Shown here: positions 1 through 64,000 of the stretch, in pieces | Numbering within the stretch: position 1 is the stretch's first letter | Layout: the number at the start of each line of letters is the position of its first letter | Assembly (NCBI GenBank): GCA_022340615.1 | Contig: JAJDNO010000024.1 | Coordinates: 1 to 64,000, forward strand | Length of the DNA stretch: 64,000 nt | Reading direction: 5' to 3' | From: Gallionella sp. | GTDB lineage: Bacteria; Pseudomonadota; Gammaproteobacteria; Burkholderiales; Gallionellaceae | Notes under the pieces: generated by a model | Told to the model about the DNA's origin: nothing | Databases searched by the model: none | The model's input: only the letters and a program-made list of their open reading frames with translations | Program-made: the position numbers and the translations under genes

Positions 1-95
1 AAATCAAGATAGCGGCGATTACGGGTAACGATGTACATCGCGCCGCTGATAGCCAGCAGCAATGCCACCAGCATGATAAGCAAACGGATCAGCAT
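1..95 (-). CDS. N-terminal fragment of a small membrane protein (runs off the window edge)
   Basis: Minus-strand reading from ATG at 95: MLIRLLIMLVALLAISGAMYIVTRNRRYLD, a hydrophobic N-terminal helix followed by basic residues; directly downstream of lpxC. Confidence 0.5.
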   Translation of the reverse strand, partial: MLIRLLIMLVALLLAISGAMYIVTRNRRYLD

Positions 96-117
96 GGCTG
101 CGCCATTTCATGCGGTC

Positions 118-1029
118 CTAAACGGACTGCAACTGAAGGCGAAGGTACGCGGGAGCCTCTTCCACACTGTCGAACGTAATGTATTCCCAGGCCTGCTCGT
201 CGGCGAGCAGTTCGCGCAACAGCGCGTTATTCAGGGCATGGCCGGATTTGTATCCGGAAAAAGCGCCGATCAGCGGATGACCGAGCAGGTACAGATCGCC
301 AATCGCGTCAAGCACCTTGTGCTTGACGAACTCATCCTCGAAACGCAATCCGTCCGCGTTCAGCACACGGTAGTCATCCATCACGATTGCGTTATCCAGG
401 CTGCCGCCCAGGGCAAGGCCTTGCGCGCGCATATACTCGACATCCTGGGTAAAACCGAAGGTGCGCGCGCGGCTGATGTCGCGCACATAGGACTCCTCGC
501 CCAGATCGATGGTAATGTGCTGCCTGGTGCTGGCAAACACCGGGTGGGAAAAATTGATCGTAAAAGTCAGTTTGTAGCCATCGTGCGGCTCGAAGCGCAC
601 CCATTTGTCGCCCTGTTTCACCTCGACAGGCTTCTTGATGCGGATGAATTTCTTGGCTGCGGATTGTTCGACGATACCCGCGGATTGGAGCAGGAACACG
701 AATGTCCCGGCGCTACCGTCCATGATCGGCACTTCCGCACTATCCAGATCGACAAAGGCGTTGTCCACACCCAGTCCGGCCAATGCCGACATCAGGTGTT
801 CGATGGTGGCGATACGCACACCGCCCTGCTCCATACAGGTGGATAGACGCGTGTCATGCACCAGATCGGCGCGTGCGATGATTTCCTCGACCGGCTTTAC
901 GTCCACACGGCGAAACACGATTCCGGTATTGACCGGCGCCGGCCGCAAACCGAGCGTGACTTTCTCGCCGCTGTGCAAGCCGACACCCGTCACACTGACG
1001 GAACTCTTCAAGGTGCGCTGTTTGACCAT
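118..1029 (-). CDS. lpxC: UDP-3-O-acyl-N-acetylglucosamine deacetylase LpxC
   Basis: Protein [24 protein letters not shown]...[16 protein letters not shown]...[15 protein letters not shown] typical of LpxC; next to ftsZ. Confidence 0.97.
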
Positions 1030-1125
1030 CTTCCTCATCATTACTCGCTGAAATCGCAGGTTATTCTAGCACAATCAACAAGCAAGACTTGTGCCTCCCG
1101 TCGCTCAATACGTGCCTCCCGTCGC

Positions 1126-2292
1126 TCAATCCGCCTGTTTGCGCAGGAAGGACGGGATGTCGTAGGTATCCACGCCCGATTTCTCCATCGCATCCACCGC
1201 CGCCCTTCGCCCGCTCCGCATGATGGTCGGCGTTTCCAGTTCGCCGTAATTCACCCCGGACATCGGCTCGTCGTTGGTACCGGTGCGCTGGTAATCCTGG
1301 TTCTGGTAGACGATTTCGGGTTTGGCCTGTTTGCGCGCGTGCGGAGCCCCAAGGCCGGTGGCTACAACAGTCACGCGCATTTCGTCCCCCATCGATTCAT
1401 CGAACACCGAACCGACGATCACGGTTGCTTCCTCCGCGGCGAACTGGACGCACTCCATCACATCGTCGATTTCCTTCAGCTTGAGCCTGTCCGAAGAAGT
1501 GATATTCACCAGTACGCCGCGTGCTCCCGACATATCCACATCCTCGAGCAGCGGGCTGGCAATCGCGCGTTCTGCTGCAACTCGCGCGCGGTCGGAGCCC
1601 GAAGCAATCGCTGATCCCATCATTGCCATGCCGTTTTCCGACATCACGGTGCGCACGTCGGCAAAGTCGACGTTGATCAAACCCGGCACATTGATCACTT
1701 CGGCGATGCCCGCCACCGCGCCCTGCAGCACGCCGTTGGCCGCCTTGAACGCTTCCGGGACGGTCACGTCATTGCCCAACACCTCCATCAACTTGGAATT
1801 GGGCACGATGATCAGGGAATCGACAAATTCGGTCAGCGACTCGATGCCGTCCTTAGCGAAGCGCATCCGGTTGCCCTCGTACGCAAACGGCTTGGTTACC
1901 ACCGCGACGGTCAGGATATCCAGCTCCTTGGCGATCTGCGCGACGATGGGCGCCGCGCCGGTCCCGGTGCCGCCACCCATGCCCGCGGTGATGAACACCA
2001 TGTGCGCGCCGAACATCATCTCCTTGATTTGATCTCGATCCTCTTCAGCCGCCGCCTGCCCGACCGATGGTTTCGCGCCCGCACCCAGACCCTTGGTGAT
2101 GTTCAGCCCGATCTGCAACTGGGTTTGTGCCTTGCTGCGTTTGAGCGCCTGCGCATCGGTGTTGATGACAATGAATTCGACGCCCTGCACGCCCTGTTCG
2201 ATCATGTGGTCAACTGCGTTGCCGCCGCAGCCGCCCACTCCGATCACCTTGATCACCGCATCCTGCGTTTGTGTTTCCATGATTTCAAACAT
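1126..2292 (-). CDS. ftsZ: Cell division protein FtsZ
   Basis: GGGTGTGAAP tubulin signature, GVGGCGGNAVDHM N-terminus, C-terminal DIPSFLRKQAD peptide. Confidence 0.98.
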   Translation of the reverse strand: MFEIMETQTQDAVIKVIGVGGCGGNAVDHMIEQGVQGVEFIVINTDAQALKRSKAQTQLQIGLNITKGLGAGAKPSVGQAAAEEDRDQIKEMMFGAHMVFITAGMGGGTGTGAAPIVAQIAKELDILTVAVVTKPFAYEGNRMRFAKDGIESLTEFVDSLIIVPNSKLMEVLGNDVTVPEAFKAANGVLQGAVAGIAEVINVPGLINVDFADVRTVMSENGMAMMGSAIASGSDRARVAAERAIASPLLEDVDMSGARGVLVNITSSDRLKLKEIDDVMECVQFAAEEATVIVGSVFDESMGDEMRVTVVATGLGAPHARKQAKPEIVYQNQDYQRTGTNDEPMSGVNYGELETPTIMRSGRRAAVDAMEKSGVDTYDIPSFLRKQAD

Positions 2293-2375
2293 CGTCGTCT
2301 CCTTAAAATAATCGCCGAACTTCCGGCCTTGCAATAACCAAACTGCCCATTTCCAGAACTGCTAAATCAGAACTG

Positions 2376-3611
2376 CTAAAAATTTCTCTGCAACCACGTT
2401 TTCATTCTTGCCAGCACGTCACCAAAGGAATTCGATTGCATGCGCGTCTCCTCGTTGCGTTGATGATGTTCCAGTCCGTACAGCAGCAACCCGACACCGG
2501 TCGCCATGCGCGGCGTTTTCACCACGTCCGACAGGCCGCCGACGTATTTCGGAATGCCCAGGCGCACCGGCAGGTGGAAAATTTCCTCGCCCAGCTCGAC
2601 CATGCCCTGCATCGCGCTGCTGCCGCCGGTGATCACGATGCCGGACGACAGCAACTCCTCGAATCCGCTGCGGCGCAGCTCCTGCTGGACCAGCGAATAC
2701 AGTTCCTCGACGCGCGGCTCGATCACCTCCGCCAGCGTCTGGCGCGACAGCATGCGCGGCCCGCGTTCCCCGACGCCGGGCACCTCGATCGCACCGCCAT
2801 CCGCCAGCTGGCGCAGCGCGCAGCCGTGCTTGACCTTGATGTCTTCTGCATCCTGCGTCGGGGTGCGCAGGGCCATCGCGATGTCATTGGTGATCTGGTC
2901 GCCGGCGATCGGTATTACCGCGGTATGCCGGATCGCGCCGCCGGTGAACACCGCGATGTCCGTGGTCCCGCCGCCGATATCGACCAGGCACACGCCCAGC
3001 TCCTTCTCGTCGTCGGCCAGCACCGACTTGCTGGATGCAAGCGGCTGCAGGATCAGTTCGTTCACTTCCAGTCCGCAGCGGTGTATGCACTTCATGATGT
3101 TCTGCACCGCAGCAACCGCTCCGCTGACGATATGCACCTCCACATCCAGCCGCATCCCGCTCATCCCCAGCGGCTTCTTGATGCCGTCCTGCCCGTCGAT
3201 GCTGAATTCCTGTTCGAGGATGTGCAGTATCTGCTGGTCGCTGGGCAGGCTGATCGAACTGGCAGTTTCGATCACCCTCTCGATGTCGGCCGCAATGACC
3301 TCCTTCTCCTTGATCTTCACCATGCCGCGCGAATTGATGCTGCGGATATGGCTGCCGGCAATCCCGGTATAGACCTCGGTGATTTTGCAGTCGGCCATCA
3401 GCTCGGCTTCCTCCAGCGCGCGCTGGATCGCGCCCACCGTGGCTTCAATGTTGACCACCATGCCTTTCTTCATGCCGGATGACGGGTGCATGCCCATGCC
3501 GATCACTTCCAGCATTCCGTCCGGCTTGGCTTCGCCGACGATGACCACGATCTTGGACGTGCCGATGTCCAGCCCGACCACCAGATTTTTAGCTTCCCTG
3601 TTTCTATTCAT
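2376..3611 (-). CDS. ftsA: Cell division protein FtsA
   Basis: Actin-like ATPase motifs (VVGLDIGTSKIVVIVGE, LVDIGGGTTDIAVF); dcw context. Confidence 0.97.
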   Translation of the reverse strand: MNRNREAKNLVVGLDIGTSKIVVIVGEAKPDGMLEVIGMGMHPSSGMKKGMVVNIEATVGAIQRALEEAELMADCKITEVYTGIAGSHIRSINSRGMVKIKEKEVIAADIERVIETASSISLPSDQQILHILEQEFSIDGQDGIKKPLGMSGMRLDVEVHIVSGAVAAVQNIMKCIHRCGLEVNELILQPLASSKSVLADDEKELGVCLVDIGGGTTDIAVFTGGAIRHTAVIPIAGDQITNDIAMALRTPTQDAEDIKVKHGCALRQLADGGAIEVPGVGERGPRMLSRQTLAEVIEPRVEELYSLVQQELRRSGFEELLSSGIVITGGSSAMQGMVELGEEIFHLPVRLGIPKYVGGLSDVVKTPRMATGVGLLLYGLEHHQRNEETRMQSNSFGDVLARMKTWLQRNF

Positions 3612-3634
3612 CGCATGTTCCCCGTTGCCGCCCG

Positions 3635-4342
3635 TCAACCATGTTTGCCCAATCCACCCACCGCAAATCCGTTGCGATAGCGCAAATCCACATATTTCAC
3701 CCGCTTCTGTATCGCCGCGAGGCTTCGCGGGTAAACCTTCACGAATCTTTCCAACCGAAGCTGCATATCCTCGCGCCCCAGTTCCAGCACCATGCCGTTG
3801 TTCAAATGCAGCTGCCAGGCATGGCGCGGCGTCAGCACGATCTGTGCAACCTGCAAATCCAGTCCGGCAAGCTGCCGTTCGAATTGCGTGTAGTACTGCG
3901 TTACGACTGCCGCCGTACCGTCCGGCCCGACGAATCCCGGCAGCGCCTGTTTGCTCTCCGCGGCAAAAACCTCCCCTTGCCGATTCACCAGCTCACTGTT
4001 GTTCCAGTGCGCCAGCGCCTGGTGCTCTTCCAGTTGCACCTCGAGCCGCGACGGAAATTCGCGGCGTATATCGACGCCGCGCACCCATGGCACCTTTTCC
4101 AGAGACTGTCTGAGCTGCCCGATATCCACGGTAAAAAAATTTCCTTTCACGTCATTGCGAACAACTTCCAGCACATCCGCCCGGTCTACCCGCTGCGGTG
4201 CGTTCATCAGTCTTACGCTGTGCAGCGGGAACAGCCCTGGCAGGTGCGTCACGTACTGGATTGCACCGTACAGCACTGCGCATACGCTGAAGCCGAACAG
4301 CCCGTTCGCGATGCTGCGCAGCAGTGCCGCGTTATCCCACAT
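3635..4342 (-). CDS. ftsQ: Cell division protein FtsQ
   Basis: N-terminal TM helix, POTRA/FtsQ-like region ([30 protein letters not shown]). Confidence 0.93.
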
Positions 4343-5261
4343 GGGTCAGCTCCAAAATACGCAATACCAGCTGCTCGAAACTCATCCCGCCCTGGCGCGC
4401 GGCCATCGGCACCAGGCTGTGGTCGGTCATGCCCGGTGAGGTGTTCGCCTCGAGCAGATAGACCTTTCCGTCTTCGCCGGCCAGAAAGTCGATGCGCCCC
4501 CATCCCTGTCCGCCAATCAGCGCAAATGCCTGCCTCGCCAGTTCCTGCATCCCGGCTTCCCGTTCAGCACTCAGGCCGCTCGGACACAGATAGCGGGTCT
4601 CGTCGCTCAGGTATTTCGCCTCGTAGTCGTAGAATTCGTTTGCCGGCTCGATCTTGATCACCGGCAGTGCCTGGTCGCCCAGAATTGCAACGGTATATTC
4701 TCCGCCGCCTACAAAACGCTCCGCCAGCACCAGCTTGTCGTAGCGCGCCGCTGCGCGATACGCGGCCGGCAATTCTGCCGCAGCTTTCACCTTGCTGATG
4801 CCGACGCTGGAACCTTCGTTGGCCGGTTTCACGAACAGCGGCAAGCCCAGCAGCCGCGCAACGCCTTCCCAGTCGCTGTGTTCGCCGAGCAGCGCGTAGT
4901 CCGGGATCGGCAAGCCGCCCGCCTGCCACACCAGCTTGCTGCGCCACTTGTCCATGCCCAGTGCCGATGCCATCACCCCGCTGCCGGTGTATGGAATGCC
5001 GAGCAATTCCAGCGCTCCCTGCACCGTCCCGTCCTCGCCGAATCTTCCGTGCAGTGCGATGAAAACGCGGTCGAAACCGTCGTCGACCAGCGCCTGCAGA
5101 TTCTGCACCGCCGGATCGAACGGATGCGCATTCACGCCGCTGCGCAGCAGCGCCTCCAGCACTGCCGCGCCGCTTTTCAGCGACACCTCGCGCTCGGCAG
5201 AACGACCGCCGAACAGCACCGCGACTTTGCCAAATACAGCTGGATCCGGTTTCATGATCAT
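4332..5261 (-). CDS. ddlB: D-alanine--D-alanine ligase
   Basis: [19 protein letters not shown]...[24 protein letters not shown]...[21 protein letters not shown]. Confidence 0.97.
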
Positions 5262-6223
5262 GGTTTTTTTTCACCCACAATTCGCACTTCGGCATGCAAC
5301 TTGATGCCGGTCTGCTTCTCCACCGCCGTCTGCACTTCCAGTATCAGGTTCTCGACATCTGCCGCGCTCGCAGCGCCAGTATTCACGATGAAGTTGGCAT
5401 GTTTCTCTGACACCTGCGCGCCGCCGATCCGTTTTCCCTTCAGCCCGCACTGCTCGATCAACCGCGCCGCGTGGTCACCGGGCGGGTTGCGGAACACCGA
5501 GCCGGCATTCGGCTGATTCAGCGGCTGCGTCGCGATGCGCTTGTTCAGCAGCGCCTTGATTCCCTGCCGCGTTGCGGCGCCGTCGCCCTTGCGGAACTGC
5601 AGCCAGGCGGCGACGAAAAATTCCGGCAAGCCTGATTCAGGACGGGATTCCTGTGTCTCGCCCCATGTATCTTCAATCTGCTTTTTCGCAACATGCCGGT
5701 AACCGATCTGATAATCCGCTGCAGTGCGGACATGCGCTTCACCGTGCCGGTCCACGGTCTGCACGCGCAGCACCCTTTCCCAGGTCTCGGTGCCGTAGCA
5801 GCCGGCGTTCATCGCCAGCATTCCACCCAGCGTGCCCGGGATTCCGGCAAAGAATTCCGCATCCTGCAGATCGTGCTGCGCGGCGAAGCGCGCCAGCTTG
5901 GCACCTGGCACCCCGGCTTCGGCATAGACGCTGCCATCCAGTTCGAGATGCAGCCCGCCCAGGGTGCCGTGCAGCATCAGCACCGTGCCGCGCAGCCCGC
6001 CGTCGCGCACCAGCAGATTGCTGCCCAGTCCGACCGGATACAGCGGTTCATCGTCAGGCAGGCCGCGCAGGAACAACTGCAGATCGTCGAGATCCGCCGG
6101 CTGGTACATGCGCTCGGCCACGCCCCCGGCCCGCCAGCTGGTGTACTTGCGCATCGGCACATCGCAGAGCAGCTTGCCGCGCAATGCCGTACCGGAAAAT
6201 TTTTGCTGTTCGCTCATATTCAT
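5258..6223 (-). CDS. murB: UDP-N-acetylenolpyruvoylglucosamine reductase MurB
   Basis: [52 protein letters not shown]. Confidence 0.97.
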
Positions 6224-7671
6224 GGCTCACCCGGGCGTTGCGACTTCATGGCCGGCATTTTTCCGGTTGCATCGGCATCGATCTTTCCCAGCAACTTGTT
6301 GGGCACACCGCCGATCGAACCCGCCCCCATGGTTATCACCACATCGCCGTCACGCGCCATCTGCATGATTGCCTGCGGCATTTGCTCGATGTCCCCGACA
6401 AACACTGTCTCGTTTTGCCCGGCCACGCGCAATGCATGCATCAGCGCGCGTCCGTCTGCGCCGACAATGGGCTGTTCACCGGCCGCATAGACTTCCGCCA
6501 GCACCAGCGCGTCGACCCCGCATAACACACTCACGAAATCCTCGAACAGATCGCGGGTCCGCGTGTATCGATGCGGCTGAAATGCAAGCACCAGGCGCCT
6601 GCCGGAAAATGCGCCGCGCACCGCACCCAGCGTGGCTCGCATTTCCGCCGGATGGTGTCCGTAATCGTCGATCAGCGTGAAACTTCCTCCGGACGGCAAC
6701 GCAACTTCGCCATAGCGCTGGAAGCGCCTGCCGACACCTTCGAATTCCGCGAGCGCGTTCACGATCGCGTCATCCGCCACCCCGACCTCCATCGCAACCG
6801 CGATTGCGGCAAGCGCATTCAGCACGTTGTGTATGCCGGCCAGATTCAGTGTGATCTCCAGGTCGCGATGATTGCCGTTGTGCCGGCATTGCGCGGCAAA
6901 GGCCATCCGGCCTCCCTGGTGACGCACGTTTACCGCGCGAATCTGGGCATCCTCGTTCAGCCCGTAGGTCGTCACCGGCTTGCTGATGCGCGGCAGGATT
7001 TCACGCACGTTGGCATCATCGATGCACAGCATCGCCCTGCCGTAGAAAGGCAGGTGTTCTACGAAGTCGACGAACGCCTGTTTGAGTTTTTCGAAATCGT
7101 GGCCATAGGTTTCCATATGGTCCGCATCGATATTGGTGATCACCGCGAGGATCGGCTGCAAATGCAGGAACGACGCATCCGATTCATCGGCCTCGACCAC
7201 GATGAACTCGCCTGTGCCAAGCTTGGCATTGCTGCCGCTGCTGTTCAGTTTTCCGCCGATCACGAATGTCGGGTCGAACCCGCCCTTGGCCAGTACGCTG
7301 GCGGTCAGCGATGTGGTGGTGGTCTTGCCGTGAGTGCCGGCCACCGCGATGCCCTGGCGCAGGCGCATCAGTTCGGCCAGCATCATCGCGCGTGGCACCA
7401 CCGGGATGTGCCGGGCACGCGCCGCCTGCACTTCTGGGTTGTCTTCGCCGACCGCGGTCGAGACCACCACCGCATCCGCATCGGTCAGGTTCTGCTCGGC
7501 ATGGCCGAGATACACCGTCGCGCCCAGCTGTTTGAGGCGACGCGTCGCGACGTTCTTGCCGAGATCGGATCCGCTCACCTGGAATCCGAGGTTCAACAGC
7601 ACCTCGGCGATGCCGCTCATGCCGGCGCCGCCGATGCCCACGAAATGGAGGTGTTTGACTTTGTGCTTCAT
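6220..7671 (-). CDS. murC: UDP-N-acetylmuramate--L-alanine ligase MurC
   Basis: [32 protein letters not shown], Mur ligase C-terminal domain. Confidence 0.97.
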
Positions 7672-8744
7672 GCCGCCAGCTCCTCGCATATTGCTGCAAC
7701 CGTCAGCGCCGCATCGGCCTTGGCCAGTTCGCGCGCCTGCATGGCCATCGCCAGCAGTTTTTCACGGCCACTCTCGCCACCCCGGAGCTCGCGCAGCAAC
7801 TGCGCCAGTTTCTCCGGGTTCAACTCGCCTTGCGGCAACAATACCGCCGCACCATGCGTGCTCAGGAACCGGGCATTGCGCGTCTGGTGATCGTCCACCG
7901 CAAACGGGAACGGGATCAGTATGCTGGCCACACCGGCAGCGGCCAGTTCGGCGACCGTCAAAGCGCCGGCACGGCAGATCACCAGATCGGCGTTGCCGTA
8001 GTGTCTGGCCATCTCGTCCATGAACGGCTTGATATCAGCCTGCACACCGGCCTGCTGATAGGCCCTCTTTACCGCTTCGAAATGCTGTTTGCCGGTCTGG
8101 TGCAGCACACTGGGGCGCTCATCCTGCGGCAGCAGCGCGAGTGCCTGTGGCAATGCCTCGTTGATCGCTTTCGCGCCCAGACTGCCGCCCACCACCAGCA
8201 CGTTCAACCTGCCGCTGCGCGCGCCGTAGCGCTGCTGCGGATCGGGGAGCGCGGCGATATCCCTGCGCACCGGGTTGCCGCACCATATTGCGCGCGGCAA
8301 TACATCCGGAAATCCGCTCAGCACCTTTTTAGCCAGCCGAGCCAGCACCTTGTTGCCGAGTCCGGCAATGGAATTCTGTTCGTGTATCACCAGGGGCCGT
8401 CTCAGCATTGCCGCGACGATCCCGCCCGGCACGGTGATGTAGCCGCCCATGCCCAGCACCACATCTGGACGGTGGCGCATAATCGCGGCCGCGCTCTGCC
8501 ACATTGCGACCAGCATATCGAACGGCAGCAACAGCAGCCGCAGCAGGCCCTTGCCGCGCACTCCGGAAAAGCGCACCCATGCCATTTCGTACTTATGCCT
8601 CGGAATCAGTTCGGCCTCCATGCTGTTGCGCGCGCCCAGCCAGGTCACCTGCCAGCTCCGTGCTCGCAGGATATCGGCCACCGCAAGCGCCGGAAAAATG
8701 TGGCCTCCTGTTCCACCGGCCATGATCAGGATTGAACGGCTCAT
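7668..8744 (-). CDS. murG: Lipid II N-acetylglucosaminyltransferase MurG
   Basis: [64 protein letters not shown]. Confidence 0.97.
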
Positions 8745-8799
8745 ATCAGGAACCCCCGTGCAATGCGCCGGTTTTGGTTACGGCTGCCCCGTTGGGGCT

Positions 8800-8819
8800 T
8801 AACTTGCTTGCGCAAGTTA
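8800..8819. repeat. 8-bp-stem hairpin in the ftsW-murG spacer
   Basis: taacttgc-ttgc-gcaagtta. Confidence 0.8.
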
Positions 8820-8829
8820 GTCTTCGCCG

Positions 8830-8890
8830 AAACAGACGGATTGTGAAAGTGCATACTCATACCGGTAGTCCCCGCGCAATCCGTCTGTTT
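8830..8890 (-). repeat. 14-bp perfect inverted repeat spanning the ftsW 3' end and the ftsW-murG spacer
   Basis: aaacagacggattg (8830-8843) and caatccgtctgttt (8877-8890) are exact reverse complements separated by 33 nt. Confidence 0.9.
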
Positions 8891-10107
8891 TCATAATCAA
8901 CTCTGAGCAGGATTGCGGCGGCAATGCAATTCACCACGATGCCGCTGCCGCCGAAGCTCAGGAACGGCAGGGTCAGCCCCTTGGTCGGCAGTACACCCAT
9001 GTTCACACCTATGTTGATGATTGCCTGCACACCTATCCATACCCCAATGCCCTGCGCAACCAGCGCGGAAAAATTTCGCTCGAAAAATGCTGCCTCTCGG
9101 CCGATCCGGAACGAGCGCATGACCAGCAGCGCAAACAGCCCAATCACCGCAGCGACGCCAGCCAGACCCAGTTCCTCGGCGATCACCGCCATCAGGAAGT
9201 CGGTGTGCGCTTCCGGCAGGTAGAACAATTTTTCCACGCTGCCGCCCAGCCCGACACCCAGCCATTCGCCGCGCCCGAACGCAATCAGTGCATGGCTCAG
9301 CTGATAGCCGCGTCCGTACGGATCGGACCAGGGATCCATGAAACCGATCAGGCGATGCATCCGGTATGGCGCGGAAAATATCAGCGCACCGAATGCGATC
9401 GGCAGCGCGAAAAGCAGCGCAGCGAACACTTTCAGGTTGAAACCGCCCAGCCACAGCGTGGCCAATGCAATCGCGCAGATCACACCAAATGCGCCCAGGT
9501 CCGGCTCCTGCAGCAGCAGCGCGCCGATCAGCACCATGACCACCAGCATCGGCACGAACGCCTTCCTGAAAAGATGGCCCACCTTGCCCTTGCGCACGGT
9601 GTAATCGGCGGCATACAGCACTACAGTCAGCTTCATCAGCTCCGAAGGCTGAAAATTGATCACAAAAAGCGACAACCAGCGGCGGCTGCCGTTCACTTCT
9701 CTACCCAGGCCCGGCACCAGTACCAGCGCCAGCAATGCGGCACCGATCAGGAACAGCCAGGGCGCATAGTTCTGCCACATCTGCACCGGAACCTGGAATG
9801 CAAGCAGACCGAACAGCAATCCCGCAGAGATGAAGATTCCATGCCTCACCAGGTAATAGGCGGGTTCATGACCGGTAAATTTGCTGGCTTCGGCAGTTGC
9901 AATCGAGGCCGAATAAACCATCACCAGACCGAGCGCGAGCAGGCCGATCAATACCCAGATCAATATTTCATCGAACTGCGCCTGCGCCGGAGGGGTGCGC
10001 GTCTTGACCGCGAAAGGGCGCGGGTGAACGCCCCGATTCACCGGCTTCTCGTTCGGCTTGCCTGCCTTCATCGCATTTAACCGGGATGCTAGTGATGACA
10101 TGCGCAT
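8857..10107 (-). CDS. ftsW: Peptidoglycan glycosyltransferase FtsW
   Basis: SEDS polytopic protein; [55 protein letters not shown]. Confidence 0.96.
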
Positions 10108-11480
10108 TCCCTCCCCAATTCCTGTACAGCATGCACAAACACTTCTGCGCGATGCTCATAGTTGCGGAACATGTCAAAGCTCGCGCAGGCCGGTGACAGC
10201 AGCACCGCATCACCGCTTTGCGCAAATTTGGCTGCCTGATGTACCGCATCGTCCATATCTGCGGCCCGCTCCACGCTGACTCCGCATCCGTCCAGCGCTG
10301 CCGCAATGAGCGGCGCGTCCCGTCCGATCAGCACCACTGCGCGCGCGTGCTGCGCAACAACCGGCTTGAGCGGCGCAAACTCCTGCCCCTTGCCCTCGCC
10401 GCCTGCAATCAGCACAGCCTTGCATCCCAATCCCTGCAGCGCGGCAATGGTCGCGCCAACATTGGTGCCCTTGGAATCGTCGTAATAGGCAACACCGCCG
10501 ATTTCCGCGACGCGTTCGACGCGGTGCGGCAGCCCCTTGAAACTGCGCAGCCCGTCGATCAATGCGTGCATCGGCAGGTCAATCGCGCGGCACAGCGCCA
10601 GTGCGGCCAGCGCATTGGCTACATTGTGCAATCCGGCTACCTGCAATTCGCCGGCTTCGAACAGCCTTTGCCCGCCCTGCACCAGCCAGGTTTCCCCGTT
10701 GCTGCGCACGATTCCGAAATCGTCTGCCGAGTCCGGCTCATTCAGACCGAACGTGACGGTCCTGCATTCCTTGCGGGCGAGACTGAGGCTGGGCAAATCG
10801 TCCCGGTTCAGCACCTGCACCAAGCAACCTTCGAAGATGCGCGCCTTGGCGGCGCGGTATTCGTCGAGGCCGGCATAGCGGTCGAGATGGTCTTCGCTGA
10901 TATTCAGCACGGTTGCAGCATCGGCATGCAGGCTGGAAGTGGTTTCCAGCTGGAAGCTGGACAGTTCCAGCACCCATATTTCCGGCTGGCTCGCGCCGCG
11001 CTCCTGCATAAGGTCCAGCACCGCAGGGGAGATATTGCCTGCCGCCACCGCATCCTTTCCCGCCGCCTTGCAAAGGTGTTCCACCATGCGGGTCACGGTG
11101 GTCTTGCCATTCGATCCGGTAATCGCGACAACCCTGCTCCGCTTGCTCTGATCGCCTGAGGCAAGCTGCTGTGCGAACAGCTCGATATCTCCTGTCACCG
11201 CGATGCCGGACGCGATTGCGCGTGCAACCGCCGGATCGCGCAGCGGCACGCCCGGGCTGATCGCGATCAGTTCGACCCCGTCGAACAGCGCATCGCTGAA
11301 TGGGCCGCAGTGGATCAGCGACTCCGCCACATGCTTTTTTGCTTCGGCCAGACCGGGCGGTGCGCTGCGGCTGTCCGCCGCACGCACTCGCGCACCCTGC
11401 GCCTTCAGGTAGCGCAGCATGGACAGCCCGGTCTCACCGAGGCCCAACACCAGCACCGATTTGTCATTGAGCATCATCAT
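10089..11480 (-). CDS. murD: UDP-N-acetylmuramoylalanine--D-glutamate ligase MurD
   Basis: [42 protein letters not shown]. Confidence 0.97.
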
Positions 11481-11489
11481 CTCAGTTGC

Positions 11490-12575
11490 TCACCTCAACT
11501 TCAGGGTCGCCAGACCCATCAATACCAGCAGCATCGTGATGATCCAGAATCTCACGACGACCTGGGTTTCTTTCCAGCCCTTCAGTTCGTAGTGGTGGTG
11601 CAGCGGCGCCATGCGGAATACGCGCTTGCCGGTGAGCTTGAACGAGGCCACCTGGATCATCACCGACACCGCCTCGACCACGAACACCCCGCCCATGATG
11701 AACAGCACCAGCTCCTGGCGCACGATCACCGCCACGGTGCCCAGCGCCGCCCCCAGCGCCAGCGCGCCGACATCGCCCATGAACACTTCGGCGGGATACG
11801 CGTTGAACCACAGGAAGGCCAGCCCGGCACCGGAGAGCGCGCCGCAGAACACCGCCAGTTCACCCGCGCCTGGTATATAGGGTATGCCGAGATATTTTGA
11901 GAACACCGCATTGCCTGCCACATAGGCGAATATCGCCAGCGCAGCACTGACCATCACGGTCGGCATGATGGCCAGGCCATCAAGTCCGTCGGTCAGGTTC
12001 ACTGCATTGCTGCTTCCGACGATGACCAGATAGGTGAGCACTATGAACGTGAACGCCGACAGCGGAAGCACGAAGAATTTCAGGAACGGGACGATGAACT
12101 CGGTATTCGCGGGCAGGCTGGCGGATTTCCACAGATAAATTCCGACCACCAGCGCGATGATCGACTGCCAGCCCATTTTCGCCTTTGCCGAGAGTCCTTT
12201 CGGATTGCGATGCACCACCTTGCGATAATCGTCCACCCAGCCGATCACGCCGAATCCGAGCGTGGTAAACAGCACCACCCACACGTAGTGGTTGCGCAAA
12301 TCGCCCCACAGCAGCGTGGTGATCGCAATCGAGGTCAGGATCAGCGCGCCGCCCATGGTAGGCGTGCCTGCCTTGATCAGGTGCGACTGCGGACCGTCGC
12401 TGCGAACCGACTGGCCGATCTTGTATGCGGTCAGCTTGCGGATCATCGTCGGCCCGACCAGGAATGAGATGATCAGCGCGGTCATCGCAGCCAGCACGGC
12501 GCGAAACGTGATGTAATTGAACACGCTGAAAAACCGTACATCCTCAGCCAGCCATTGTGTCAGTGCCAGTAGCAT
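11490..12575 (-). CDS. mraY: Phospho-N-acetylmuramoyl-pentapeptide transferase MraY
   Basis: [40 protein letters not shown]. Confidence 0.97.
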
Positions 12576-12584
12576 TCGTTCTCC

Positions 12585-13976
12585 TCAGTGCAGCGTAAAG
12601 TGTTCCACCACGCGTTCCATTTTCATGAACCGCGATCCCTTTACCAGCACCGTCGTGTTGGCGTCCAGTTCCTCTTCCAGCGCATTCAGCAAATCCTCGA
12701 TTTGCGCGAAATGCTGCGCGCCGCTGCCGAATTCGCGCACCGTGTTCACGCTCAGTTCGCCCAGTGCGTACAGCTTTTCGATGCCGGCGCTGCGCGCTTC
12801 CGCGCCGATTTCTGCATGAAAGTTTGCCGCCTCGCCGCCCAGTTCGCCCATATCGCCCAGCACCAGGATGCGCTTGCCGGTTGCCTGCGCCAGCACGCTG
12901 ATCGCGGCGCGCATCGAGGACGGATTTGCGTTGTAGGTGTCGTCTATCAGGCTCGCGCCATGCAGCGCAGGCTTGCGCTGCAGACGCCCGGACACGCCGC
13001 TGAATTTTTCCAGGCCGGCGGCGATGGTTTCCAGCGGAATGTTCAATACGGTTGCGGCGGCGGTTGCAGCCAGCGCGTTCAGCGCATTGTGCGCGCCTGG
13101 CACCTGCAGATCTGCGGCAAACATCCCCTGCGGCGCGGTCACGTCCAGCCGCAAGCCGGCACCGAGCGGATGCCAGGTGCCGGAGACATCGGCGTTCGCA
13201 TTCAGGCCGAACTCGAGCAGCGGATGAGCACCGGCCAGGTTTCGCCAGATATGCGCATGGCTATCGTCGGAATTGATCACCGCTGTGCCGTGATGGCGCA
13301 GCCCGGCGAATATTTCGCCCTTGGCCTGTGCAACCGCCTCGACCGAACCCAGTCCCTCGAGATGGGCACCGCTCGCGTTGTTGATCAGCGCGACATCGGG
13401 CGCCGCAATCCGGGTCAGGTAGTCGATCTCGCCGGGATGGTTCATGCCCATTTCGATCACCGCATAGCGGTGTGCCGCATTCATGCGCAGCAGCGTCAGC
13501 GGCATGCCGATGTCGTTGTTCAGGTTGCCACGGGTTGCGAGTACTGCCTCCGCACTGCCTGACGCTTCGCGAAGTATGCTGGCGAGCATTTCCTTTACCG
13601 TGGTCTTGCCGTTGCTGCCGGTGATCGCAACCACGGGTATCGAGAACCGGCTGCGCCACCACGCGGCCAGTCGTCCCAGCGCCAGCCGCGTATCGTCCAC
13701 CAGCACCAGCGGGATGGCTGCATCGCCGGCTTTCTGCTGCGTTACCTGGCAACTGTCTTCATTTACCATTGCCGCAGCGGCGCCGGCCTCGGCGGCAATA
13801 CCGACAAACGCGTAACCGTCGAAATGCTCGCCGCGCAGCGCGATGAACAGGTCCCCCTGCTCGACCTTGCGGCTATCGCTTGATACGCCACTGACCGTTG
13901 TATCGCCTGCCATGGTCCGCGGATCAGGGAGCAGTTTTCCGCCGGTTGCCTGAGCGACTTGTGACAGCATCATCAT
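12585..13976 (-). CDS. murF: UDP-N-acetylmuramoyl-tripeptide--D-alanyl-D-alanine ligase MurF
   Basis: [56 protein letters not shown]. Confidence 0.97.
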   Translation of the reverse strand: MMMLSQVAQATGGKLLPDPRTMAGDTTVSGVSSDSRKVEQGDLFIALRGEHFDGYAFVGIAAEAGAAAAMVNEDSCQVTQQKAGDAAIPLVLVDDTRLALGRLAAWWRSRFSIPVVAITGSNGKTTVKEMLASILREASGSAEAVLATRGNLNNDIGMPLTLLRMNAAHRYAVIEMGMNHPGEIDYLTRIAAPDVALINNASGAHLEGLGSVEAVAQAKGEIFAGLRHHGTAVINSDDSHAHIWRNLAGAHPLLEFGLNANADVSGTWHPLGAGLRLDVTAPQGMFAADLQVPGAHNALNALAATAAATVLNIPLETIAAGLEKFSGVSGRLQRKPALHGASLIDDTYNANPSSMRAAISVLAQATGKRILVLGDMGELGGEAANFHAEIGAEARSAGIEKLYALGELSVNTVREFGSGAQHFAQIEDLLNALEEELDANTTVLVKGSRFMKMERVVEHFTLH

Positions 13977-15517
13977 TGGCCCACCCCCGTCTCGCGCAGC
14001 GCCTGTTGCGCAACCAGCACATCATTGAACGGATGTTTTACGCCGTTGATCTCCTGGTAATCTTCGTGCCCTTTTCCTGCGATCAACACGGTATCGCCGC
14101 GCCGCGCCAGCCGTATCGCGCGCTGTATCGCCGCGGCACGTTCCACGATGATCTGGTGGTTTTTTCCGTTCATCCCGCCGACGATTTCGGCGATGATTGC
14201 ATCCGGACTTTCGCTGCGCGGGTTGTCCGATGTAACGATGCAGATATCTGAAAATTTCTCCGCCACCGTGCCCATCATCGCGCGTTTGCCGCGATCCCTG
14301 TCGCCTCCGCAGCCAAACACGCATACCACCCTGCCGCCCGAAACAAGGGTGACCTCGCGCAACGCAAGCAGCACTTTTTCGAGCGCATCCGGGGTATGCG
14401 CGTAATCCACGACCACCGTAGGCTGCTGCGCATCGCCGAGGCGCTGCATGCGACCCCGCACCGGCTGTACCATGCCCAGCGCAGCTACCGCATCGCTCAA
14501 TGCGATCCCGCTCACCAGCAATACCGCAAGCGAACCCAGCAGATTCGCCGCGTTGAACCGCCCTATCAGCGTGCTGTCGAGCTGCGCCGTACCCCAGCTT
14601 GAATGAACGGCAAGCTTCAGCCCCTGTCCTGACATTTCCAGCAGGTTTCCGTAGACCATGCGCAATCCCAGCCGCTCCGCGAGCTGCAATGCGCCGTCGC
14701 TCAGCCCATATGCAATCACTTCCGCATCATTATCCTGCAGCGATTCGGCCAGTTCGATGCCGTACTCATCGTCCAGGTTCAGCACCACGAATCCGAGCTG
14801 CTGCCAGTTGAACAGCTTGCGCTTGGCTGCTGCATAGCTTTGCATGTCCCCGTGGTAATCGAGATGATCGCGGCTCAGATTGGTGAGCATCGCGACGTTG
14901 AAACGCACCGCATTCACCCGCCCCTGGGACAGTGCATGCGAAGACACTTCCATTGCGATGGATTGCGCTCCCTCATGCAGATAGTCGGCCAGCAGTCCGT
15001 GCACGCGGACCGCGTCAGGCGTGGTGTTTACAGTGGACCGCAGCGCATCCGCGTTCGCGTCGACAAAGCCGTTGCCCAGAGTTCCAATTACTGCACAGCG
15101 CTTACCGGCTGCGCTCAATGCATGCGCGATCCAGTGGCTGGTCGAGGTTTTCCCATTGGTACCGGTAATGCCCACTGTCCACAGATTTTTCGAGGGCTCG
15201 CCGTATACCGCATCTGCCAGCCAGCCGGCGCGCTGGCGCAAGTCGGCCACACCCAAACGAGGCAATTGCCAGGCTTTGTTCCATGCAAAATGTCGCGCTT
15301 CACCCGGATGCCCCGACAGCAGCGTTTCGTAGATCACCGCGTTCGCGCCGTTCTGGATCGCGTTTTCGATGAACTGCCTTCCATCGGACTTTTCGCCGGG
15401 GTAGGCGACGAAGGTATCGCCGCGCTGTATCGCGCGACTGTCCGTGACCAGCCTCGTCACCGGAACATTCAGCGCCGCCATCTGCTCTGCAGCCCACTGG
15501 TGAAGGGAAGCATTCAT
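13973..15517 (-). CDS. murE: UDP-N-acetylmuramoyl-L-alanyl-D-glutamate--2,6-diaminopimelate ligase MurE
   Basis: GITGTNGKTSTSHWIA, VDYAHTPDALEKVL, SDNPRSESPDAII (DAP-specific DNPR motif). Confidence 0.97.
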   Translation of the reverse strand: MNASLHQWAAEQMAALNVPVTRLVTDSRAIQRGDTFVAYPGEKSDGRQFIENAIQNGANAVIYETLLSGHPGEARHFAWNKAWQLPRLGVADLRQRAGWLADAVYGEPSKNLWTVGITGTNGKTSTSHWIAHALSAAGKRCAVIGTLGNGFVDANADALRSTVNTTPDAVRVHGLLADYLHEGAQSIAMEVSSHALSQGRVNAVRFNVAMLTNLSRDHLDYHGDMQSYAAAKRKLFNWQQLGFVVLNLDDEYGIELAESLQDNDAEVIAYGLSDGALQLAERLGLRMVYGNLLEMSGQGLKLAVHSSWGTAQLDSTLIGRFNAANLLGSLAVLLVSGIALSDAVAALGMVQPVRGRMQRLGDAQQPTVVVDYAHTPDALEKVLLALREVTLVSGGRVVCVFGCGGDRDRGKRAMMGTVAEKFSDICIVTSDNPRSESPDAIIAEIVGGMNGKNHQIIVERAAAIQRAIRLARRGDTVLIAGKGHEDYQEINGVKHPFNDVLVAQQALRETGVGQ

Positions 15518-17244
15518 ACTTCCTCCTTCACGATACCCGGGGGCGGGGTGATCACATTGTCCATCGGCGCATCGTTGGGCACATTGAGTGCATGCAGCGC
15601 AGCACCGGTCACCTTGCTGAACACAGGTGCTGCGACTTCCCCGCCGTAATAGTCAGGGCCGCTTGGATCATTGATCATCACCGCGACCACCAGCCGCGGA
15701 CTCGATGCCGGCGCAAAACCGACGAAGGAGGCGATATAGTGGTTGACGTAACGGCCATTCTCCAGCTTGTGCGCGGTGCCGGTCTTGCCCGCCACCTGGT
15801 ATCCTGCCACCTGCGCCAGCGGCGCGGTGCCGCCCGGCTTCACCACCATTTCAAGCATGTCACGCACTTCGCGCACTGTATGTTCCGAAAAGACCTTCCT
15901 GCCTATCGGCGGCGCATCCAGCTTGAGCAGTGAAATCGGTTCCAGTTCGCCGTTGTTCGCAAAAATTGTATAGGCCCGCGCGAGTTGCAGCAGGTTTACC
16001 GAGATGCCGTGCCCGTAGGCCATCGTCGCCTGTTCGATAGGACGCCAGGTCTTCGGATCGCGTAATTTGCCCAGCGCCTCGCCCGGGAAGTTGCTGCCGG
16101 TCTGCTCGCCGAATCCGCTGTCCGACAAGCCCTGCCACATCATTTCGGGCTTCATTGACAGCGCGATCTTGGCTGCGCCGATGTTGCTGGATTTCTGGAT
16201 GATCTGCGCTACCGTCAGCATCGACTCGGGATCAGCATCATGAATCTTCCTGTTTCCAATCGCGTAAATGCCGTGGTCGGTATTGAAAACGGTATTCGGA
16301 GTTACCTTGCCATTCTCGATTGCGGTCGCAATCGTGAACGGCTTCATGGTTGAACCAGGCTCGAACTCGTCGGTTATCGCACGGTTGCGCATCGCCTGGC
16401 TGCTGGTGTTGCTGTGATTGTTCGGGTTGTAGCTGGGATAATTCGCGAGCGCGAGCACTTCTCCGGTCCGCGAATCGAGCACCACGACCGCGCCCGACTT
16501 GGCCTGGTGCACCCGGACCGCGTTTTCCAGTTCGCGATACGCAATATGCTGCAAGTTGCTGTCCAGGCTCAGCGTAATGTCGCTGCCCGGTTTGGGAGGG
16601 TGGAGACTTCCGGCATCTTCGACGATAAATCCGCGGTTATCCTTGATCACTCGCTGGCTGCCGGGTATACCGGCAAGCTGTTGCTGCAGCGCCAGTTCCA
16701 TACCTTCCTGCCCGATGTCATCCTGCCCGGTAAAGCCCAGGGTCTGGGCTGCTTCTTCACCTGCCGGATAGTAGCGGCGGTATTCGCGCTGCAACGAAAT
16801 CCCCGGAAGATGAAGATTCACCACCTTCTCGACCTGGTCTGGCGGCAGCAGCCGTTTGAGATAGACAAAGTCGCGTGACATGTCGGAAAGACGACTCTTC
16901 ACGTCGTCAAGTTTCATGCCGAGTATCTGCGCCAGCTTTTTTTCCTGCTGGCGATTCGCCACCACATCCGGCGGGCTCGCCCACACCGATTCTACCGGCG
17001 TGCTGACCGCAAGCGGCTCGCCGTTCCGGTCGGAGATATTGCCGCGGTGTGCGCTGACCTCGATCACGCGGCTGTAGCGCGCCTTCCCTTTTTGCTGCAG
17101 GAAGTCATCGTGTATACCCTGCAAATACACGCCGCGGCCTAACAGCCCCCCAAGTCCGGCCAGCAACAGCGCAAACAGGAAAGTGGCGCGCCATCCCGGC
17201 AATTTCGCCGTGAATTCGGATTGTGCGCTTGCCGCATAATTCAT
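15514..17244 (-). CDS. ftsI: Penicillin-binding protein 3 / peptidoglycan D,D-transpeptidase FtsI
   Basis: Class B PBP: EPGSTMKPFTIA (SxxK), KSSNIGAAKIA (SxN), GKTGTAHK (KTG). Confidence 0.97.
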   Translation of the reverse strand: MNYAASAQSEFTAKLPGWRATFLFALLLAGLGGLLGRGVYLQGIHDDFLQQKGKARYSRVIEVSAHRGNISDRNGEPLAVSTPVESVWASPPDVVANRQQEKKLAQILGMKLDDVKSRLSDMSRDFVYLKRLLPPDQVEKVVNLHLPGISLQREYRRYYPAGEEAAQTLGFTGQDDIGQEGMELALQQQLAGIPGSQRVIKDNRGFIVEDAGSLHPPKPGSDITLSLDSNLQHIAYRELENAVRVHQAKSGAVVVLDSRTGEVLALANYPSYNPNNHSNTSSQAMRNRAITDEFEPGSTMKPFTIATAIENGKVTPNTVFNTDHGIYAIGNRKIHDADPESMLTVAQIIQKSSNIGAAKIALSMKPEMMWQGLSDSGFGEQTGSNFPGEALGKLRDPKTWRPIEQATMAYGHGISVNLLQLARAYTIFANNGELEPISLLKLDAPPIGRKVFSEHTVREVRDMLEMVVKPGGTAPLAQVAGYQVAGKTGTAHKLENGRYVNHYIASFVGFAPASSPRLVVAVMINDPSGPDYYGGEVAAPVFSKVTGAALHALNVPNDAPMDNVITPPPGIVKEEV

Positions 17245-17588
17245 TGTCGTGGCGATTTCCCGATATCAGGTCTTACCTGTATGAATTGAATCTGCCCGCT
17301 TTTTGGCAATTGCATCTGCAGCTTTTTCACGGCAATTTCCTCCACCCTGGCCGGTGTGGCCCAGGTGCTTTGCTCAAGCTGCAACTGCCCCCACTCGACA
17401 TCCATCTGCTGCGCCTGGTCCTTGTCCCTCTGCAATTCGACGAACAGCTTGCGCGCCTGGTACTGCGAAGTCACCACACTCAGCGCGCACAGCACCACCA
17501 CCACGAGCAGCAAGCCCTGGTAAACCGGGCTCAGCCTTTCGACTCTGCCGATTACCTGCAACTGAATGAGACCGATTGCCGACTTCAT
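17241..17588 (-). CDS. ftsL: Cell division protein FtsL
   Basis: Small bitopic coiled-coil protein between rsmH and ftsI. Confidence 0.88.
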   Translation of the reverse strand: MKSAIGLIQLQVIGRVERLSPVYQGLLLVVVVLCALSVVTSQYQARKLFVELQRDKDQAQQMDVEWGQLQLEQSTWATPARVEEIAVKKLQMQLPKSGQIQFIQVRPDIGKSPRQ

Positions 17589-17612
17589 CAGTGTTTTGCT
17601 CCTGTTGTTCCG

Positions 17613-18548
17613 CTACGCCGCATTACTGCGCTCCGCTACACGCATCACCGCGCTGCGCGCGCGCGGATTGGCCTGCAGCTCTTCAGCTCCGGCACGAACC
17701 GCCTTGCCTACCAGCTTCAGCTTCCCCGGCGGCACTTCGCTGGCTCGTATCGGCACATTGGGCGGCAATTTGTCGCCCTGCGCCATCTCACGCATGAAGT
17801 GCTTCACGATACGGTCTTCCAGCGAATGAAAACTGATTACCACCAAGCGCCCCCCGATTTTCAAAAGCGTCATGCACTGCGGCAAGACCCGCGCAAGCTC
17901 TTCGAGCTCCTGGTTGAGATAAATCCGTATAGCCTGAAAGGTGCGTGTCGCCGGATTCTGCCCTGGTTCACGCGTGCGCACCGTCTTACCAACCAGCTCG
18001 ACGAGTTGCCGCGTGGTGTGGATGGGTTCGATTGCGCGCGCCGCAACAATCGCTCTTGCAATCTGCTTAGCAAACCGTTCTTCGCCGTAATCACGTATCA
18101 CCTCCGTTAACAAACCTTCATCCACCGTTGCCAGCCATTGCGCCGCGGTCATTCCGCTGCTGGTATCCATGCGCATATCAAGCGGCGCATCAAAACGAAA
18201 ACTGAAACCGCGCGCCGCCTCATCCAGCTGCGGTGACGACACGCCCAAATCAAGCAGGATACCGTCCACCTGCTCCACGCCCTGTTCGCGCAGTACTTCC
18301 GCAATATGCGCAAAACCGCGATGCACCATGCAGAACCGGTCATCGCGCCACGCCTTGCCGACCGCCACAGCCGCCGGATCCTTGTCCAGAGCGATCAATT
18401 TCCCCGTATCACCCAACCGCTCCAGTATCCTTGCGCTATGCCCGCCGCGACCAAACGTACCGTCGACATAGACGCCATCCGGCTTGATCTCGAGCGCTTC
18501 AACGGCCTCATGCAACAGGACTGTGGTGTGGGCCAGGGCCCCACTCAC
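17613..18548 (-). CDS. rsmH: 16S rRNA (cytosine(1402)-N(4))-methyltransferase RsmH (MraW)
   Basis: [39 protein letters not shown] start at 18548 overlaps the mraZ stop (GTGA). Confidence 0.96.
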
Positions 18549-18991
18549 AAAGAAAAGCCCTCCAGCTCTGGAGGCAGCGCACCATCCATGAACGACAACG
18601 CGGCCTCCTGTTGCGTCTGCCATTTCGCCTCGTCCCACAACTCGAATTTGTTTCCCTGACCGACCAGCATTACGCGCTTGTCGAGTAGCGCGTAACCGCG
18701 CAACGCAGAGGAGATAAGCACGCGCCCGGCGCCGTCCATCGTCACGTCTTCGGCATAACCGATCAGACGCCGCTGCAACGCGCGGATTTTCGGATTGAGC
18801 GCAGAAAGTTTGAGCAGTTTGTCGCGAATCGGCTGCCACGCCGGTTGCGGGTAGATCAGCAGGCAGCCGTCCGCATCTGCGGTCAGCACCAGGCTGCCAG
18901 CGCAATCCGCAAGCAACATGTCGCGATACCGTGCCGGTATCGCGAGCCTGCCCTTGCTGTCCAGATTGAGTTGTGCCGCTCCCTGAAACAT
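18545..18991 (-). CDS. mraZ: Transcriptional regulator MraZ
   Basis: [24 protein letters not shown], SpoVT/AbrB-like double domain; head of the dcw cluster. Confidence 0.95.
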
Positions 18992-18998
18992 CCAATCC

Positions 18999-19060
18999 CC
19001 CACTTTTTCCCACTTTTTACCACTCAAACCCACTATATTGAAAAAAAACTGAATGGTCAA
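18999..19060 (-). promoter_or_regulatory. mraZ promoter with MraZ operator
   Basis: Minus strand: TTGACC (19055-19060) - 17 nt - TATAGT (19032-19037), then TGGG/TGGT/TGGG/TGGG boxes at exactly 10-nt spacing (19029-32, 19019-22, 19009-12, 18999-19002). Confidence 0.85.
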
Positions 19061-19302
19061 GCGAAAAAAGGGGATTTATCTTTACAGGACAAGGAGTTAG
19101 AGCAGAAAGTTAATGAAAATTAAATGTGCTTAATAAATAAGAGATTGCGCAGGCAAGCTAAAGCTGTTTGTAATGAGAAGCTGTCGAGTTCAGGATTAAG
19201 GAATGATGCGGGTTGTAGCGTGGCATGGAACTGTGGCAGGGATTAAGCCCGGTGATTCATTGCATCATGCAGGTGCACAGTCCCGCATCAATCAAGACAG
19301 GT

Positions 19303-19650
19303 GAAGCTGGCCGATAAGCCGGGTTCTGTCGTGGACAGTCATTCCTCTAGGCGTTTCGTTGCCTGACGCTCGAGCGACCTACCCGCTGACGACGCGAGCC
19401 ACGTCATGGTCAGCCTATTTGGCCTTGCTCCGGATGGGGTTTACCCTGCCACTGGTGTTGCCACCAGCGCGGTGAGCTCTTACCTCGCCATTTCAACCTT
19501 GCCTGATCCGCTTGCGCAGCCATCGGCGGTATATTTTCTGTGGCACTTTCCATCGCCTCACGGCGTCCGGCCGTTAGCCGGCATCCCGCTCTGTGGAGCC
19601 CGGACTTTCCTCTCCGCCCTTGCGGACGCAGCGACTGTCTGGCCAGCTTC
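19303..19650 (-). ncRNA. rnpB: RNase P RNA component (bacterial type A)
   Basis: Minus strand begins GAAGCTGGCC and ends GGCCAGCTTC; contains GAGGAAAGTCCGGGCTCC, GCAAGGTTGAAA, GGGTAAACCCCATCCGGAGCAAGG and AGAACCCGGCTTATCGGCC. Confidence 0.96.
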
Positions 19651-19712
19651 GATGTGGAGTTTATCACGGGGGCACTTTGACTATCGCATGATGCGAGGGC
19701 AATTCATTCGGT

Positions 19713-20654
19713 CTATGCGACAAATACGCCCGCCTGATGCGCCTGCTCGTCGGCAAAGTAACTGCTGCGAACCATAGGCCCGCAGGCCGCGTGGCTGAAG
19801 CCCATTTTCTTCGCTGCCTGTTCGAACATCGCGAATGACTCCAGCGGCGCGTAGCGCAGCACTGGCAGGTGGCCGTCGGAGGGTTGCAGATACTGGCCGA
19901 TAGTCAGCATGTCCACGTCGTGCGCGCGCAGGTCGCGCATCACTTCCAGCACTTCATCATCGGATTCGCCCAGGCCCAGCATCAAACCGGACTTGGTCGG
20001 TATATGCGGAAATCGCATCTTGAAATCCTTGAGCAGTTTCAGCGAGTGCGCGTAGTCCGCGCCGGGGCGCGCCAGCCTGTAAAGGCGCGGCACGGTTTCC
20101 AGATTGTGGTTCAGCACGTCGGGCAGACTGGTGGAAAGCGCGTCCAGCGCCTCGTCCAGGCGCCCGCGAAAATCCGGCACCAGGATTTCCAGGCGCGTCG
20201 CAGGCGAGTTGGCGCGTATCGCACCCAGACAGTCGGAAAAATGTTTTGCGCCGCCGTCGCGCAAGTCGTCGCGATCCACACTGGTGATCACCACATATTT
20301 CAGCTTGAGCAGACCGATCGAACGAGCCAGGTTTTCCGGTTCATTCGCATCCGGCGCCAGCGGCTTGCCGTGCGCGACGTCGCAGAACGGGCAGCGCCGT
20401 GTGCACACATCTCCCAGTATCATGAATGTCGCGGTGCCCTTGCCGAAGCATTCCCCGATGTTTGGGCACGATGCCTCCTCGCAAACGGTGTGCAGCTTGT
20501 GCTCGCGCAGCATGCGCTTCACGTCGTGGTAGCCCTGTCCGCTGCCGGATTTCACACGTATCCATTCCGGCTTGCGCAAACGCTGCTGCAGCGGCACGAT
20601 CTTGATCGGATTGCGCGCGGTTTTGGCAGCGCCGGTTTGCTTCGTAACAGTCAA
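19713..20654 (-). CDS. lipA: Lipoyl synthase LipA
   Basis: Radical [42 protein letters not shown]; probable TTG start at 20654 overlapping the upstream stop (TTGA). Confidence 0.95.
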
Positions 20655-21280
20655 ACTGATTCCCCTTGTTTCATGCGACTCATCTGGCGGTCGTGCCAGC
20701 GCGTCATTATAACCAATGCGGCCATCGCCCCGATAAAAGCGAAGAACATGTCGGACTGAGTATCCCACGGATCCCCCTGCGTGCCGAGAAATTCATCCGC
20801 GCCCTGTCCCATAGCAAGTGCCGACCACCATTCGATCAACTCATACCAGGCGCTGATCGCCATCACGACGCACACCGACAGGAATGCGGCCATCTTGCGG
20901 CTGCTCAGAAAACCGTTGCGCAACAGAATCTCGCGCGTAACCAGGAATGGCACAAAACCCTGCATGAAGTGGCCAATCTTGTCGTAGGGATTGCGGCCCA
21001 GCGAAAATGCATGCTCGATCCAGAATCCCAGCGGCACACGCGCATAGGTGTAATGCCCGCCCGCGACCAGCACCAGCGCATGGATGAATATCAGTACATA
21101 CAGCAGCGTGCTCAGCGGAAAGCGGCGAAAGGTCGCGACCATGATCGGCAGCGCGATGAAGATCGGTGCGACCTCCATGAACCATGTGTTTCGGTCGTAG
21201 GGATGGATCGCGGAGAGCGCCATGATCAGCAGCAGCACCAGCATCGCGAGGAACAGCGATTTTTCCCGGGTGGGCATCAT
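20651..21280 (-). CDS. DUF2238/YjdF-family integral membrane protein
   Basis: [40 protein letters not shown]...GVPLGFW-type multi-TM protein ending ...[18 protein letters not shown]. Confidence 0.8.
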
Positions 21281-21921
21281 GCGCCTGATCCTTGATGCTG
21301 CCTGTACTCCAGATGCCGCTGCAATCCGTGAACCAGATTTTGAGCCAGTTCTGCTTGCAGCTCGCTGATCGGAACCGTAATGCCCAGTTCGCAGGCTTGT
21401 GTCACGCGCAGCCCGGCATAACCGCACGGGTTGATGTTGACGAAAGGTGCGAGATCCATGTCCGCGTTGAAAGACAGGCCGTGGTAACAGCAGCCGTTCC
21501 TGATTTTCAGGCCGAGGGCGGAGATCTTCGCTCCGTCGACATACACGCCGGGTGCGCTATCGCTTCCGTGCGCGGTCACGCCATGTTCGGCCAGCAGGTC
21601 GATTACCGCACTCTCCATCAGCCGCACCAGTTCGCGCACGCCGATCTTCCAGCGGCGCATGTCTAACAGCATATAGGCAACGATCTGGCCGGGGCCGTGA
21701 TAGGTGATCTGGCCGCCGCGATCGATCTTGATCACGGGAATATTCGTGCTGTGCAGCAGGTGTTCCGGCCTGCCGGCCAGTCCCTGGGTATATACGGGCG
21801 GATGCTGCACCAGCCAGATTTCATCGCGTGTTCCGCCATTCCGCTCGGCAGTGAATTTTTTCATCGCATCCCAGGCTGGCTGGTATTCGACCAGTCCCAG
21901 CGATTTGATATGCGGGATCAC
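21277..21921 (-). CDS. lipB: Octanoyltransferase LipB
   Basis: WLVQHPPVYTQGLAG, DRGGQITYHGPGQIVAYMLLDMRR, GAKISALGLKI; GTG start inferred at 21921. Confidence 0.94.
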   Translation of the reverse strand: MIPHIKSLGLVEYQPAWDAMKKFTAERNGGTRDEIWLVQHPPVYTQGLAGRPEHLLHSTNIPVIKIDRGGQITYHGPGQIVAYMLLDMRRWKIGVRELVRLMESAVIDLLAEHGVTAHGSDSAPGVYVDGAKISALGLKIRNGCCYHGLSFNADMDLAPFVNINPCGYAGLRVTQACELGITVPISELQAELAQNLVHGLQRHLEYRQHQGSGA

Positions 21922-22094
21922 TGCAACTCCATTTCGAAGGTCAGACAAGGCGGTTGTACCCGCACGGGGTATGCCGTGCGGTTCCCGATGCTTCGCATTG
22001 ACGACGCAAAGCAAACGACGATGACAGTACTATTCGCACGGCTAGCAGTGAACGAGGAAGCCAAAGCAGTATCACCAATGAAATGGAATTGGAG
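21922..22094. repeat. Candidate small MITE-like/palindromic intergenic element filling the ybeD-lipB gap
   Basis: Imperfect inverted ends (actccatttc 21926-21935 versus gaaatggaattggagt 22080-22095) and an internal hairpin ccgcacgg-ggtatg-ccgtgcgg (21960-21981). Confidence 0.4.
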
Positions 22095-22379
22095 TCACAG
22101 AACCATCACGATCAGGGGATGGTCGCACAAATCCTGATACAGCGCGTCGAGCTGCACACGGGAAGTGGCGTGCACCGTGCACGTCAAACTGATGTAACGC
22201 GCATTCCGGCTGGCGCGCATTTCCATCGTGGCGGCGAGAAATTCCGGATCGTGCCGTTTGACCACTTCCAGTACGGCCTGCGCGAATCCCGCCTGCTGCT
22301 GCCCGAATATCTTGATCGGGAAGTCGCAGGGATATTCGATCGGGCTGTCGCTCAATTCGATTTTTGGCAATTCTTTCAT
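22095..22379 (-). CDS. ybeD: YbeD/DUF493-family protein
   Basis: ELSDSPIEYPCDFPIKIFGQQQAGFAQAVLEVVKRHDPEF...; adjacent to lipB. Confidence 0.88.
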   Translation of the reverse strand: MKELPKIELSDSPIEYPCDFPIKIFGQQQAGFAQAVLEVVKRHDPEFLAATMEMRASRNARYISLTCTVHATSRVQLDALYQDLCDHPLIVMVL

Positions 22380-22403
22380 CGTTGTATCTTCATTGTTGCA
22401 TTC

Positions 22404-23261
22404 TCATCCGGCGCGCATCACTTCGCGCTTGAAATCCTGGTACAGCCCGAGCAGGCGGGCAAACATCGGGCCGGGTTTGCCGTCACCGACCGGCTTGCCG
22501 TCGAGCTGGGTGATCGCCAATACTTCTTTGGTGCTTGATGTGAGCAACAGTTCATCCGCTTCAAATACTTCCTCAACGGCAATCCTGCGCAGTTCAAACG
22601 GGATGCCGTTCGCGGCAGCGATCTCAAGGACCACATCGTAGGTGATTCCGGGCAGCATCAGGTTGTCCTTGGGCGGCGCGTACAGCTTGCCGCCCTTCAC
22701 CACGAAAATGTTGCTCGCCGCACCCTCGGTCATGAACGAATTATCCCTGATCAATATCGTCTCGGCACAGCCTGCATCGACAGCCGCCTGACGAAGCAGC
22801 ACATTGGGCAGCAGCGCAATTGACTTGATGTCGCAGCGCAGCCAGCGGTTGTCCTGGGCAGTCACCGCACACACGCCGCTTTTCAACAGGGCCGCGGGCG
22901 GTGCGGACAGCGGGCTGCTCATCATGAACACCGTGGGCCTTACCGGCGGATTCGGGAACGCGTGATCGCGTTTCGCCACCCCGCGCGTTATATGAAGATA
23001 TAGATACTGGTCCTCGCCGGCATTGCGTTCGATGAGAGCGTTGATCAGTCCGGTCCATTCGTCAACGCTATGCGGGTTCTGCATGCGTATTCCGTCCAGG
23101 CTGTTCTGCAAGCGGCGCAGGTGTTCCGCAAGGCGGAACGCGTTGCGCGAATACACCGGGATCACTTCGTACACCCCGTCACCAAAGATGAAGCCCCGAT
23201 CCAGCACGGAAATCCTGGCTTCCTCGATGGGCATGTATTCGCCATTCAGATAGATCGTCAT
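22404..23261 (-). CDS. D-amino acid aminotransferase (class IV PLP aminotransferase)
   Basis: YLNGEYMPIEEARISVLDRGFIFGDGVYEVIPVY...FMTEGAASNIFVV...LLTSSTKEVLAITQLDG. Confidence 0.92.
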   Translation of the reverse strand: MTIYLNGEYMPIEEARISVLDRGFIFGDGVYEVIPVYSRNAFRLAEHLRRLQNSLDGIRMQNPHSVDEWTGLINALIERNAGEDQYLYLHITRGVAKRDHAFPNPPVRPTVFMMSSPLSAPPAALLKSGVCAVTAQDNRWLRCDIKSIALLPNVLLRQAAVDAGCAETILIRDNSFMTEGAASNIFVVKGGKLYAPPKDNLMLPGITYDVVLEIAAANGIPFELRRIAVEEVFEADELLLTSSTKEVLAITQLDGKPVGDGKPGPMFARLLGLYQDFKREVMRAG

Positions 23262-23271
23262 GGTCAGTTCG

Positions 23272-24405
23272 CTACTCGAACATCAGGCGGATGCTGTCCC
23301 ATCCGCGCGAGAACACGTTTGCCCGCGGCACACCCTCCAGCGCCACCAGCGGGAATTCGGCATAGGGTTTGCCTGCCAGCGTCAGCTTGAGCACCCCCAG
23401 CTGTTGCCCTCCGAGCACAGGGGCTAGGATGGGCTGGTAAGTTTCTATCTTCGCACTGAGCTGGGAAAATGCCCCCCTGGGAATGGCCAGGAACAGGTCA
23501 CGGCGAAATCCGACATCGAGCCATCTCTCGCTGCCTTTCCAGATCTGCAGCCGGGTGACCGTCTGATCCTTTTGATACAGACGCACTGAATCGAAATGCT
23601 GGAAGCCGTAATTCAGCAGTTTCTGGCTTTCTGAAGCGCGCAAGCGGCTGGAATTCACACCGAACAACACCGAGATCAGCCTGCGCTTATTCCGTTGTGC
23701 CGACCCGACCAGGCAATAGCCTTCCGATTCGGCGTACCCGGTTTTGATACCGTCCACATAGGGATCGATCCACAGCAGCCGGTTGGGATTGGACTGCGTA
23801 ACATTGTTGAAGGTGTAGCTGCGCAGCGAGAACAAGGAATAGTACTGCGGATAATCCCGGATCAATGCTGCGGCGAGCACGGCCAGATCGGATGCGGAAC
23901 TGTAATGATCGGATTCAGAAATGCCGGCCGGATTCGCAAAATGTGTATTCTTCATGCCCAGGCGTTTTGCTTCCTGGTTCATCATTTCGACAAAGCCTGC
24001 CTGGCTGCCCGCAATATTCTCTGCCAGCATGATCGCCGCATCGTTGCCCGAATCCACGATCAATCCGCGCAACAGCTCGTCCACGGTGACAGTTTGTCCT
24101 GCCTTGAGGAGCATGCGCGAATCCTGGGCCGGATTCCTGACTGCAATCGATGGAACATTCAGCTTCTGATGAATAGCCAGGGTACCGTGCCTGATCGCGT
24201 CGAATGTCAGGTAGGCGGTCATCAGCTTGGTAAGGGAGGCAGGCTCCATGCGCGCATCGCCGCCCTGGTCCACCAGTATCTGATTGCTGTTGTAATCGAA
24301 CAGCACGTATGACTTCGCGGCAAGCCGAGGCACTGGCGGCAAAGGAACGGTTTGCGCGGTTGCAAGCGCCGGCACGAGACAAAGAAGCAATAAAATGAAT
24401 TTCAT
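23272..24405 (-). CDS. D-alanyl-D-alanine carboxypeptidase (PBP5/6 family)
   Basis: Signal peptide, EPASLTKLMTAYL (SxxK), VDSGNDAAIML (SxN), GIKTGYAESEGYCLVGSA (KTG), C-terminal PBP5 domain. Confidence 0.94.
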   Translation of the reverse strand: MKFILLLLCLVPALATAQTVPLPPVPRLAAKSYVLFDYNSNQILVDQGGDARMEPASLTKLMTAYLTFDAIRHGTLAIHQKLNVPSIAVRNPAQDSRMLLKAGQTVTVDELLRGLIVDSGNDAAIMLAENIAGSQAGFVEMMNQEAKRLGMKNTHFANPAGISESDHYSSASDLAVLAAALIRDYPQYYSLFSLRSYTFNNVTQSNPNRLLWIDPYVDGIKTGYAESEGYCLVGSAQRNKRRLISVLFGVNSSRLRASESQKLLNYGFQHFDSVRLYQKDQTVTRLQIWKGSERWLDVGFRRDLFLAIPRGAFSQLSAKIETYQPILAPVLGGQQLGVLKLTLAGKPYAEFPLVALEGVPRANVFSRGWDSIRLMFE

Positions 24406-24526
24406 GATTCGGGGGAGTAATCCGGAAACGCAATTATAGTCGGGTGCTCATGGCTGGGGTAGCAATCCGCTGTTTGTGCATGCCGGTTATAATTCGCGAC
24501 TCATCTCAACCATCGGGAAGACTATC

Positions 24527-25018
24527 ATGATCAATTTGTTTCGGTTTGGCGGGTTGCTGGCCCTGTTCCTGTGCTCCAGCGCTTATGCCGGTGATATCCA
24601 GATACAGAATGCGTGGGCTCGCGCTACCGCGCCTGGGCAGGATGCGGCAAGCGTGGATCTCACCATCACCAGCAAACATGCTGCTGCCCTGGTCGGCGTA
24701 TCAAGTCCGGCTGCCGAGACAGCCGCGCTGCACAGCATGCAGATGGAGGGTGGCATGATGAGAATGCGCGAAGTTGCGTCGCTTGACATTCCCCCAGGGA
24801 AAGCCCTGAACCTCCGCGCCAGCGGCCATCACCTGATGCTGATGGGGCTGAAGGAACCGCTCAAGGAAGGTCAGACCGTGCCGTTAACGCTGAACTTCAG
24901 GGTAGGCAAAATGGGCATGATGAAGGTGAAGACCCGTGCCAGGGTAATCGCGCTGACTGCGCCGGCACCCGTTATGGGCAATTCCGGTGACCAGAAGATG
25001 AACATGAAGATGCACTGA
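24527..25018 (+). CDS. Periplasmic copper chaperone, PCu(A)C family
   Basis: Signal peptide; IQNAWARATAPGQDAASVDLTI...LHSMQMEGGMMRMREV...LNLRASGHHLMLMGLKEPLKEG, Met/His copper motif H(M)X10MX21HXM-like; Met-rich C-terminus. Confidence 0.9.
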   Translation: MINLFRFGGLLALFLCSSAYAGDIQIQNAWARATAPGQDAASVDLTITSKHAAALVGVSSPAAETAALHSMQMEGGMMRMREVASLDIPPGKALNLRASGHHLMLMGLKEPLKEGQTVPLTLNFRVGKMGMMKVKTRARVIALTAPAPVMGNSGDQKMNMKMH

Positions 25019-25135
25019 GTGAGTGTTGGCTTCGCCGGATGGTCAGGCTTTGCGAGCCACCAACATCACGAATCAACCCTGCAACATTTCTTCTGGTGTA
25101 GAATTCGCGCCACGAATCTGCATCATTTCGGATGA

Positions 25136-26068
<933 letters not shown>

Positions 26069-26162
26069 TTACTTATACGGCATTGGAAATGCACGGTCGT
26101 CCCGCCGCGCCACAAGAATGCGACGCAGCATATGCAGCTGGACCTGATGAGCGCAAAATGGC

Positions 26163-26804
26163 ATGGCAAAAATACTTTGGATTTTTGATCTGGATAACAC
26201 GTTGCACAACGCAACGCCGCACATCTTCCCGCACATCAATCGCAGCATGACGGCGTACCTGCAGGAACACCTGCAACTGGATGAGGCGGAAGCAAACGAT
26301 TTGCGCATGCATTACTGGCGAAGGTACGGCGCAACCCTGCGCGGCCTGATGCGCCATCATGGTACGGATCCGGGTCATTTCCTGTGGCATACGCACCAGT
26401 TTCCGGAACTGGACCGTATGGTGCTCAGGACACCCCGCTTGCGTCATGTGCTGAATGCACTGCCTGGCAGGAAAGTGGTATTCTCGAACGCGCCGCAGCA
26501 CTATGCGCATGACGTGCTGAAGCTGTTGCATGTAGACGACCTGTTTGACGATGTCATGGCAGTGGAACAAACCCGCTTTCGCCCCAAACCGGATAATTTC
26601 GGCTTCATGCGGCTGTTGCGAGTGCATCGCGTGAAGGCGCCGCAATGTGTCATGGTCGAAGATAGCCTGGAGAACCTGCAAACTGCAAAAAGGCTGGGGA
26701 TGCGCACGGTGTGGGTGAACGCCGGCAACAAAAACGCGCCATGCGTGGACGCAAAAATACGCGATGTCATGCGTCTTCCTGGTGTGCTGCATCGTCTGAC
26801 CTGA
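26163..26804 (+). CDS. HAD-superfamily pyrimidine 5'-nucleotidase
   Basis: WIFDLDNTLHNATPHIFPHINRSM..., FSNAPQHYA, KPDNFGF, MVEDSLENLQTAKRLGMRTVWV. Confidence 0.88.
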   Translation: MAKILWIFDLDNTLHNATPHIFPHINRSMTAYLQEHLQLDEAEANDLRMHYWRRYGATLRGLMRHHGTDPGHFLWHTHQFPELDRMVLRTPRLRHVLNALPGRKVVFSNAPQHYAHDVLKLLHVDDLFDDVMAVEQTRFRPKPDNFGFMRLLRVHRVKAPQCVMVEDSLENLQTAKRLGMRTVWVNAGNKNAPCVDAKIRDVMRLPGVLHRLT

Positions 26805-26875
26805 CCTTGATCATTGATGGGAGCAACCGTCCTGACGGTGTCCGGAAATTTACGAAAATATATGGGGGAATAAAC

Positions 26876-27457
26876 ATGGCTGCAGCCAAACCGGGCGAAA
26901 GAAAATTGCAGATCCTTCAGGCCGTCGCCGGGATGCTGGAACAACCCAAAGGGGAAAAGATCACCACGGCCGCTCTTGCGGCACGCCTGGAGCTTTCCGA
27001 AGCGGCGTTGTACCGGCACTTTGCCAGCAAGGCGCAGATGTTCGAGGGCCTGATCGAATTCATCGAGCAGACCGTGTTCGGCCTGATCAACAAGATCACC
27101 CAGGAAGAAAAAAGCGGGGTAAAACAGATCGAGGCGACTGTTTCGATGCTGCTCGGTTTCGCTCAGAAGAACCGCGGCATGACGCGCGTGCTGATCGGAG
27201 ATGCGCTGGTTAACGAGGATGAACGCCTGCAGCAGCGTGTCAACCAGCTGCTGGATCGCATCGAGGCGACGCTCAAGCAGTCGCTGCGAATTGCCGCGAC
27301 TCAGGGTGAAATGGGCGAGGCCGTGGATGTGGGAGCATATTCCAACCTGCTGGTCTGTTACGTAATCGGCCGCTGGACGCAATTCGCCAAGGGCGGCTTC
27401 AGCCGGGAACCCATGGCTTTGTGGCCGGCACAGTCGGCCCTTTTGTTGCACAAATGA
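26876..27457 (+). CDS. slmA: TetR-family nucleoid occlusion factor SlmA
   Basis: RKLQILQAVAGMLEQPKGEKITTAALAARLELSEAALYRHFASKAQMFEGLIEFIEQTVF. Confidence 0.9.
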   Translation: MAAAKPGERKLQILQAVAGMLEQPKGEKITTAALAARLELSEAALYRHFASKAQMFEGLIEFIEQTVFGLINKITQEEKSGVKQIEATVSMLLGFAQKNRGMTRVLIGDALVNEDERLQQRVNQLLDRIEATLKQSLRIAATQGEMGEAVDVGAYSNLLVCYVIGRWTQFAKGGFSREPMALWPAQSALLLHK

Positions 27458-27470
27458 ACGGAAAGCAGAA

Positions 27471-28583
27471 ATGATACTGATACTTGATTCAAAAATCGGC
27501 GAGCAATCTCCCGAATACAAACAGTTGCTCGGACATCTCGCCACGTTGCCTGGTATCCAGTCTCGTGTTCATGTCGAGCGCGGCAGCGAGCAGACGCTGA
27601 CGGAAATCTACCTGATCGGCAACACCAAGGCGCTAGATCTCGATGACATGCAGAATCTTCCCGGTGTCGAACGCGCGGTTCGCGTTTCCGAGGAATATCG
27701 CATCCTCGGGCGTCACAAGGATGATCAGCGCCCCACCCACTTCGAATACAACGGTGTTCGGTTCGGTCAGGACACTCTGAACGTGTTTGCCGGTCTGTGC
27801 GCGGTCGATAACCGCGAGCATGTCGAGATCATGATGAAGGCCGTGCATGACTGCGGCCAGGTCTGCACACGCATGGGGGCATACAAACCGCGAACCAGTC
27901 CCTACGCGTTTCAGGGCCACGGCAAACTGTGCCTGCCTTACGTTTTCGAACTGGCAGGCAAATACGGCATCAAGGTGATCGCAATGGAAATCACCCACGA
28001 ATCGCATCTCAACGAAATAAGGGAAGCATTGCACCAGGCGGGAAACCCGACCGGCGTGATGCTTCAGATCGGCACGCGAAACACGCAGAATTTCGAATTG
28101 CTGAAAATCGTCGGGAGGCAAACCGAGATGCCTATACTGCTGAAGCGAGGTTTCGGCATCACGCTGGACGAGTCGCTGAATGCCGCGGAATACCTGGCGT
28201 CCGAAGGCAACCGCAACGTGGTATTCGGTCTGCGCGGAATGAAAACCAACATGGGCGACCCGCACCGCAACTTTGTCGATTTCTCGCATGTGCCGGTGGT
28301 CAAGCGCCTGACGCGCATGCCGGTGTGCATCGACCCGTCGCACTCGGTCGGCTCGCGGGCCGCAGCACCGGACGGCATCCTCGACATGATGCATGTCACG
28401 GCTCAGGGTGTGATCGCCGGCGCCAACATGGTGCTGGTGGATTTCCATCCCGCCCCGCCCAAGGCGCTCGTCGATGGTCCGCAGGCCATGCTCCTCAAGG
28501 AACTACCCTATTTTCTTGACGATGTGCAGATCGCGCGGGAGGCATACCTGAAGCGTGTGGCGCACAGGAAAGGTCAGGGATAG
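27471..28583 (+). CDS. 3-deoxy-7-phosphoheptulonate synthase
   Basis: N-terminal FDH-like domain plus DAHP synthase barrel: MGAYKPRTSPYAFQGHG, PILLKRGFG, CIDPSHSVGSR. Confidence 0.93.
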   Translation: MILILDSKIGEQSPEYKQLLGHLATLPGIQSRVHVERGSEQTLTEIYLIGNTKALDLDDMQNLPGVERAVRVSEEYRILGRHKDDQRPTHFEYNGVRFGQDTLNVFAGLCAVDNREHVEIMMKAVHDCGQVCTRMGAYKPRTSPYAFQGHGKLCLPYVFELAGKYGIKVIAMEITHESHLNEIREALHQAGNPTGVMLQIGTRNTQNFELLKIVGRQTEMPILLKRGFGITLDESLNAAEYLASEGNRNVVFGLRGMKTNMGDPHRNFVDFSHVPVVKRLTRMPVCIDPSHSVGSRAAAPDGILDMMHVTAQGVIAGANMVLVDFHPAPPKALVDGPQAMLLKELPYFLDDVQIAREAYLKRVAHRKGQG

Positions 28584-29353
28584 CCCTTGAATCTTCCGGT
28601 GGTGCTGAGTACAGTAAAATTCTGCGTGCCTACCGAGAACGTCCTGGATCCTTCGAGATCGGCTTGCTCATCTTCCAGACGTGACCCGAATCTGTCAGGG
28701 AACTGCCCGTTCAGCCACTTCAGGATGGGCATCAGTTCCTGCCTTTCCGCTATCGTGGCCGATTTGTCCATTTCAAATACACCGAGGCCCTTTTCCGACG
28801 CATACAGATAATTTTCGGAATCGTGAATGCTGGTCAGAAAAGGCAACTTCAGGGAATTGAGAAATCGCTGCAGCGCCTCATAGACTTTGGAGGAGGAATT
28901 GCGGACACGGTTTGCAACCACCGCGATCTTGACCCCGGAGGTACGCGCGCCACCGAACAGGAACAACTCCTTGATAAAATCCGCGGTTGCGTGAATGTCG
29001 ATGGGAGAAGGCGCAACCGGAATCACGATATAGTTCGATTTCCGCACCAGTTCCTGCAACAGCAAACCCTTCGTTCCTGCCGGCGCATCGATGACCGTGA
29101 TTTCAGTATCCCGCGGAACCCATGCATGAGTGCTGCGCAGGGGAATGGCTCCCTTGGCCGGTGCAGCATTTGCACCATGGATCTTTAACGCTTCGTCGGG
29201 CCGAACCCTCAGCCATTGTATGCTCGAACCCTGCGGATCGTAATCCATGATCGCTGTCTGGATCTTCCGGGTCGCATAGTAACTGGCAAGATTGGTGGCA
29301 ACGGTTGTTTTTCCCGAACCACCTTTTGAATTTATAACCAGTATCGTCAGCAT
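28574..29353 (-). CDS. ParA-family ATPase
   Basis: MLTILVINSKGGSGKTTVATNLASYYA (deviant Walker A), MDYDPQGSSIQWL, VIDAPAGTKG. Confidence 0.92.
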   Translation of the reverse strand: MLTILVINSKGGSGKTTVATNLASYYATRKIQTAIMDYDPQGSSIQWLRVRPDEALKIHGANAAPAKGAIPLRSTHAWVPRDTEITVIDAPAGTKGLLLQELVRKSNYIVIPVAPSPIDIHATADFIKELFLFGGARTSGVKIAVVANRVRNSSSKVYEALQRFLNSLKLPFLTSIHDSENYLYASEKGLGVFEMDKSATIAERQELMPILKWLNGQFPDRFGSRLEDEQADLEGSRTFSVGTQNFTVLSTTGRFKGYP

Positions 29354-29762
29354 GAAGTCCCCGTTCTGCGGTTAAGCCTCTTTGGCCGCGAATTCCAGGC
29401 TATGCCCAGGATAGGCGCGTGAATAAAGGCGACAGGATGCCACTTCCATGCCGTTGCGTGCTTCGCTTTGCCCGGAGAAGAGCGTGGAAACCGCCGCTGG
29501 CTAACGTCTGAGGAAGCGGCATGATCAGGCAATTCCCAGCTTTGCAGATCCGACATGGCGTTTATCATTCCGGAAAATTCAGAAAAATTTTCACCTGTTG
29601 GCAACTTCCACTCTTTGATAACAAGGAATAAATTGAACATTAGTCGGTTGAGCGCCCCGCGTCAATTATTAGTTGGATTTTATTGACTGGCAACAAGCAC
29701 GCCAATATCATTGCTAGCAGCCAATTCCTGAATGCCCGATTTACATTTAATGAGGTGACAAG

Positions 29763-30173
29763 ATGGTAATGCAAAAGAAAAAAGCGGCTACGAGCAAAAC
29801 GTCTGCTGCCAAGTCCGGGACTGCAAAAACGGCTGCAGCGCCAGTTGCAAAAAAGGCTGTGCCGAAAAAAGCATCAGCGGCTGCATCAAATCCGAAAAAG
29901 CCCAAACCCGCCCCAGCCAGTAAGGCAACCGCACCCGTGGCCGCAAAGAAATCTGCCAGCCCCGCCGCAAAAACCGGAGCGACTGCAAAGCAGGGCGCCG
30001 CCAAGCGGCCAGCCTCGACAGACAACAAGGCAATGAAGCCAACCCCCGAAGAACGCTATCGCATGGTGGAAACGGCAGCGTACTTTATCGCGGAAAAGCA
30101 TGGCTTCCAGGGCCGTTCCGACGAACATTGGGCTGCAGCGGAAAGGGCGATTGCGGCAAAACTCGGCAAATAG
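29763..30173 (+). CDS. Ala/Lys/Pro-rich histone H1-like protein with C-terminal DUF2934 domain
   Basis: N-terminal low-complexity KKAATSKTSAAKSGTAKTAAAPVAKKAVPKK..., C-terminal EERYRMVETAAYFIAEKHGFQGRSDEHWAAAERAI. Confidence 0.85.
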   Translation: MVMQKKKAATSKTSAAKSGTAKTAAAPVAKKAVPKKASAAASNPKKPKPAPASKATAPVAAKKSASPAAKTGATAKQGAAKRPASTDNKAMKPTPEERYRMVETAAYFIAEKHGFQGRSDEHWAAAERAIAAKLGK

Positions 30174-30401
30174 CGGAAATCCGGGGCCTGTACATATCGC
30201 AACACCCGACCGCCCCCTGAAATTGCCCAGGCAACCGCACTTGTAAAACTCTTCGCGATCACGACATCGCGGTTATCGGCCCAGACGGTTCATAAAACCA
30301 TGCCGCCCGATACCGTCGGCAAGACCGGATCTGTTCACTCACACTTGGCGATTTGCGGACGATGCTCCATCGTGCTTCATTGTCGCTTCACGATTTTCGG
30401 G

Positions 30402-30430
30402 AAATAAAAATGCCTGGTCGAAGCCAGGCC
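30402..30430 (-). terminator. Rho-independent terminator-like hairpin
   Basis: Minus strand GCCTGG-CTTCGA-CCAGGC followed by ATTTTTATTT. Confidence 0.6.
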
Positions 30431-30642
30431 ATCTGTACGTTTGAGTATGTAACTGATCCGGGCGCTCAGGATTTTCCGCCGAACAGATTCAGCAAGCCAA
30501 CCACGACAAATGGCGAAAAAAACAAATGACAGCAAGGCTGGCTGAAAACCGCCCTGCAACCTGAAAACGGGAATGTCGCCCTGTCTGAAAGCAAAGAAAG
30601 TGTTGCACCAGCCCTCATGGGCTGGCCTGATCTACGGCAAAG

Positions 30643-30927
30643 TTATTTCTTTGTGCCGTTGACGACTGCTTTAAGTGTAGCGCCGGCCTTGAAAGCCGGG
30701 ACTTTGGCAGCCTTGATCTTTATTGCAGCACCGGTGCTGGGATTACGGCCTGCGCGCGCGGCACGCTTGCGAACCTCGAATGTGCCGAAGCCAACCAGAG
30801 CGACATTGTCACCCTTCTTCAGCGCTCCGGTTATGATTTCAATCAGAGCCGAAATATTGCGGTCGGCATCTGCCTTGGAGCTTCCTGTCTTGTCAGACAA
30901 CATATCGATCAATTCTTTTCTGTTCAT
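30643..30927 (-). CDS. DNA-binding protein HU (HupB-type)
   Basis: MNRKELIDMLSDKTGSSKADADRNI...GFGTFEVRKRAARAGRNPSTGAAIKI. Confidence 0.97.
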   Translation of the reverse strand: MNRKELIDMLSDKTGSSKADADRNISALIEIITGALKKGDNVALVGFGTFEVRKRAARAGRNPSTGAAIKIKAAKVPAFKAGATLKAVVNGTKK

Positions 30928-31005
30928 GTTATTTCCTTTGTTGTTATTACTGCAAATGCAGCGAACCGTAGTCTAGCACCAGTCGGTGAGGTTTAGAATC
31001 TTTCC

Positions 31006-31034
31006 ATGAGGCGGTATGTGTTGCCCCGCCTCAT
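31006..31034 (-). terminator. Hairpin downstream of the YbhB-like gene (possible terminator)
   Basis: Perfect 9-bp stem atgaggcgg/ccgcctcat with 11-nt loop; no clean T-tract. Confidence 0.35.
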
Positions 31035-31043
31035 TTACCCCGA

Positions 31044-31598
31044 CTATTTGGCGCGCCCGTATTTTGCTGTAAAGCTGGCTTTTCCCAGCATATTCCCATG
31101 AATCATATAGCCTGTCAGCGCTGCGGTCGCGCCATCCGGCACATCCAGTTTGTCGGTCTTAAGCGCATATACAGTGAAAATATAGCGGTGCGGCTTGTCT
31201 CCCTTCGGTGGACAAGTCCCGCCGAATGCAGCCACACCATAATCGGTGCGCCCCTGGACTGCGCCTTTGGGCAGGGTCGTGCTGTTAAGCGCTCCGGCAT
31301 TCGCAGCCAGTTCATGGACGTTGGCCGGAATATCGAAGACGACCCAGTGCCACCAGCCCGACCCGGTGGGCGCATCAGGATCGTACACCGTCACGGCAAA
31401 GCTCCTGGTTCCCTTTGGTGCGCCGCTCCATTTCAGTTCCGGCGACTTGTTCTCCCCGGAACAGCCAAAACCATTGAACTCGAAGCGCTGGGGAATCATG
31501 TGATTGGCCTTGATTTCCGAGCTGGAAAGTTTGAAGGTGGAAGCGTAGGTGAAAGTCGATAAAGCAGTCAGAACAACTGCAATCAATATGCGGCGCAT
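31044..31598 (-). CDS. YbhB/YbcL family Raf-kinase-inhibitor-like (PEBP) protein, exported
   Basis: Signal peptide MRRILIAVVLTALSTFTYA; SPELKWSGAPKGTRSFAVTVYDPDAPTGSGWWHWVVFDIP, GGTCPPKGDKPHRYIFTVYAL; start set to the ATG with signal peptide, not the ORF-track start. Confidence 0.92.
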   Translation of the reverse strand: MRRILIAVVLTALSTFTYASTFKLSSSEIKANHMIPQRFEFNGFGCSGENKSPELKWSGAPKGTRSFAVTVYDPDAPTGSGWWHWVVFDIPANVHELAANAGALNSTTLPKGAVQGRTDYGVAAFGGTCPPKGDKPHRYIFTVYALKTDKLDVPDGATAALTGYMIHGNMLGKASFTAKYGRAK

Positions 31599-31776
31599 GA
31601 AACTCTCCTTATGGACAAAACCGGGGACAGGATTGTAGCACCATTGCCATCGCCGAAATTGGCCCGGCCGACCTGGCTGGGGCTGGATACAGCCCCCGGT
31701 TTGACTAAGCCCGTGACCGGGTCTATGCTGAAATCGATTGGTACAGTAAAACGATCCATCAAGTCTGGAGAAAGCG

Positions 31777-32082
31777 ATGACTAAAAGAATGGTCTGTACG
31801 ATGCTGCTGGCCGGCCTGGGTATTCCGTTTATTGCCAGTGCCCAGACAGAGACAGCAGGGATTTCACGTGGTGAATTGCTGTATACGACGCATTGCATCG
31901 CATGCCACAACGAAAAGATACATTGGCGGGACAGAAAGGTCGCCAGGGACTGGGGCGGCCTGATATCCGAGGTACGCCACTGGCAGCAGATTTCCGGGCT
32001 GGCCTGGCATGAAGACGACATCGTGCTGGTTGCGCACTACCTGAATATCCGCCTCTACCATTATCCCGAGCACGTTAAATAA
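31777..32082 (+). CDS. Small periplasmic c-type cytochrome
   Basis: Signal peptide and CIACH haem motif; HYLNIRLYHYPE C-terminus. Confidence 0.85.
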   Translation: MTKRMVCTMLLAGLGIPFIASAQTETAGISRGELLYTTHCIACHNEKIHWRDRKVARDWGGLISEVRHWQQISGLAWHEDDIVLVAHYLNIRLYHYPEHVK

Positions 32083-32110
32083 TTTCAGTGCTGCCAGGGG
32101 CGCAGTCGTA

Positions 32111-32650
32111 CTATTTGTCCCGCTGCCAGCAAGTCTCGGCAGCGCCCTGGGCCCGGTTGATGCAGCGGCTCAGCACAAACAGCAAATCCGACAACCTGTT
32201 CAGGTAAGGAACCGCGTGTTGCGGTACCGCATCGCGCTGGGAAAGCACGGTCAGGTCGCGTTCCGCGCGGCGCGCCACCGTGCGCGCGACATGGCATAGC
32301 GCCCCCGCACGCGAACCGCCCGGCAGGATGAATTCTCGCAGCGGCGGCAGGTCGGCGTTGTAATGCGCAAGCTGACCATCCAGCCAGGCTACCCTGTCTT
32401 CCGGAAACGCATCCCGGGTGGGCAATGCCAGCGCGCCGCCCAGGTCAAACAGGTCATTCTGTATCCGCAACAAAGTGGTGCGAAAGTCGGGCGCAATATC
32501 TTCGGCGAGCAACACGCCGAGCTGGCTGCTCAGTTCATCCACGCTGCCCAGCACCGCAATGCGCGCATGATCCTTGCCGAGTCGCGTGCCGTCGGCGAGT
32601 CCGGTCGTTCCCTTGTCGCCGGTGCGGGTGGTGATCTTTGTCAAACGCAT
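32111..32650 (-). CDS. Cob(I)yrinic acid a,c-diamide adenosyltransferase (PduO type)
   Basis: MRLTKITTRTGDKGTTGLADGTRLGKDHARIAVLGSVDELSSQLG, ARTVARRAERDL. Confidence 0.94.
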   Translation of the reverse strand: MRLTKITTRTGDKGTTGLADGTRLGKDHARIAVLGSVDELSSQLGVLLAEDIAPDFRTTLLRIQNDLFDLGGALALPTRDAFPEDRVAWLDGQLAHYNADLPPLREFILPGGSRAGALCHVARTVARRAERDLTVLSQRDAVPQHAVPYLNRLSDLLFVLSRCINRAQGAAETCWQRDK

Positions 32651-32662
32651 GACTTCGCCCTT

Positions 32663-33088
32663 TTACTGTTTCTCCAGACACTCAAAGTATAGCGCCGCAT
32701 CCGGCTGGGCACGATCGCGCTGTGCCTGCCAGATCATTTCGCTGAGGCATTCCATAATCCGGTGCTGCGCATCGTGCTCCGATTCCAGCTTTTGCGTCAG
32801 GCGCACAAAATGCGCGCGAATTCCAGGCGGCTGGTCGATGGATATCTGCTCCTCGATAGTCAGGTGCATCATCAGGTGCAGGAATGGATTGGTCTCGCCC
32901 TGTTCCGGCAGAAAATCCTTCTCATGGTGTGATTCCGGATCCTCAAGCACGGAAAAATATTCCGGATGCTTCGCGATAAGCTGTGCGGCAAGATCTTCCA
33001 GCGGGGTGAGCAATTCTCCTGCGCGGCGTTTTCGCCATGACTCGAACAGAAAGTTGCGCGCTTCGTCGCGCGAAGGATTGAATAGCAC
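32663..33088 (-). CDS. DUF1841-family protein
   Basis: MLFNPSRDEARNFLFESWRKRRAGELLTPLEDLAAQLIAKHPEYF...MHLTIEEQISIDQPPGIRAHF. Confidence 0.85.
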   Translation of the reverse strand: MLFNPSRDEARNFLFESWRKRRAGELLTPLEDLAAQLIAKHPEYFSVLEDPESHHEKDFLPEQGETNPFLHLMMHLTIEEQISIDQPPGIRAHFVRLTQKLESEHDAQHRIMECLSEMIWQAQRDRAQPDAALYFECLEKQ

Positions 33089-33720
33089 TAAATTTCCTTG
33101 TTTTTGTATTCACACAGGTCGTGAATGATGCACGCCCCGCAATTCGGTTTGCGCGCCCGGCAGACATAGCGGCCGTGCAGGATCAACCAGTGGTGCGCGT
33201 CATGCTTGAATTCGTCCGGCACGAACTTGAGCAGCTTCCTTTCCACTTCGTCCACGTCTTTGCCGGGTGCGAGTCCGATGCGGTTCGATACGCGGAAGAT
33301 GTGCGTATCCACCGCTATGGTGGGCTCGCCGAACGCAGTGTTGAGGATCACATTTGCGGTCTTGCGCCCCACACCGGGCAGCGCTTCAAGTTCCTCGCGG
33401 GTTTTCGGCACCGCGCCACCATGCCGCTCTACCAGCAGGCGGCAAGTCTGCATCACATGCTTTGCCTTGGTCTTGTACAGGCCGATGCGCTGGATATATT
33501 CGCGCAGTTTTTCCTCGCCAAGCGCGAGCATCGCCTGTGGCGTGCTGGCGGCCGGAAACAGGTGGCGCGTTGCCGCATTCACGCTGACGTCGGTGGCCTG
33601 CGCCGACAGCACCACCGCGACCAGCAACTCGAACGGGGTCGAATATTCCAGCTCGGTGGTCGGATGTGGATTCGCGGCACGGAAGCGCGTGAATATTTCG
33701 CGTCGTTTGGCTGGGTTCAT
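33088..33720 (-). CDS. nth: Endonuclease III
   Basis: HhH-GPD: LEALPGVGRKTANVILNTAFGEPTIAVDTHIFRVSNRIG; C-x6-C-x2-C-x5-C cluster. Confidence 0.97.
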   Translation of the reverse strand: MNPAKRREIFTRFRAANPHPTTELEYSTPFELLVAVVLSAQATDVSVNAATRHLFPAASTPQAMLALGEEKLREYIQRIGLYKTKAKHVMQTCRLLVERHGGAVPKTREELEALPGVGRKTANVILNTAFGEPTIAVDTHIFRVSNRIGLAPGKDVDEVERKLLKFVPDEFKHDAHHWLILHGRYVCRARKPNCGACIIHDLCEYKNKEI

Positions 33721-33785
33721 GAAATTTCACGGGAAAATGCAGGATGCGGCATGAAAACTCGCTGTTGATTACGCCGCACGTCTGC

Positions 33786-34493
33786 TCAGTGCATGGCTGG
33801 CGAACAACCGCCCTCAATCGGAACGATGGTTGCATTCGCGCCTTTCAGCTTCCGTTCGGCGCGCAGGTTCAGCCAGTTCTTCGCGGCAATCAGCATGCCC
33901 AGCGTAATGAATGCACCGGGCGGCAGTATCGCGAGCAGAAATCCGTGGTAGCCCGGAATCACCGTGAACACCCAGGACTTCGCCGCCTCGCCGAACACCA
34001 TGTCGATGCCGGAAAGCAGCGTACCGTGCCCGAAGATCTCGCGTATGCCGCCCAGCACTGCCAGCACCGCGGTAAGCCCCAGACCCATCGCCAGCCCGTC
34101 CAGCGCAGAATCCAGCATCGGATTCTTGGAAGCGAACGACTCGATGCGCGCGAGCACGATGCAGTTGGTGACAATCAGCGGAATGAAGATTCCCAGCACC
34201 AGGTACAGCTTGTACATATATGCATTCATCGTGAACTGGACGATGGTGACCAGCACCGCGATGATCAGGATGAAAACCGGAATGCGCGCCTCGTTCGGCA
34301 CGAGTTGCCGGATCGGTGCGATCGCCGCACCGGACAGGGTCATCACCAGCGCCGTCGCAAGGCCCAGGCTCACCGCATTCACCACCGAGCTGCTCACTGC
34401 AAGGATGGGACAAAGCCCGAGCAACTGCACCAGCCCGGTGTTCTGTTTCCATACGCCATTGTAGAAGATATCCCTGAATTCCTGGCTGGTCAC
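33786..34493 (-). CDS. rsxE: Electron transport complex subunit RsxE/RnfE
   Basis: NTGLVQLLGLCPILAVSSSVVNAVSLG; downstream in rsxABCDGE-nth order. Confidence 0.95.
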   Translation of the reverse strand: MTSQEFRDIFYNGVWKQNTGLVQLLGLCPILAVSSSVVNAVSLGLATALVMTLSGAAIAPIRQLVPNEARIPVFILIIAVLVTIVQFTMNAYMYKLYLVLGIFIPLIVTNCIVLARIESFASKNPMLDSALDGLAMGLGLTAVLAVLGGIREIFGHGTLLSGIDMVFGEAAKSWVFTVIPGYHGFLLAILPPGAFITLGMLIAAKNWLNLRAERKLKGANATIVPIEGGCSPAMH

Positions 34494-35161
34494 TGATTCT
34501 CTCCTTTGTCCTTTTCAGCCTGTTCTGCGGCGTGCCCGCGTATCTGAAGCAATGTATCGCGATGCTGTGCAAAATACTGCAAGGCATTGTGCACCGCTTT
34601 GACCACCGCGCGCGGGGAGATCGTCGCCCCTGCCATATAGTCGAAAGATCCGCCGTCTTTTTTGACTTTCCAGCCGCTGTCATCGGGATTGCCCAGCGAT
34701 TTGCCGTCGAAGCCGTTGATCCACCTGCTCTTGGCGATCTCGATGTAATCGCCGAGCCCCGGCGTTTCCTGGTCCGAGACCACGCGCACACCGGCGATTC
34801 TACCATCGCGGCGGACTGCGATAACCATATGGATCTTGCCGCCGTAACCATCCGGCGCAATGGCCTGCATCACCACGATCGAGGGGCGGCCGTTGATGCG
34901 GCCGAGATAGGCCGGCGTGGTGTCGTCGTTTCCCAGCAACGCATCGGGTGCAAGTTGCATCGTATCCCTGATGATGTCGTTATCGTAGCTTCCCGCAGGC
35001 GCGATCTGCGCGATCAGTTTCAGCTTTTCAATTTCCTCGCTGTGCGCGATCGGATCATGCGTCAGCTGATAGGTGATCGCGAGCAGCGCGGTCCCGATCA
35101 CCGCAAAGAACAGCAGGTTCAGCGCGGTGAGCAACGATGCTTTAGCGATCGTGCGCCTCAT
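34490..35161 (-). CDS. rsxG: Electron transport complex subunit RsxG/RnfG
   Basis: FMN-binding region GGSFDYMAGATISPRAVVKAVHNAL. Confidence 0.94.
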   Translation of the reverse strand: MRRTIAKASLLTALNLLFFAVIGTALLAITYQLTHDPIAHSEEIEKLKLIAQIAPAGSYDNDIIRDTMQLAPDALLGNDDTTPAYLGRINGRPSIVVMQAIAPDGYGGKIHMVIAVRRDGRIAGVRVVSDQETPGLGDYIEIAKSRWINGFDGKSLGNPDDSGWKVKKDGGSFDYMAGATISPRAVVKAVHNALQYFAQHRDTLLQIRGHAAEQAEKDKGENQ

Positions 35162-36228
35162 GGCTTGCCGTCCACGGATTTATTTCCGGACACCCCGTCT
35201 TTTTTGCCAAATACCGGCGGCTGGGTATACAGCACGATCAGCGGCACACAGATGTTCATCAGCAGGGTGGCGAACGCGACGCCGTCAGGAAAGCCGCCGA
35301 ACACCCGGATCAGGTAAGTGAGCAGTGCTGCGCCTGCGGCAAAGATCAGCCGCCCCTTGCTGGTGGTGGGACTGCTTACCGGATCGGTCAGGATGAAGAA
35401 GGCGCCCAGCATCGAAGCGCCAGCGAACCAGTGGAACAGCGGCCCGGCGTAATGGGCAGGATCGGCGAGATGGAACACCCCGGCGATAGCCATAAGCGTA
35501 CCGAGAAACGCGACGGGAATGTGCCAGCTAATGATGCGCGCAGCGAGCAGATAGAGTCCGCCCAGCAGGAATCCGCCCGCCACCATTTCGCTGCCGTGGC
35601 CGCCCAGACGTCCGTAGATCGGCATGTCAAAAATCTGCCTGATCGGCTGATTCAGGTGCAGGTGCGTTTTCAGCGTGTCCAGCGGCGTTGCCATCGTAAC
35701 CGCGTCCAGCGATACGTGTCCGGGCAGCACACCGATGAAGATATATTCCAGTTGCTGCGTGAAACTGAAGCCGGACATTGCCATCCCGCCCTGTTCCAAC
35801 CCATGGGGCGCAATCCAGTGGGTCATCTGCGCAGGAAACGAAATGATCAGCACTGCGTAGCCGACCATCGCCGGATTGAACAGGTTGTTGCCCAGCCCTC
35901 CGTAAAGGTGTTTGGCGATTGCAATCGCGAAGGCAGTTCCAACCACCACCAGCCACCACGGCGCCAGCGGCGGAATCGAGAGTGCCAGCAGCCAGGCTGT
36001 CAACAGCGCGCTGTTGTCCTTCAGGAAGGGCGCGACCGGCCGGCCGCGCAGCCGCAGCATCAGCGCCTCGGTGCCCAGCGCGGTCAGGCTGGCCAGCGTA
36101 ATCGAAACCAGGATCGCGGGTCCGAAATACCACACGTACAGAGCTATGCCGGGCAGCAGCGCGAACAGTACCTTGAGCATGATCGCTGAGACGCTTTCGG
36201 ATTTGCTGAAGAGGGGAGTGAATTGCAT
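35158..36228 (-). CDS. rsxD: Electron transport complex subunit RsxD/RnfD
   Basis: VSLDAVTMATPLDTLK (flavinylation SGAT-type region), DPVSSPTTSKGRLIFA. Confidence 0.94.
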   Translation of the reverse strand: MQFTPLFSKSESVSAIMLKVLFALLPGIALYVWYFGPAILVSITLASLTALGTEALMLRLRGRPVAPFLKDNSALLTAWLLALSIPPLAPWWLVVVGTAFAIAIAKHLYGGLGNNLFNPAMVGYAVLIISFPAQMTHWIAPHGLEQGGMAMSGFSFTQQLEYIFIGVLPGHVSLDAVTMATPLDTLKTHLHLNQPIRQIFDMPIYGRLGGHGSEMVAGGFLLGGLYLLAARIISWHIPVAFLGTLMAIAGVFHLADPAHYAGPLFHWFAGASMLGAFFILTDPVSSPTTSKGRLIFAAGAALLTYLIRVFGGFPDGVAFATLLMNICVPLIVLYTQPPVFGKKDGVSGNKSVDGKP

Positions 36229-36229
36229 A

Positions 36230-37783
36230 TTATTCCTTGGCGTGTTCGACTTCCGATTTGGCAAGTTCCAGGATGTGCGCACGGCGTGCTTCAAGTTCGG
36301 CCTGTTCCGCCTGCTGTTGCGGTGTCAATGTCTGGCTGCCGGGGATACTCTCGGCTTGCACGGCCTTTTCCCTGGCCGCCAGCTTCTCCGCCTTTTCGCG
36401 CTTCTCCCGCTCGATGCGCTGCTCGTGAAACTCGTGTCGTTCTCTTGCCTGGTCCGCGAGCTGCTTGTCGTGCTCGCGCGCGCGAATCTCGCTCTTCGCA
36501 AACCGGTAATACTGCACCAGCGGGATGTGGCTCGGGCAGACATAGCTGCATGCGCCGCATTCGATGCAGTCGAACAGACTGAATGCCTGTGCCCTGCCAA
36601 ATTCCCTCGATTGTGCAAACCAGTACAAATCCTGCGGTTGCAGGTCCGCCGGACACACCTCGACACAGCGCGTGCAGCGTATGCACGGCATAGCCGGCGC
36701 GGGCGGCGGAAACAGCTTTTTGGATGCGGCGATGATGCAGTTGGTGGCCTTTACCAGCGGAACATGCACATCAGGCAGCGAAAAGCCCATCATCGGGCCG
36801 CCCATGATGTATCCGTCAGTGTCGGGCAGCGCGCCAGCCAGCGCAAGCAGCTCGGCAATCGGCGTGCCGATCAGTGCCTCGAAGTTCTGCGCATTGCGCA
36901 CGTTGCCGGTGACGGTGACAATGCGCGACAGCAGCGGTTCGCCCAGCGCGAGCGCGCGATGCACGGTAAAGGCGGTAGCAATGTTGAAGCATTGCACGCC
37001 GATATCGGTGGGCAGTTTTCCGGAGGGCACCTCCAGCCCGGTCATCACGCGGATCAGCTGTTTCGCGCTGCCTCCCGGATAGATCGTCGGAATCGCAATC
37101 GCCTCATGGTTCAGTGCACTGTCACTGATCGCCTGCTGCAGCGCGGCGATCGCGTCCGGCTTGTTGTTCTCGATGCCGTACAACACCTCATCCGCATCCA
37201 GCAATTGGCGCAGCAGCTCCGCACCCTGCACGATATCAGCGGCGCGCTCGCGCATCAGCATGTCGTCGCAGGTGATAAACGGCTCGCATTCCGCACCGTT
37301 CAGAATCAATGTGCCGACCTTTCCGGCCCCGATGCGCAGTTTGACGTCGCTGGGAAAGGCCGCGCCGCCCAGCCCGACCACGCCGGCCATGCGCAGCAGG
37401 TTCTGCAACTCGGCGGGGCTGCGCTCGCGGCAATTGACCGGCTTGCGCTCTATCCATTCTTCCCTGCCGTCCGGGATCAGCGTCGCGCAAAGATTCGGCA
37501 GGCCGGAAGGATGCGCGATCAATTGCATGTCGATCGCCGTAATCGTGCCAGAAGTCGGCGCGTGCACCGCGCTCGATACAAAGCCGTCCGGCATGCCGAT
37601 CAGCTGTCCCTTAAGGACATGGTCTCCGGCCTGCACAACCGGTTTTGCGGTTTCGCCTGCATGCTGTTGGAGCGGCACCACCAGCCTGGAAGGCAGCGGC
37701 GCACGCACGATCGCCGTCCGGGTGGATTGCTCCTTGTTGCTCGGCGGATGGATACCGCCGTGAAAGTGATGGAGCTTTCTCAA
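36230..37783 (-). CDS. rsxC: Electron transport complex subunit RsxC/RnfC
   Basis: [19 protein letters not shown]..., two 4Fe-4S motifs [40 protein letters not shown]; probable TTG start overlapping rsxB stop. Confidence 0.94.
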
Positions 37784-38361
37784 CGCGCCGCCCCGGTTGC
37801 AGATATCTGGGCTGCTGCGGCGCCCGATGCCTGAAGCGGATACTTCCACTTCCAGTTGCTGATCTTTTCCTCGATCACCTGCATGCTGATGCAGTCCACC
37901 GGGCAGGGCGCAATGCACAGTTCGCAGCCTGTGCATTCCGCTGCAATCACGGTGTGCATCTGCTTGGCCGCGCCGACGATCGCATCCACCGGGCAAGCCT
38001 GGATGCAAAGGGTGCAGCCGATGCAGGTGGTCTCATCGATCAGTGCTATCGACTTCGGTTTGGGTGCGGCGGTATCGCTGCCGAATGGTTTGAATTCCAC
38101 GCCGAGAAGGTCAGCCAGTTTCTGTATTCCCTCTTCGCCGCCCGGCGGACAGCGGTTGATATCCGCCTCCCCTGCCGCGATGGCCGTTGCATAGGGCTTG
38201 CAACCGGGATAGCTGCACTGCCCGCACTGCGTCTGTGGCAGCACCGCGTCGATCTTGTCGACCAGCGGATTCCCTTCGGTGTGAAATTTGATCGCAGCAA
38301 ATCCAAGCACCGCGCCAAGCACGGTCGCAATCGCTGACATCACCAGCAAAGCGCTTAACAA
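37780..38361 (-). CDS. rsxB: Electron transport complex subunit RsxB/RnfB
   Basis: [53 protein letters not shown]. Confidence 0.95.
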
Positions 38362-38374
38362 TTGGTGCTTCCCA

Positions 38375-38950
38375 TTACTTGATCAATCCGGAGAATCCCA
38401 TGAAGGACAGGCTCATCAGTCCGGCAGTGACCATTGCGATCGCCGAGCCTTTGAAGATCACCGGAACATCCGCGCCTTCGAGCCGTTCGCGCATCGCGGC
38501 GAACAGCACCAGCACCATCGAAAATCCCAGCGCACCTCCCATGCCGAAGAAGATCGATTCGACGAAATTGTGTTTTGCCTGCACATTGAGCAGCGGAATA
38601 CCGAGCACCGCACAGTTGGTGGTGATCAGCGGCAAATAGATGCCCAGCACCTGGTGCAGCAACGGGCTGGTCTTCTGCACCACCATCTCGGTAAACTGCA
38701 CGATACCGGCGATCACCACGATGAACGACAGCGTGGTCAGGTATGAGAGTTCCGGGCCGAGCAGGTAATGGTTGATCAGGTAACTCGAACCCGATGCAAG
38801 GGTCAGCACGAAGGTGGTGGCTGCCCCCATGCCTATGGCGGTTTCCAGTTTTCTGGATACCCCCATGAACGGACACAAACCGAGAATCTTGACCATTACG
38901 ATGTTGTTCACAAACACCGCGCTGATGAGAATCAGCAGATATTCTGTCAT
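38375..38950 (-). CDS. rsxA: Electron transport complex subunit RsxA/RnfA
   Basis: [42 protein letters not shown]. Confidence 0.96.
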
Positions 38951-39126
38951 TGCAAGACCTTAAACGAATCAGGCGCGGATTATCCCCTGATTCATATGCT
39001 GCTTCAACCTCGTTCGCGACATATGAATATACCTGGATGGCCTGCAATCGCACCGATTTTCTATCGGCCAGGTCTCGCAAGACATCAAGGCAATCGTGAC
39101 AACATAAACAGACAACAAGGCCTGAG

Positions 39127-40998
39127 TCAGATCTCGATCCGGGTCCCCATCTCGACGACCCGGTTGGCCGGAATATTGAAGAAATCTGTTGCGTTCATGG
39201 CATTTTTGGATAATGCCACGAACAGGCGCTCGCGCCATTTGGCCATGCCGGGCTTCGGACTGGAAACGATCAATGCGCGTGAAACAAAAAATGATGTGTC
39301 CATCATGTCGAAGGGCAACGCTTCTGAACCGCATAATTCCAGCGCAAATGGAATATCGGGGGTTTGCATGAATCCGTAGAACAATTTCACGCGATAGAAG
39401 TTTTTGCCAAGATCCTTGATCAGGAAACGATTGCCCCTTGTGACATAGGGCTTGTCCTCGACCACTACGGTCAGCAGTATGTTGCGTTCGTGCAGCACAT
39501 GGTTATGCTTCAGGTTGTGCAGCATGGCGGACGGCGCTCCGTCACCATCAGGGATCAGGAATACTGCCGTACCGCTCACTCTCGACATATCGTCAACACC
39601 GTCAATGATTGCCTGCAATGGAACCTTCAAGCGTGTGGTTTCATCAAGCAATAGTTTTCTGCCGCGCTTCCATGTGGTGAGCACAGTAAACGACACCAGT
39701 GCAACGCACAGCGGAAACCAGCCTCCTTGAGGAATTTTGAGGGTGTTGGCGGCAAAATAAGTCAAATCCACGATCAGCAACACCGAGATAACCGGAATGG
39801 CGACAAGCAATGGCCAGCGCCATAGCAGTACAGCGACAAAAGCGACCAGCAAAGTGTCTATCGCCATGGTTCCGGTAACGGCGATACCATATGCCGCGGC
39901 CAGATTACTCGAGCTTTGAAACGTGAATACCAGAAAAACCACCGCCAGATAAAGCGTCCAATTGGTAAATGGCGCATAGATCTGCCCTTGTGCTTTATCG
40001 GAAGTCTGGCGGATTTCCATACGCGGCAGGAAACCCATTTGCACGGATTGACTCGCTACGGAAAATGCCCCTGAGATAACGGCTTGCGAGGCAATGACCG
40101 TTGCGGCAGTAGCCAGCAGCACCATCGGAATCAGCGCCCCGGCGGGGCCAAGCAGATAAAACGGGTTGTCGATCGCTTCCGGATTATGCAGCAGCAACGC
40201 CCCCTGTCCGAAATAGTTCAACACCAGCGCAGGCATCACAAAGGAAAACCAGCTTAAACGGATCGGGAATTTACCAAAATGCCCCATGTCGGTATACAAC
40301 GCCTCACCGCCGGTAACGGCAAGAACGATGGCGCCAAGCGCCAGGAATGCAATGCGCGAGTCAGCGGTCAAAAAGCGCAAGGCATAAACAGGATTAAGCG
40401 CATATAAAACTTCCGGGCTCCGTGCGATGGCGATGACACCAAACACTGCAAGGCAGGTAAACCAGAGAATCATAATCGGGCCGAATGCAATTCCTACCGC
40501 CCCCGTGCCGCGCTTCTGGATGAAAAACAAACCGGTCAGAACGATCATGGTGACGGGCAGGATGTAGACGCTGAACTGGTTCGAAATAACCTCCAGACCT
40601 TCGACTGCAGACAGCACCGAAATCGCCGGCGTAATCATGCTGTCACCGAAGAATAATGCGGCTGCAAAAATACCGAGCGTGGTGACAAACCACTTCAACC
40701 CGGTTTTCTGTTCAGTTAGCCTGCTTACCAGGCCCAGCAATGACAACGATCCTCCCTCACCATTGTTATCCGCTCGCATCATGATGCCGACATATTTGAA
40801 TGACACCAGCAACATGATGGTCCAGAACATCACCGACAGCACGCCCAGGATGTTGGCAGCTATGACAGGGAGAGGATGAGAACCGGCAAAGGTAGCATGC
40901 AGCGCATACAGCGGACTGGTGCCGATATCGCCATATACCACGCCGATTGCTCCCAGCAAAAGGGGGGATAACTTCTGTTCTGCTTGTGTACTGCTCAT
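39127..40998 (-). CDS. kup: Low-affinity potassium transporter Kup
   Basis: [52 protein letters not shown]. Confidence 0.96.
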
Positions 40999-41208
40999 GC
41001 CCCAACCGTTCACTTTGGAAGAATGCGGCGGCACTCTACGCCGGCGTTGCACCGAATGCAATCACCGCGAACTCATTCGCGGATTTTCCGGGAGTGCGGA
41101 TTAAGTGCTCCGAACCCCGGCCCTTTCAAATCGCATCGTGAAAAATTCGCGCATCATGGCGATCCGGGGCTTGATGTGGCCCGTGTTTCCGGCTACATCA
41201 AGCCGGCT

Positions 41209-41454
41209 TTACAGTTTGTTATGAGTACCGTCGCACAGCACGCCTTTGCCGCTGTGCTTGCAGCCGCAAAAATAGACTCCCTCCGATTTTTCGGCCTTGT
41301 ACTCAACCGGGGAAAATTCGCTTCCCTTGTGGCTGCCGTCGCAGAACGGCTGTGTCGCGCTTTTGCCGCAGGCGCACCACCAGTAGCTTTTCCCTGCCTC
41401 CACCTGGACTGGGTAGGGCCCCTTCTGTGCGATTACTGCTTGCTTGTCTGACAT
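41209..41454 (-). CDS. CDGSH iron-sulfur domain protein
   Basis: Two CxC-x-PxCDGSH-type motifs: WCACGKSATQPFCDGSHKG and FCGCKHSGKGVLCDGTH. Confidence 0.93.
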   Translation of the reverse strand: MSDKQAVIAQKGPYPVQVEAGKSYWWCACGKSATQPFCDGSHKGSEFSPVEYKAEKSEGVYFCGCKHSGKGVLCDGTHNKL

Positions 41455-41560
41455 TTTGAAACTCCTTTAAGATTGAAACGACATGAAATTTCCTCCCGCT
41501 TTCAGGGCAGGAGGCCCTGCAAACACGTCACCCGGAAAATCCGCGGGATACGCAAAATTC

Positions 41561-42007
41561 TTATCGGCCTGAGACTTGGGCTTTTGCAAAGGCTTCCCGC
41601 AAGCTGCTCAGACTGTCGCCGATTTCGGCCAGTTCCTTCTCCGAAAATTGCGCAAAAGCGCGCCGCATATGCGCAAGCTGCGCCGGAAAGACGCTTGCAA
41701 AAAGTTTTTCCCCTTGCGCGGTGAGTTGGATGATCTGGCATCGTCCGTCGCCGGGGAAAGCGCTCCGCCGCACCAGCTTCTTGTCCACCAGACGGTCCAC
41801 CACTCCGGTCAGCGTGCCTTTGGTGATCAGTGTCTTTTCTCCCAATTCCCTGCTGGTCATGCCTGCCGTGTTGCCCAGGGTGGCGATAATGTCGAATTGC
41901 GCCGGCGTCAGTCCCGTCGATCGCACATGCGCAGAGGAATAAGCTTCAAACGCCTGGTAAGTGCAGGACAGTTCGCGGAGCAGCGACAGAAATTTCGGGG
42001 AACGCAT
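41561..42007 (-). CDS. MarR-family transcriptional regulator
   Basis: TPAQFDIIATLGNTAGMTSRELGEKTLITKGTLTGVVDRLVDKKLVRR. Confidence 0.92.
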   Translation of the reverse strand: MRSPKFLSLLRELSCTYQAFEAYSSAHVRSTGLTPAQFDIIATLGNTAGMTSRELGEKTLITKGTLTGVVDRLVDKKLVRRSAFPGDGRCQIIQLTAQGEKLFASVFPAQLAHMRRAFAQFSEKELAEIGDSLSSLREAFAKAQVSGR

Positions 42008-42039
42008 CAACAATCCGGCTGTTATAACCGGCGTGATAA

Positions 42040-42057
42040 TAGTTCTAATTAGAACTA
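42040..42057. promoter_or_regulatory. 18-bp perfect palindrome, candidate MarR operator
   Basis: tagttctaattagaacta is self-reverse-complementary; sits 33 bp upstream of the MarR start codon and between marR and manC. Confidence 0.75.
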
Positions 42058-42159
42058 ATGTCAATTTCCCGATCCCGGCACGTAATGGATTTTTTGCTCA
42101 TCCTGCGTGTAACTCAGTACAATCGCGCGGACGAACATCAATATGCCTGTGGTTACCCT

Positions 42160-43581
42160 ATGAAATTGATCCCGACGATCCTGTGCGGCGGAGCAGGCTC
42201 CCGGCTCTGGCCGGTATCCCGCGAACTGCACCCCAAACCGTTCATCCGCCTGGCGGACGGGCAGAGCCTGCTGCAAAAAGCCTGGCTGCGCGGCGTGACC
42301 CTGCCGAATGTCGCGGAGACGCTCACCGTTACCAACCGCGAGCTCGTGTTCAAGACCGAAGATGAGTACCGCGAGATCGCAGGCGACCACCACAGGAATC
42401 TCGCCAACAGCTTCATCCTCGAACCTTTCGGACGGAACACCGCTCCCGCGATAGCTGCGGCTGCGCTGCACGTGGCTGCGAGCCATGGCAAGGATGCGAT
42501 CCTGCTGGTGCTGGCCGCTGATCACCTGATCACAGACCAGCCCGCATTTGCGCAGGCCGTGGCGCAGGCCGTGCAATTGGCCACACAGAAAAAACTGGTC
42601 ACTTTCGGCATCAAGCCCAGCTCAGCCGAAACCGGCTACGGCTATATCGAGGCGGACGGCAACTCGGTCGTGCGATTTGTCGAAAAGCCCAGCCTTGAAA
42701 CGGCCCGCCAGTATCTGGCCTCCGGCAACTTCCTGTGGAACTCGGGCATGTTCTGCTTCACGGCGGGAACCATGCTGGCCGAAATGCAGCTGTATTGCCC
42801 GGAAATTCTCGACCAGACCCGAACCTGTCTGGAACAGTCACGACGTGCCGAAGGAAAAAGCTACACACAGATCGAACTCGACCCGGAATCGTTCAGCCGC
42901 GTACCGGACGACTCCATCGACTATGCCGTGATGGAAAAGTCCGGCAACGTCGCCGTGGTACCGTGCAGCATCGGCTGGAGCGATATCGGATCGTGGAACG
43001 CAGTCGGCGAACTGACCCCGCCGGATGCCCACGGCAACCGGATTGCCGGCGAAGTCATGCTGCATGATGTCAGCAACTGCTATATCCAGAGCAGCCAGCG
43101 CATTGTCGGCGCGCTCGGGATCGACGGCCTGGTCGTTATAGACACCCCCGATGCGCTGCTGGTTGCGGATCGCAATCGCGTCCAGGACGTGAAACTTCTA
43201 TACGCGCACCTCAAGGCTGAAGGCCATGAAACGTACAAACTGCACACCACCGTGCATCGCCCCTGGGGGACCTATACCGTTCTGGAGGAAGGCCCGCGCT
43301 TCAAGATCAAGCGCATCGTGGTCAAGCCCGGCGGGCGACTGAGCCTGCAGATGCACCACCATCGCAGCGAGCACTGGGTTGTGGTCAGCGGCATGGCCAG
43401 GGTCGTCAACGGCGAGCAGGAGCTGTTCATCAATACTGACGAATCCACCTATATCCCGGCTGGACACAAACACCGCCTGGAGAATCCCGGCGTGGTCGAT
43501 CTGGTCATGATCGAGGTGCAAAGCGGTGAATACCTGGGCGAAGACGATATCGTGCGTTTCGAGGATATATACGGTCGCTGA
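42160..43581 (+). CDS. Mannose-1-phosphate guanylyltransferase / mannose-6-phosphate isomerase
   Basis: MKLIPTILCGGAGSRLWPVSRELHPKPFI, FVEKP, C-terminal cupin RPWGTYTVLEEGPRFKIKRIVVKPGGRLSLQMHHHRSEHW. Confidence 0.96.
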   Translation: MKLIPTILCGGAGSRLWPVSRELHPKPFIRLADGQSLLQKAWLRGVTLPNVAETLTVTNRELVFKTEDEYREIAGDHHRNLANSFILEPFGRNTAPAIAAAALHVAASHGKDAILLVLAADHLITDQPAFAQAVAQAVQLATQKKLVTFGIKPSSAETGYGYIEADGNSVVRFVEKPSLETARQYLASGNFLWNSGMFCFTAGTMLAEMQLYCPEILDQTRTCLEQSRRAEGKSYTQIELDPESFSRVPDDSIDYAVMEKSGNVAVVPCSIGWSDIGSWNAVGELTPPDAHGNRIAGEVMLHDVSNCYIQSSQRIVGALGIDGLVVIDTPDALLVADRNRVQDVKLLYAHLKAEGHETYKLHTTVHRPWGTYTVLEEGPRFKIKRIVVKPGGRLSLQMHHHRSEHWVVVSGMARVVNGEQELFINTDESTYIPAGHKHRLENPGVVDLVMIEVQSGEYLGEDDIVRFEDIYGR

Positions 43582-43657
43582 AGGTGCCGGTGTTTCAGCC
43601 CTGACGCATCAAGGTAACCCACCCCGGATCCAACCGCATCGGCTCCCTCCCCTGCAA

Positions 43658-44287
43658 TCAGTGGTACAGCGCCGGAAATCTTTCGCGCAAATGCTCCAGC
43701 TTGGGCAGGTCGTTGAAAACGATATAGGGCTGGAGCGGGTGCAACGCCAGATAATTCTGGTGATGCGCCTCGGCCGGGTAGAACTGCTTCAGCGGCACGA
43801 CCTGCGTGACGATGGGGTCTGAAAACGTGTGTGCGGCGGTGAGCTGCCGGATATAGTCCTGCGCGGTCTTGCGCTGTTTGTCGCTGGTATAGAAGACCAC
43901 CGAGCGATACTGGCTGCCGGTATCCGGTCCCTGGCGATTCAGCTGGGTCGGATCATGAGCCACGTTGAAAAATACCTGCAGCAGTTGCTGATAAGTAACC
44001 TGCGCCGGATTGAAATGAACGCGCACCGATTCGGCGTGGCCGGTGTTGCCCTGGCTCACCATCTCGTAATGCGCCGTATCAGCGGCACCCCCCGAATAGC
44101 CCGACACCACGTCGGTCACGCCCTTGACGTGCTTGAATACCGCATCCACTCCCCAGAAGCATCCCCCGGCGAATACCGCCGTTTCCTGAAGCGGTGCGGA
44201 GGCCGCGTTTGACAGCGGGACCATACCGAGAGCGACGCACAGGCCGGCGCTGAAAAAATAACGACGGATAATATTGATACTTAGCAT
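43658..44287 (-). CDS. msrA: Peptide-methionine (S)-S-oxide reductase MsrA, exported
   Basis: Signal peptide; AVFAGGCFWGVDAVFKHVKGVTDVVSGYSGG. Confidence 0.95.
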   Translation of the reverse strand: MLSINIIRRYFFSAGLCVALGMVPLSNAASAPLQETAVFAGGCFWGVDAVFKHVKGVTDVVSGYSGGAADTAHYEMVSQGNTGHAESVRVHFNPAQVTYQQLLQVFFNVAHDPTQLNRQGPDTGSQYRSVVFYTSDKQRKTAQDYIRQLTAAHTFSDPIVTQVVPLKQFYPAEAHHQNYLALHPLQPYIVFNDLPKLEHLRERFPALYH

Positions 44288-44305
44288 GATGACACTCCTT
44301 TAGAA

Positions 44306-46021
44306 TCAGCCGAAAGTAAACGCAAATGCATGGACACCGGGATCGAGAAACTCGATGCGAAAGGTGTGGACCCCGATCTTCCCGCGTTGCCGCACAAGCT
44401 GGTATAGCCTCTGCTCGCGAACCATGCCGTTGCCACGGGCATCGGTATCTGTCCCGTGGTTCGCACCGGGAGCCACACCGTCCAGCGTGACCCTGAAACG
44501 CACCGGTTTGCCGCCCGGCGAGCCCAGCACCAGATGCAGATCGCGGCCGCGGAAACGGTAACTGATCGAGCCGCCGGAAGTATGCAACACGCAGGATTCG
44601 CCTCCAACCAGCCATTCCCCGGCCAGAGCCCAATGATCCGCTTCAAGCTTGCGCGGCGCGCTGTAATTTGCCGCCCTGTCCTTGCTGACCGGCTCGGGCG
44701 AAGACAGATTCTGCTGGCGCGCATAGCCCAGGTAGGTTTCCGGCGAACGCGCACCGGCGGATGCCGCCTCCGTCGCGCCCGATCCCGCAACGTGCACCAG
44801 GCCGCCGGCCAGCACAATTTTGTCCTGATGCGCCTCCTCGAGCAGGGAGCGTATCATCCGCTCGGTTTCGTCATACGCGCCTTCGCCGAAGTGGTGTTCG
44901 CGGATCCGACCATTCGCATCTATCAGATAATGGGCGGGCCAGTACTGGTTGTTGTATGCATTCCAGACCGCATACCGGTTATCCATCACGACCGGATATT
45001 TGATGCCCAGATCGCTGATCGCCTGCCCGACATTGCGCGGATCCTTCTCGAACGCGAACTCAGGCGTGTGCACCCCGATGATGACCAGCCCCTGGTCGCG
45101 ATACTTCCGGTCCCAGGCTTTCAGATAGGGCAAGGTACGCAGGCAATTGATGCAGGAATAGGTCCAGAAATCCACCAGCACCACTTTGCCGCGCAGCGAC
45201 CCGCTGGCAAGCGGCGGAGAGTTGAACCACTTTGTCGCACCATCGAAAGATGGCATCAGCGGCAGACTGGCTTCAGCGGGCGTGGCGGATTGACGGACAG
45301 CGGCCGGCTTCGCCAGTTGCGCGATCAGCTTCTGTTCGGTCCCGGCCGTGTTCAAAAAGTCGAATTGCGCCAGGAAACGCGTATCCCAGCCCAGCGCAAT
45401 CGCGACCACTCCGGCCAGCACCGCGACGCCCAGTCCGCGCCGCAGCCATTCTTCCGCACCCAGCCCCCGCTTCATCAGGCTGAACACGCGTCCGCCGGCC
45501 AGCAGCGCCAGCGCCAGCGAAGATGCCGCGCCGGCCGCAAACACCAGCAGCAGCAACGCGCTGTGCAGATTCGCGCCGTTCAGCGCAGCGCCGGCCAGCA
45601 CCAGCCCGAGAATGGGTCCGGCGCAGGGTGCCCACAGGAACCCGACCGCGACGCCCAGCAGCAGCGAGCCCCTGATGCTGGATTCCCGGTCGGCGCGCTG
45701 TTGCAATCGGCCGCCGAACGCGACGAACGGGCGCATCATCCGATCCGCCAACGCCGGGAACACCAGCGCCAGCCCCATCAGCAATAGAAGCAGCATCGCC
45801 GCATAGCGGCCGTACTGGTTCAATGCAACCAGCCATGCACCTCCGACTGCCGCTAGGCTGGCCAGCACCGTGAAGGTCGCGGCCATGCCGATCAGGATCG
45901 GCAAACCGGAACGCCGGAACGACCTGTCCGAACGGGCAAAGATGAAAGGCAACACCGGCAGCACGCACGGGCTGAAAATGGTCAGCACGCCGCCGAGATA
46001 GGCCAGCACAAAGATCAGCAT
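44306..46021 (-). CDS. DipZ-like fusion: CcdA/DsbD membrane domain + thioredoxin-like domain + C-terminal beta domain
   Basis: FSPCVLPVLPFIFARS...GFLWAPCAGPILGLVLAGA; redoxin region VVLVDFWTYSCINCLRTLPYLKAWD (CxxC); DipZ C-terminal YLGYARQQNLSSPEP...ALAGEWLVGGE. Confidence 0.93.
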   Translation of the reverse strand: MLIFVLAYLGGVLTIFSPCVLPVLPFIFARSDRSFRRSGLPILIGMAATFTVLASLAAVGGAWLVALNQYGRYAAMLLLLLMGLALVFPALADRMMRPFVAFGGRLQQRADRESSIRGSLLLGVAVGFLWAPCAGPILGLVLAGAALNGANLHSALLLLVFAAGAASSLALALLAGGRVFSLMKRGLGAEEWLRRGLGVAVLAGVVAIALGWDTRFLAQFDFLNTAGTEQKLIAQLAKPAAVRQSATPAEASLPLMPSFDGATKWFNSPPLASGSLRGKVVLVDFWTYSCINCLRTLPYLKAWDRKYRDQGLVIIGVHTPEFAFEKDPRNVGQAISDLGIKYPVVMDNRYAVWNAYNNQYWPAHYLIDANGRIREHHFGEGAYDETERMIRSLLEEAHQDKIVLAGGLVHVAGSGATEAASAGARSPETYLGYARQQNLSSPEPVSKDRAANYSAPRKLEADHWALAGEWLVGGESCVLHTSGGSISYRFRGRDLHLVLGSPGGKPVRFRVTLDGVAPGANHGTDTDARGNGMVREQRLYQLVRQRGKIGVHTFRIEFLDPGVHAFAFTFG

Positions 46022-46027
46022 GATGGA

Positions 46028-46573
46028 TCAGGCATGCTTTGGTTTTGGTACGAAACGCAACGCAACGGTATTCATGCAATAGCGCAATCCGGTCGGTTGC
46101 GGTCCGTCGTTAAATACATGGCCAAGATGCGCATCGCACAGGGTGCAGCGCACCTCGGTGCGCGTCATCCCGAACATGTGGTCTGTGATCTCGCGCACGT
46201 TTTGCGGAGCGATCGGTTGCCAGAAACTCGGCCAGCCGGTCCCGGAATCGTATTTGGTCGCCGCATCGAACAGCGCGTTGTCGCAACACACGCAGCGGTA
46301 CAGGCCGGGCTCATGCCGGTCGTAGCCCGGCTGTGAAAATGCCCGTTCGGTGCCCTGCTCGCGCGTCACTTCGTAGGCCAGCGGCGACAGCCGCTTTTTC
46401 CATTCTGCATCCTTGTTCACGCGCGCAAGAGTTGCTAGTCCCAGAGGTTTTCCGTCATCGGAAAATTGCATGATGGTCACCATGCCGCCGGCTGGAAGCT
46501 GATCGGCAAAGGAACGTGTCGCCATGGCCAGGGTAAGTCCTGACAAGGTGTATAAAAAATGTCTGCGCTGCAT
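46028..46573 (-). CDS. msrB: Peptide-methionine (R)-S-oxide reductase MsrB, exported
   Basis: N-terminal export signal MQRRHFLYTLSGLTLAMATRSFA; YRCVCCDNALFDAATKYDSGTGWPSFWQPI, CTLCDAHLGHVFNDGPQPTGLRYCMNTVALRF. Confidence 0.95.
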   Translation of the reverse strand: MQRRHFLYTLSGLTLAMATRSFADQLPAGGMVTIMQFSDDGKPLGLATLARVNKDAEWKKRLSPLAYEVTREQGTERAFSQPGYDRHEPGLYRCVCCDNALFDAATKYDSGTGWPSFWQPIAPQNVREITDHMFGMTRTEVRCTLCDAHLGHVFNDGPQPTGLRYCMNTVALRFVPKPKHA

Positions 46574-46670
46574 GTCTGTTTCCTCCTGGATCATCTTCGA
46601 CTGTCGGATTCGATATCGGGTTCAAGGCAATTATCAAAACCAGTTATGATTCGCCCTGCATGCCGGGTAA

Positions 46671-46696
46671 TTCGGGCGGCGCACTGAAAAGGTTAC
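46671..46696 (-). promoter_or_regulatory. Predicted ECF-sigma promoter of msrB-dipZ-msrA (GTAACC-N16-CGAA)
   Basis: Minus strand GATGTAACCTTTTCAGTGCGCCGCCCGAATTAC; same block upstream of the DUF2282 operon at 56707-56732. Confidence 0.75.
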
Positions 46697-46709
46697 ATCA
46701 AAGGTTCGC

Positions 46710-47249
46710 GTGACTGACAAAACTGACCATCTTGAAGCGTTGATGCGGCAAGCCCTAGGCGGGGACCAGCGTGCTTACGCGAAAGTACTGCAGGAAACCT
46801 CGCGATTCCTCAGGCCGTACCTGGCGAAGCGGCTCAGCTTTACCAACGAAACGGACGACCTGCTGCAGGAAATCCTGCTGTCCATCCACAAGGCACGTCA
46901 CACCTATGACGGCAACCGGCCCTACAAGCCGTGGGTGTATTCAATCGCAAAATTCCGGCTGCAGGATTATCTGCGCTCGCATTATGCCGACAAGTTGCAT
47001 CATGCGGATGATATTTCCGGGCTGGAAGATTTTTTGCATGAAAATGTAACCGAATCTGTCATTTCATACGAATCCATCAGTGGGGAAATCGGAAAACTCC
47101 CGCAGAAGCAGGCGACCATACTGCAATTGATGCATCAGGAGGGCTATACCGCGAAGGAAGTGGCGGAGAAACTGGGCATGAACGAATCTGCGGTCAAGGT
47201 CGCGGCCCACCGCGCCTACCGGATATTGCGGCAAAAACTGGACAAATAA
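46710..47249 (+). CDS. ECF RNA polymerase sigma factor (SigF/NrsF-partner type)
   Basis: Region 2: FTNETDDLLQEILLSIHKARHTYDGNRPYKPWVYSIAKFRLQDYLR; region 4: EGYTAKEVAEKLGMNESAVKVAAHRAYRILRQKL; GTG start; overlaps the next gene by 1 nt. Confidence 0.93.
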   Translation: MTDKTDHLEALMRQALGGDQRAYAKVLQETSRFLRPYLAKRLSFTNETDDLLQEILLSIHKARHTYDGNRPYKPWVYSIAKFRLQDYLRSHYADKLHHADDISGLEDFLHENVTESVISYESISGEIGKLPQKQATILQLMHQEGYTAKEVAEKLGMNESAVKVAAHRAYRILRQKLDK

Positions 47250-47884
47250 TGGGAAATATCAATGAACTGATCAACCGTCTGGCGCACGACAATATGACAG
47301 TGAAGCCTGCGCCCCATCCTTACAAGCTGAGCCTGAAATGGATGGGGTGGGCTGTTGCCTATCTTGTCGTCGCGCTGGCATTTTCCGGGGTGCGCCCGGA
47401 CCTGCCGGCCAAACTCCACCAGCCCATGTTCGTCGCTGAACTCGCTGCACTGGCCGGCATCTTCATCACGACATCCCTGAGCGCGTCATTGCTGTCGTTT
47501 CCGGATATACACCAGCTGCGCCGGCTGGCATTCGCGCCGCTGATCGCTTTCGCGCTGTTTTTGCTGGTGATGTTCCTCGCATGGCAGGCAGACAACCCCC
47601 CGGCGCCGCTGCCGGTGCACAGTTTTCAATGCACCCTGGGCATAACCATGATGTCGTTCCTGCCGGCCGCCTGGATATTCTATGTGATGCGCAAATTTGC
47701 CAGCACCCACTATCATCTGGCCGGCTGCTGCGCGCTGCTCTTCGCGTTCAGTATCGGCGCGATATGGCTGAGGCTATACGAGGTGAACAACTCGATCATG
47801 CATGTGATCGAATGGCATTACCTGCCGATGATCGCGTTCGGCATCATCGGGCTGTGGCTGGGGAAAAACATTCTGAAGTGGTAA
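47249..47884 (+). CDS. NrsF-type (DUF1109) membrane anti-sigma factor
   Basis: Six hydrophobic helices, PHPYKLSLKWMGWAVAYLVVALAFSGVRPDL..., EVNNSIMHVIEWHYLPMIAFGIIGLWLGK; immediately follows the ECF gene. Confidence 0.85.
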   Translation: MGNINELINRLAHDNMTVKPAPHPYKLSLKWMGWAVAYLVVALAFSGVRPDLPAKLHQPMFVAELAALAGIFITTSLSASLLSFPDIHQLRRLAFAPLIAFALFLLVMFLAWQADNPPAPLPVHSFQCTLGITMMSFLPAAWIFYVMRKFASTHYHLAGCCALLFAFSIGAIWLRLYEVNNSIMHVIEWHYLPMIAFGIIGLWLGKNILKW

Positions 47885-47928
47885 CGGCAAAGGCGCGCTT
47901 CGCTAATCCGTGTAGCCGGATGCCGCCG

Positions 47929-49440
47929 TCAGATATCGAGGAAGCGGACCTGGTTGCGCCCGCTTTCCTTGGCCTCGTACATCACCTTGTCGGCCCGCTT
48001 CAGCAGGTCGGCTGGCCGGTATTCGTGATCGATGAACATTACTACACCGATGCTAGAGCTGCAGTGATATTCGATTATTTTTTCGGTATCGCCCTCCTGT
48101 TGCAGCACCAGCCTGTAGGGTCTGGCGAGGATGGCACGGATCTTTTCGGCAACCACCCCGGTCTGGGCAATCGAGGATTGCTTGTCGGTGTCCAGTTCGG
48201 TCAGCATCACCACGAATTCATCGCCGCCGAATCGCGAAACAGTATCCACTTCGCGGACGCAACTGATGATGCGGTGCGCAACTTCCTTCAATAGCAGGTC
48301 GCCCGCACTGTGCCCGTACTGGTCATTCAGCGGCTTGAAATTGTCCATATCCAGGAACATCAGCGCGGCATAGCGGCCGGAGCGGTTGCTGGCCGCCATT
48401 GCCTGGTTCAGGCGATCGTCGAACATGCGGCGGTTGGGCAGCTTGGTCAAGGCGTCGTAAAAGGCCAGGTTGCGGATCTGGTCCTCGGCCTTGATGCGTT
48501 CGGTGATGTCGCGCGACACAACGACGACGCGGGACGGTCGCCCCATGCTGTTCCTGATCACGCCGCCGCATGATTCCATGTAGCGGATGCTGCCATCTGG
48601 CATCGAGAAACGGTATTCGATGCGCAGTCCGATGCCGGTCCTTACGGTCTCCATGAACACCCGCCTCACATGTTCGCGGTCATCGGGATGTATCTCTGCA
48701 AACGAATCGGTGCCCTTCAGGGATTCGGGGTCGCCGAACAAGCGCGTGTAGGAGGGACTGTTGTAGAGCCGTCGCCCGTCCAAATCGAGCACCGCGATGA
48801 AATCATCGACGTTCTCGGTGATCATGCGATAGAACGCTTCCTGTTCGCGCAACTCATCCTCGAACCGCTTGTTTTCGGAAATGTCGGTCATCACCACGCG
48901 CACCACCGTCGATTTGCCGTCCTTCTGCAGGCGCAGGCTGTCCAGCCTGACCTGGCAGCAAGTCTTGTCTTCGTGCACGATAGCCAATTCGCAGGTCAGC
49001 TTGTCTTCCTGCTGCAGCAAGTCGATGAAATATTCTGTCCAGTCCTTGATATCTTCAGCGGCAACGAAGGCATCAAAGCGCTTGTGCAGCAGCTTACCGC
49101 GTTCATCCCCCAGCAGGGTCGCGCCGGTCAGGTTGATTTCCTCTATCCGGGCATCGCTGCTTAGCGTGACATAGCCGACTGGCGCGAGATCGTAGAAGTC
49201 GGTGTACCGGTCGCGCAATTCCTTCATCATCAGCTGCGCGCGCTGCAACTCCTGGCGCTGCATCCCAAGTTCGACCTGGCACACCTGCAGTTCATGGAAT
49301 ATTTCTTCGACGGGACGGGACGGCCTATCCGCAGGTGCCATCTGCGCCAGATGCTTTTCAGCGGCAGCTCGCAAACCCTCGGCGAACTGTGCCTCCGAAT
49401 CTGTTTTCGGCAAATCGGGCCTTGCTGATCTATTGCCCAT
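47929..49440 (-). CDS. PAS/PAC sensor diguanylate cyclase
   Basis: Two PAS regions, GGDEF domain with intact RFGGDEFVVML; start at MGNRSARPDLPK inferred. Confidence 0.9.
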   Translation of the reverse strand: MGNRSARPDLPKTDSEAQFAEGLRAAAEKHLAQMAPADRPSRPVEEIFHELQVCQVELGMQRQELQRAQLMMKELRDRYTDFYDLAPVGYVTLSSDARIEEINLTGATLLGDERGKLLHKRFDAFVAAEDIKDWTEYFIDLLQQEDKLTCELAIVHEDKTCCQVRLDSLRLQKDGKSTVVRVVMTDISENKRFEDELREQEAFYRMITENVDDFIAVLDLDGRRLYNSPSYTRLFGDPESLKGTDSFAEIHPDDREHVRRVFMETVRTGIGLRIEYRFSMPDGSIRYMESCGGVIRNSMGRPSRVVVVSRDITERIKAEDQIRNLAFYDALTKLPNRRMFDDRLNQAMAASNRSGRYAALMFLDMDNFKPLNDQYGHSAGDLLLKEVAHRIISCVREVDTVSRFGGDEFVVMLTELDTDKQSSIAQTGVVAEKIRAILARPYRLVLQQEGDTEKIIEYHCSSSIGVVMFIDHEYRPADLLKRADKVMYEAKESGRNQVRFLDI

Positions 49441-49788
49441 AACTTCCCCCTTTGCAACTGTGTCAAGTATCGCATATCGCGCCGGTTCCGCAATATATTT
49501 CAGGCTGTTGCCCGTCACGCCGAATTCGGCTTTGGCGGCTCTCATGCTACAATTGCACACGATTTTCATGCATAACAATTGCCCCCGGCCGGCTGTTCCC
49601 GGTCCCGGCCTGTCGATTCCGGCTGATCAGGCAGGATGATCGACCCGGCAATTCTGGTTAATACTTTTCGCGTGCCTGGACACGCAAAATCGACTCGGGG
49701 CATTCCTGATCCGGTTTGAAAGGTCTACACGAAATCGTGCGGGCCTTTTTCTTTTTCACGATCCGGTTGCACCGGCGAAAGCAGCACT

Positions 49789-51450
49789 ATGAATAATGTC
49801 AGCGAAGCAGCAAACACAAGTATCCCATCGGCCAGTTCCGATGCAACCGCGCGCGCCGGCGATATCGAGCGGGAAGTAAAGCGGCGCCGCACTTTCGCGA
49901 TCATTTCCCACCCTGACGCGGGCAAGACCACGCTCACCGAAAAACTGCTGCTGTTCGGCGGCGCGATCCAGATGGCCGGCACTGTAAAGGCGCGCAAGAG
50001 CGGCCGGCATGCGACTTCCGACTGGCTGGATATCGAAAAGCAGCGCGGCATCTCGGTGGCCAGCTCGGTGATGCAGTTTGCCTACGACGACTGCGTGATC
50101 AATCTGCTCGATACGCCCGGCCACCAGGATTTCTCCGAGGACACCTATCGCGTGCTGACCGCGGTTGATGCGGCGGTGATGGTTGTGGACGCGGCCAAGG
50201 GCGTGGAAGCGCAGACCATCAAGTTGCTGGAAGTGTGCCGCTTGCGCAACACGCCGATCATCACGTTCATCAACAAGATGGACCGGGAGGTGCGCGATCC
50301 GCTGGAAGTGCTGGATGAGATCGAATCGGTGCTGAAGATAAAATGTGCGCCGGTAACCTGGCCGATCGGCATAGGCAAGCGCTTTCAGGGTGTGTATCAC
50401 CTGCTCAACGACGAAGTGCTGCGCTTCGTGCCGGGCGAAGCCAAGGCCGGGCAGGAAGTCGAAACCCTGCGCGGCGATCAGATCGAGCAACTGGCAAAAC
50501 AATGTCCTGCCGAAATGCAGACCATGCGCGACGAAACCGAACTGATCATGGGTGCAGGCGCGCCGTTCGATCTGCAGGAATTTCTCGGCGGACAGCAGTC
50601 GCCGGTGTTCTTCGGCTCCGGCGTGAACAACTTCGGCGTGCGCGAAATCCTGCGCGCGCTGGTAGATTGGGCGCCCTCGCCTTTGCCGCGCGAGACCGAC
50701 GTGCGCGTGGTCCATCCGACAGAACCTGCGTTCACCGGCTTCGTGTTCAAGATCCAGGCCAACATGGACCCGAACCACCGCGACCGTATCGCGTTTCTGC
50801 GCATCTGCTCCGGCAAGTACACACCGGGTATGAAGGTAAAACATCGCCGCACCGGCAAGGAGATGAAGCTGGCCAACGCGGTAACCTTCATGGCAAACGA
50901 GCGTACCCGCATGGAAGAGGCTTACGCCGGAGACATCATCGGCGTGCACAACCACGGCCAGCTGCAGATCGGCGACGTGCTCACCGAAGGCGAGGCGCTC
51001 ACCTTCAAGGGCATCCCCTACTTCGCGCCGGAGCTGTTCAGCCGCGCACGGCTGCGCGACCCGATGAAAGCCAAGCAATTGCAAAAGGGACTGCGCCAGC
51101 TGGGCGAAGAAGGCGCGGTGCAGGTGTTCGAACCGCTGCAGGATTCCAATCCGCTGATCGGCGCGGTAGGCCAATTGCAATTCGAAGTGGTCGAGCACCG
51201 GCTGAAATCCGAATACGGCGTGGATGCGGTATTCGAACGCGCAGGCATCCATACCGCACGCTGGGTGACCTGCGCGGACAAGAATCATCTCGGCGAATTC
51301 GTGAAGGCCAATCAGGCTCGTCTGGCCAGAGACGTGGATGGCAACTATGCCTATCTTGCCGATACCGGCGTGAACCTGCGCCTGGCACAGGAGCGCTGGC
51401 CGAAAATCCAGTTCCATGCGACGCGCGAGCATGGCCAGCAATTGAACTGA
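49789..51450 (+). CDS. prfC: Peptide chain release factor 3
   Basis: [62 protein letters not shown]. Confidence 0.97.
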
Positions 51451-51467
51451 TCGATCGGCGGCTCCGC

Positions 51468-53717
51468 TCAGAATTTCGCGCGATAGTAGGCGAGAAAATC
51501 ATCTGCCGGCAACGGACGGCTGAATAAATATCCCTGTATTTCGTCGCAGCCCAGGGTTTTCAGCAGTTCGAGCTGCGCATCTGTTTCCACCCCTTCTGCA
51601 ACAGTGCTCAGGTCCAGTGCTTTTGCCATCGCAACGATGGTTTTCGCAATCGCAACATCATCGATATTCCCGGGCATGTCCTTGATGAAAGCCCGATCGA
51701 TCTTCACAGAGTCGATCGGGAAACGCTTGAGATGGGCAAGAGAGGAGTGGCCGGTGCCAAAATCGTCTAGCGACAGGTGAACACCCCGGCTGCGTATCCT
51801 GTCCAGCAGATCGATCACCCGTTCCGGGTCTTCCATCACCATGCTTTCGGTAATTTCCAGCTCCAGCGAGCTTGCCGGAAGTCCTGATTCGGCAAGCGCC
51901 TCATCGATTTCCGCCGGGAGGTTGTCTGAACGGAACTGCCTTGCGGACAGATTGACCGCCACCCGGATCGGTTGCAACCCGGCCTTCTGCCAGGCTGCAT
52001 TTTGCCGGCAGGCCTCGCGCAGCACCCAGCGGCCGATCGCGACGATCATCCCTGTATCTTCTGCAACGGGAATGAATTCGGCCGGAGAAATCATGCCCCA
52101 CTCGCGATGCATCCAGCGCACCAGCGCTTCCATGCCGACCAGGCGTCCGCTCGCGGTATCCACCTTGGGCTGGTAATGCAATAGCAGTTCCTGATTTTCC
52201 ACCGCGTGCTGCAAATCGGTGATCATGCGCAGGGTGTTCGCGGCGGCGCGCCCCATCGCTTCGTCATAGACCGCAAAATCGTTGCCTCCGGCGCGGCGCA
52301 CCCGGTTGCAGGCGGAAGCGGCCTGCTGTACCTGAGCCTCAGCCATGATTGCCGGATCGCTGCCTGCAGCGCTTTTCATCAGCGCAGCCCCGATCGACAG
52401 CGTAGAAAACAGTTCGCGTCGCTCGACATGCAGCGGCCGCCTTGCGGTGCCGAGCAACTGCACGGCGCGCCGTTGAGCGCCGGCCAGATCTCCTGGCCAG
52501 CATACCAGCACGAACGCATTCCCGCCAAAACGATATAGCGTCTCTTCGTTTTCGTTGATTCCATCGCGCAGTCGCAGCGCAACCTTGACCAGCCAGCGCT
52601 CGGTTTCAACCGCACCCAGGCTTTCGAAGATTTCCTGTTCGCGGTCGGCAACGATCATCATCACCGTGCCCGCGCGCTGTTGTTCGACCGCCTTGCCCAG
52701 ATCTTCACGCAGACGGTACTGGTTGGGCAGCCCGGTGGCGGGATCGAAGAACGCCTGATAGGCGAGATTTTCCTCTGCCTCCCTGCGCGCTGTGACGTCC
52801 TTGATGTAGACATGGAATTCGGAAAAGTCCGCAAGGTAGGCCACGGTACATTCCAGCGTGAGCTTGCCGAGCGTGTATTCGAATTGCCGGTTGGAAGCCT
52901 GGTTCAAACGGGCTTCATCCAGATGGTGTTGCATCTCTTCAGGCAGCAGTTTTCCGGAGTCATTCGGAGGTAGATTCAGCCTGGCGAGCAATTCGGCGGT
53001 CGCCGGGTTCGCATAGCTCACCTCTCCCGTTGTGCCGAGGCGCAGTACCGGATTCGGGTTGCGCTCGGCAAACATCGCCAGCCTGCGGCGCTCCATTCCC
53101 TCGCGGATGATCGCGACGACATAGTAGCCCACGAAAAAGGCAACACCGAAAATCAATACCGAAAAGCCGATGACCCAGCGCACCATGGTCGAGACACTGC
53201 TGCGCGAGTCGTTACCCAACATGTCGACCGCGCGCTGGTTGGCCGCCGACATCGCGGCCAGGGTGCTTTCAATCTGCCTGACCTTGGGTTTAACCTGCGC
53301 CAGGATCGCCCGGGCCAGATCCCAGTTCACGACCTTGCTGGAAAGCGTTTTCGATAATTCGTCGGACAATTCGTCCAGCGCGATGAGCCGGGTGCGCAAT
53401 TCCCTCACCTGCTCTCGCGAATCCACGTCCTTTTCCAGCTGGTCGACGATGGCGTCAAGTCGCGCGCGGTTCAGCGCGCGCTGGGTCTGGAATGCGTCCC
53501 GGGTTGCGGTGTAGGAATAATATTCGTAAAGCAGGCGTTCCTCGTCGGCGATGACACCGCGCAACTCGCCGATGCGCTGCGACAATGGCAGCTTCTCTGC
53601 GATGAACATCCGGTTCACCGCCTGCACCGAGTCCCCCAGCGTGATGATGCGAACCGACACCGCAACACCCACCGCGAGCACAAGCAGAAACACCCACCAT
53701 ATCCTGCGCTGAAGCAT
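51468..53717 (-). CDS. Membrane sensor protein with degenerate GGDEF and intact EAL domain
   Basis: N-terminal TM and four-helix sensor; GGDEF position reads RFGGNAFVLVC; EALVRWMHREWGMISP, ITESMVMEDPERVIDLLDRIRSRGVHLSLDDFGTGHSSLAHLKRFPIDSVKIDRAF. Confidence 0.92.
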   Translation of the reverse strand: MLQRRIWWVFLLVLAVGVAVSVRIITLGDSVQAVNRMFIAEKLPLSQRIGELRGVIADEERLLYEYYSYTATRDAFQTQRALNRARLDAIVDQLEKDVDSREQVRELRTRLIALDELSDELSKTLSSKVVNWDLARAILAQVKPKVRQIESTLAAMSAANQRAVDMLGNDSRSSVSTMVRWVIGFSVLIFGVAFFVGYYVVAIIREGMERRRLAMFAERNPNPVLRLGTTGEVSYANPATAELLARLNLPPNDSGKLLPEEMQHHLDEARLNQASNRQFEYTLGKLTLECTVAYLADFSEFHVYIKDVTARREAEENLAYQAFFDPATGLPNQYRLREDLGKAVEQQRAGTVMMIVADREQEIFESLGAVETERWLVKVALRLRDGINENEETLYRFGGNAFVLVCWPGDLAGAQRRAVQLLGTARRPLHVERRELFSTLSIGAALMKSAAGSDPAIMAEAQVQQAASACNRVRRAGGNDFAVYDEAMGRAAANTLRMITDLQHAVENQELLLHYQPKVDTASGRLVGMEALVRWMHREWGMISPAEFIPVAEDTGMIVAIGRWVLREACRQNAAWQKAGLQPIRVAVNLSARQFRSDNLPAEIDEALAESGLPASSLELEITESMVMEDPERVIDLLDRIRSRGVHLSLDDFGTGHSSLAHLKRFPIDSVKIDRAFIKDMPGNIDDVAIAKTIVAMAKALDLSTVAEGVETDAQLELLKTLGCDEIQGYLFSRPLPADDFLAYYRAKF

Positions 53718-53794
53718 TACGAATCCGTTCCGTGTGTCAAAATTATTGTGCTGCTCAAGGCTCCATTATAGTAGCGGCGCATGCGCCTGACACA

Positions 53795-54088
53795 TCACAT
53801 CTTCTTGGCGGGTACGGGCATTTCCTTTCCAGGTTGAAGGCTGCCCCCTACTTTCAGGCAGGTTCCCGCCGGAACGGGGATGAAATCATTGGGGTCGTTG
53901 TCGACTTTCGAATGGCCGGCGCAGGAGTGCATCTTGGGATTGCTGTTGCACGCATTCTGTCCCGCCTTGGCGATGCCGAAGCACTTTTCCTGATCGGCAG
54001 CAGCATGGGCGGAATTTGCTGCTGCACTGAGGCCGAGCGCGAGCAGACTGGTCAGTGCGGTGGCGGCTAGTGAATTTTGGTATTTCAT
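53795..54088 (-). CDS. DUF2282 (BufA1-type bufferin) precursor, second copy
   Basis: Signal peptide ...[68 protein letters not shown], four Cys. Confidence 0.9.
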
Positions 54089-54198
54089 ATTCCGGGCTCC
54101 TTTCTTGTTTGGCAAATCGAACAATACGTTCATCCATAAACGAATACGTCGATGGAATTTTACATTGTCTGCCCGGATTGTGTTCGGCGCACAGACTC

Positions 54199-54654
54199 CT
54201 ATGCCGGTTTGCGCAGCCATCTTTCCAGCAACGCGTCGATCGACCACCGGCCGCGGCTCAGTACCAGCAGCACGCCCAGCAGTATCCCCCAGGACAGATG
54301 CTGGTTCAGCCCCGCCTCGCTCAGGTCGGCATAGGAAATCACCGCCACGATATTGAGGATGAACAGCCCGGAAGCGGCAAAGCGGCCTAACAGCCCCAGC
54401 ACCAGCAGAACCGACAAACCGAGCTCTGCGCTGGCCGCCATGGTAGCCGCCACATCGGGAGGCAACAACGGCACGTGGTAGACGTCATTGAACAGGTACA
54501 GCGTGCTGTCCCAGCTCAGTATCTTGGTATAGCCCGATTTGAAAAACACGTTGGCAAGATACAACCGCAAGCCCAGATCCATCAGGGGCGCCAGATATTC
54601 GGGCAGGTGCGATGCGGAATAATAAAAACGGATGATGCGCTTCAACTGATTCAT
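54199..54654 (-). CDS. DoxX-family membrane protein of bufferin operon
   Basis: [78 protein letters not shown] overlap with the upstream gene. Confidence 0.9.
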
Positions 54655-55433
54655 GCTTCCTCCTTCAATTTGAAACCGCACAGCACGCCTTGCCCGACCA
54701 GCTTCAGCAATACAGCCTGCAGATCGAAACCCGGGTCGATTTCCAGTGCCGCAGCGGTTGCGTCGCCGAGCGTAGCCCCCGCCCGGATGGCCTGCAGCCA
54801 GTTTGAATCTGCCGGCGACAGTTCTTCGACGATGACCGCACCGTCATTCCGGCAGACCAGCGCATTGCTTGCACCGCTATCCGGATCGATTGTGAAATCA
54901 GGATCCGCGCCGGGCTGATGCGCGCGCCAGATCGCGACGACCGGGTATCGCGAACATACCTGGTGGCAGGACGGATGGATGCGCAGAATCAGTTGCGGAT
55001 ATTGTTCGGGCGGTATCTGTGCCAGCTCCGCGAGGTCCAGCGCGGTGGAATCCCCGGCAAAATAGGCGCGGTGACAGGCCCAGTCCAGCGCCGCCACATC
55101 GGGCAGGTAGGGCAGCCCCTGCGCTGGTTCGAACGAAACGAGAAAATCTGCGAGCTCCGCGCCGTAGCGGTGAAGGTTGCCGCTGCGCGACGGATATTGC
55201 TCGATGAATTTCCTGGCCATGTAACGGAAGAATTCATCGCCGACGAGTTGTTTGATCAGCGGATAGGCGCCCGCCAGCGTGTCGTGCAGGTTGCCGCGGT
55301 AATTATTGCGATAGATCTCGAGGGCGGTGGCAGCAGAATAATGCGGATAGATATTGTCGATTTCCACCGGCGCCTCATCGCCGTGCACGATCGCCTGCGC
55401 AAACCCGGACAACACCTCATTCAGCGCAGGCAT
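54651..55433 (-). CDS. DUF2063 (HvfC/BufC-type) MNIO partner protein
   Basis: GFAQAIVHGDEAPVEIDNIYPHYSAATALEIYRNNYRGNLHDTLAGAYPLIKQLVGDEFFRYMARKFIEQYPSRSGNLHRYGAELADFL. Confidence 0.9.
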   Translation of the reverse strand: MPALNEVLSGFAQAIVHGDEAPVEIDNIYPHYSAATALEIYRNNYRGNLHDTLAGAYPLIKQLVGDEFFRYMARKFIEQYPSRSGNLHRYGAELADFLVSFEPAQGLPYLPDVAALDWACHRAYFAGDSTALDLAELAQIPPEQYPQLILRIHPSCHQVCSRYPVVAIWRAHQPGADPDFTIDPDSGASNALVCRNDGAVIVEELSPADSNWLQAIRAGATLGDATAAALEIDPGFDLQAVLLKLVGQGVLCGFKLKEEA

Positions 55434-56277
55434 GGCATTCCTCCAGTCGCTGCCGGGCCTTCGCGGCTTCGCCCATCAAGACCGGCAACGCCGGTATGTC
55501 GCTGTCCCATTCGATCAGCGTGGGTCGCGGGCCGAGGTGCTGCAGCGCGACCTCGTACAGCTGCCAGACCTCCGGGTGGACCGGATGGTCGTGCGTATCG
55601 ACCAGGCAACCGTCCCGGGTACTGAAACCGGCCAAGTGATATTCTCCGACCGCTTCTGCAGGAAGTTTCGCAATGAAAGCGCCGGCATCCACGCCGAGAT
55701 TGCGCGCATTCACGTACAGGTTCTCCACGTCGAACAGGATGCCGCAGCCGGTGCGCCGCACCAGTTCGGCGAGGAATTCGCCTTCACTCATTTCGCTTTG
55801 TGCAAACGACAGATAGCTGGAAAGATTTTCCACAAGCAGCCGGCGACCGAGCCGTTCCTGCACCTGCTGCACGCGGTCTGCCACATTCGACAGCGATGCC
55901 TGCGTATAGGGAAACGGCAGCAGGTCATTGACCACCATCCGGCTGCCGTTGCCATCTTCAAGCGCGGTATTCCAGCACAGATGTTCCGATACCGCGGCAG
56001 GCTCAATCGCATCGCACAAGCGGCGCAAGTCGGACAGATGATCCCGATCCAGCGGAACGGCCGATGCCAGCCCCATGCCCACTCCGTGCAGGCTGACGGG
56101 ATAATGTTCGCGCACCTTGTTCAGGGTGCGCAACGGTGCACCGCCGCCAAAAAAATTCTCGCTGTGCACTTCAACCCAGCCCAGCTCGGGTAAAGTATTC
56201 AGTACCTCGGCGTAATGAGGCGCCCGCAAGCCTATGCCTGCGATGCTCGGCAATGTATGGTTTGCGGGCGTTTTCAT
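55417..56277 (-). CDS. DUF692 multinuclear non-heme iron-dependent oxidase (MNIO; BufB-type)
   Basis: GIGLRAPHYAEVLNTLPELGWVEVHSENFFGGGAPLRTLNKVREHYPVSLHGVGMGLAS...LLVENLSSYL...GILFDVENLYVNARNLG...EYHLAGFS...LVDTHDHPVHPEVW. Confidence 0.94.
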   Translation of the reverse strand: MKTPANHTLPSIAGIGLRAPHYAEVLNTLPELGWVEVHSENFFGGGAPLRTLNKVREHYPVSLHGVGMGLASAVPLDRDHLSDLRRLCDAIEPAAVSEHLCWNTALEDGNGSRMVVNDLLPFPYTQASLSNVADRVQQVQERLGRRLLVENLSSYLSFAQSEMSEGEFLAELVRRTGCGILFDVENLYVNARNLGVDAGAFIAKLPAEAVGEYHLAGFSTRDGCLVDTHDHPVHPEVWQLYEVALQHLGPRPTLIEWDSDIPALPVLMGEAAKARQRLEECHACAE

Positions 56278-56561
56278 TACATTTTCTTCATCGTGTCGCT
56301 GCCCATCAGATGACCACCGGCGATCTTCGCGCATGTGCCCTTGGGCACGGCGACAAAATCCTTTGGATCATTGTTCTTGGTGGCCTGGCCGGCACAGGAA
56401 TGCGCGCTCTTGTTGCTGGAGCAATCATTCATGCCCGCCTTGGCAATGCCAAAGCATTTTTCCATTTGCGGCTTTTTATCGGCTGCATTTGCATTAACGC
56501 TGGACAGTCCCAGCACCAGCAACGTGCCCATTGCAGCGGAAATAATCTGACTGTTTTTCAT
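56277..56561 (-). CDS. DUF2282 (BufA1-type bufferin) precursor, operon head
   Basis: Signal peptide ...[64 protein letters not shown], four Cys; TAATG overlap with DUF692. Confidence 0.93.
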
Positions 56562-56706
56562 GGTAATACCCCTTTCATTGATTTATTAACGAGAGCCTGA
56601 TGCCGGCCATGGGCCGCAGCAAGCCAAATTTCCCTGCATAAAAATGCACAGATTCAATTTCACCGGACTTGATTACTTCGCGGCCTTGCATCCACGCACC
56701 GATGTA

Positions 56707-56732
56707 TTCGTGCGAGTTTAATAAAAGGTTAC
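56707..56732 (-). promoter_or_regulatory. Predicted ECF-sigma promoter of the bufferin-like operon (GTAACC-N16-CGAA)
   Basis: Minus strand GATGTAACCTTTTATTAAACTCGCACGAATACAT; shares GATGTAACCTTTT and CGAAT at identical spacing with 46671-46696. Confidence 0.75.
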
Positions 56733-57073
56733 ATCGGGATTTTGGGTACCTGCGATCAATGACACACTATATAGCTTTGCCTGTCCAGAAGAGGGCCGGT
56801 AGACAATGCCGACTATTTGCCGGGAACTTGCATCGCCGGTCGAAAATGCGAAAGGCATGCATTGCCGCAACCCTTTGTTTTGTTGGTGGCCCTCACGCTA
56901 TCGAATATCCATCTACAACCAGCTTAGAATATACGATTAGAAATATGCGTCAAAACTCTATGCAATACTCCAAAGACCAATAAGTTGCAGTTTATTTTGG
57001 TCCAATGTCGAATTAACAAGAGGGTAAGAGCCCAGAATTGCAAATTAACAGATCCATTGGCTACTGCATTTAA

Positions 57074-58906
57074 TCAGCCGCTTTCTTGTCCTCCCAACAT
57101 CAGGTGCTCCTTGCCATTCCTTAACAGCTTTTCAAACTGCTCAACAGGCATCGGTTTACAAAATAGATATCCTTGATAGTTTGTGCAGCCACTATTGAAA
57201 AGAATTTGTCGTTGTTCTTCTGTCTCCACTCCTTCAGCTATGATTTTTAGGTTCAAGCTATGTGCCATCGTGACAATGGTGCGCACAATTACCTTATCAC
57301 AGCTATTGGTGGCAAGTTCACGTATAAATGATTGGTCAATCTTCAGCTGGTCAAGAGGTAAATGCTTAAGATATTTCAGGGACGAATAGCCAGTGCCAAA
57401 GTCATCAAGTGAGAATGTAACGCCAATTTCTTTCAACGAATTCATGGTTGCAATGGTCTCTTCGATATTTTCCAACAACATGCCTTCAGTCAGCTCAATT
57501 TTGAGAAGTTTCGGGTTGATGTTATGGCGCTTTACTGCGGCATGAACGTAAGATACAAAATCAATTTGGCGAAATTGCTTGGCACTGACGTTTATTGATA
57601 GGGTTAGGTGTCGTGTAAATTCATCACTTTCCCATTTCTTGAGTTGGATGCAAGCTGTTTCCAGAACCCATTGTCCAATAGGTAGAATCAACCCCGTTTC
57701 TTCAGCAAGCGGTATGAATTTGTCGGGAAAAATCATATCGCACACAGGGTGTTTCCAGCGGATCAATGCCTCTACCCCTAATGGATGACCCGTGCTGTCT
57801 ACCTGCATTTGGAAATGCAACTGGAATTCCTTGTTATCAAGTGCTTTGCGTAATTCACTTTGAAGTGTTGCGCGGGCATTAATGGAAACCTCCATCTGCG
57901 GATCATAAATGCATACGGTATTGCGGCCGCCTTCTTTGGCCTGATGCATAGCTATGTCTGTTTGTTTCATCAGATCATCAATTTCCTGTTTGTTTCCATT
58001 GAACAAAGTTGCACCAATGCTAGGTGTGCAGCGATATTTTCGGTCACCAAGTTGGTAAGGATGATTGAGTACATTAAGAATTCTATTGCAGACAGCTCTC
58101 ATCTGATCATCAGACTCACTTTCTCGATTGCTTAAATTTTCCAATATCATCACGAACTCGTCACCGCCGAAGCGGGACAAAGTGTCACCCTCACGTAGAC
58201 AGGATTTCAGGCGGTGCCCAACCTTTTGCAATAATTGGTCACCCATCTCATGTCCAAGTGTTTGATTGAGAGTCTTGAAATCATCCAGGTCTATGGACAA
58301 TAGCGCACCCTGTCGACCGATTCTTGCACTTAAAGTCAATGCCTGTTTGAGGTGTTGAATAAGATAGAGACGATTAGGCAAGTTGGTGAGATGGTCATAG
58401 AATGCATGAGACTCGATCTTTTCTTCGGCTTTGTTTCGCTCAGTCAAATCGATCAGATATGCATAGGTAAATGTTAAATCGCCCAGTACCACACGTTTTG
58501 TTGAAATTAGCAAAGGAAACTCTGATCCGTCCTTGCGTAACCCAATTGTTTCTTTCATAGATTCATTAGAGTCACTCTGAATACACTCCCTAATCAGTTC
58601 ATTAACTTGACCTCTGCATTGGGGAGAAATTTGGTTTGTCAAAGGTTGGCCAAACACCTCTGCAATTTCGTTGTAACCAAACATATTCAGATACACATTA
58701 TTCACATCAAACGTATAGCCATCGCGACTTATCGACAAGCCGAAAGGTAATTGTTCGATATTGGTGCGTGATCTCAACTCACTTTCGCGTAAAACATATT
58801 CTGCGTGTTTGTGTTTGGATATGTCGCGCATGGAATTGAACACTACCAACTTGCTATCTACCTCAAGCGAAGAGTCGCTCATCAAGGATAAACCACGCAT
58901 AGTCAT
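57074..58906 (-). CDS. PAS-GGDEF-EAL protein, possibly N-terminally truncated
   Basis: PAC-like VVFNSMRDISKHKHAEYVLRESE, PAS, RFGGDEFVMILE, EALIRWKHP, EAL DDFGTGYSSLKYLKHLPLDQLKIDQSF. Confidence 0.88.
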   Translation of the reverse strand: MTMRGLSLMSDSSLEVDSKLVVFNSMRDISKHKHAEYVLRESELRSRTNIEQLPFGLSISRDGYTFDVNNVYLNMFGYNEIAEVFGQPLTNQISPQCRGQVNELIRECIQSDSNESMKETIGLRKDGSEFPLLISTKRVVLGDLTFTYAYLIDLTERNKAEEKIESHAFYDHLTNLPNRLYLIQHLKQALTLSARIGRQGALLSIDLDDFKTLNQTLGHEMGDQLLQKVGHRLKSCLREGDTLSRFGGDEFVMILENLSNRESESDDQMRAVCNRILNVLNHPYQLGDRKYRCTPSIGATLFNGNKQEIDDLMKQTDIAMHQAKEGGRNTVCIYDPQMEVSINARATLQSELRKALDNKEFQLHFQMQVDSTGHPLGVEALIRWKHPVCDMIFPDKFIPLAEETGLILPIGQWVLETACIQLKKWESDEFTRHLTLSINVSAKQFRQIDFVSYVHAAVKRHNINPKLLKIELTEGMLLENIEETIATMNSLKEIGVTFSLDDFGTGYSSLKYLKHLPLDQLKIDQSFIRELATNSCDKVIVRTIVTMAHSLNLKIIAEGVETEEQRQILFNSGCTNYQGYLFCKPMPVEQFEKLLRNGKEHLMLGGQESG

Positions 58907-58907
58907 G

Positions 58908-59018
58908 TTATGTCACTCCGTGACATACAATGTTCAGAAATTTCTTTTCACCGATTGCAAATGAAACATCTTCCTCGGTGATGTTGAATGCACAGAGCAA
59001 TATTTGCTTTATCATCAT
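58908..59018 (-). other. Short ORF (36 aa) with strong Shine-Dalgarno just upstream of the PAS-GGDEF-EAL ORF; leader peptide or truncated N-terminus
   Basis: AAGGAGAC-ATGATG; MMIKQILLCAFNITEEDVSFAIGEKKFLNIVCHGVT*, stop one nt before the next ATG (TAACATG). Confidence 0.4.
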
Positions 59019-59464
59019 GTCTCCTTAAAATAAATTCAGACATATGTTCGAAATGAGATTCCACTATTGTTAGTTAATGCACGGAATACTGTTCAATTTA
59101 TTCCATTCCTGTGACTTTTAAACTTCAACTCATACAGTCATCATGCACTCCACCTCTTAGCCTCAAGTGACTAACAATCCAGTAGCGCCATAATGATCAA
59201 ATCATTGCCTAATGCCTATAAGCTGATACTGATTGTGTTGTAAGACTTTTCTGACATTGGCGTAGATGTTCCCTATATTTCGTTGCAATGCCAACAGAAA
59301 TTCGTGCTATGTCGTTGCATTAATAGGCAAACTAAATCACCCGCGCAAATTGGGTATATTCAGGACGTGGGCTGGCCGTATTAACACGCTCACTTGAAAC
59401 GTGGTACCGTCAGGTTACGAAGGAACGCCTGCTATTCTGCTGTTGCTGGGCTTTAGCAATTACT

Positions 59465-60036
59465 TCAAACTTGAAATAGCAGGTGCTGAAGATTTCGGAT
59501 AAGCCTTACTGACTCGAATATTTTGTGTTGCGCGGCATAGCAATCCAACTCTGCGGCACTGGCTCTGCGGCACTGGAATTTTTCATCATCTCCATAATGC
59601 GAATGGTTGTCATTCGAAATGATTACTTTGATATGCAGTTCCTCAATCAATTCTGGATCAGTATATTTCCCGACCATTTACCACTTTTTGAATCGCAGCA
59701 AAGATTATTTCCGGTTCACTGCCTTTGGTTATGTAGCCATTTGCGCCCGCCCGAATGGCATGCATTGCCAACTGCGAAATATTGTGCATACTTAGTACAA
59801 GGATGGGCAAGGCAGGTTTAATATTCTTTACGCGCCTGATCAGATCCACTCCACTTATACCACCCATATTCATGTCAAGCAGCAACAGGTCATAGTCTAT
59901 TTCGCGTACAAGGTTTAACACCTGCTCACCACTGCTTGCTTCGCCGACACATTCAATATTCTGATGAAAATTGAGAACTTGCTTCAATCCATCGCGTACC
60001 CTGGAATGGTCATCAGCAATCAATAGACGAATCTTC
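59465..60036 (-). pseudogene. NarL/UvrY-type response regulator disrupted by frameshift
   Basis: Receiver domain MKIRLLIADDHSRVRDGLKQVLNF...LLLLDMNMGGISG ends early (VVNGREIY*) while the overlapping frame continues GKYTDPELIEELH, the usual post-receiver linker. Confidence 0.65.
59549..59576. repeat. 14-bp perfect tandem duplication
   Basis: ctctgcggcactgg x2. Confidence 0.95.
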
Positions 60037-60187
60037 ATATTCTTCTGCTCAGCGATCGGTAGGCATGCAAATGGATACCTCCTTGCCTTTGCCCAGAGAA
60101 TTGGCAATGCAGATCACATCGAAAGGGTACCTCACAGGCTAAAGGGTTCTATGAGATAGACTGATAATATCTCTTCGAACATCACCA

Positions 60188-60661
60188 TTAGCATTCATGT
60201 TGCGTACAAGAGGAAAATATCCGCTCAATATGCATAATGGGAACCGCTTCACCTTGATGAGCAAAACAGGCGATAGCGAGACTGCCCCAGCCTGTTTGAG
60301 TTTCCGGCAACGAACACGACTGGTCATCACGAGCTACAATTGCATTCGGAACTGAGGATAGCTGTATTGCCCCGAGATTCATCAGCTGACCATGCTTCAC
60401 CTTATAGCCGACGATTCCGACTAGGGTCGACGTTTCCGGTTTGACGCCCAGACAGGTTGCCATATCCATTACAGGTAACAGTCTCCCTTGCCAAGAAAGC
60501 ACACTTCTGCAATGTCGGGGGGTATGAGGAACCTGATAAAGCTTTGGATCATGAATAATCTGCAGCAAAACCCTTGTACCTACAGCTGCCCGGAAGCCTT
60601 GGCCGAAATCCAGCAGCCAGGCATTGGGACGCAGGCCGGCTTTTTGTTCTGAAATCATCAT
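60188..60661 (-). CDS. CheW-like chemotaxis protein
   Basis: VGTRVLLQIIHDPKLYQVPHTPRHCRSVLSWQGRLLPVMDMATCLG. Confidence 0.82.
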   Translation of the reverse strand: MMISEQKAGLRPNAWLLDFGQGFRAAVGTRVLLQIIHDPKLYQVPHTPRHCRSVLSWQGRLLPVMDMATCLGVKPETSTLVGIVGYKVKHGQLMNLGAIQLSSVPNAIVARDDQSCSLPETQTGWGSLAIACFAHQGEAVPIMHIERIFSSCTQHEC

Positions 60662-61125
60662 ATTTTCGCCAGCCGTTCTATATGCGCGGTAATCTGTTCA
60701 GCACCTGTAATGCAGGCCACGTTATCGCCAGCCAATTGAACCAGGCCAATGACTGGTGTATCCGGCAGGCGCATCGCGGGAGGCAATTCCTGCCGTATAC
60801 CCAAAACTTCTTGTTTGGCAATGCTGATTTCGTCAAACAGTACGCCGATATATCCAGCGCCGGCGCTAAGCAAAATGCAAGCCCGACGTTCAGCCGGTAT
60901 GCCGGAAAGCAGGGATAACTCCGGTGACAGACAGTAAACCGGCCAACCCTGGTTTTGGTAATTGATGCGTCCAACACTGAAAGGCTCGGCTTCGTGCGTA
61001 TCAATATCGTATGTTGATTCCAGCGCGCCGATATCTCTTTGCGGAAATACGAACCAACGATCGGAAATTTTTAGAAGCGCCAACTTCAAATCCGCATCGG
61101 GCAATGAGGTCAGGAATTTAGTCAT
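60658..61125 (-). CDS. CheW-like chemotaxis protein
   Basis: LALLKISDRWFVFPQRDIGALES...GWPVYCLSPELSLLSGIPAERRACILL...IGLVQLAGDNVACITGAEQI. Confidence 0.78.
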   Translation of the reverse strand: MTKFLTSLPDADLKLALLKISDRWFVFPQRDIGALESTYDIDTHEAEPFSVGRINYQNQGWPVYCLSPELSLLSGIPAERRACILLSAGAGYIGVLFDEISIAKQEVLGIRQELPPAMRLPDTPVIGLVQLAGDNVACITGAEQITAHIERLAKI

Positions 61126-63995
61126 TATGCGGTAAGACTCGCTACCTGTTGCAACAAAGCGCTATCGCTGAACGGTTTGACAATATGGGCATTCACACCG
61201 GCCGCGTTGCTTAGCTGACGATGCTTCTCGGTGGAACGGGAAGTAATCATGATTACTGGGATGTGTTTGGTGCGTTCCGAATAACGCACGTGTGCAGTCA
61301 ATTCCAGACCATTCATTCGCGGCATTTCCATATCGGACAGGATAATATCCGGCGTAAATTTCTCGAGTATGTTGACTGCGTCCAGACCATCATTGGCCGT
61401 GCGTACTTCATAAGCAGCATCTTTCAAGACCTGAACCATTGCACGACGTGCGGAAAGCGAGTCGTCCACCACCAGGATGCTCAGCCCCTTTTTCACGGTC
61501 TCTTCCATCGCACCGGCTGCAGATTCTGTTCTCTGTATGTCCAGCGCCTCATGAACCGGAACGTGCAGCAATTCAACCAGGTCGATAACCGGCGAAACGC
61601 TACCATCGCCCAAAATCACCGCGCCGATCACACCGTGCTTGCGCGGCACGAAACGACCGAAATTCTTCATTACCACTTCCCGGCTGTTCAGAATTTCCTG
61701 AACCAATACTGCGCGCACAGACCCGTCTTCCACGCGGGTCAACAACGCCGGCAAGCCCTGCCTCTCCTTGCTACGCCGTTCGTTCAGCATGGGCAGCATG
61801 GAATCAAGAGCGACCAGGCTATACATCATTTCGCCCTCGCGGAAGAACTGACGCGAATCGATCTCCATGATCTGCTCATGGGTGATATAACGAATATCTT
61901 CAATTCCACGGCTTGAAATCGCAAGTCGCTTTCCGGCCTGGCGCACAATCAGGGCGTGGGTAGACAATAATGTCGCGGGAAGGCGCAACTCTACAGCCAG
62001 TCCTTCACCATACCGTGAGTTCAGGGTCAGGGTTCCCTTCTTCTCCAGAACCTGGCTGTACACTACATCAAGGCCGACGCCGCGCCCCGATACCTGTGAA
62101 GTTTCCTCGCGAGTCGAAAATCCGGGTGCCAGAATCAACCTGGCAAGCTCTTCCTCTTTGTAAATGTGCTCGGGCTTGATCATCCCTTTTCGTTCTGCAA
62201 TTTTCCGAATTGCCGCATAATCCAGTCCTGCACCATCATCTGCACAGCGCACGACAATGGAATTTCCTTCGCGCGCGAATGAAAGCTCGACCCGGCCTTT
62301 TTCAGGCTTTCCTGCATCGGCTCGCACCTTTGAGGATTCGATACCATGGTCCATCGCATTGCGCAGAATGTGCATCAAAGGATCAATCAGATCGTTAAGA
62401 ACGTTACCATCGATACTCGTATTTTCGCCCTTGATTCTAAAATCAACAGGTTTGTCCAACAATCTCCCGGTCTGCCGAACTCCACGCTGCAACCGTGAAA
62501 CTATGCTGCTAACCGTCACCATACGGGTACGTATCACCGCGTGCTGGTTGGCCATCTGCAGGCGGTGCTGTTCTTCCAGCAATTCCTGCAGGGTATTCAG
62601 CTGGCTCTCGACTGAGCCTGTCATTTCCTGCGCATCTGTCGTTGCCTCAATCAGCCGCCGGGTTACCGTGTGCAACTCGCTGTAATGCTCGAATTCCAGT
62701 GCATCCAGGTCATTGTCACTTCGCTTTATCGTCTGTTGGTGAGAAGTCACGTTGCGTATGTCCACCAGATTTTCCAGATCAGCAACCAATTGCTGAAGCA
62801 ATGCATGCTGCTTGCGGATAATTTCTCCCTGACTGATGGATAGGCGCAAATTTTCCTGGATCTGGGAATTGGAAATCAGCGTTTCACCAGAAAGCCGCAA
62901 CATTTCGTCAATGACGGTCGCCGGTACGCGCAAAGATTGGACCAGTTCCGATTTTGACACCGGTGACATTTTCTTCGACAGTTCCATATCACCATGATTT
63001 TCTTGAACTTCTGCTTGCGTAGCGTCGTTCATATCCTGTGCATTTTCATCGACACCGTCGCGGTCGATTCGGTTTGCATTGTCTAGCACCTCTTGCAGTA
63101 CCCACAGCGCATCCTCGGGCGCACGGCCCATGCCCATCAGGAATTCGCTCATCGCCTCCAGACAATCCCCGGCGTTGACCAGCACACCAGCCAATCCCTT
63201 ATTCGGCAGTTTTTTCGCCTCAATTAATGCAACCAGGATGTCTTCGAGATGATGGGTAAGGTTTGCGATACCAGGCACGCCCACGGTATTGGCCGCGCCT
63301 TTTAGCGTATGGGCGGAACGCATCGCAAGTTCTGCATCTTGCGTGTTTCCGTGCCCGCTGGTGATATGTTCAATAGCTGCAGTAAAAGCGCCTACCTGAA
63401 CTGGCAATTCCTGCAACAGGCCATCTAGCAATTCCGGATTGACGTCTTCCGGCAGTTCCAGCGAAACGTCTTCCGAAGTGGCGTGAACCTGGCGAGCCTC
63501 TTCCTGCACCTTACTTTCATTCAGTTGAACATTGACCAACGACTCTATCCACGATGTGACCGCTTCTGGTGTAATGGGAATCAGCCAAGCATTGTCGGCC
63601 AGCAATCCAACCAACCGGTTTACTGCATCTTCATCGTTCGGATTGGCCAGATAACCGGCAAGTCGCTCCGGCAATTGCAACAAAAGTCTCTCATGTCCAT
63701 ATGTCAGCCCTGCACCAAGAATTGACAATTGCTGGACCAGTTTGTCAATGAAACTCGCCAGTGCGCTTAGGCCGACGGATTCGACCGTAAACTTCAACCG
63801 TCCCATGAAATCGATGTAATTGCCCAACGCTGCCAATCGTTCTTCATCGGTTCCATGCACAGCCGGGGCGAGATCGGTACTGAACTGCTCGCTCATTTCC
63901 GCCAGCTCAGATGCAAGTACGGCGATCATTTCACGTTCTACCTGCTGCGTTCCAGACGCTGTTAACGGATTTGACATCACATTACTTTCATCCAT
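61125..63995 (-). CDS. ChpA/PilL-type hybrid chemotaxis histidine kinase (Hpt, HATPase, CheW, REC)
   Basis: Hpt RSAHTLKGAANTVG; HATPase ILRNAMDHGIESS, GRGVGLDVVYSQV; CheW domain; C-terminal REC LVVDDSLSARRAMVQVLKDAAYEV. Start may be 63977 or 63995 or beyond the window edge. Confidence 0.9.
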   Translation of the reverse strand: MDESNVMSNPLTASGTQQVEREMIAVLASELAEMSEQFSTDLAPAVHGTDEERLAALGNYIDFMGRLKFTVESVGLSALASFIDKLVQQLSILGAGLTYGHERLLLQLPERLAGYLANPNDEDAVNRLVGLLADNAWLIPITPEAVTSWIESLVNVQLNESKVQEEARQVHATSEDVSLELPEDVNPELLDGLLQELPVQVGAFTAAIEHITSGHGNTQDAELAMRSAHTLKGAANTVGVPGIANLTHHLEDILVALIEAKKLPNKGLAGVLVNAGDCLEAMSEFLMGMGRAPEDALWVLQEVLDNANRIDRDGVDENAQDMNDATQAEVQENHGDMELSKKMSPVSKSELVQSLRVPATVIDEMLRLSGETLISNSQIQENLRLSISQGEIIRKQHALLQQLVADLENLVDIRNVTSHQQTIKRSDNDLDALEFEHYSELHTVTRRLIEATTDAQEMTGSVESQLNTLQELLEEQHRLQMANQHAVIRTRMVTVSSIVSRLQRGVRQTGRLLDKPVDFRIKGENTSIDGNVLNDLIDPLMHILRNAMDHGIESSKVRADAGKPEKGRVELSFAREGNSIVVRCADDGAGLDYAAIRKIAERKGMIKPEHIYKEEELARLILAPGFSTREETSQVSGRGVGLDVVYSQVLEKKGTLTLNSRYGEGLAVELRLPATLLSTHALIVRQAGKRLAISSRGIEDIRYITHEQIMEIDSRQFFREGEMMYSLVALDSMLPMLNERRSKERQGLPALLTRVEDGSVRAVLVQEILNSREVVMKNFGRFVPRKHGVIGAVILGDGSVSPVIDLVELLHVPVHEALDIQRTESAAGAMEETVKKGLSILVVDDSLSARRAMVQVLKDAAYEVRTANDGLDAVNILEKFTPDIILSDMEMPRMNGLELTAHVRYSERTKHIPVIMITSRSTEKHRQLSNAAGVNAHIVKPFSDSALLQQVASLTA

Positions 63996-64000
63996 AGGCA

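Follow-up and report, generated by a model that had tools for sequence, protein, structure and literature searches.

A predicted promoter inside an ECF sigma factor gene points to feedback through its NrsF-type anti-sigma factor in Gallionella and related bacteria

Most descriptions of ECF sigma factors present them as self-amplifying. The locus analysed here lies in a 64,000-nucleotide stretch of Gallionella sp. DNA (hereafter the window) and raises the question of how such a factor is controlled when no copy of its promoter motif faces its own gene, and which functions it controls in turn. The sigma gene (46710..47249, + strand; GTG start, 179 amino acids) encodes the Pfam domains Sigma70_r2 and Sigma70_r4, and the nrsF-type anti-sigma gene (47249..47884, + strand; 211 amino acids) matches PF06532 (E=6.6e-41) over its full length (residues 11-211) with 140.8 bits against a curated cut-off of 26.8. 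Open reading frames and Pfam matches bear out what had been proposed from the sequence at the outset: both reading frames are real, they have a single base in common, and the pair diverges from msrB, from which the sigma gene is separated by a gap of 115 bases. A linked downstream DUF1109 anti-sigma gene, here in a 1-nt overlap, is a trait of group ECF16. No other NrsF gene was detected across the 2.27-Mb genome. Against the NCBIfam equivalog AntiSigF_NrsF (NF042994) the protein reaches 45.8 bits, below the cut-off of 300, and its profile scores thus place it inside the NrsF/DUF1109 family and outside the Caulobacter-type equivalog.

Two gene clusters in the neighbourhood come into consideration as targets. 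On the - strand msrB (46028..46594; PF01641, E=5.4e-49), a dipZ-like gene combining DsbD transmembrane, thioredoxin-like and Thioredoxin_10 domains (44306..46021) and msrA (43658..44287; PF01625, E=1.8e-59) are tightly packed; judged by sequence, both reductases have an apparent signal peptide. Together (43658-46594) they look like a periplasmic methionine-sulfoxide repair operon, for which the DsbD-thioredoxin fusion is likely to be the electron donor and whose promoter motif is common with that of the second cluster, a bufferin operon about 9 kb downstream of the sigma/nrsF pair (56561->53795). The latter comprises, all on the - strand, bufA1, a DUF2282 bufferin precursor (56277..56561; PF10048, E=3.7e-25), bufB, the MNIO bufferin maturase (55417..56277, its start taken at the ATG overlapping bufA1; NF050167, 358.9 bits, cut-off 310), bufC (DUF2063; 54651..55433; PF09836, E=4.2e-25), a DoxX-family membrane protein gene (54199..54681; PF07681), whose true start is probably the ATG at 54654, and bufA2, a second DUF2282 precursor (53795..54088; PF10048, E=1.2e-22). 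The combination that marks a bufferin (Buf1) cluster, a DUF2282 precursor with an MNIO BufB maturase, is therefore present (PF10048 twice, NF050167 once), and the maturation genes are bracketed by two precursors, the first and the last genes of the operon. The stretch between nrsF and the bufferin operon (47929-53717) is occupied by prfC flanked by two cyclic-di-GMP genes, PAS-GGDEF and GGDEF-EAL. The gene prfC is also found near nrsF in one relative (G025, locus L052); in three others (G036, G057 and G081; loci L037, L078 and L073) it lies on the side of msrA.

An exact search of the genome for TGTAACC-N14..18-CGAAT returned three sites, all in this neighbourhood, while the reversed control motif returned none. 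One copy with an N16 spacer (46670..46697, - strand) is a predicted divergent promoter reading into msrB, and another (56706..56733, - strand), also N16, is predicted to read into the bufferin operon, which carries its motif beyond the three intervening genes, as originally noted. The third, overlooked at that time, is a predicted promoter with an N17 spacer that lies within the sigma gene itself (47045..47073, + strand; codons 112-122) and reads into nrsF, whose ATG begins 176 nt past the end of the -10 element. These sites match the published ECF16 consensus tGTAACc-N16-CGAA (PMC3420878), two of them with N16 and one with N17, as well as the SigF motif GTAACC-N16-CGAA (PMC3511200). No exact copy faces the sigma gene from upstream, where the only copy (46697->46670) points to msrB. 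The original prediction that the sigma gene may escape autoregulation through this motif thus stands for the sigma gene, but does not extend to nrsF, which has an intragenic copy of its own. A search for a wider regulon through one- or two-mismatch matches proved too noisy (108 two-mismatch matches versus 69 for the reversed control), and a one-mismatch match just outside the window (G000:C7:65742), inside a methyl-accepting-chemotaxis-type gene, was set aside.

This arrangement is not peculiar to one genome. Sigma/nrsF pairs were gathered within the family, order, class and phylum of the window's genome, and 151 of them were scored for upstream-facing, divergent and internal motifs; after identical genes had been dropped, 142 distinct pairs remained, 75 in the clade of the window and 67 in a classical SigF-like clade. 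In the former an upstream sigma-facing motif, the autoregulatory promoter seen in the studied ECF16 members, is absent from every pair (0/75), whereas the intragenic motif is found in 71, always with N17 and at about codon 113, and a copy reading away from the sigma gene in 61. The classical pairs display the reverse picture, with a sigma-facing motif in 51 of 67 and an intragenic one in none. The clade of the window is supported by 100/100 in the sigma tree, where it forms a separate, long branch whose members are mostly 30-38% identical to the classical ones. It spans Gallionellaceae, Ferrovaceae, Sulfuricellaceae and other families, plus two genomes of other classes; among named relatives, the window's genome falls with Gallionella, Nitrotoga and other Gallionellaceae, Ferrovaceae and Sulfuricella being more distant. 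The intragenic state requires four changes on the tree, a number that a single gain and three losses would account for, and four of the 75 members are without the motif.

A motif within a coding sequence might simply mirror the protein. It could be a by-product of constraint on the linker between sigma regions 2 and 4 (N-V-T-E...S-Y-E) combined with codon bias, with no promoter function, and the peptide V-T-E-x-x-x-S-Y-E is indeed well conserved within the clade. Yet the third codon positions argue otherwise. Parsimony counts of third-base changes within the clade are 4, 2, 3, 3, 1 and 1 at codons 112, 113, 114, 115, 120 and 121, compared with a median of 19 across 174 codons of the gene. At codon 112 about 29 amino-acid changes have occurred, yet the third base is T in 71 of 75 sequences. 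Val113 is encoded almost exclusively by GTA in the clade, and by GTA in 54 of the 54 genomes of the first set that have Val, although GTA is a minority codon, used for about 18% of the Val residues in the remainder of these sigma genes, and Ser122 is never AGY, whereas Ser124 is. When the genes were redrawn with synonymous codons in 2000 trials, motif carriers numbered 4.3 on average and 12 at most, compared with the 71 observed. On these grounds an origin of the motif by chance or codon bias was rejected, and we hold the by-product explanation to be extremely improbable; the codon pattern indicates that the intragenic motif is under selection as DNA besides protein, both layers being selected. 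Codon 177, which adjoins the start of nrsF, likewise shows little third-base change, plausibly owing to an overlapping ribosome-binding site. A different possibility accepts a working intragenic promoter but has it also yield a truncated sigma region-4 fragment, translated from in-frame ATGs (M141, M157), that modulates the system. An ATG is present at codon 141 in 60 of 75 sequences and at codon 157 in all 75, but Met has a single codon, so that this conservation mirrors protein constraint only, and there is no consistent ribosome-binding site before M141. Inspection of ATGs and ribosome-binding sites in the 75 sequences gave no positive evidence for internal translation of such a fragment, which we regard as very unlikely.

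Instead, we strongly favour the view that the locus encodes an ECF16-type envelope-stress sigma/NrsF module with rewired autoregulation, in which the sigma factor would be constitutive and, when active, would transcribe its own inhibitor rather than itself. Since no motif faces the sigma gene and the intragenic one points toward nrsF, active sigma should transcribe nrsF and not its own gene, and a promoter that does not depend on this sigma factor, located between msrB and the sigma gene, should then provide a steady supply of the factor. The membrane protein NrsF would hold the sigma factor until an envelope oxidant or metal signal, perceived at the conserved side of NrsF (C128, H124, E178, H185, H190), releases it. 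Free sigma would switch on periplasmic methionine-sulfoxide repair, by MsrB/MsrA with DipZ as the source of reductant, together with the copper-buffering peptides, and would simultaneously transcribe only nrsF, from inside the sigma gene, closing a negative feedback loop. The expected output is a fast, self-limiting and graded response without a positive sigma loop. The intragenic promoter may be weak, as its spacer is one base longer than the N16 of the other two sites; nrsF is probably also co-transcribed with the sigma gene, and its ribosome-binding site in the window looks weak. As for the steady supply of sigma, a consensus sigma-70 scan of the + strand of the window gave nothing convincing as a sigma promoter and did not list the possible housekeeping promoter TTCAAG-18-TATGAT (46621..46650, + strand), a weak match that is the best in the window at 8/12. 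Of 61 relatives, 23 have its TATGAT element ahead of the sigma gene, compared with 5% in shuffled sequences and 0/61 on the other strand, which lends weak support to a housekeeping promoter at this position. If the sigma gene were transcribed from there, the msrB promoter would lie within the sigma leader, and we speculate that sigma-loaded polymerase might then also hinder transcription of the sigma gene.

Which operon is the main partner of the pair can be judged from its neighbours in related genomes. Among the 51 family loci whose upstream flank was long enough, msrB is divergently upstream of the sigma gene in 42 and dipZ is found upstream in 36, so that the commonest partner of this sigma/NrsF pair, as read from gene order, is periplasmic methionine-sulfoxide repair (msrB-dipZ-msrA). 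A bufferin operon lies within about 9 kb in 16 of these loci, in several layouts. Across the family its place relative to the sigma gene varies: it may precede the sigma gene in the same orientation, lie divergently beyond msrA, lie downstream, or be found on a different contig. An MNIO gene is present in 31 and absent in 27 of the 58 family genomes with NrsF, and 18 family genomes have an MNIO gene but no NrsF; several of these genomes are incomplete drafts, which affects such counts of presence and absence. The nearest relative (G025), in which prfC neighbours the pair as in the window, yielded no MNIO gene in a draft that is 83% complete. The original prediction had treated the bufferin operon as displaced from the pair by unrelated genes and had proposed a comparison of gene order in related genomes; that comparison, with the variable bufferin position and the missing MNIO genes, provides no evidence of an ancestral adjacent operon displaced in the window, and the idea was dropped. 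As a probable target the bufferin operon retains its standing through the shared motif, but not as the principal one. For the same reasons we find it improbable that the pair is a displaced regulator of the bufferin operon, that is, an ordinary heavy-metal SigF-NrsF system: the bufferin operon does bear the motif, and sigma/NrsF genes are often part of bufferin clusters (PMC12452194), but msrB is the commoner neighbour, the maturase gene is missing from nearly half of the NrsF genomes, the place of the operon varies, and this NrsF is without the second cysteine. Five relatives have sigma-nrsF downstream of bufABC-doxX and co-oriented with it; there the sigma gene would fall under the motif-bearing promoter of the bufferin operon, and a positive loop can exist. 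In two of these five, the sister sequences L039 and L067, with the sigma gene at the end of the bufferin operon, the intragenic motif has been lost, as a renewed rewiring of the circuit would predict.

The inhibitor itself departs from the classical type in its sensor residues. In an alignment of 142 NrsF proteins, numbered here after that of the window, the first conserved cysteine, C128, is kept in 75/75 members of the window's clade and in 66/67 classical ones. The position of the second cysteine, by contrast, is Glu (E178) in all 75, whereas in the classical clade it is Cys in 64/67 and His in 3/67, so that the two-cysteine signature of NrsF (C131/C181 in Caulobacter) is not found in the window. 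H124 (74/75), H185 (75/75) and H190 (75/75) are nearly invariant in the window's clade and largely missing from the classical one. A search for solved relatives of NrsF found none by sequence and none by fold (no match below E=0.3); the AlphaFold model, with a mean pLDDT of 72.6, is good for helix borders only. The model places all five residues within or close to the ends of helices 126-149, 155-177 and 183-207, adjoining loops 115-125 and 178-182, and hence probably on one membrane face. It is a reasonable guess that the Cys/His/Glu set constitutes a metal or metal-redox site. In Bradyrhizobium japonicum OsrA the second cysteine, C179, is needed for the peroxide response (PMC3420878). As this sensing cysteine is Glu in every member of the clade, heavy-metal sensing by analogy with Caulobacter NrsF, which had been assumed at the outset, appears doubtful. 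We put forward tentatively, with somewhat less than even confidence, a broader proposal: the clade evolved negative-only autoregulation via a promoter in the sigma coding sequence, and in its NrsF a Cys/His/Glu site took the place of the thiol pair, so that what is sensed would be a metal ion or a metal-bound redox state and not the oxidation of thiols.

Several features of the locus have counterparts in characterized systems. Caulobacter crescentus SigF-NrsF (PMC3511200) likewise pairs an ECF sigma factor with a downstream six-TM DUF1109 anti-sigma factor, recognizes GTAACC-N16-CGAA and controls a DUF2282/DUF692/DUF2063/DoxX operon. Yet in Caulobacter a sigma-facing promoter precedes sigF, where the window has instead the intragenic one toward nrsF; its NrsF has two cysteines (C131, C181), the second of which is Glu here; and its msrA genes lie outside the SigF regulon, while the window's msrB-dipZ-msrA bears the motif. 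Caulobacter sigF responds to sigma-F overexpression and is not strongly autoregulated under metal stress (PMC3511200). The ECF16 sigma/DUF1109 pairs EcfF-OsrA of B. japonicum (PMC3420878) and BcrS-AbcS of Brucella (PMC8315932) have regulons that include methionine sulfoxide reductases. Unlike the sigma gene of the window, EcfF and BcrS are autoregulated from an upstream consensus promoter, and OsrA C179 has no equivalent in the window's NrsF. In the studied ECF16 systems sigma and anti-sigma are read together from the upstream motif. With respect to bufferin clusters (PMC12452194), the bufA, bufB, bufC, DoxX order is shared and sigma/NrsF genes are frequent companions, although in the window these lie about 9 kb off beside msrB and the operon ends in a second DUF2282 precursor. 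The sole precedent for the wiring in the literature searched is SigH-RshA of Corynebacterium glutamicum (PMC3489674), where housekeeping promoters make sigma and anti-sigma and a SigH-dependent promoter, shown experimentally, drives rshA alone; that sigma/anti-sigma pair is actinobacterial and unrelated, its motif is different, and the start sites lie 62-66 nt before rshA. No intragenic ECF16 promoter was found in the literature searched, within which the wiring principle is known but its ECF16-type use, clade-wide and inside a coding sequence, appears to be new.

It seems that in a whole clade feedback has come to act on the inhibitor instead of the sigma gene, through a promoter that also codes for protein. 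Facing and intragenic promoters built on the same motif would offer a natural comparison of how the sign of feedback shapes a stress response, and the loss of the sensing cysteine in this clade is a caution against applying the model of heavy-metal or thiol sensing to every NrsF protein. The two genomes that belong to different classes within the phylum (L187 and L188) share this sigma/NrsF type, intragenic motif included, which suggests either an old origin or horizontal transfer.
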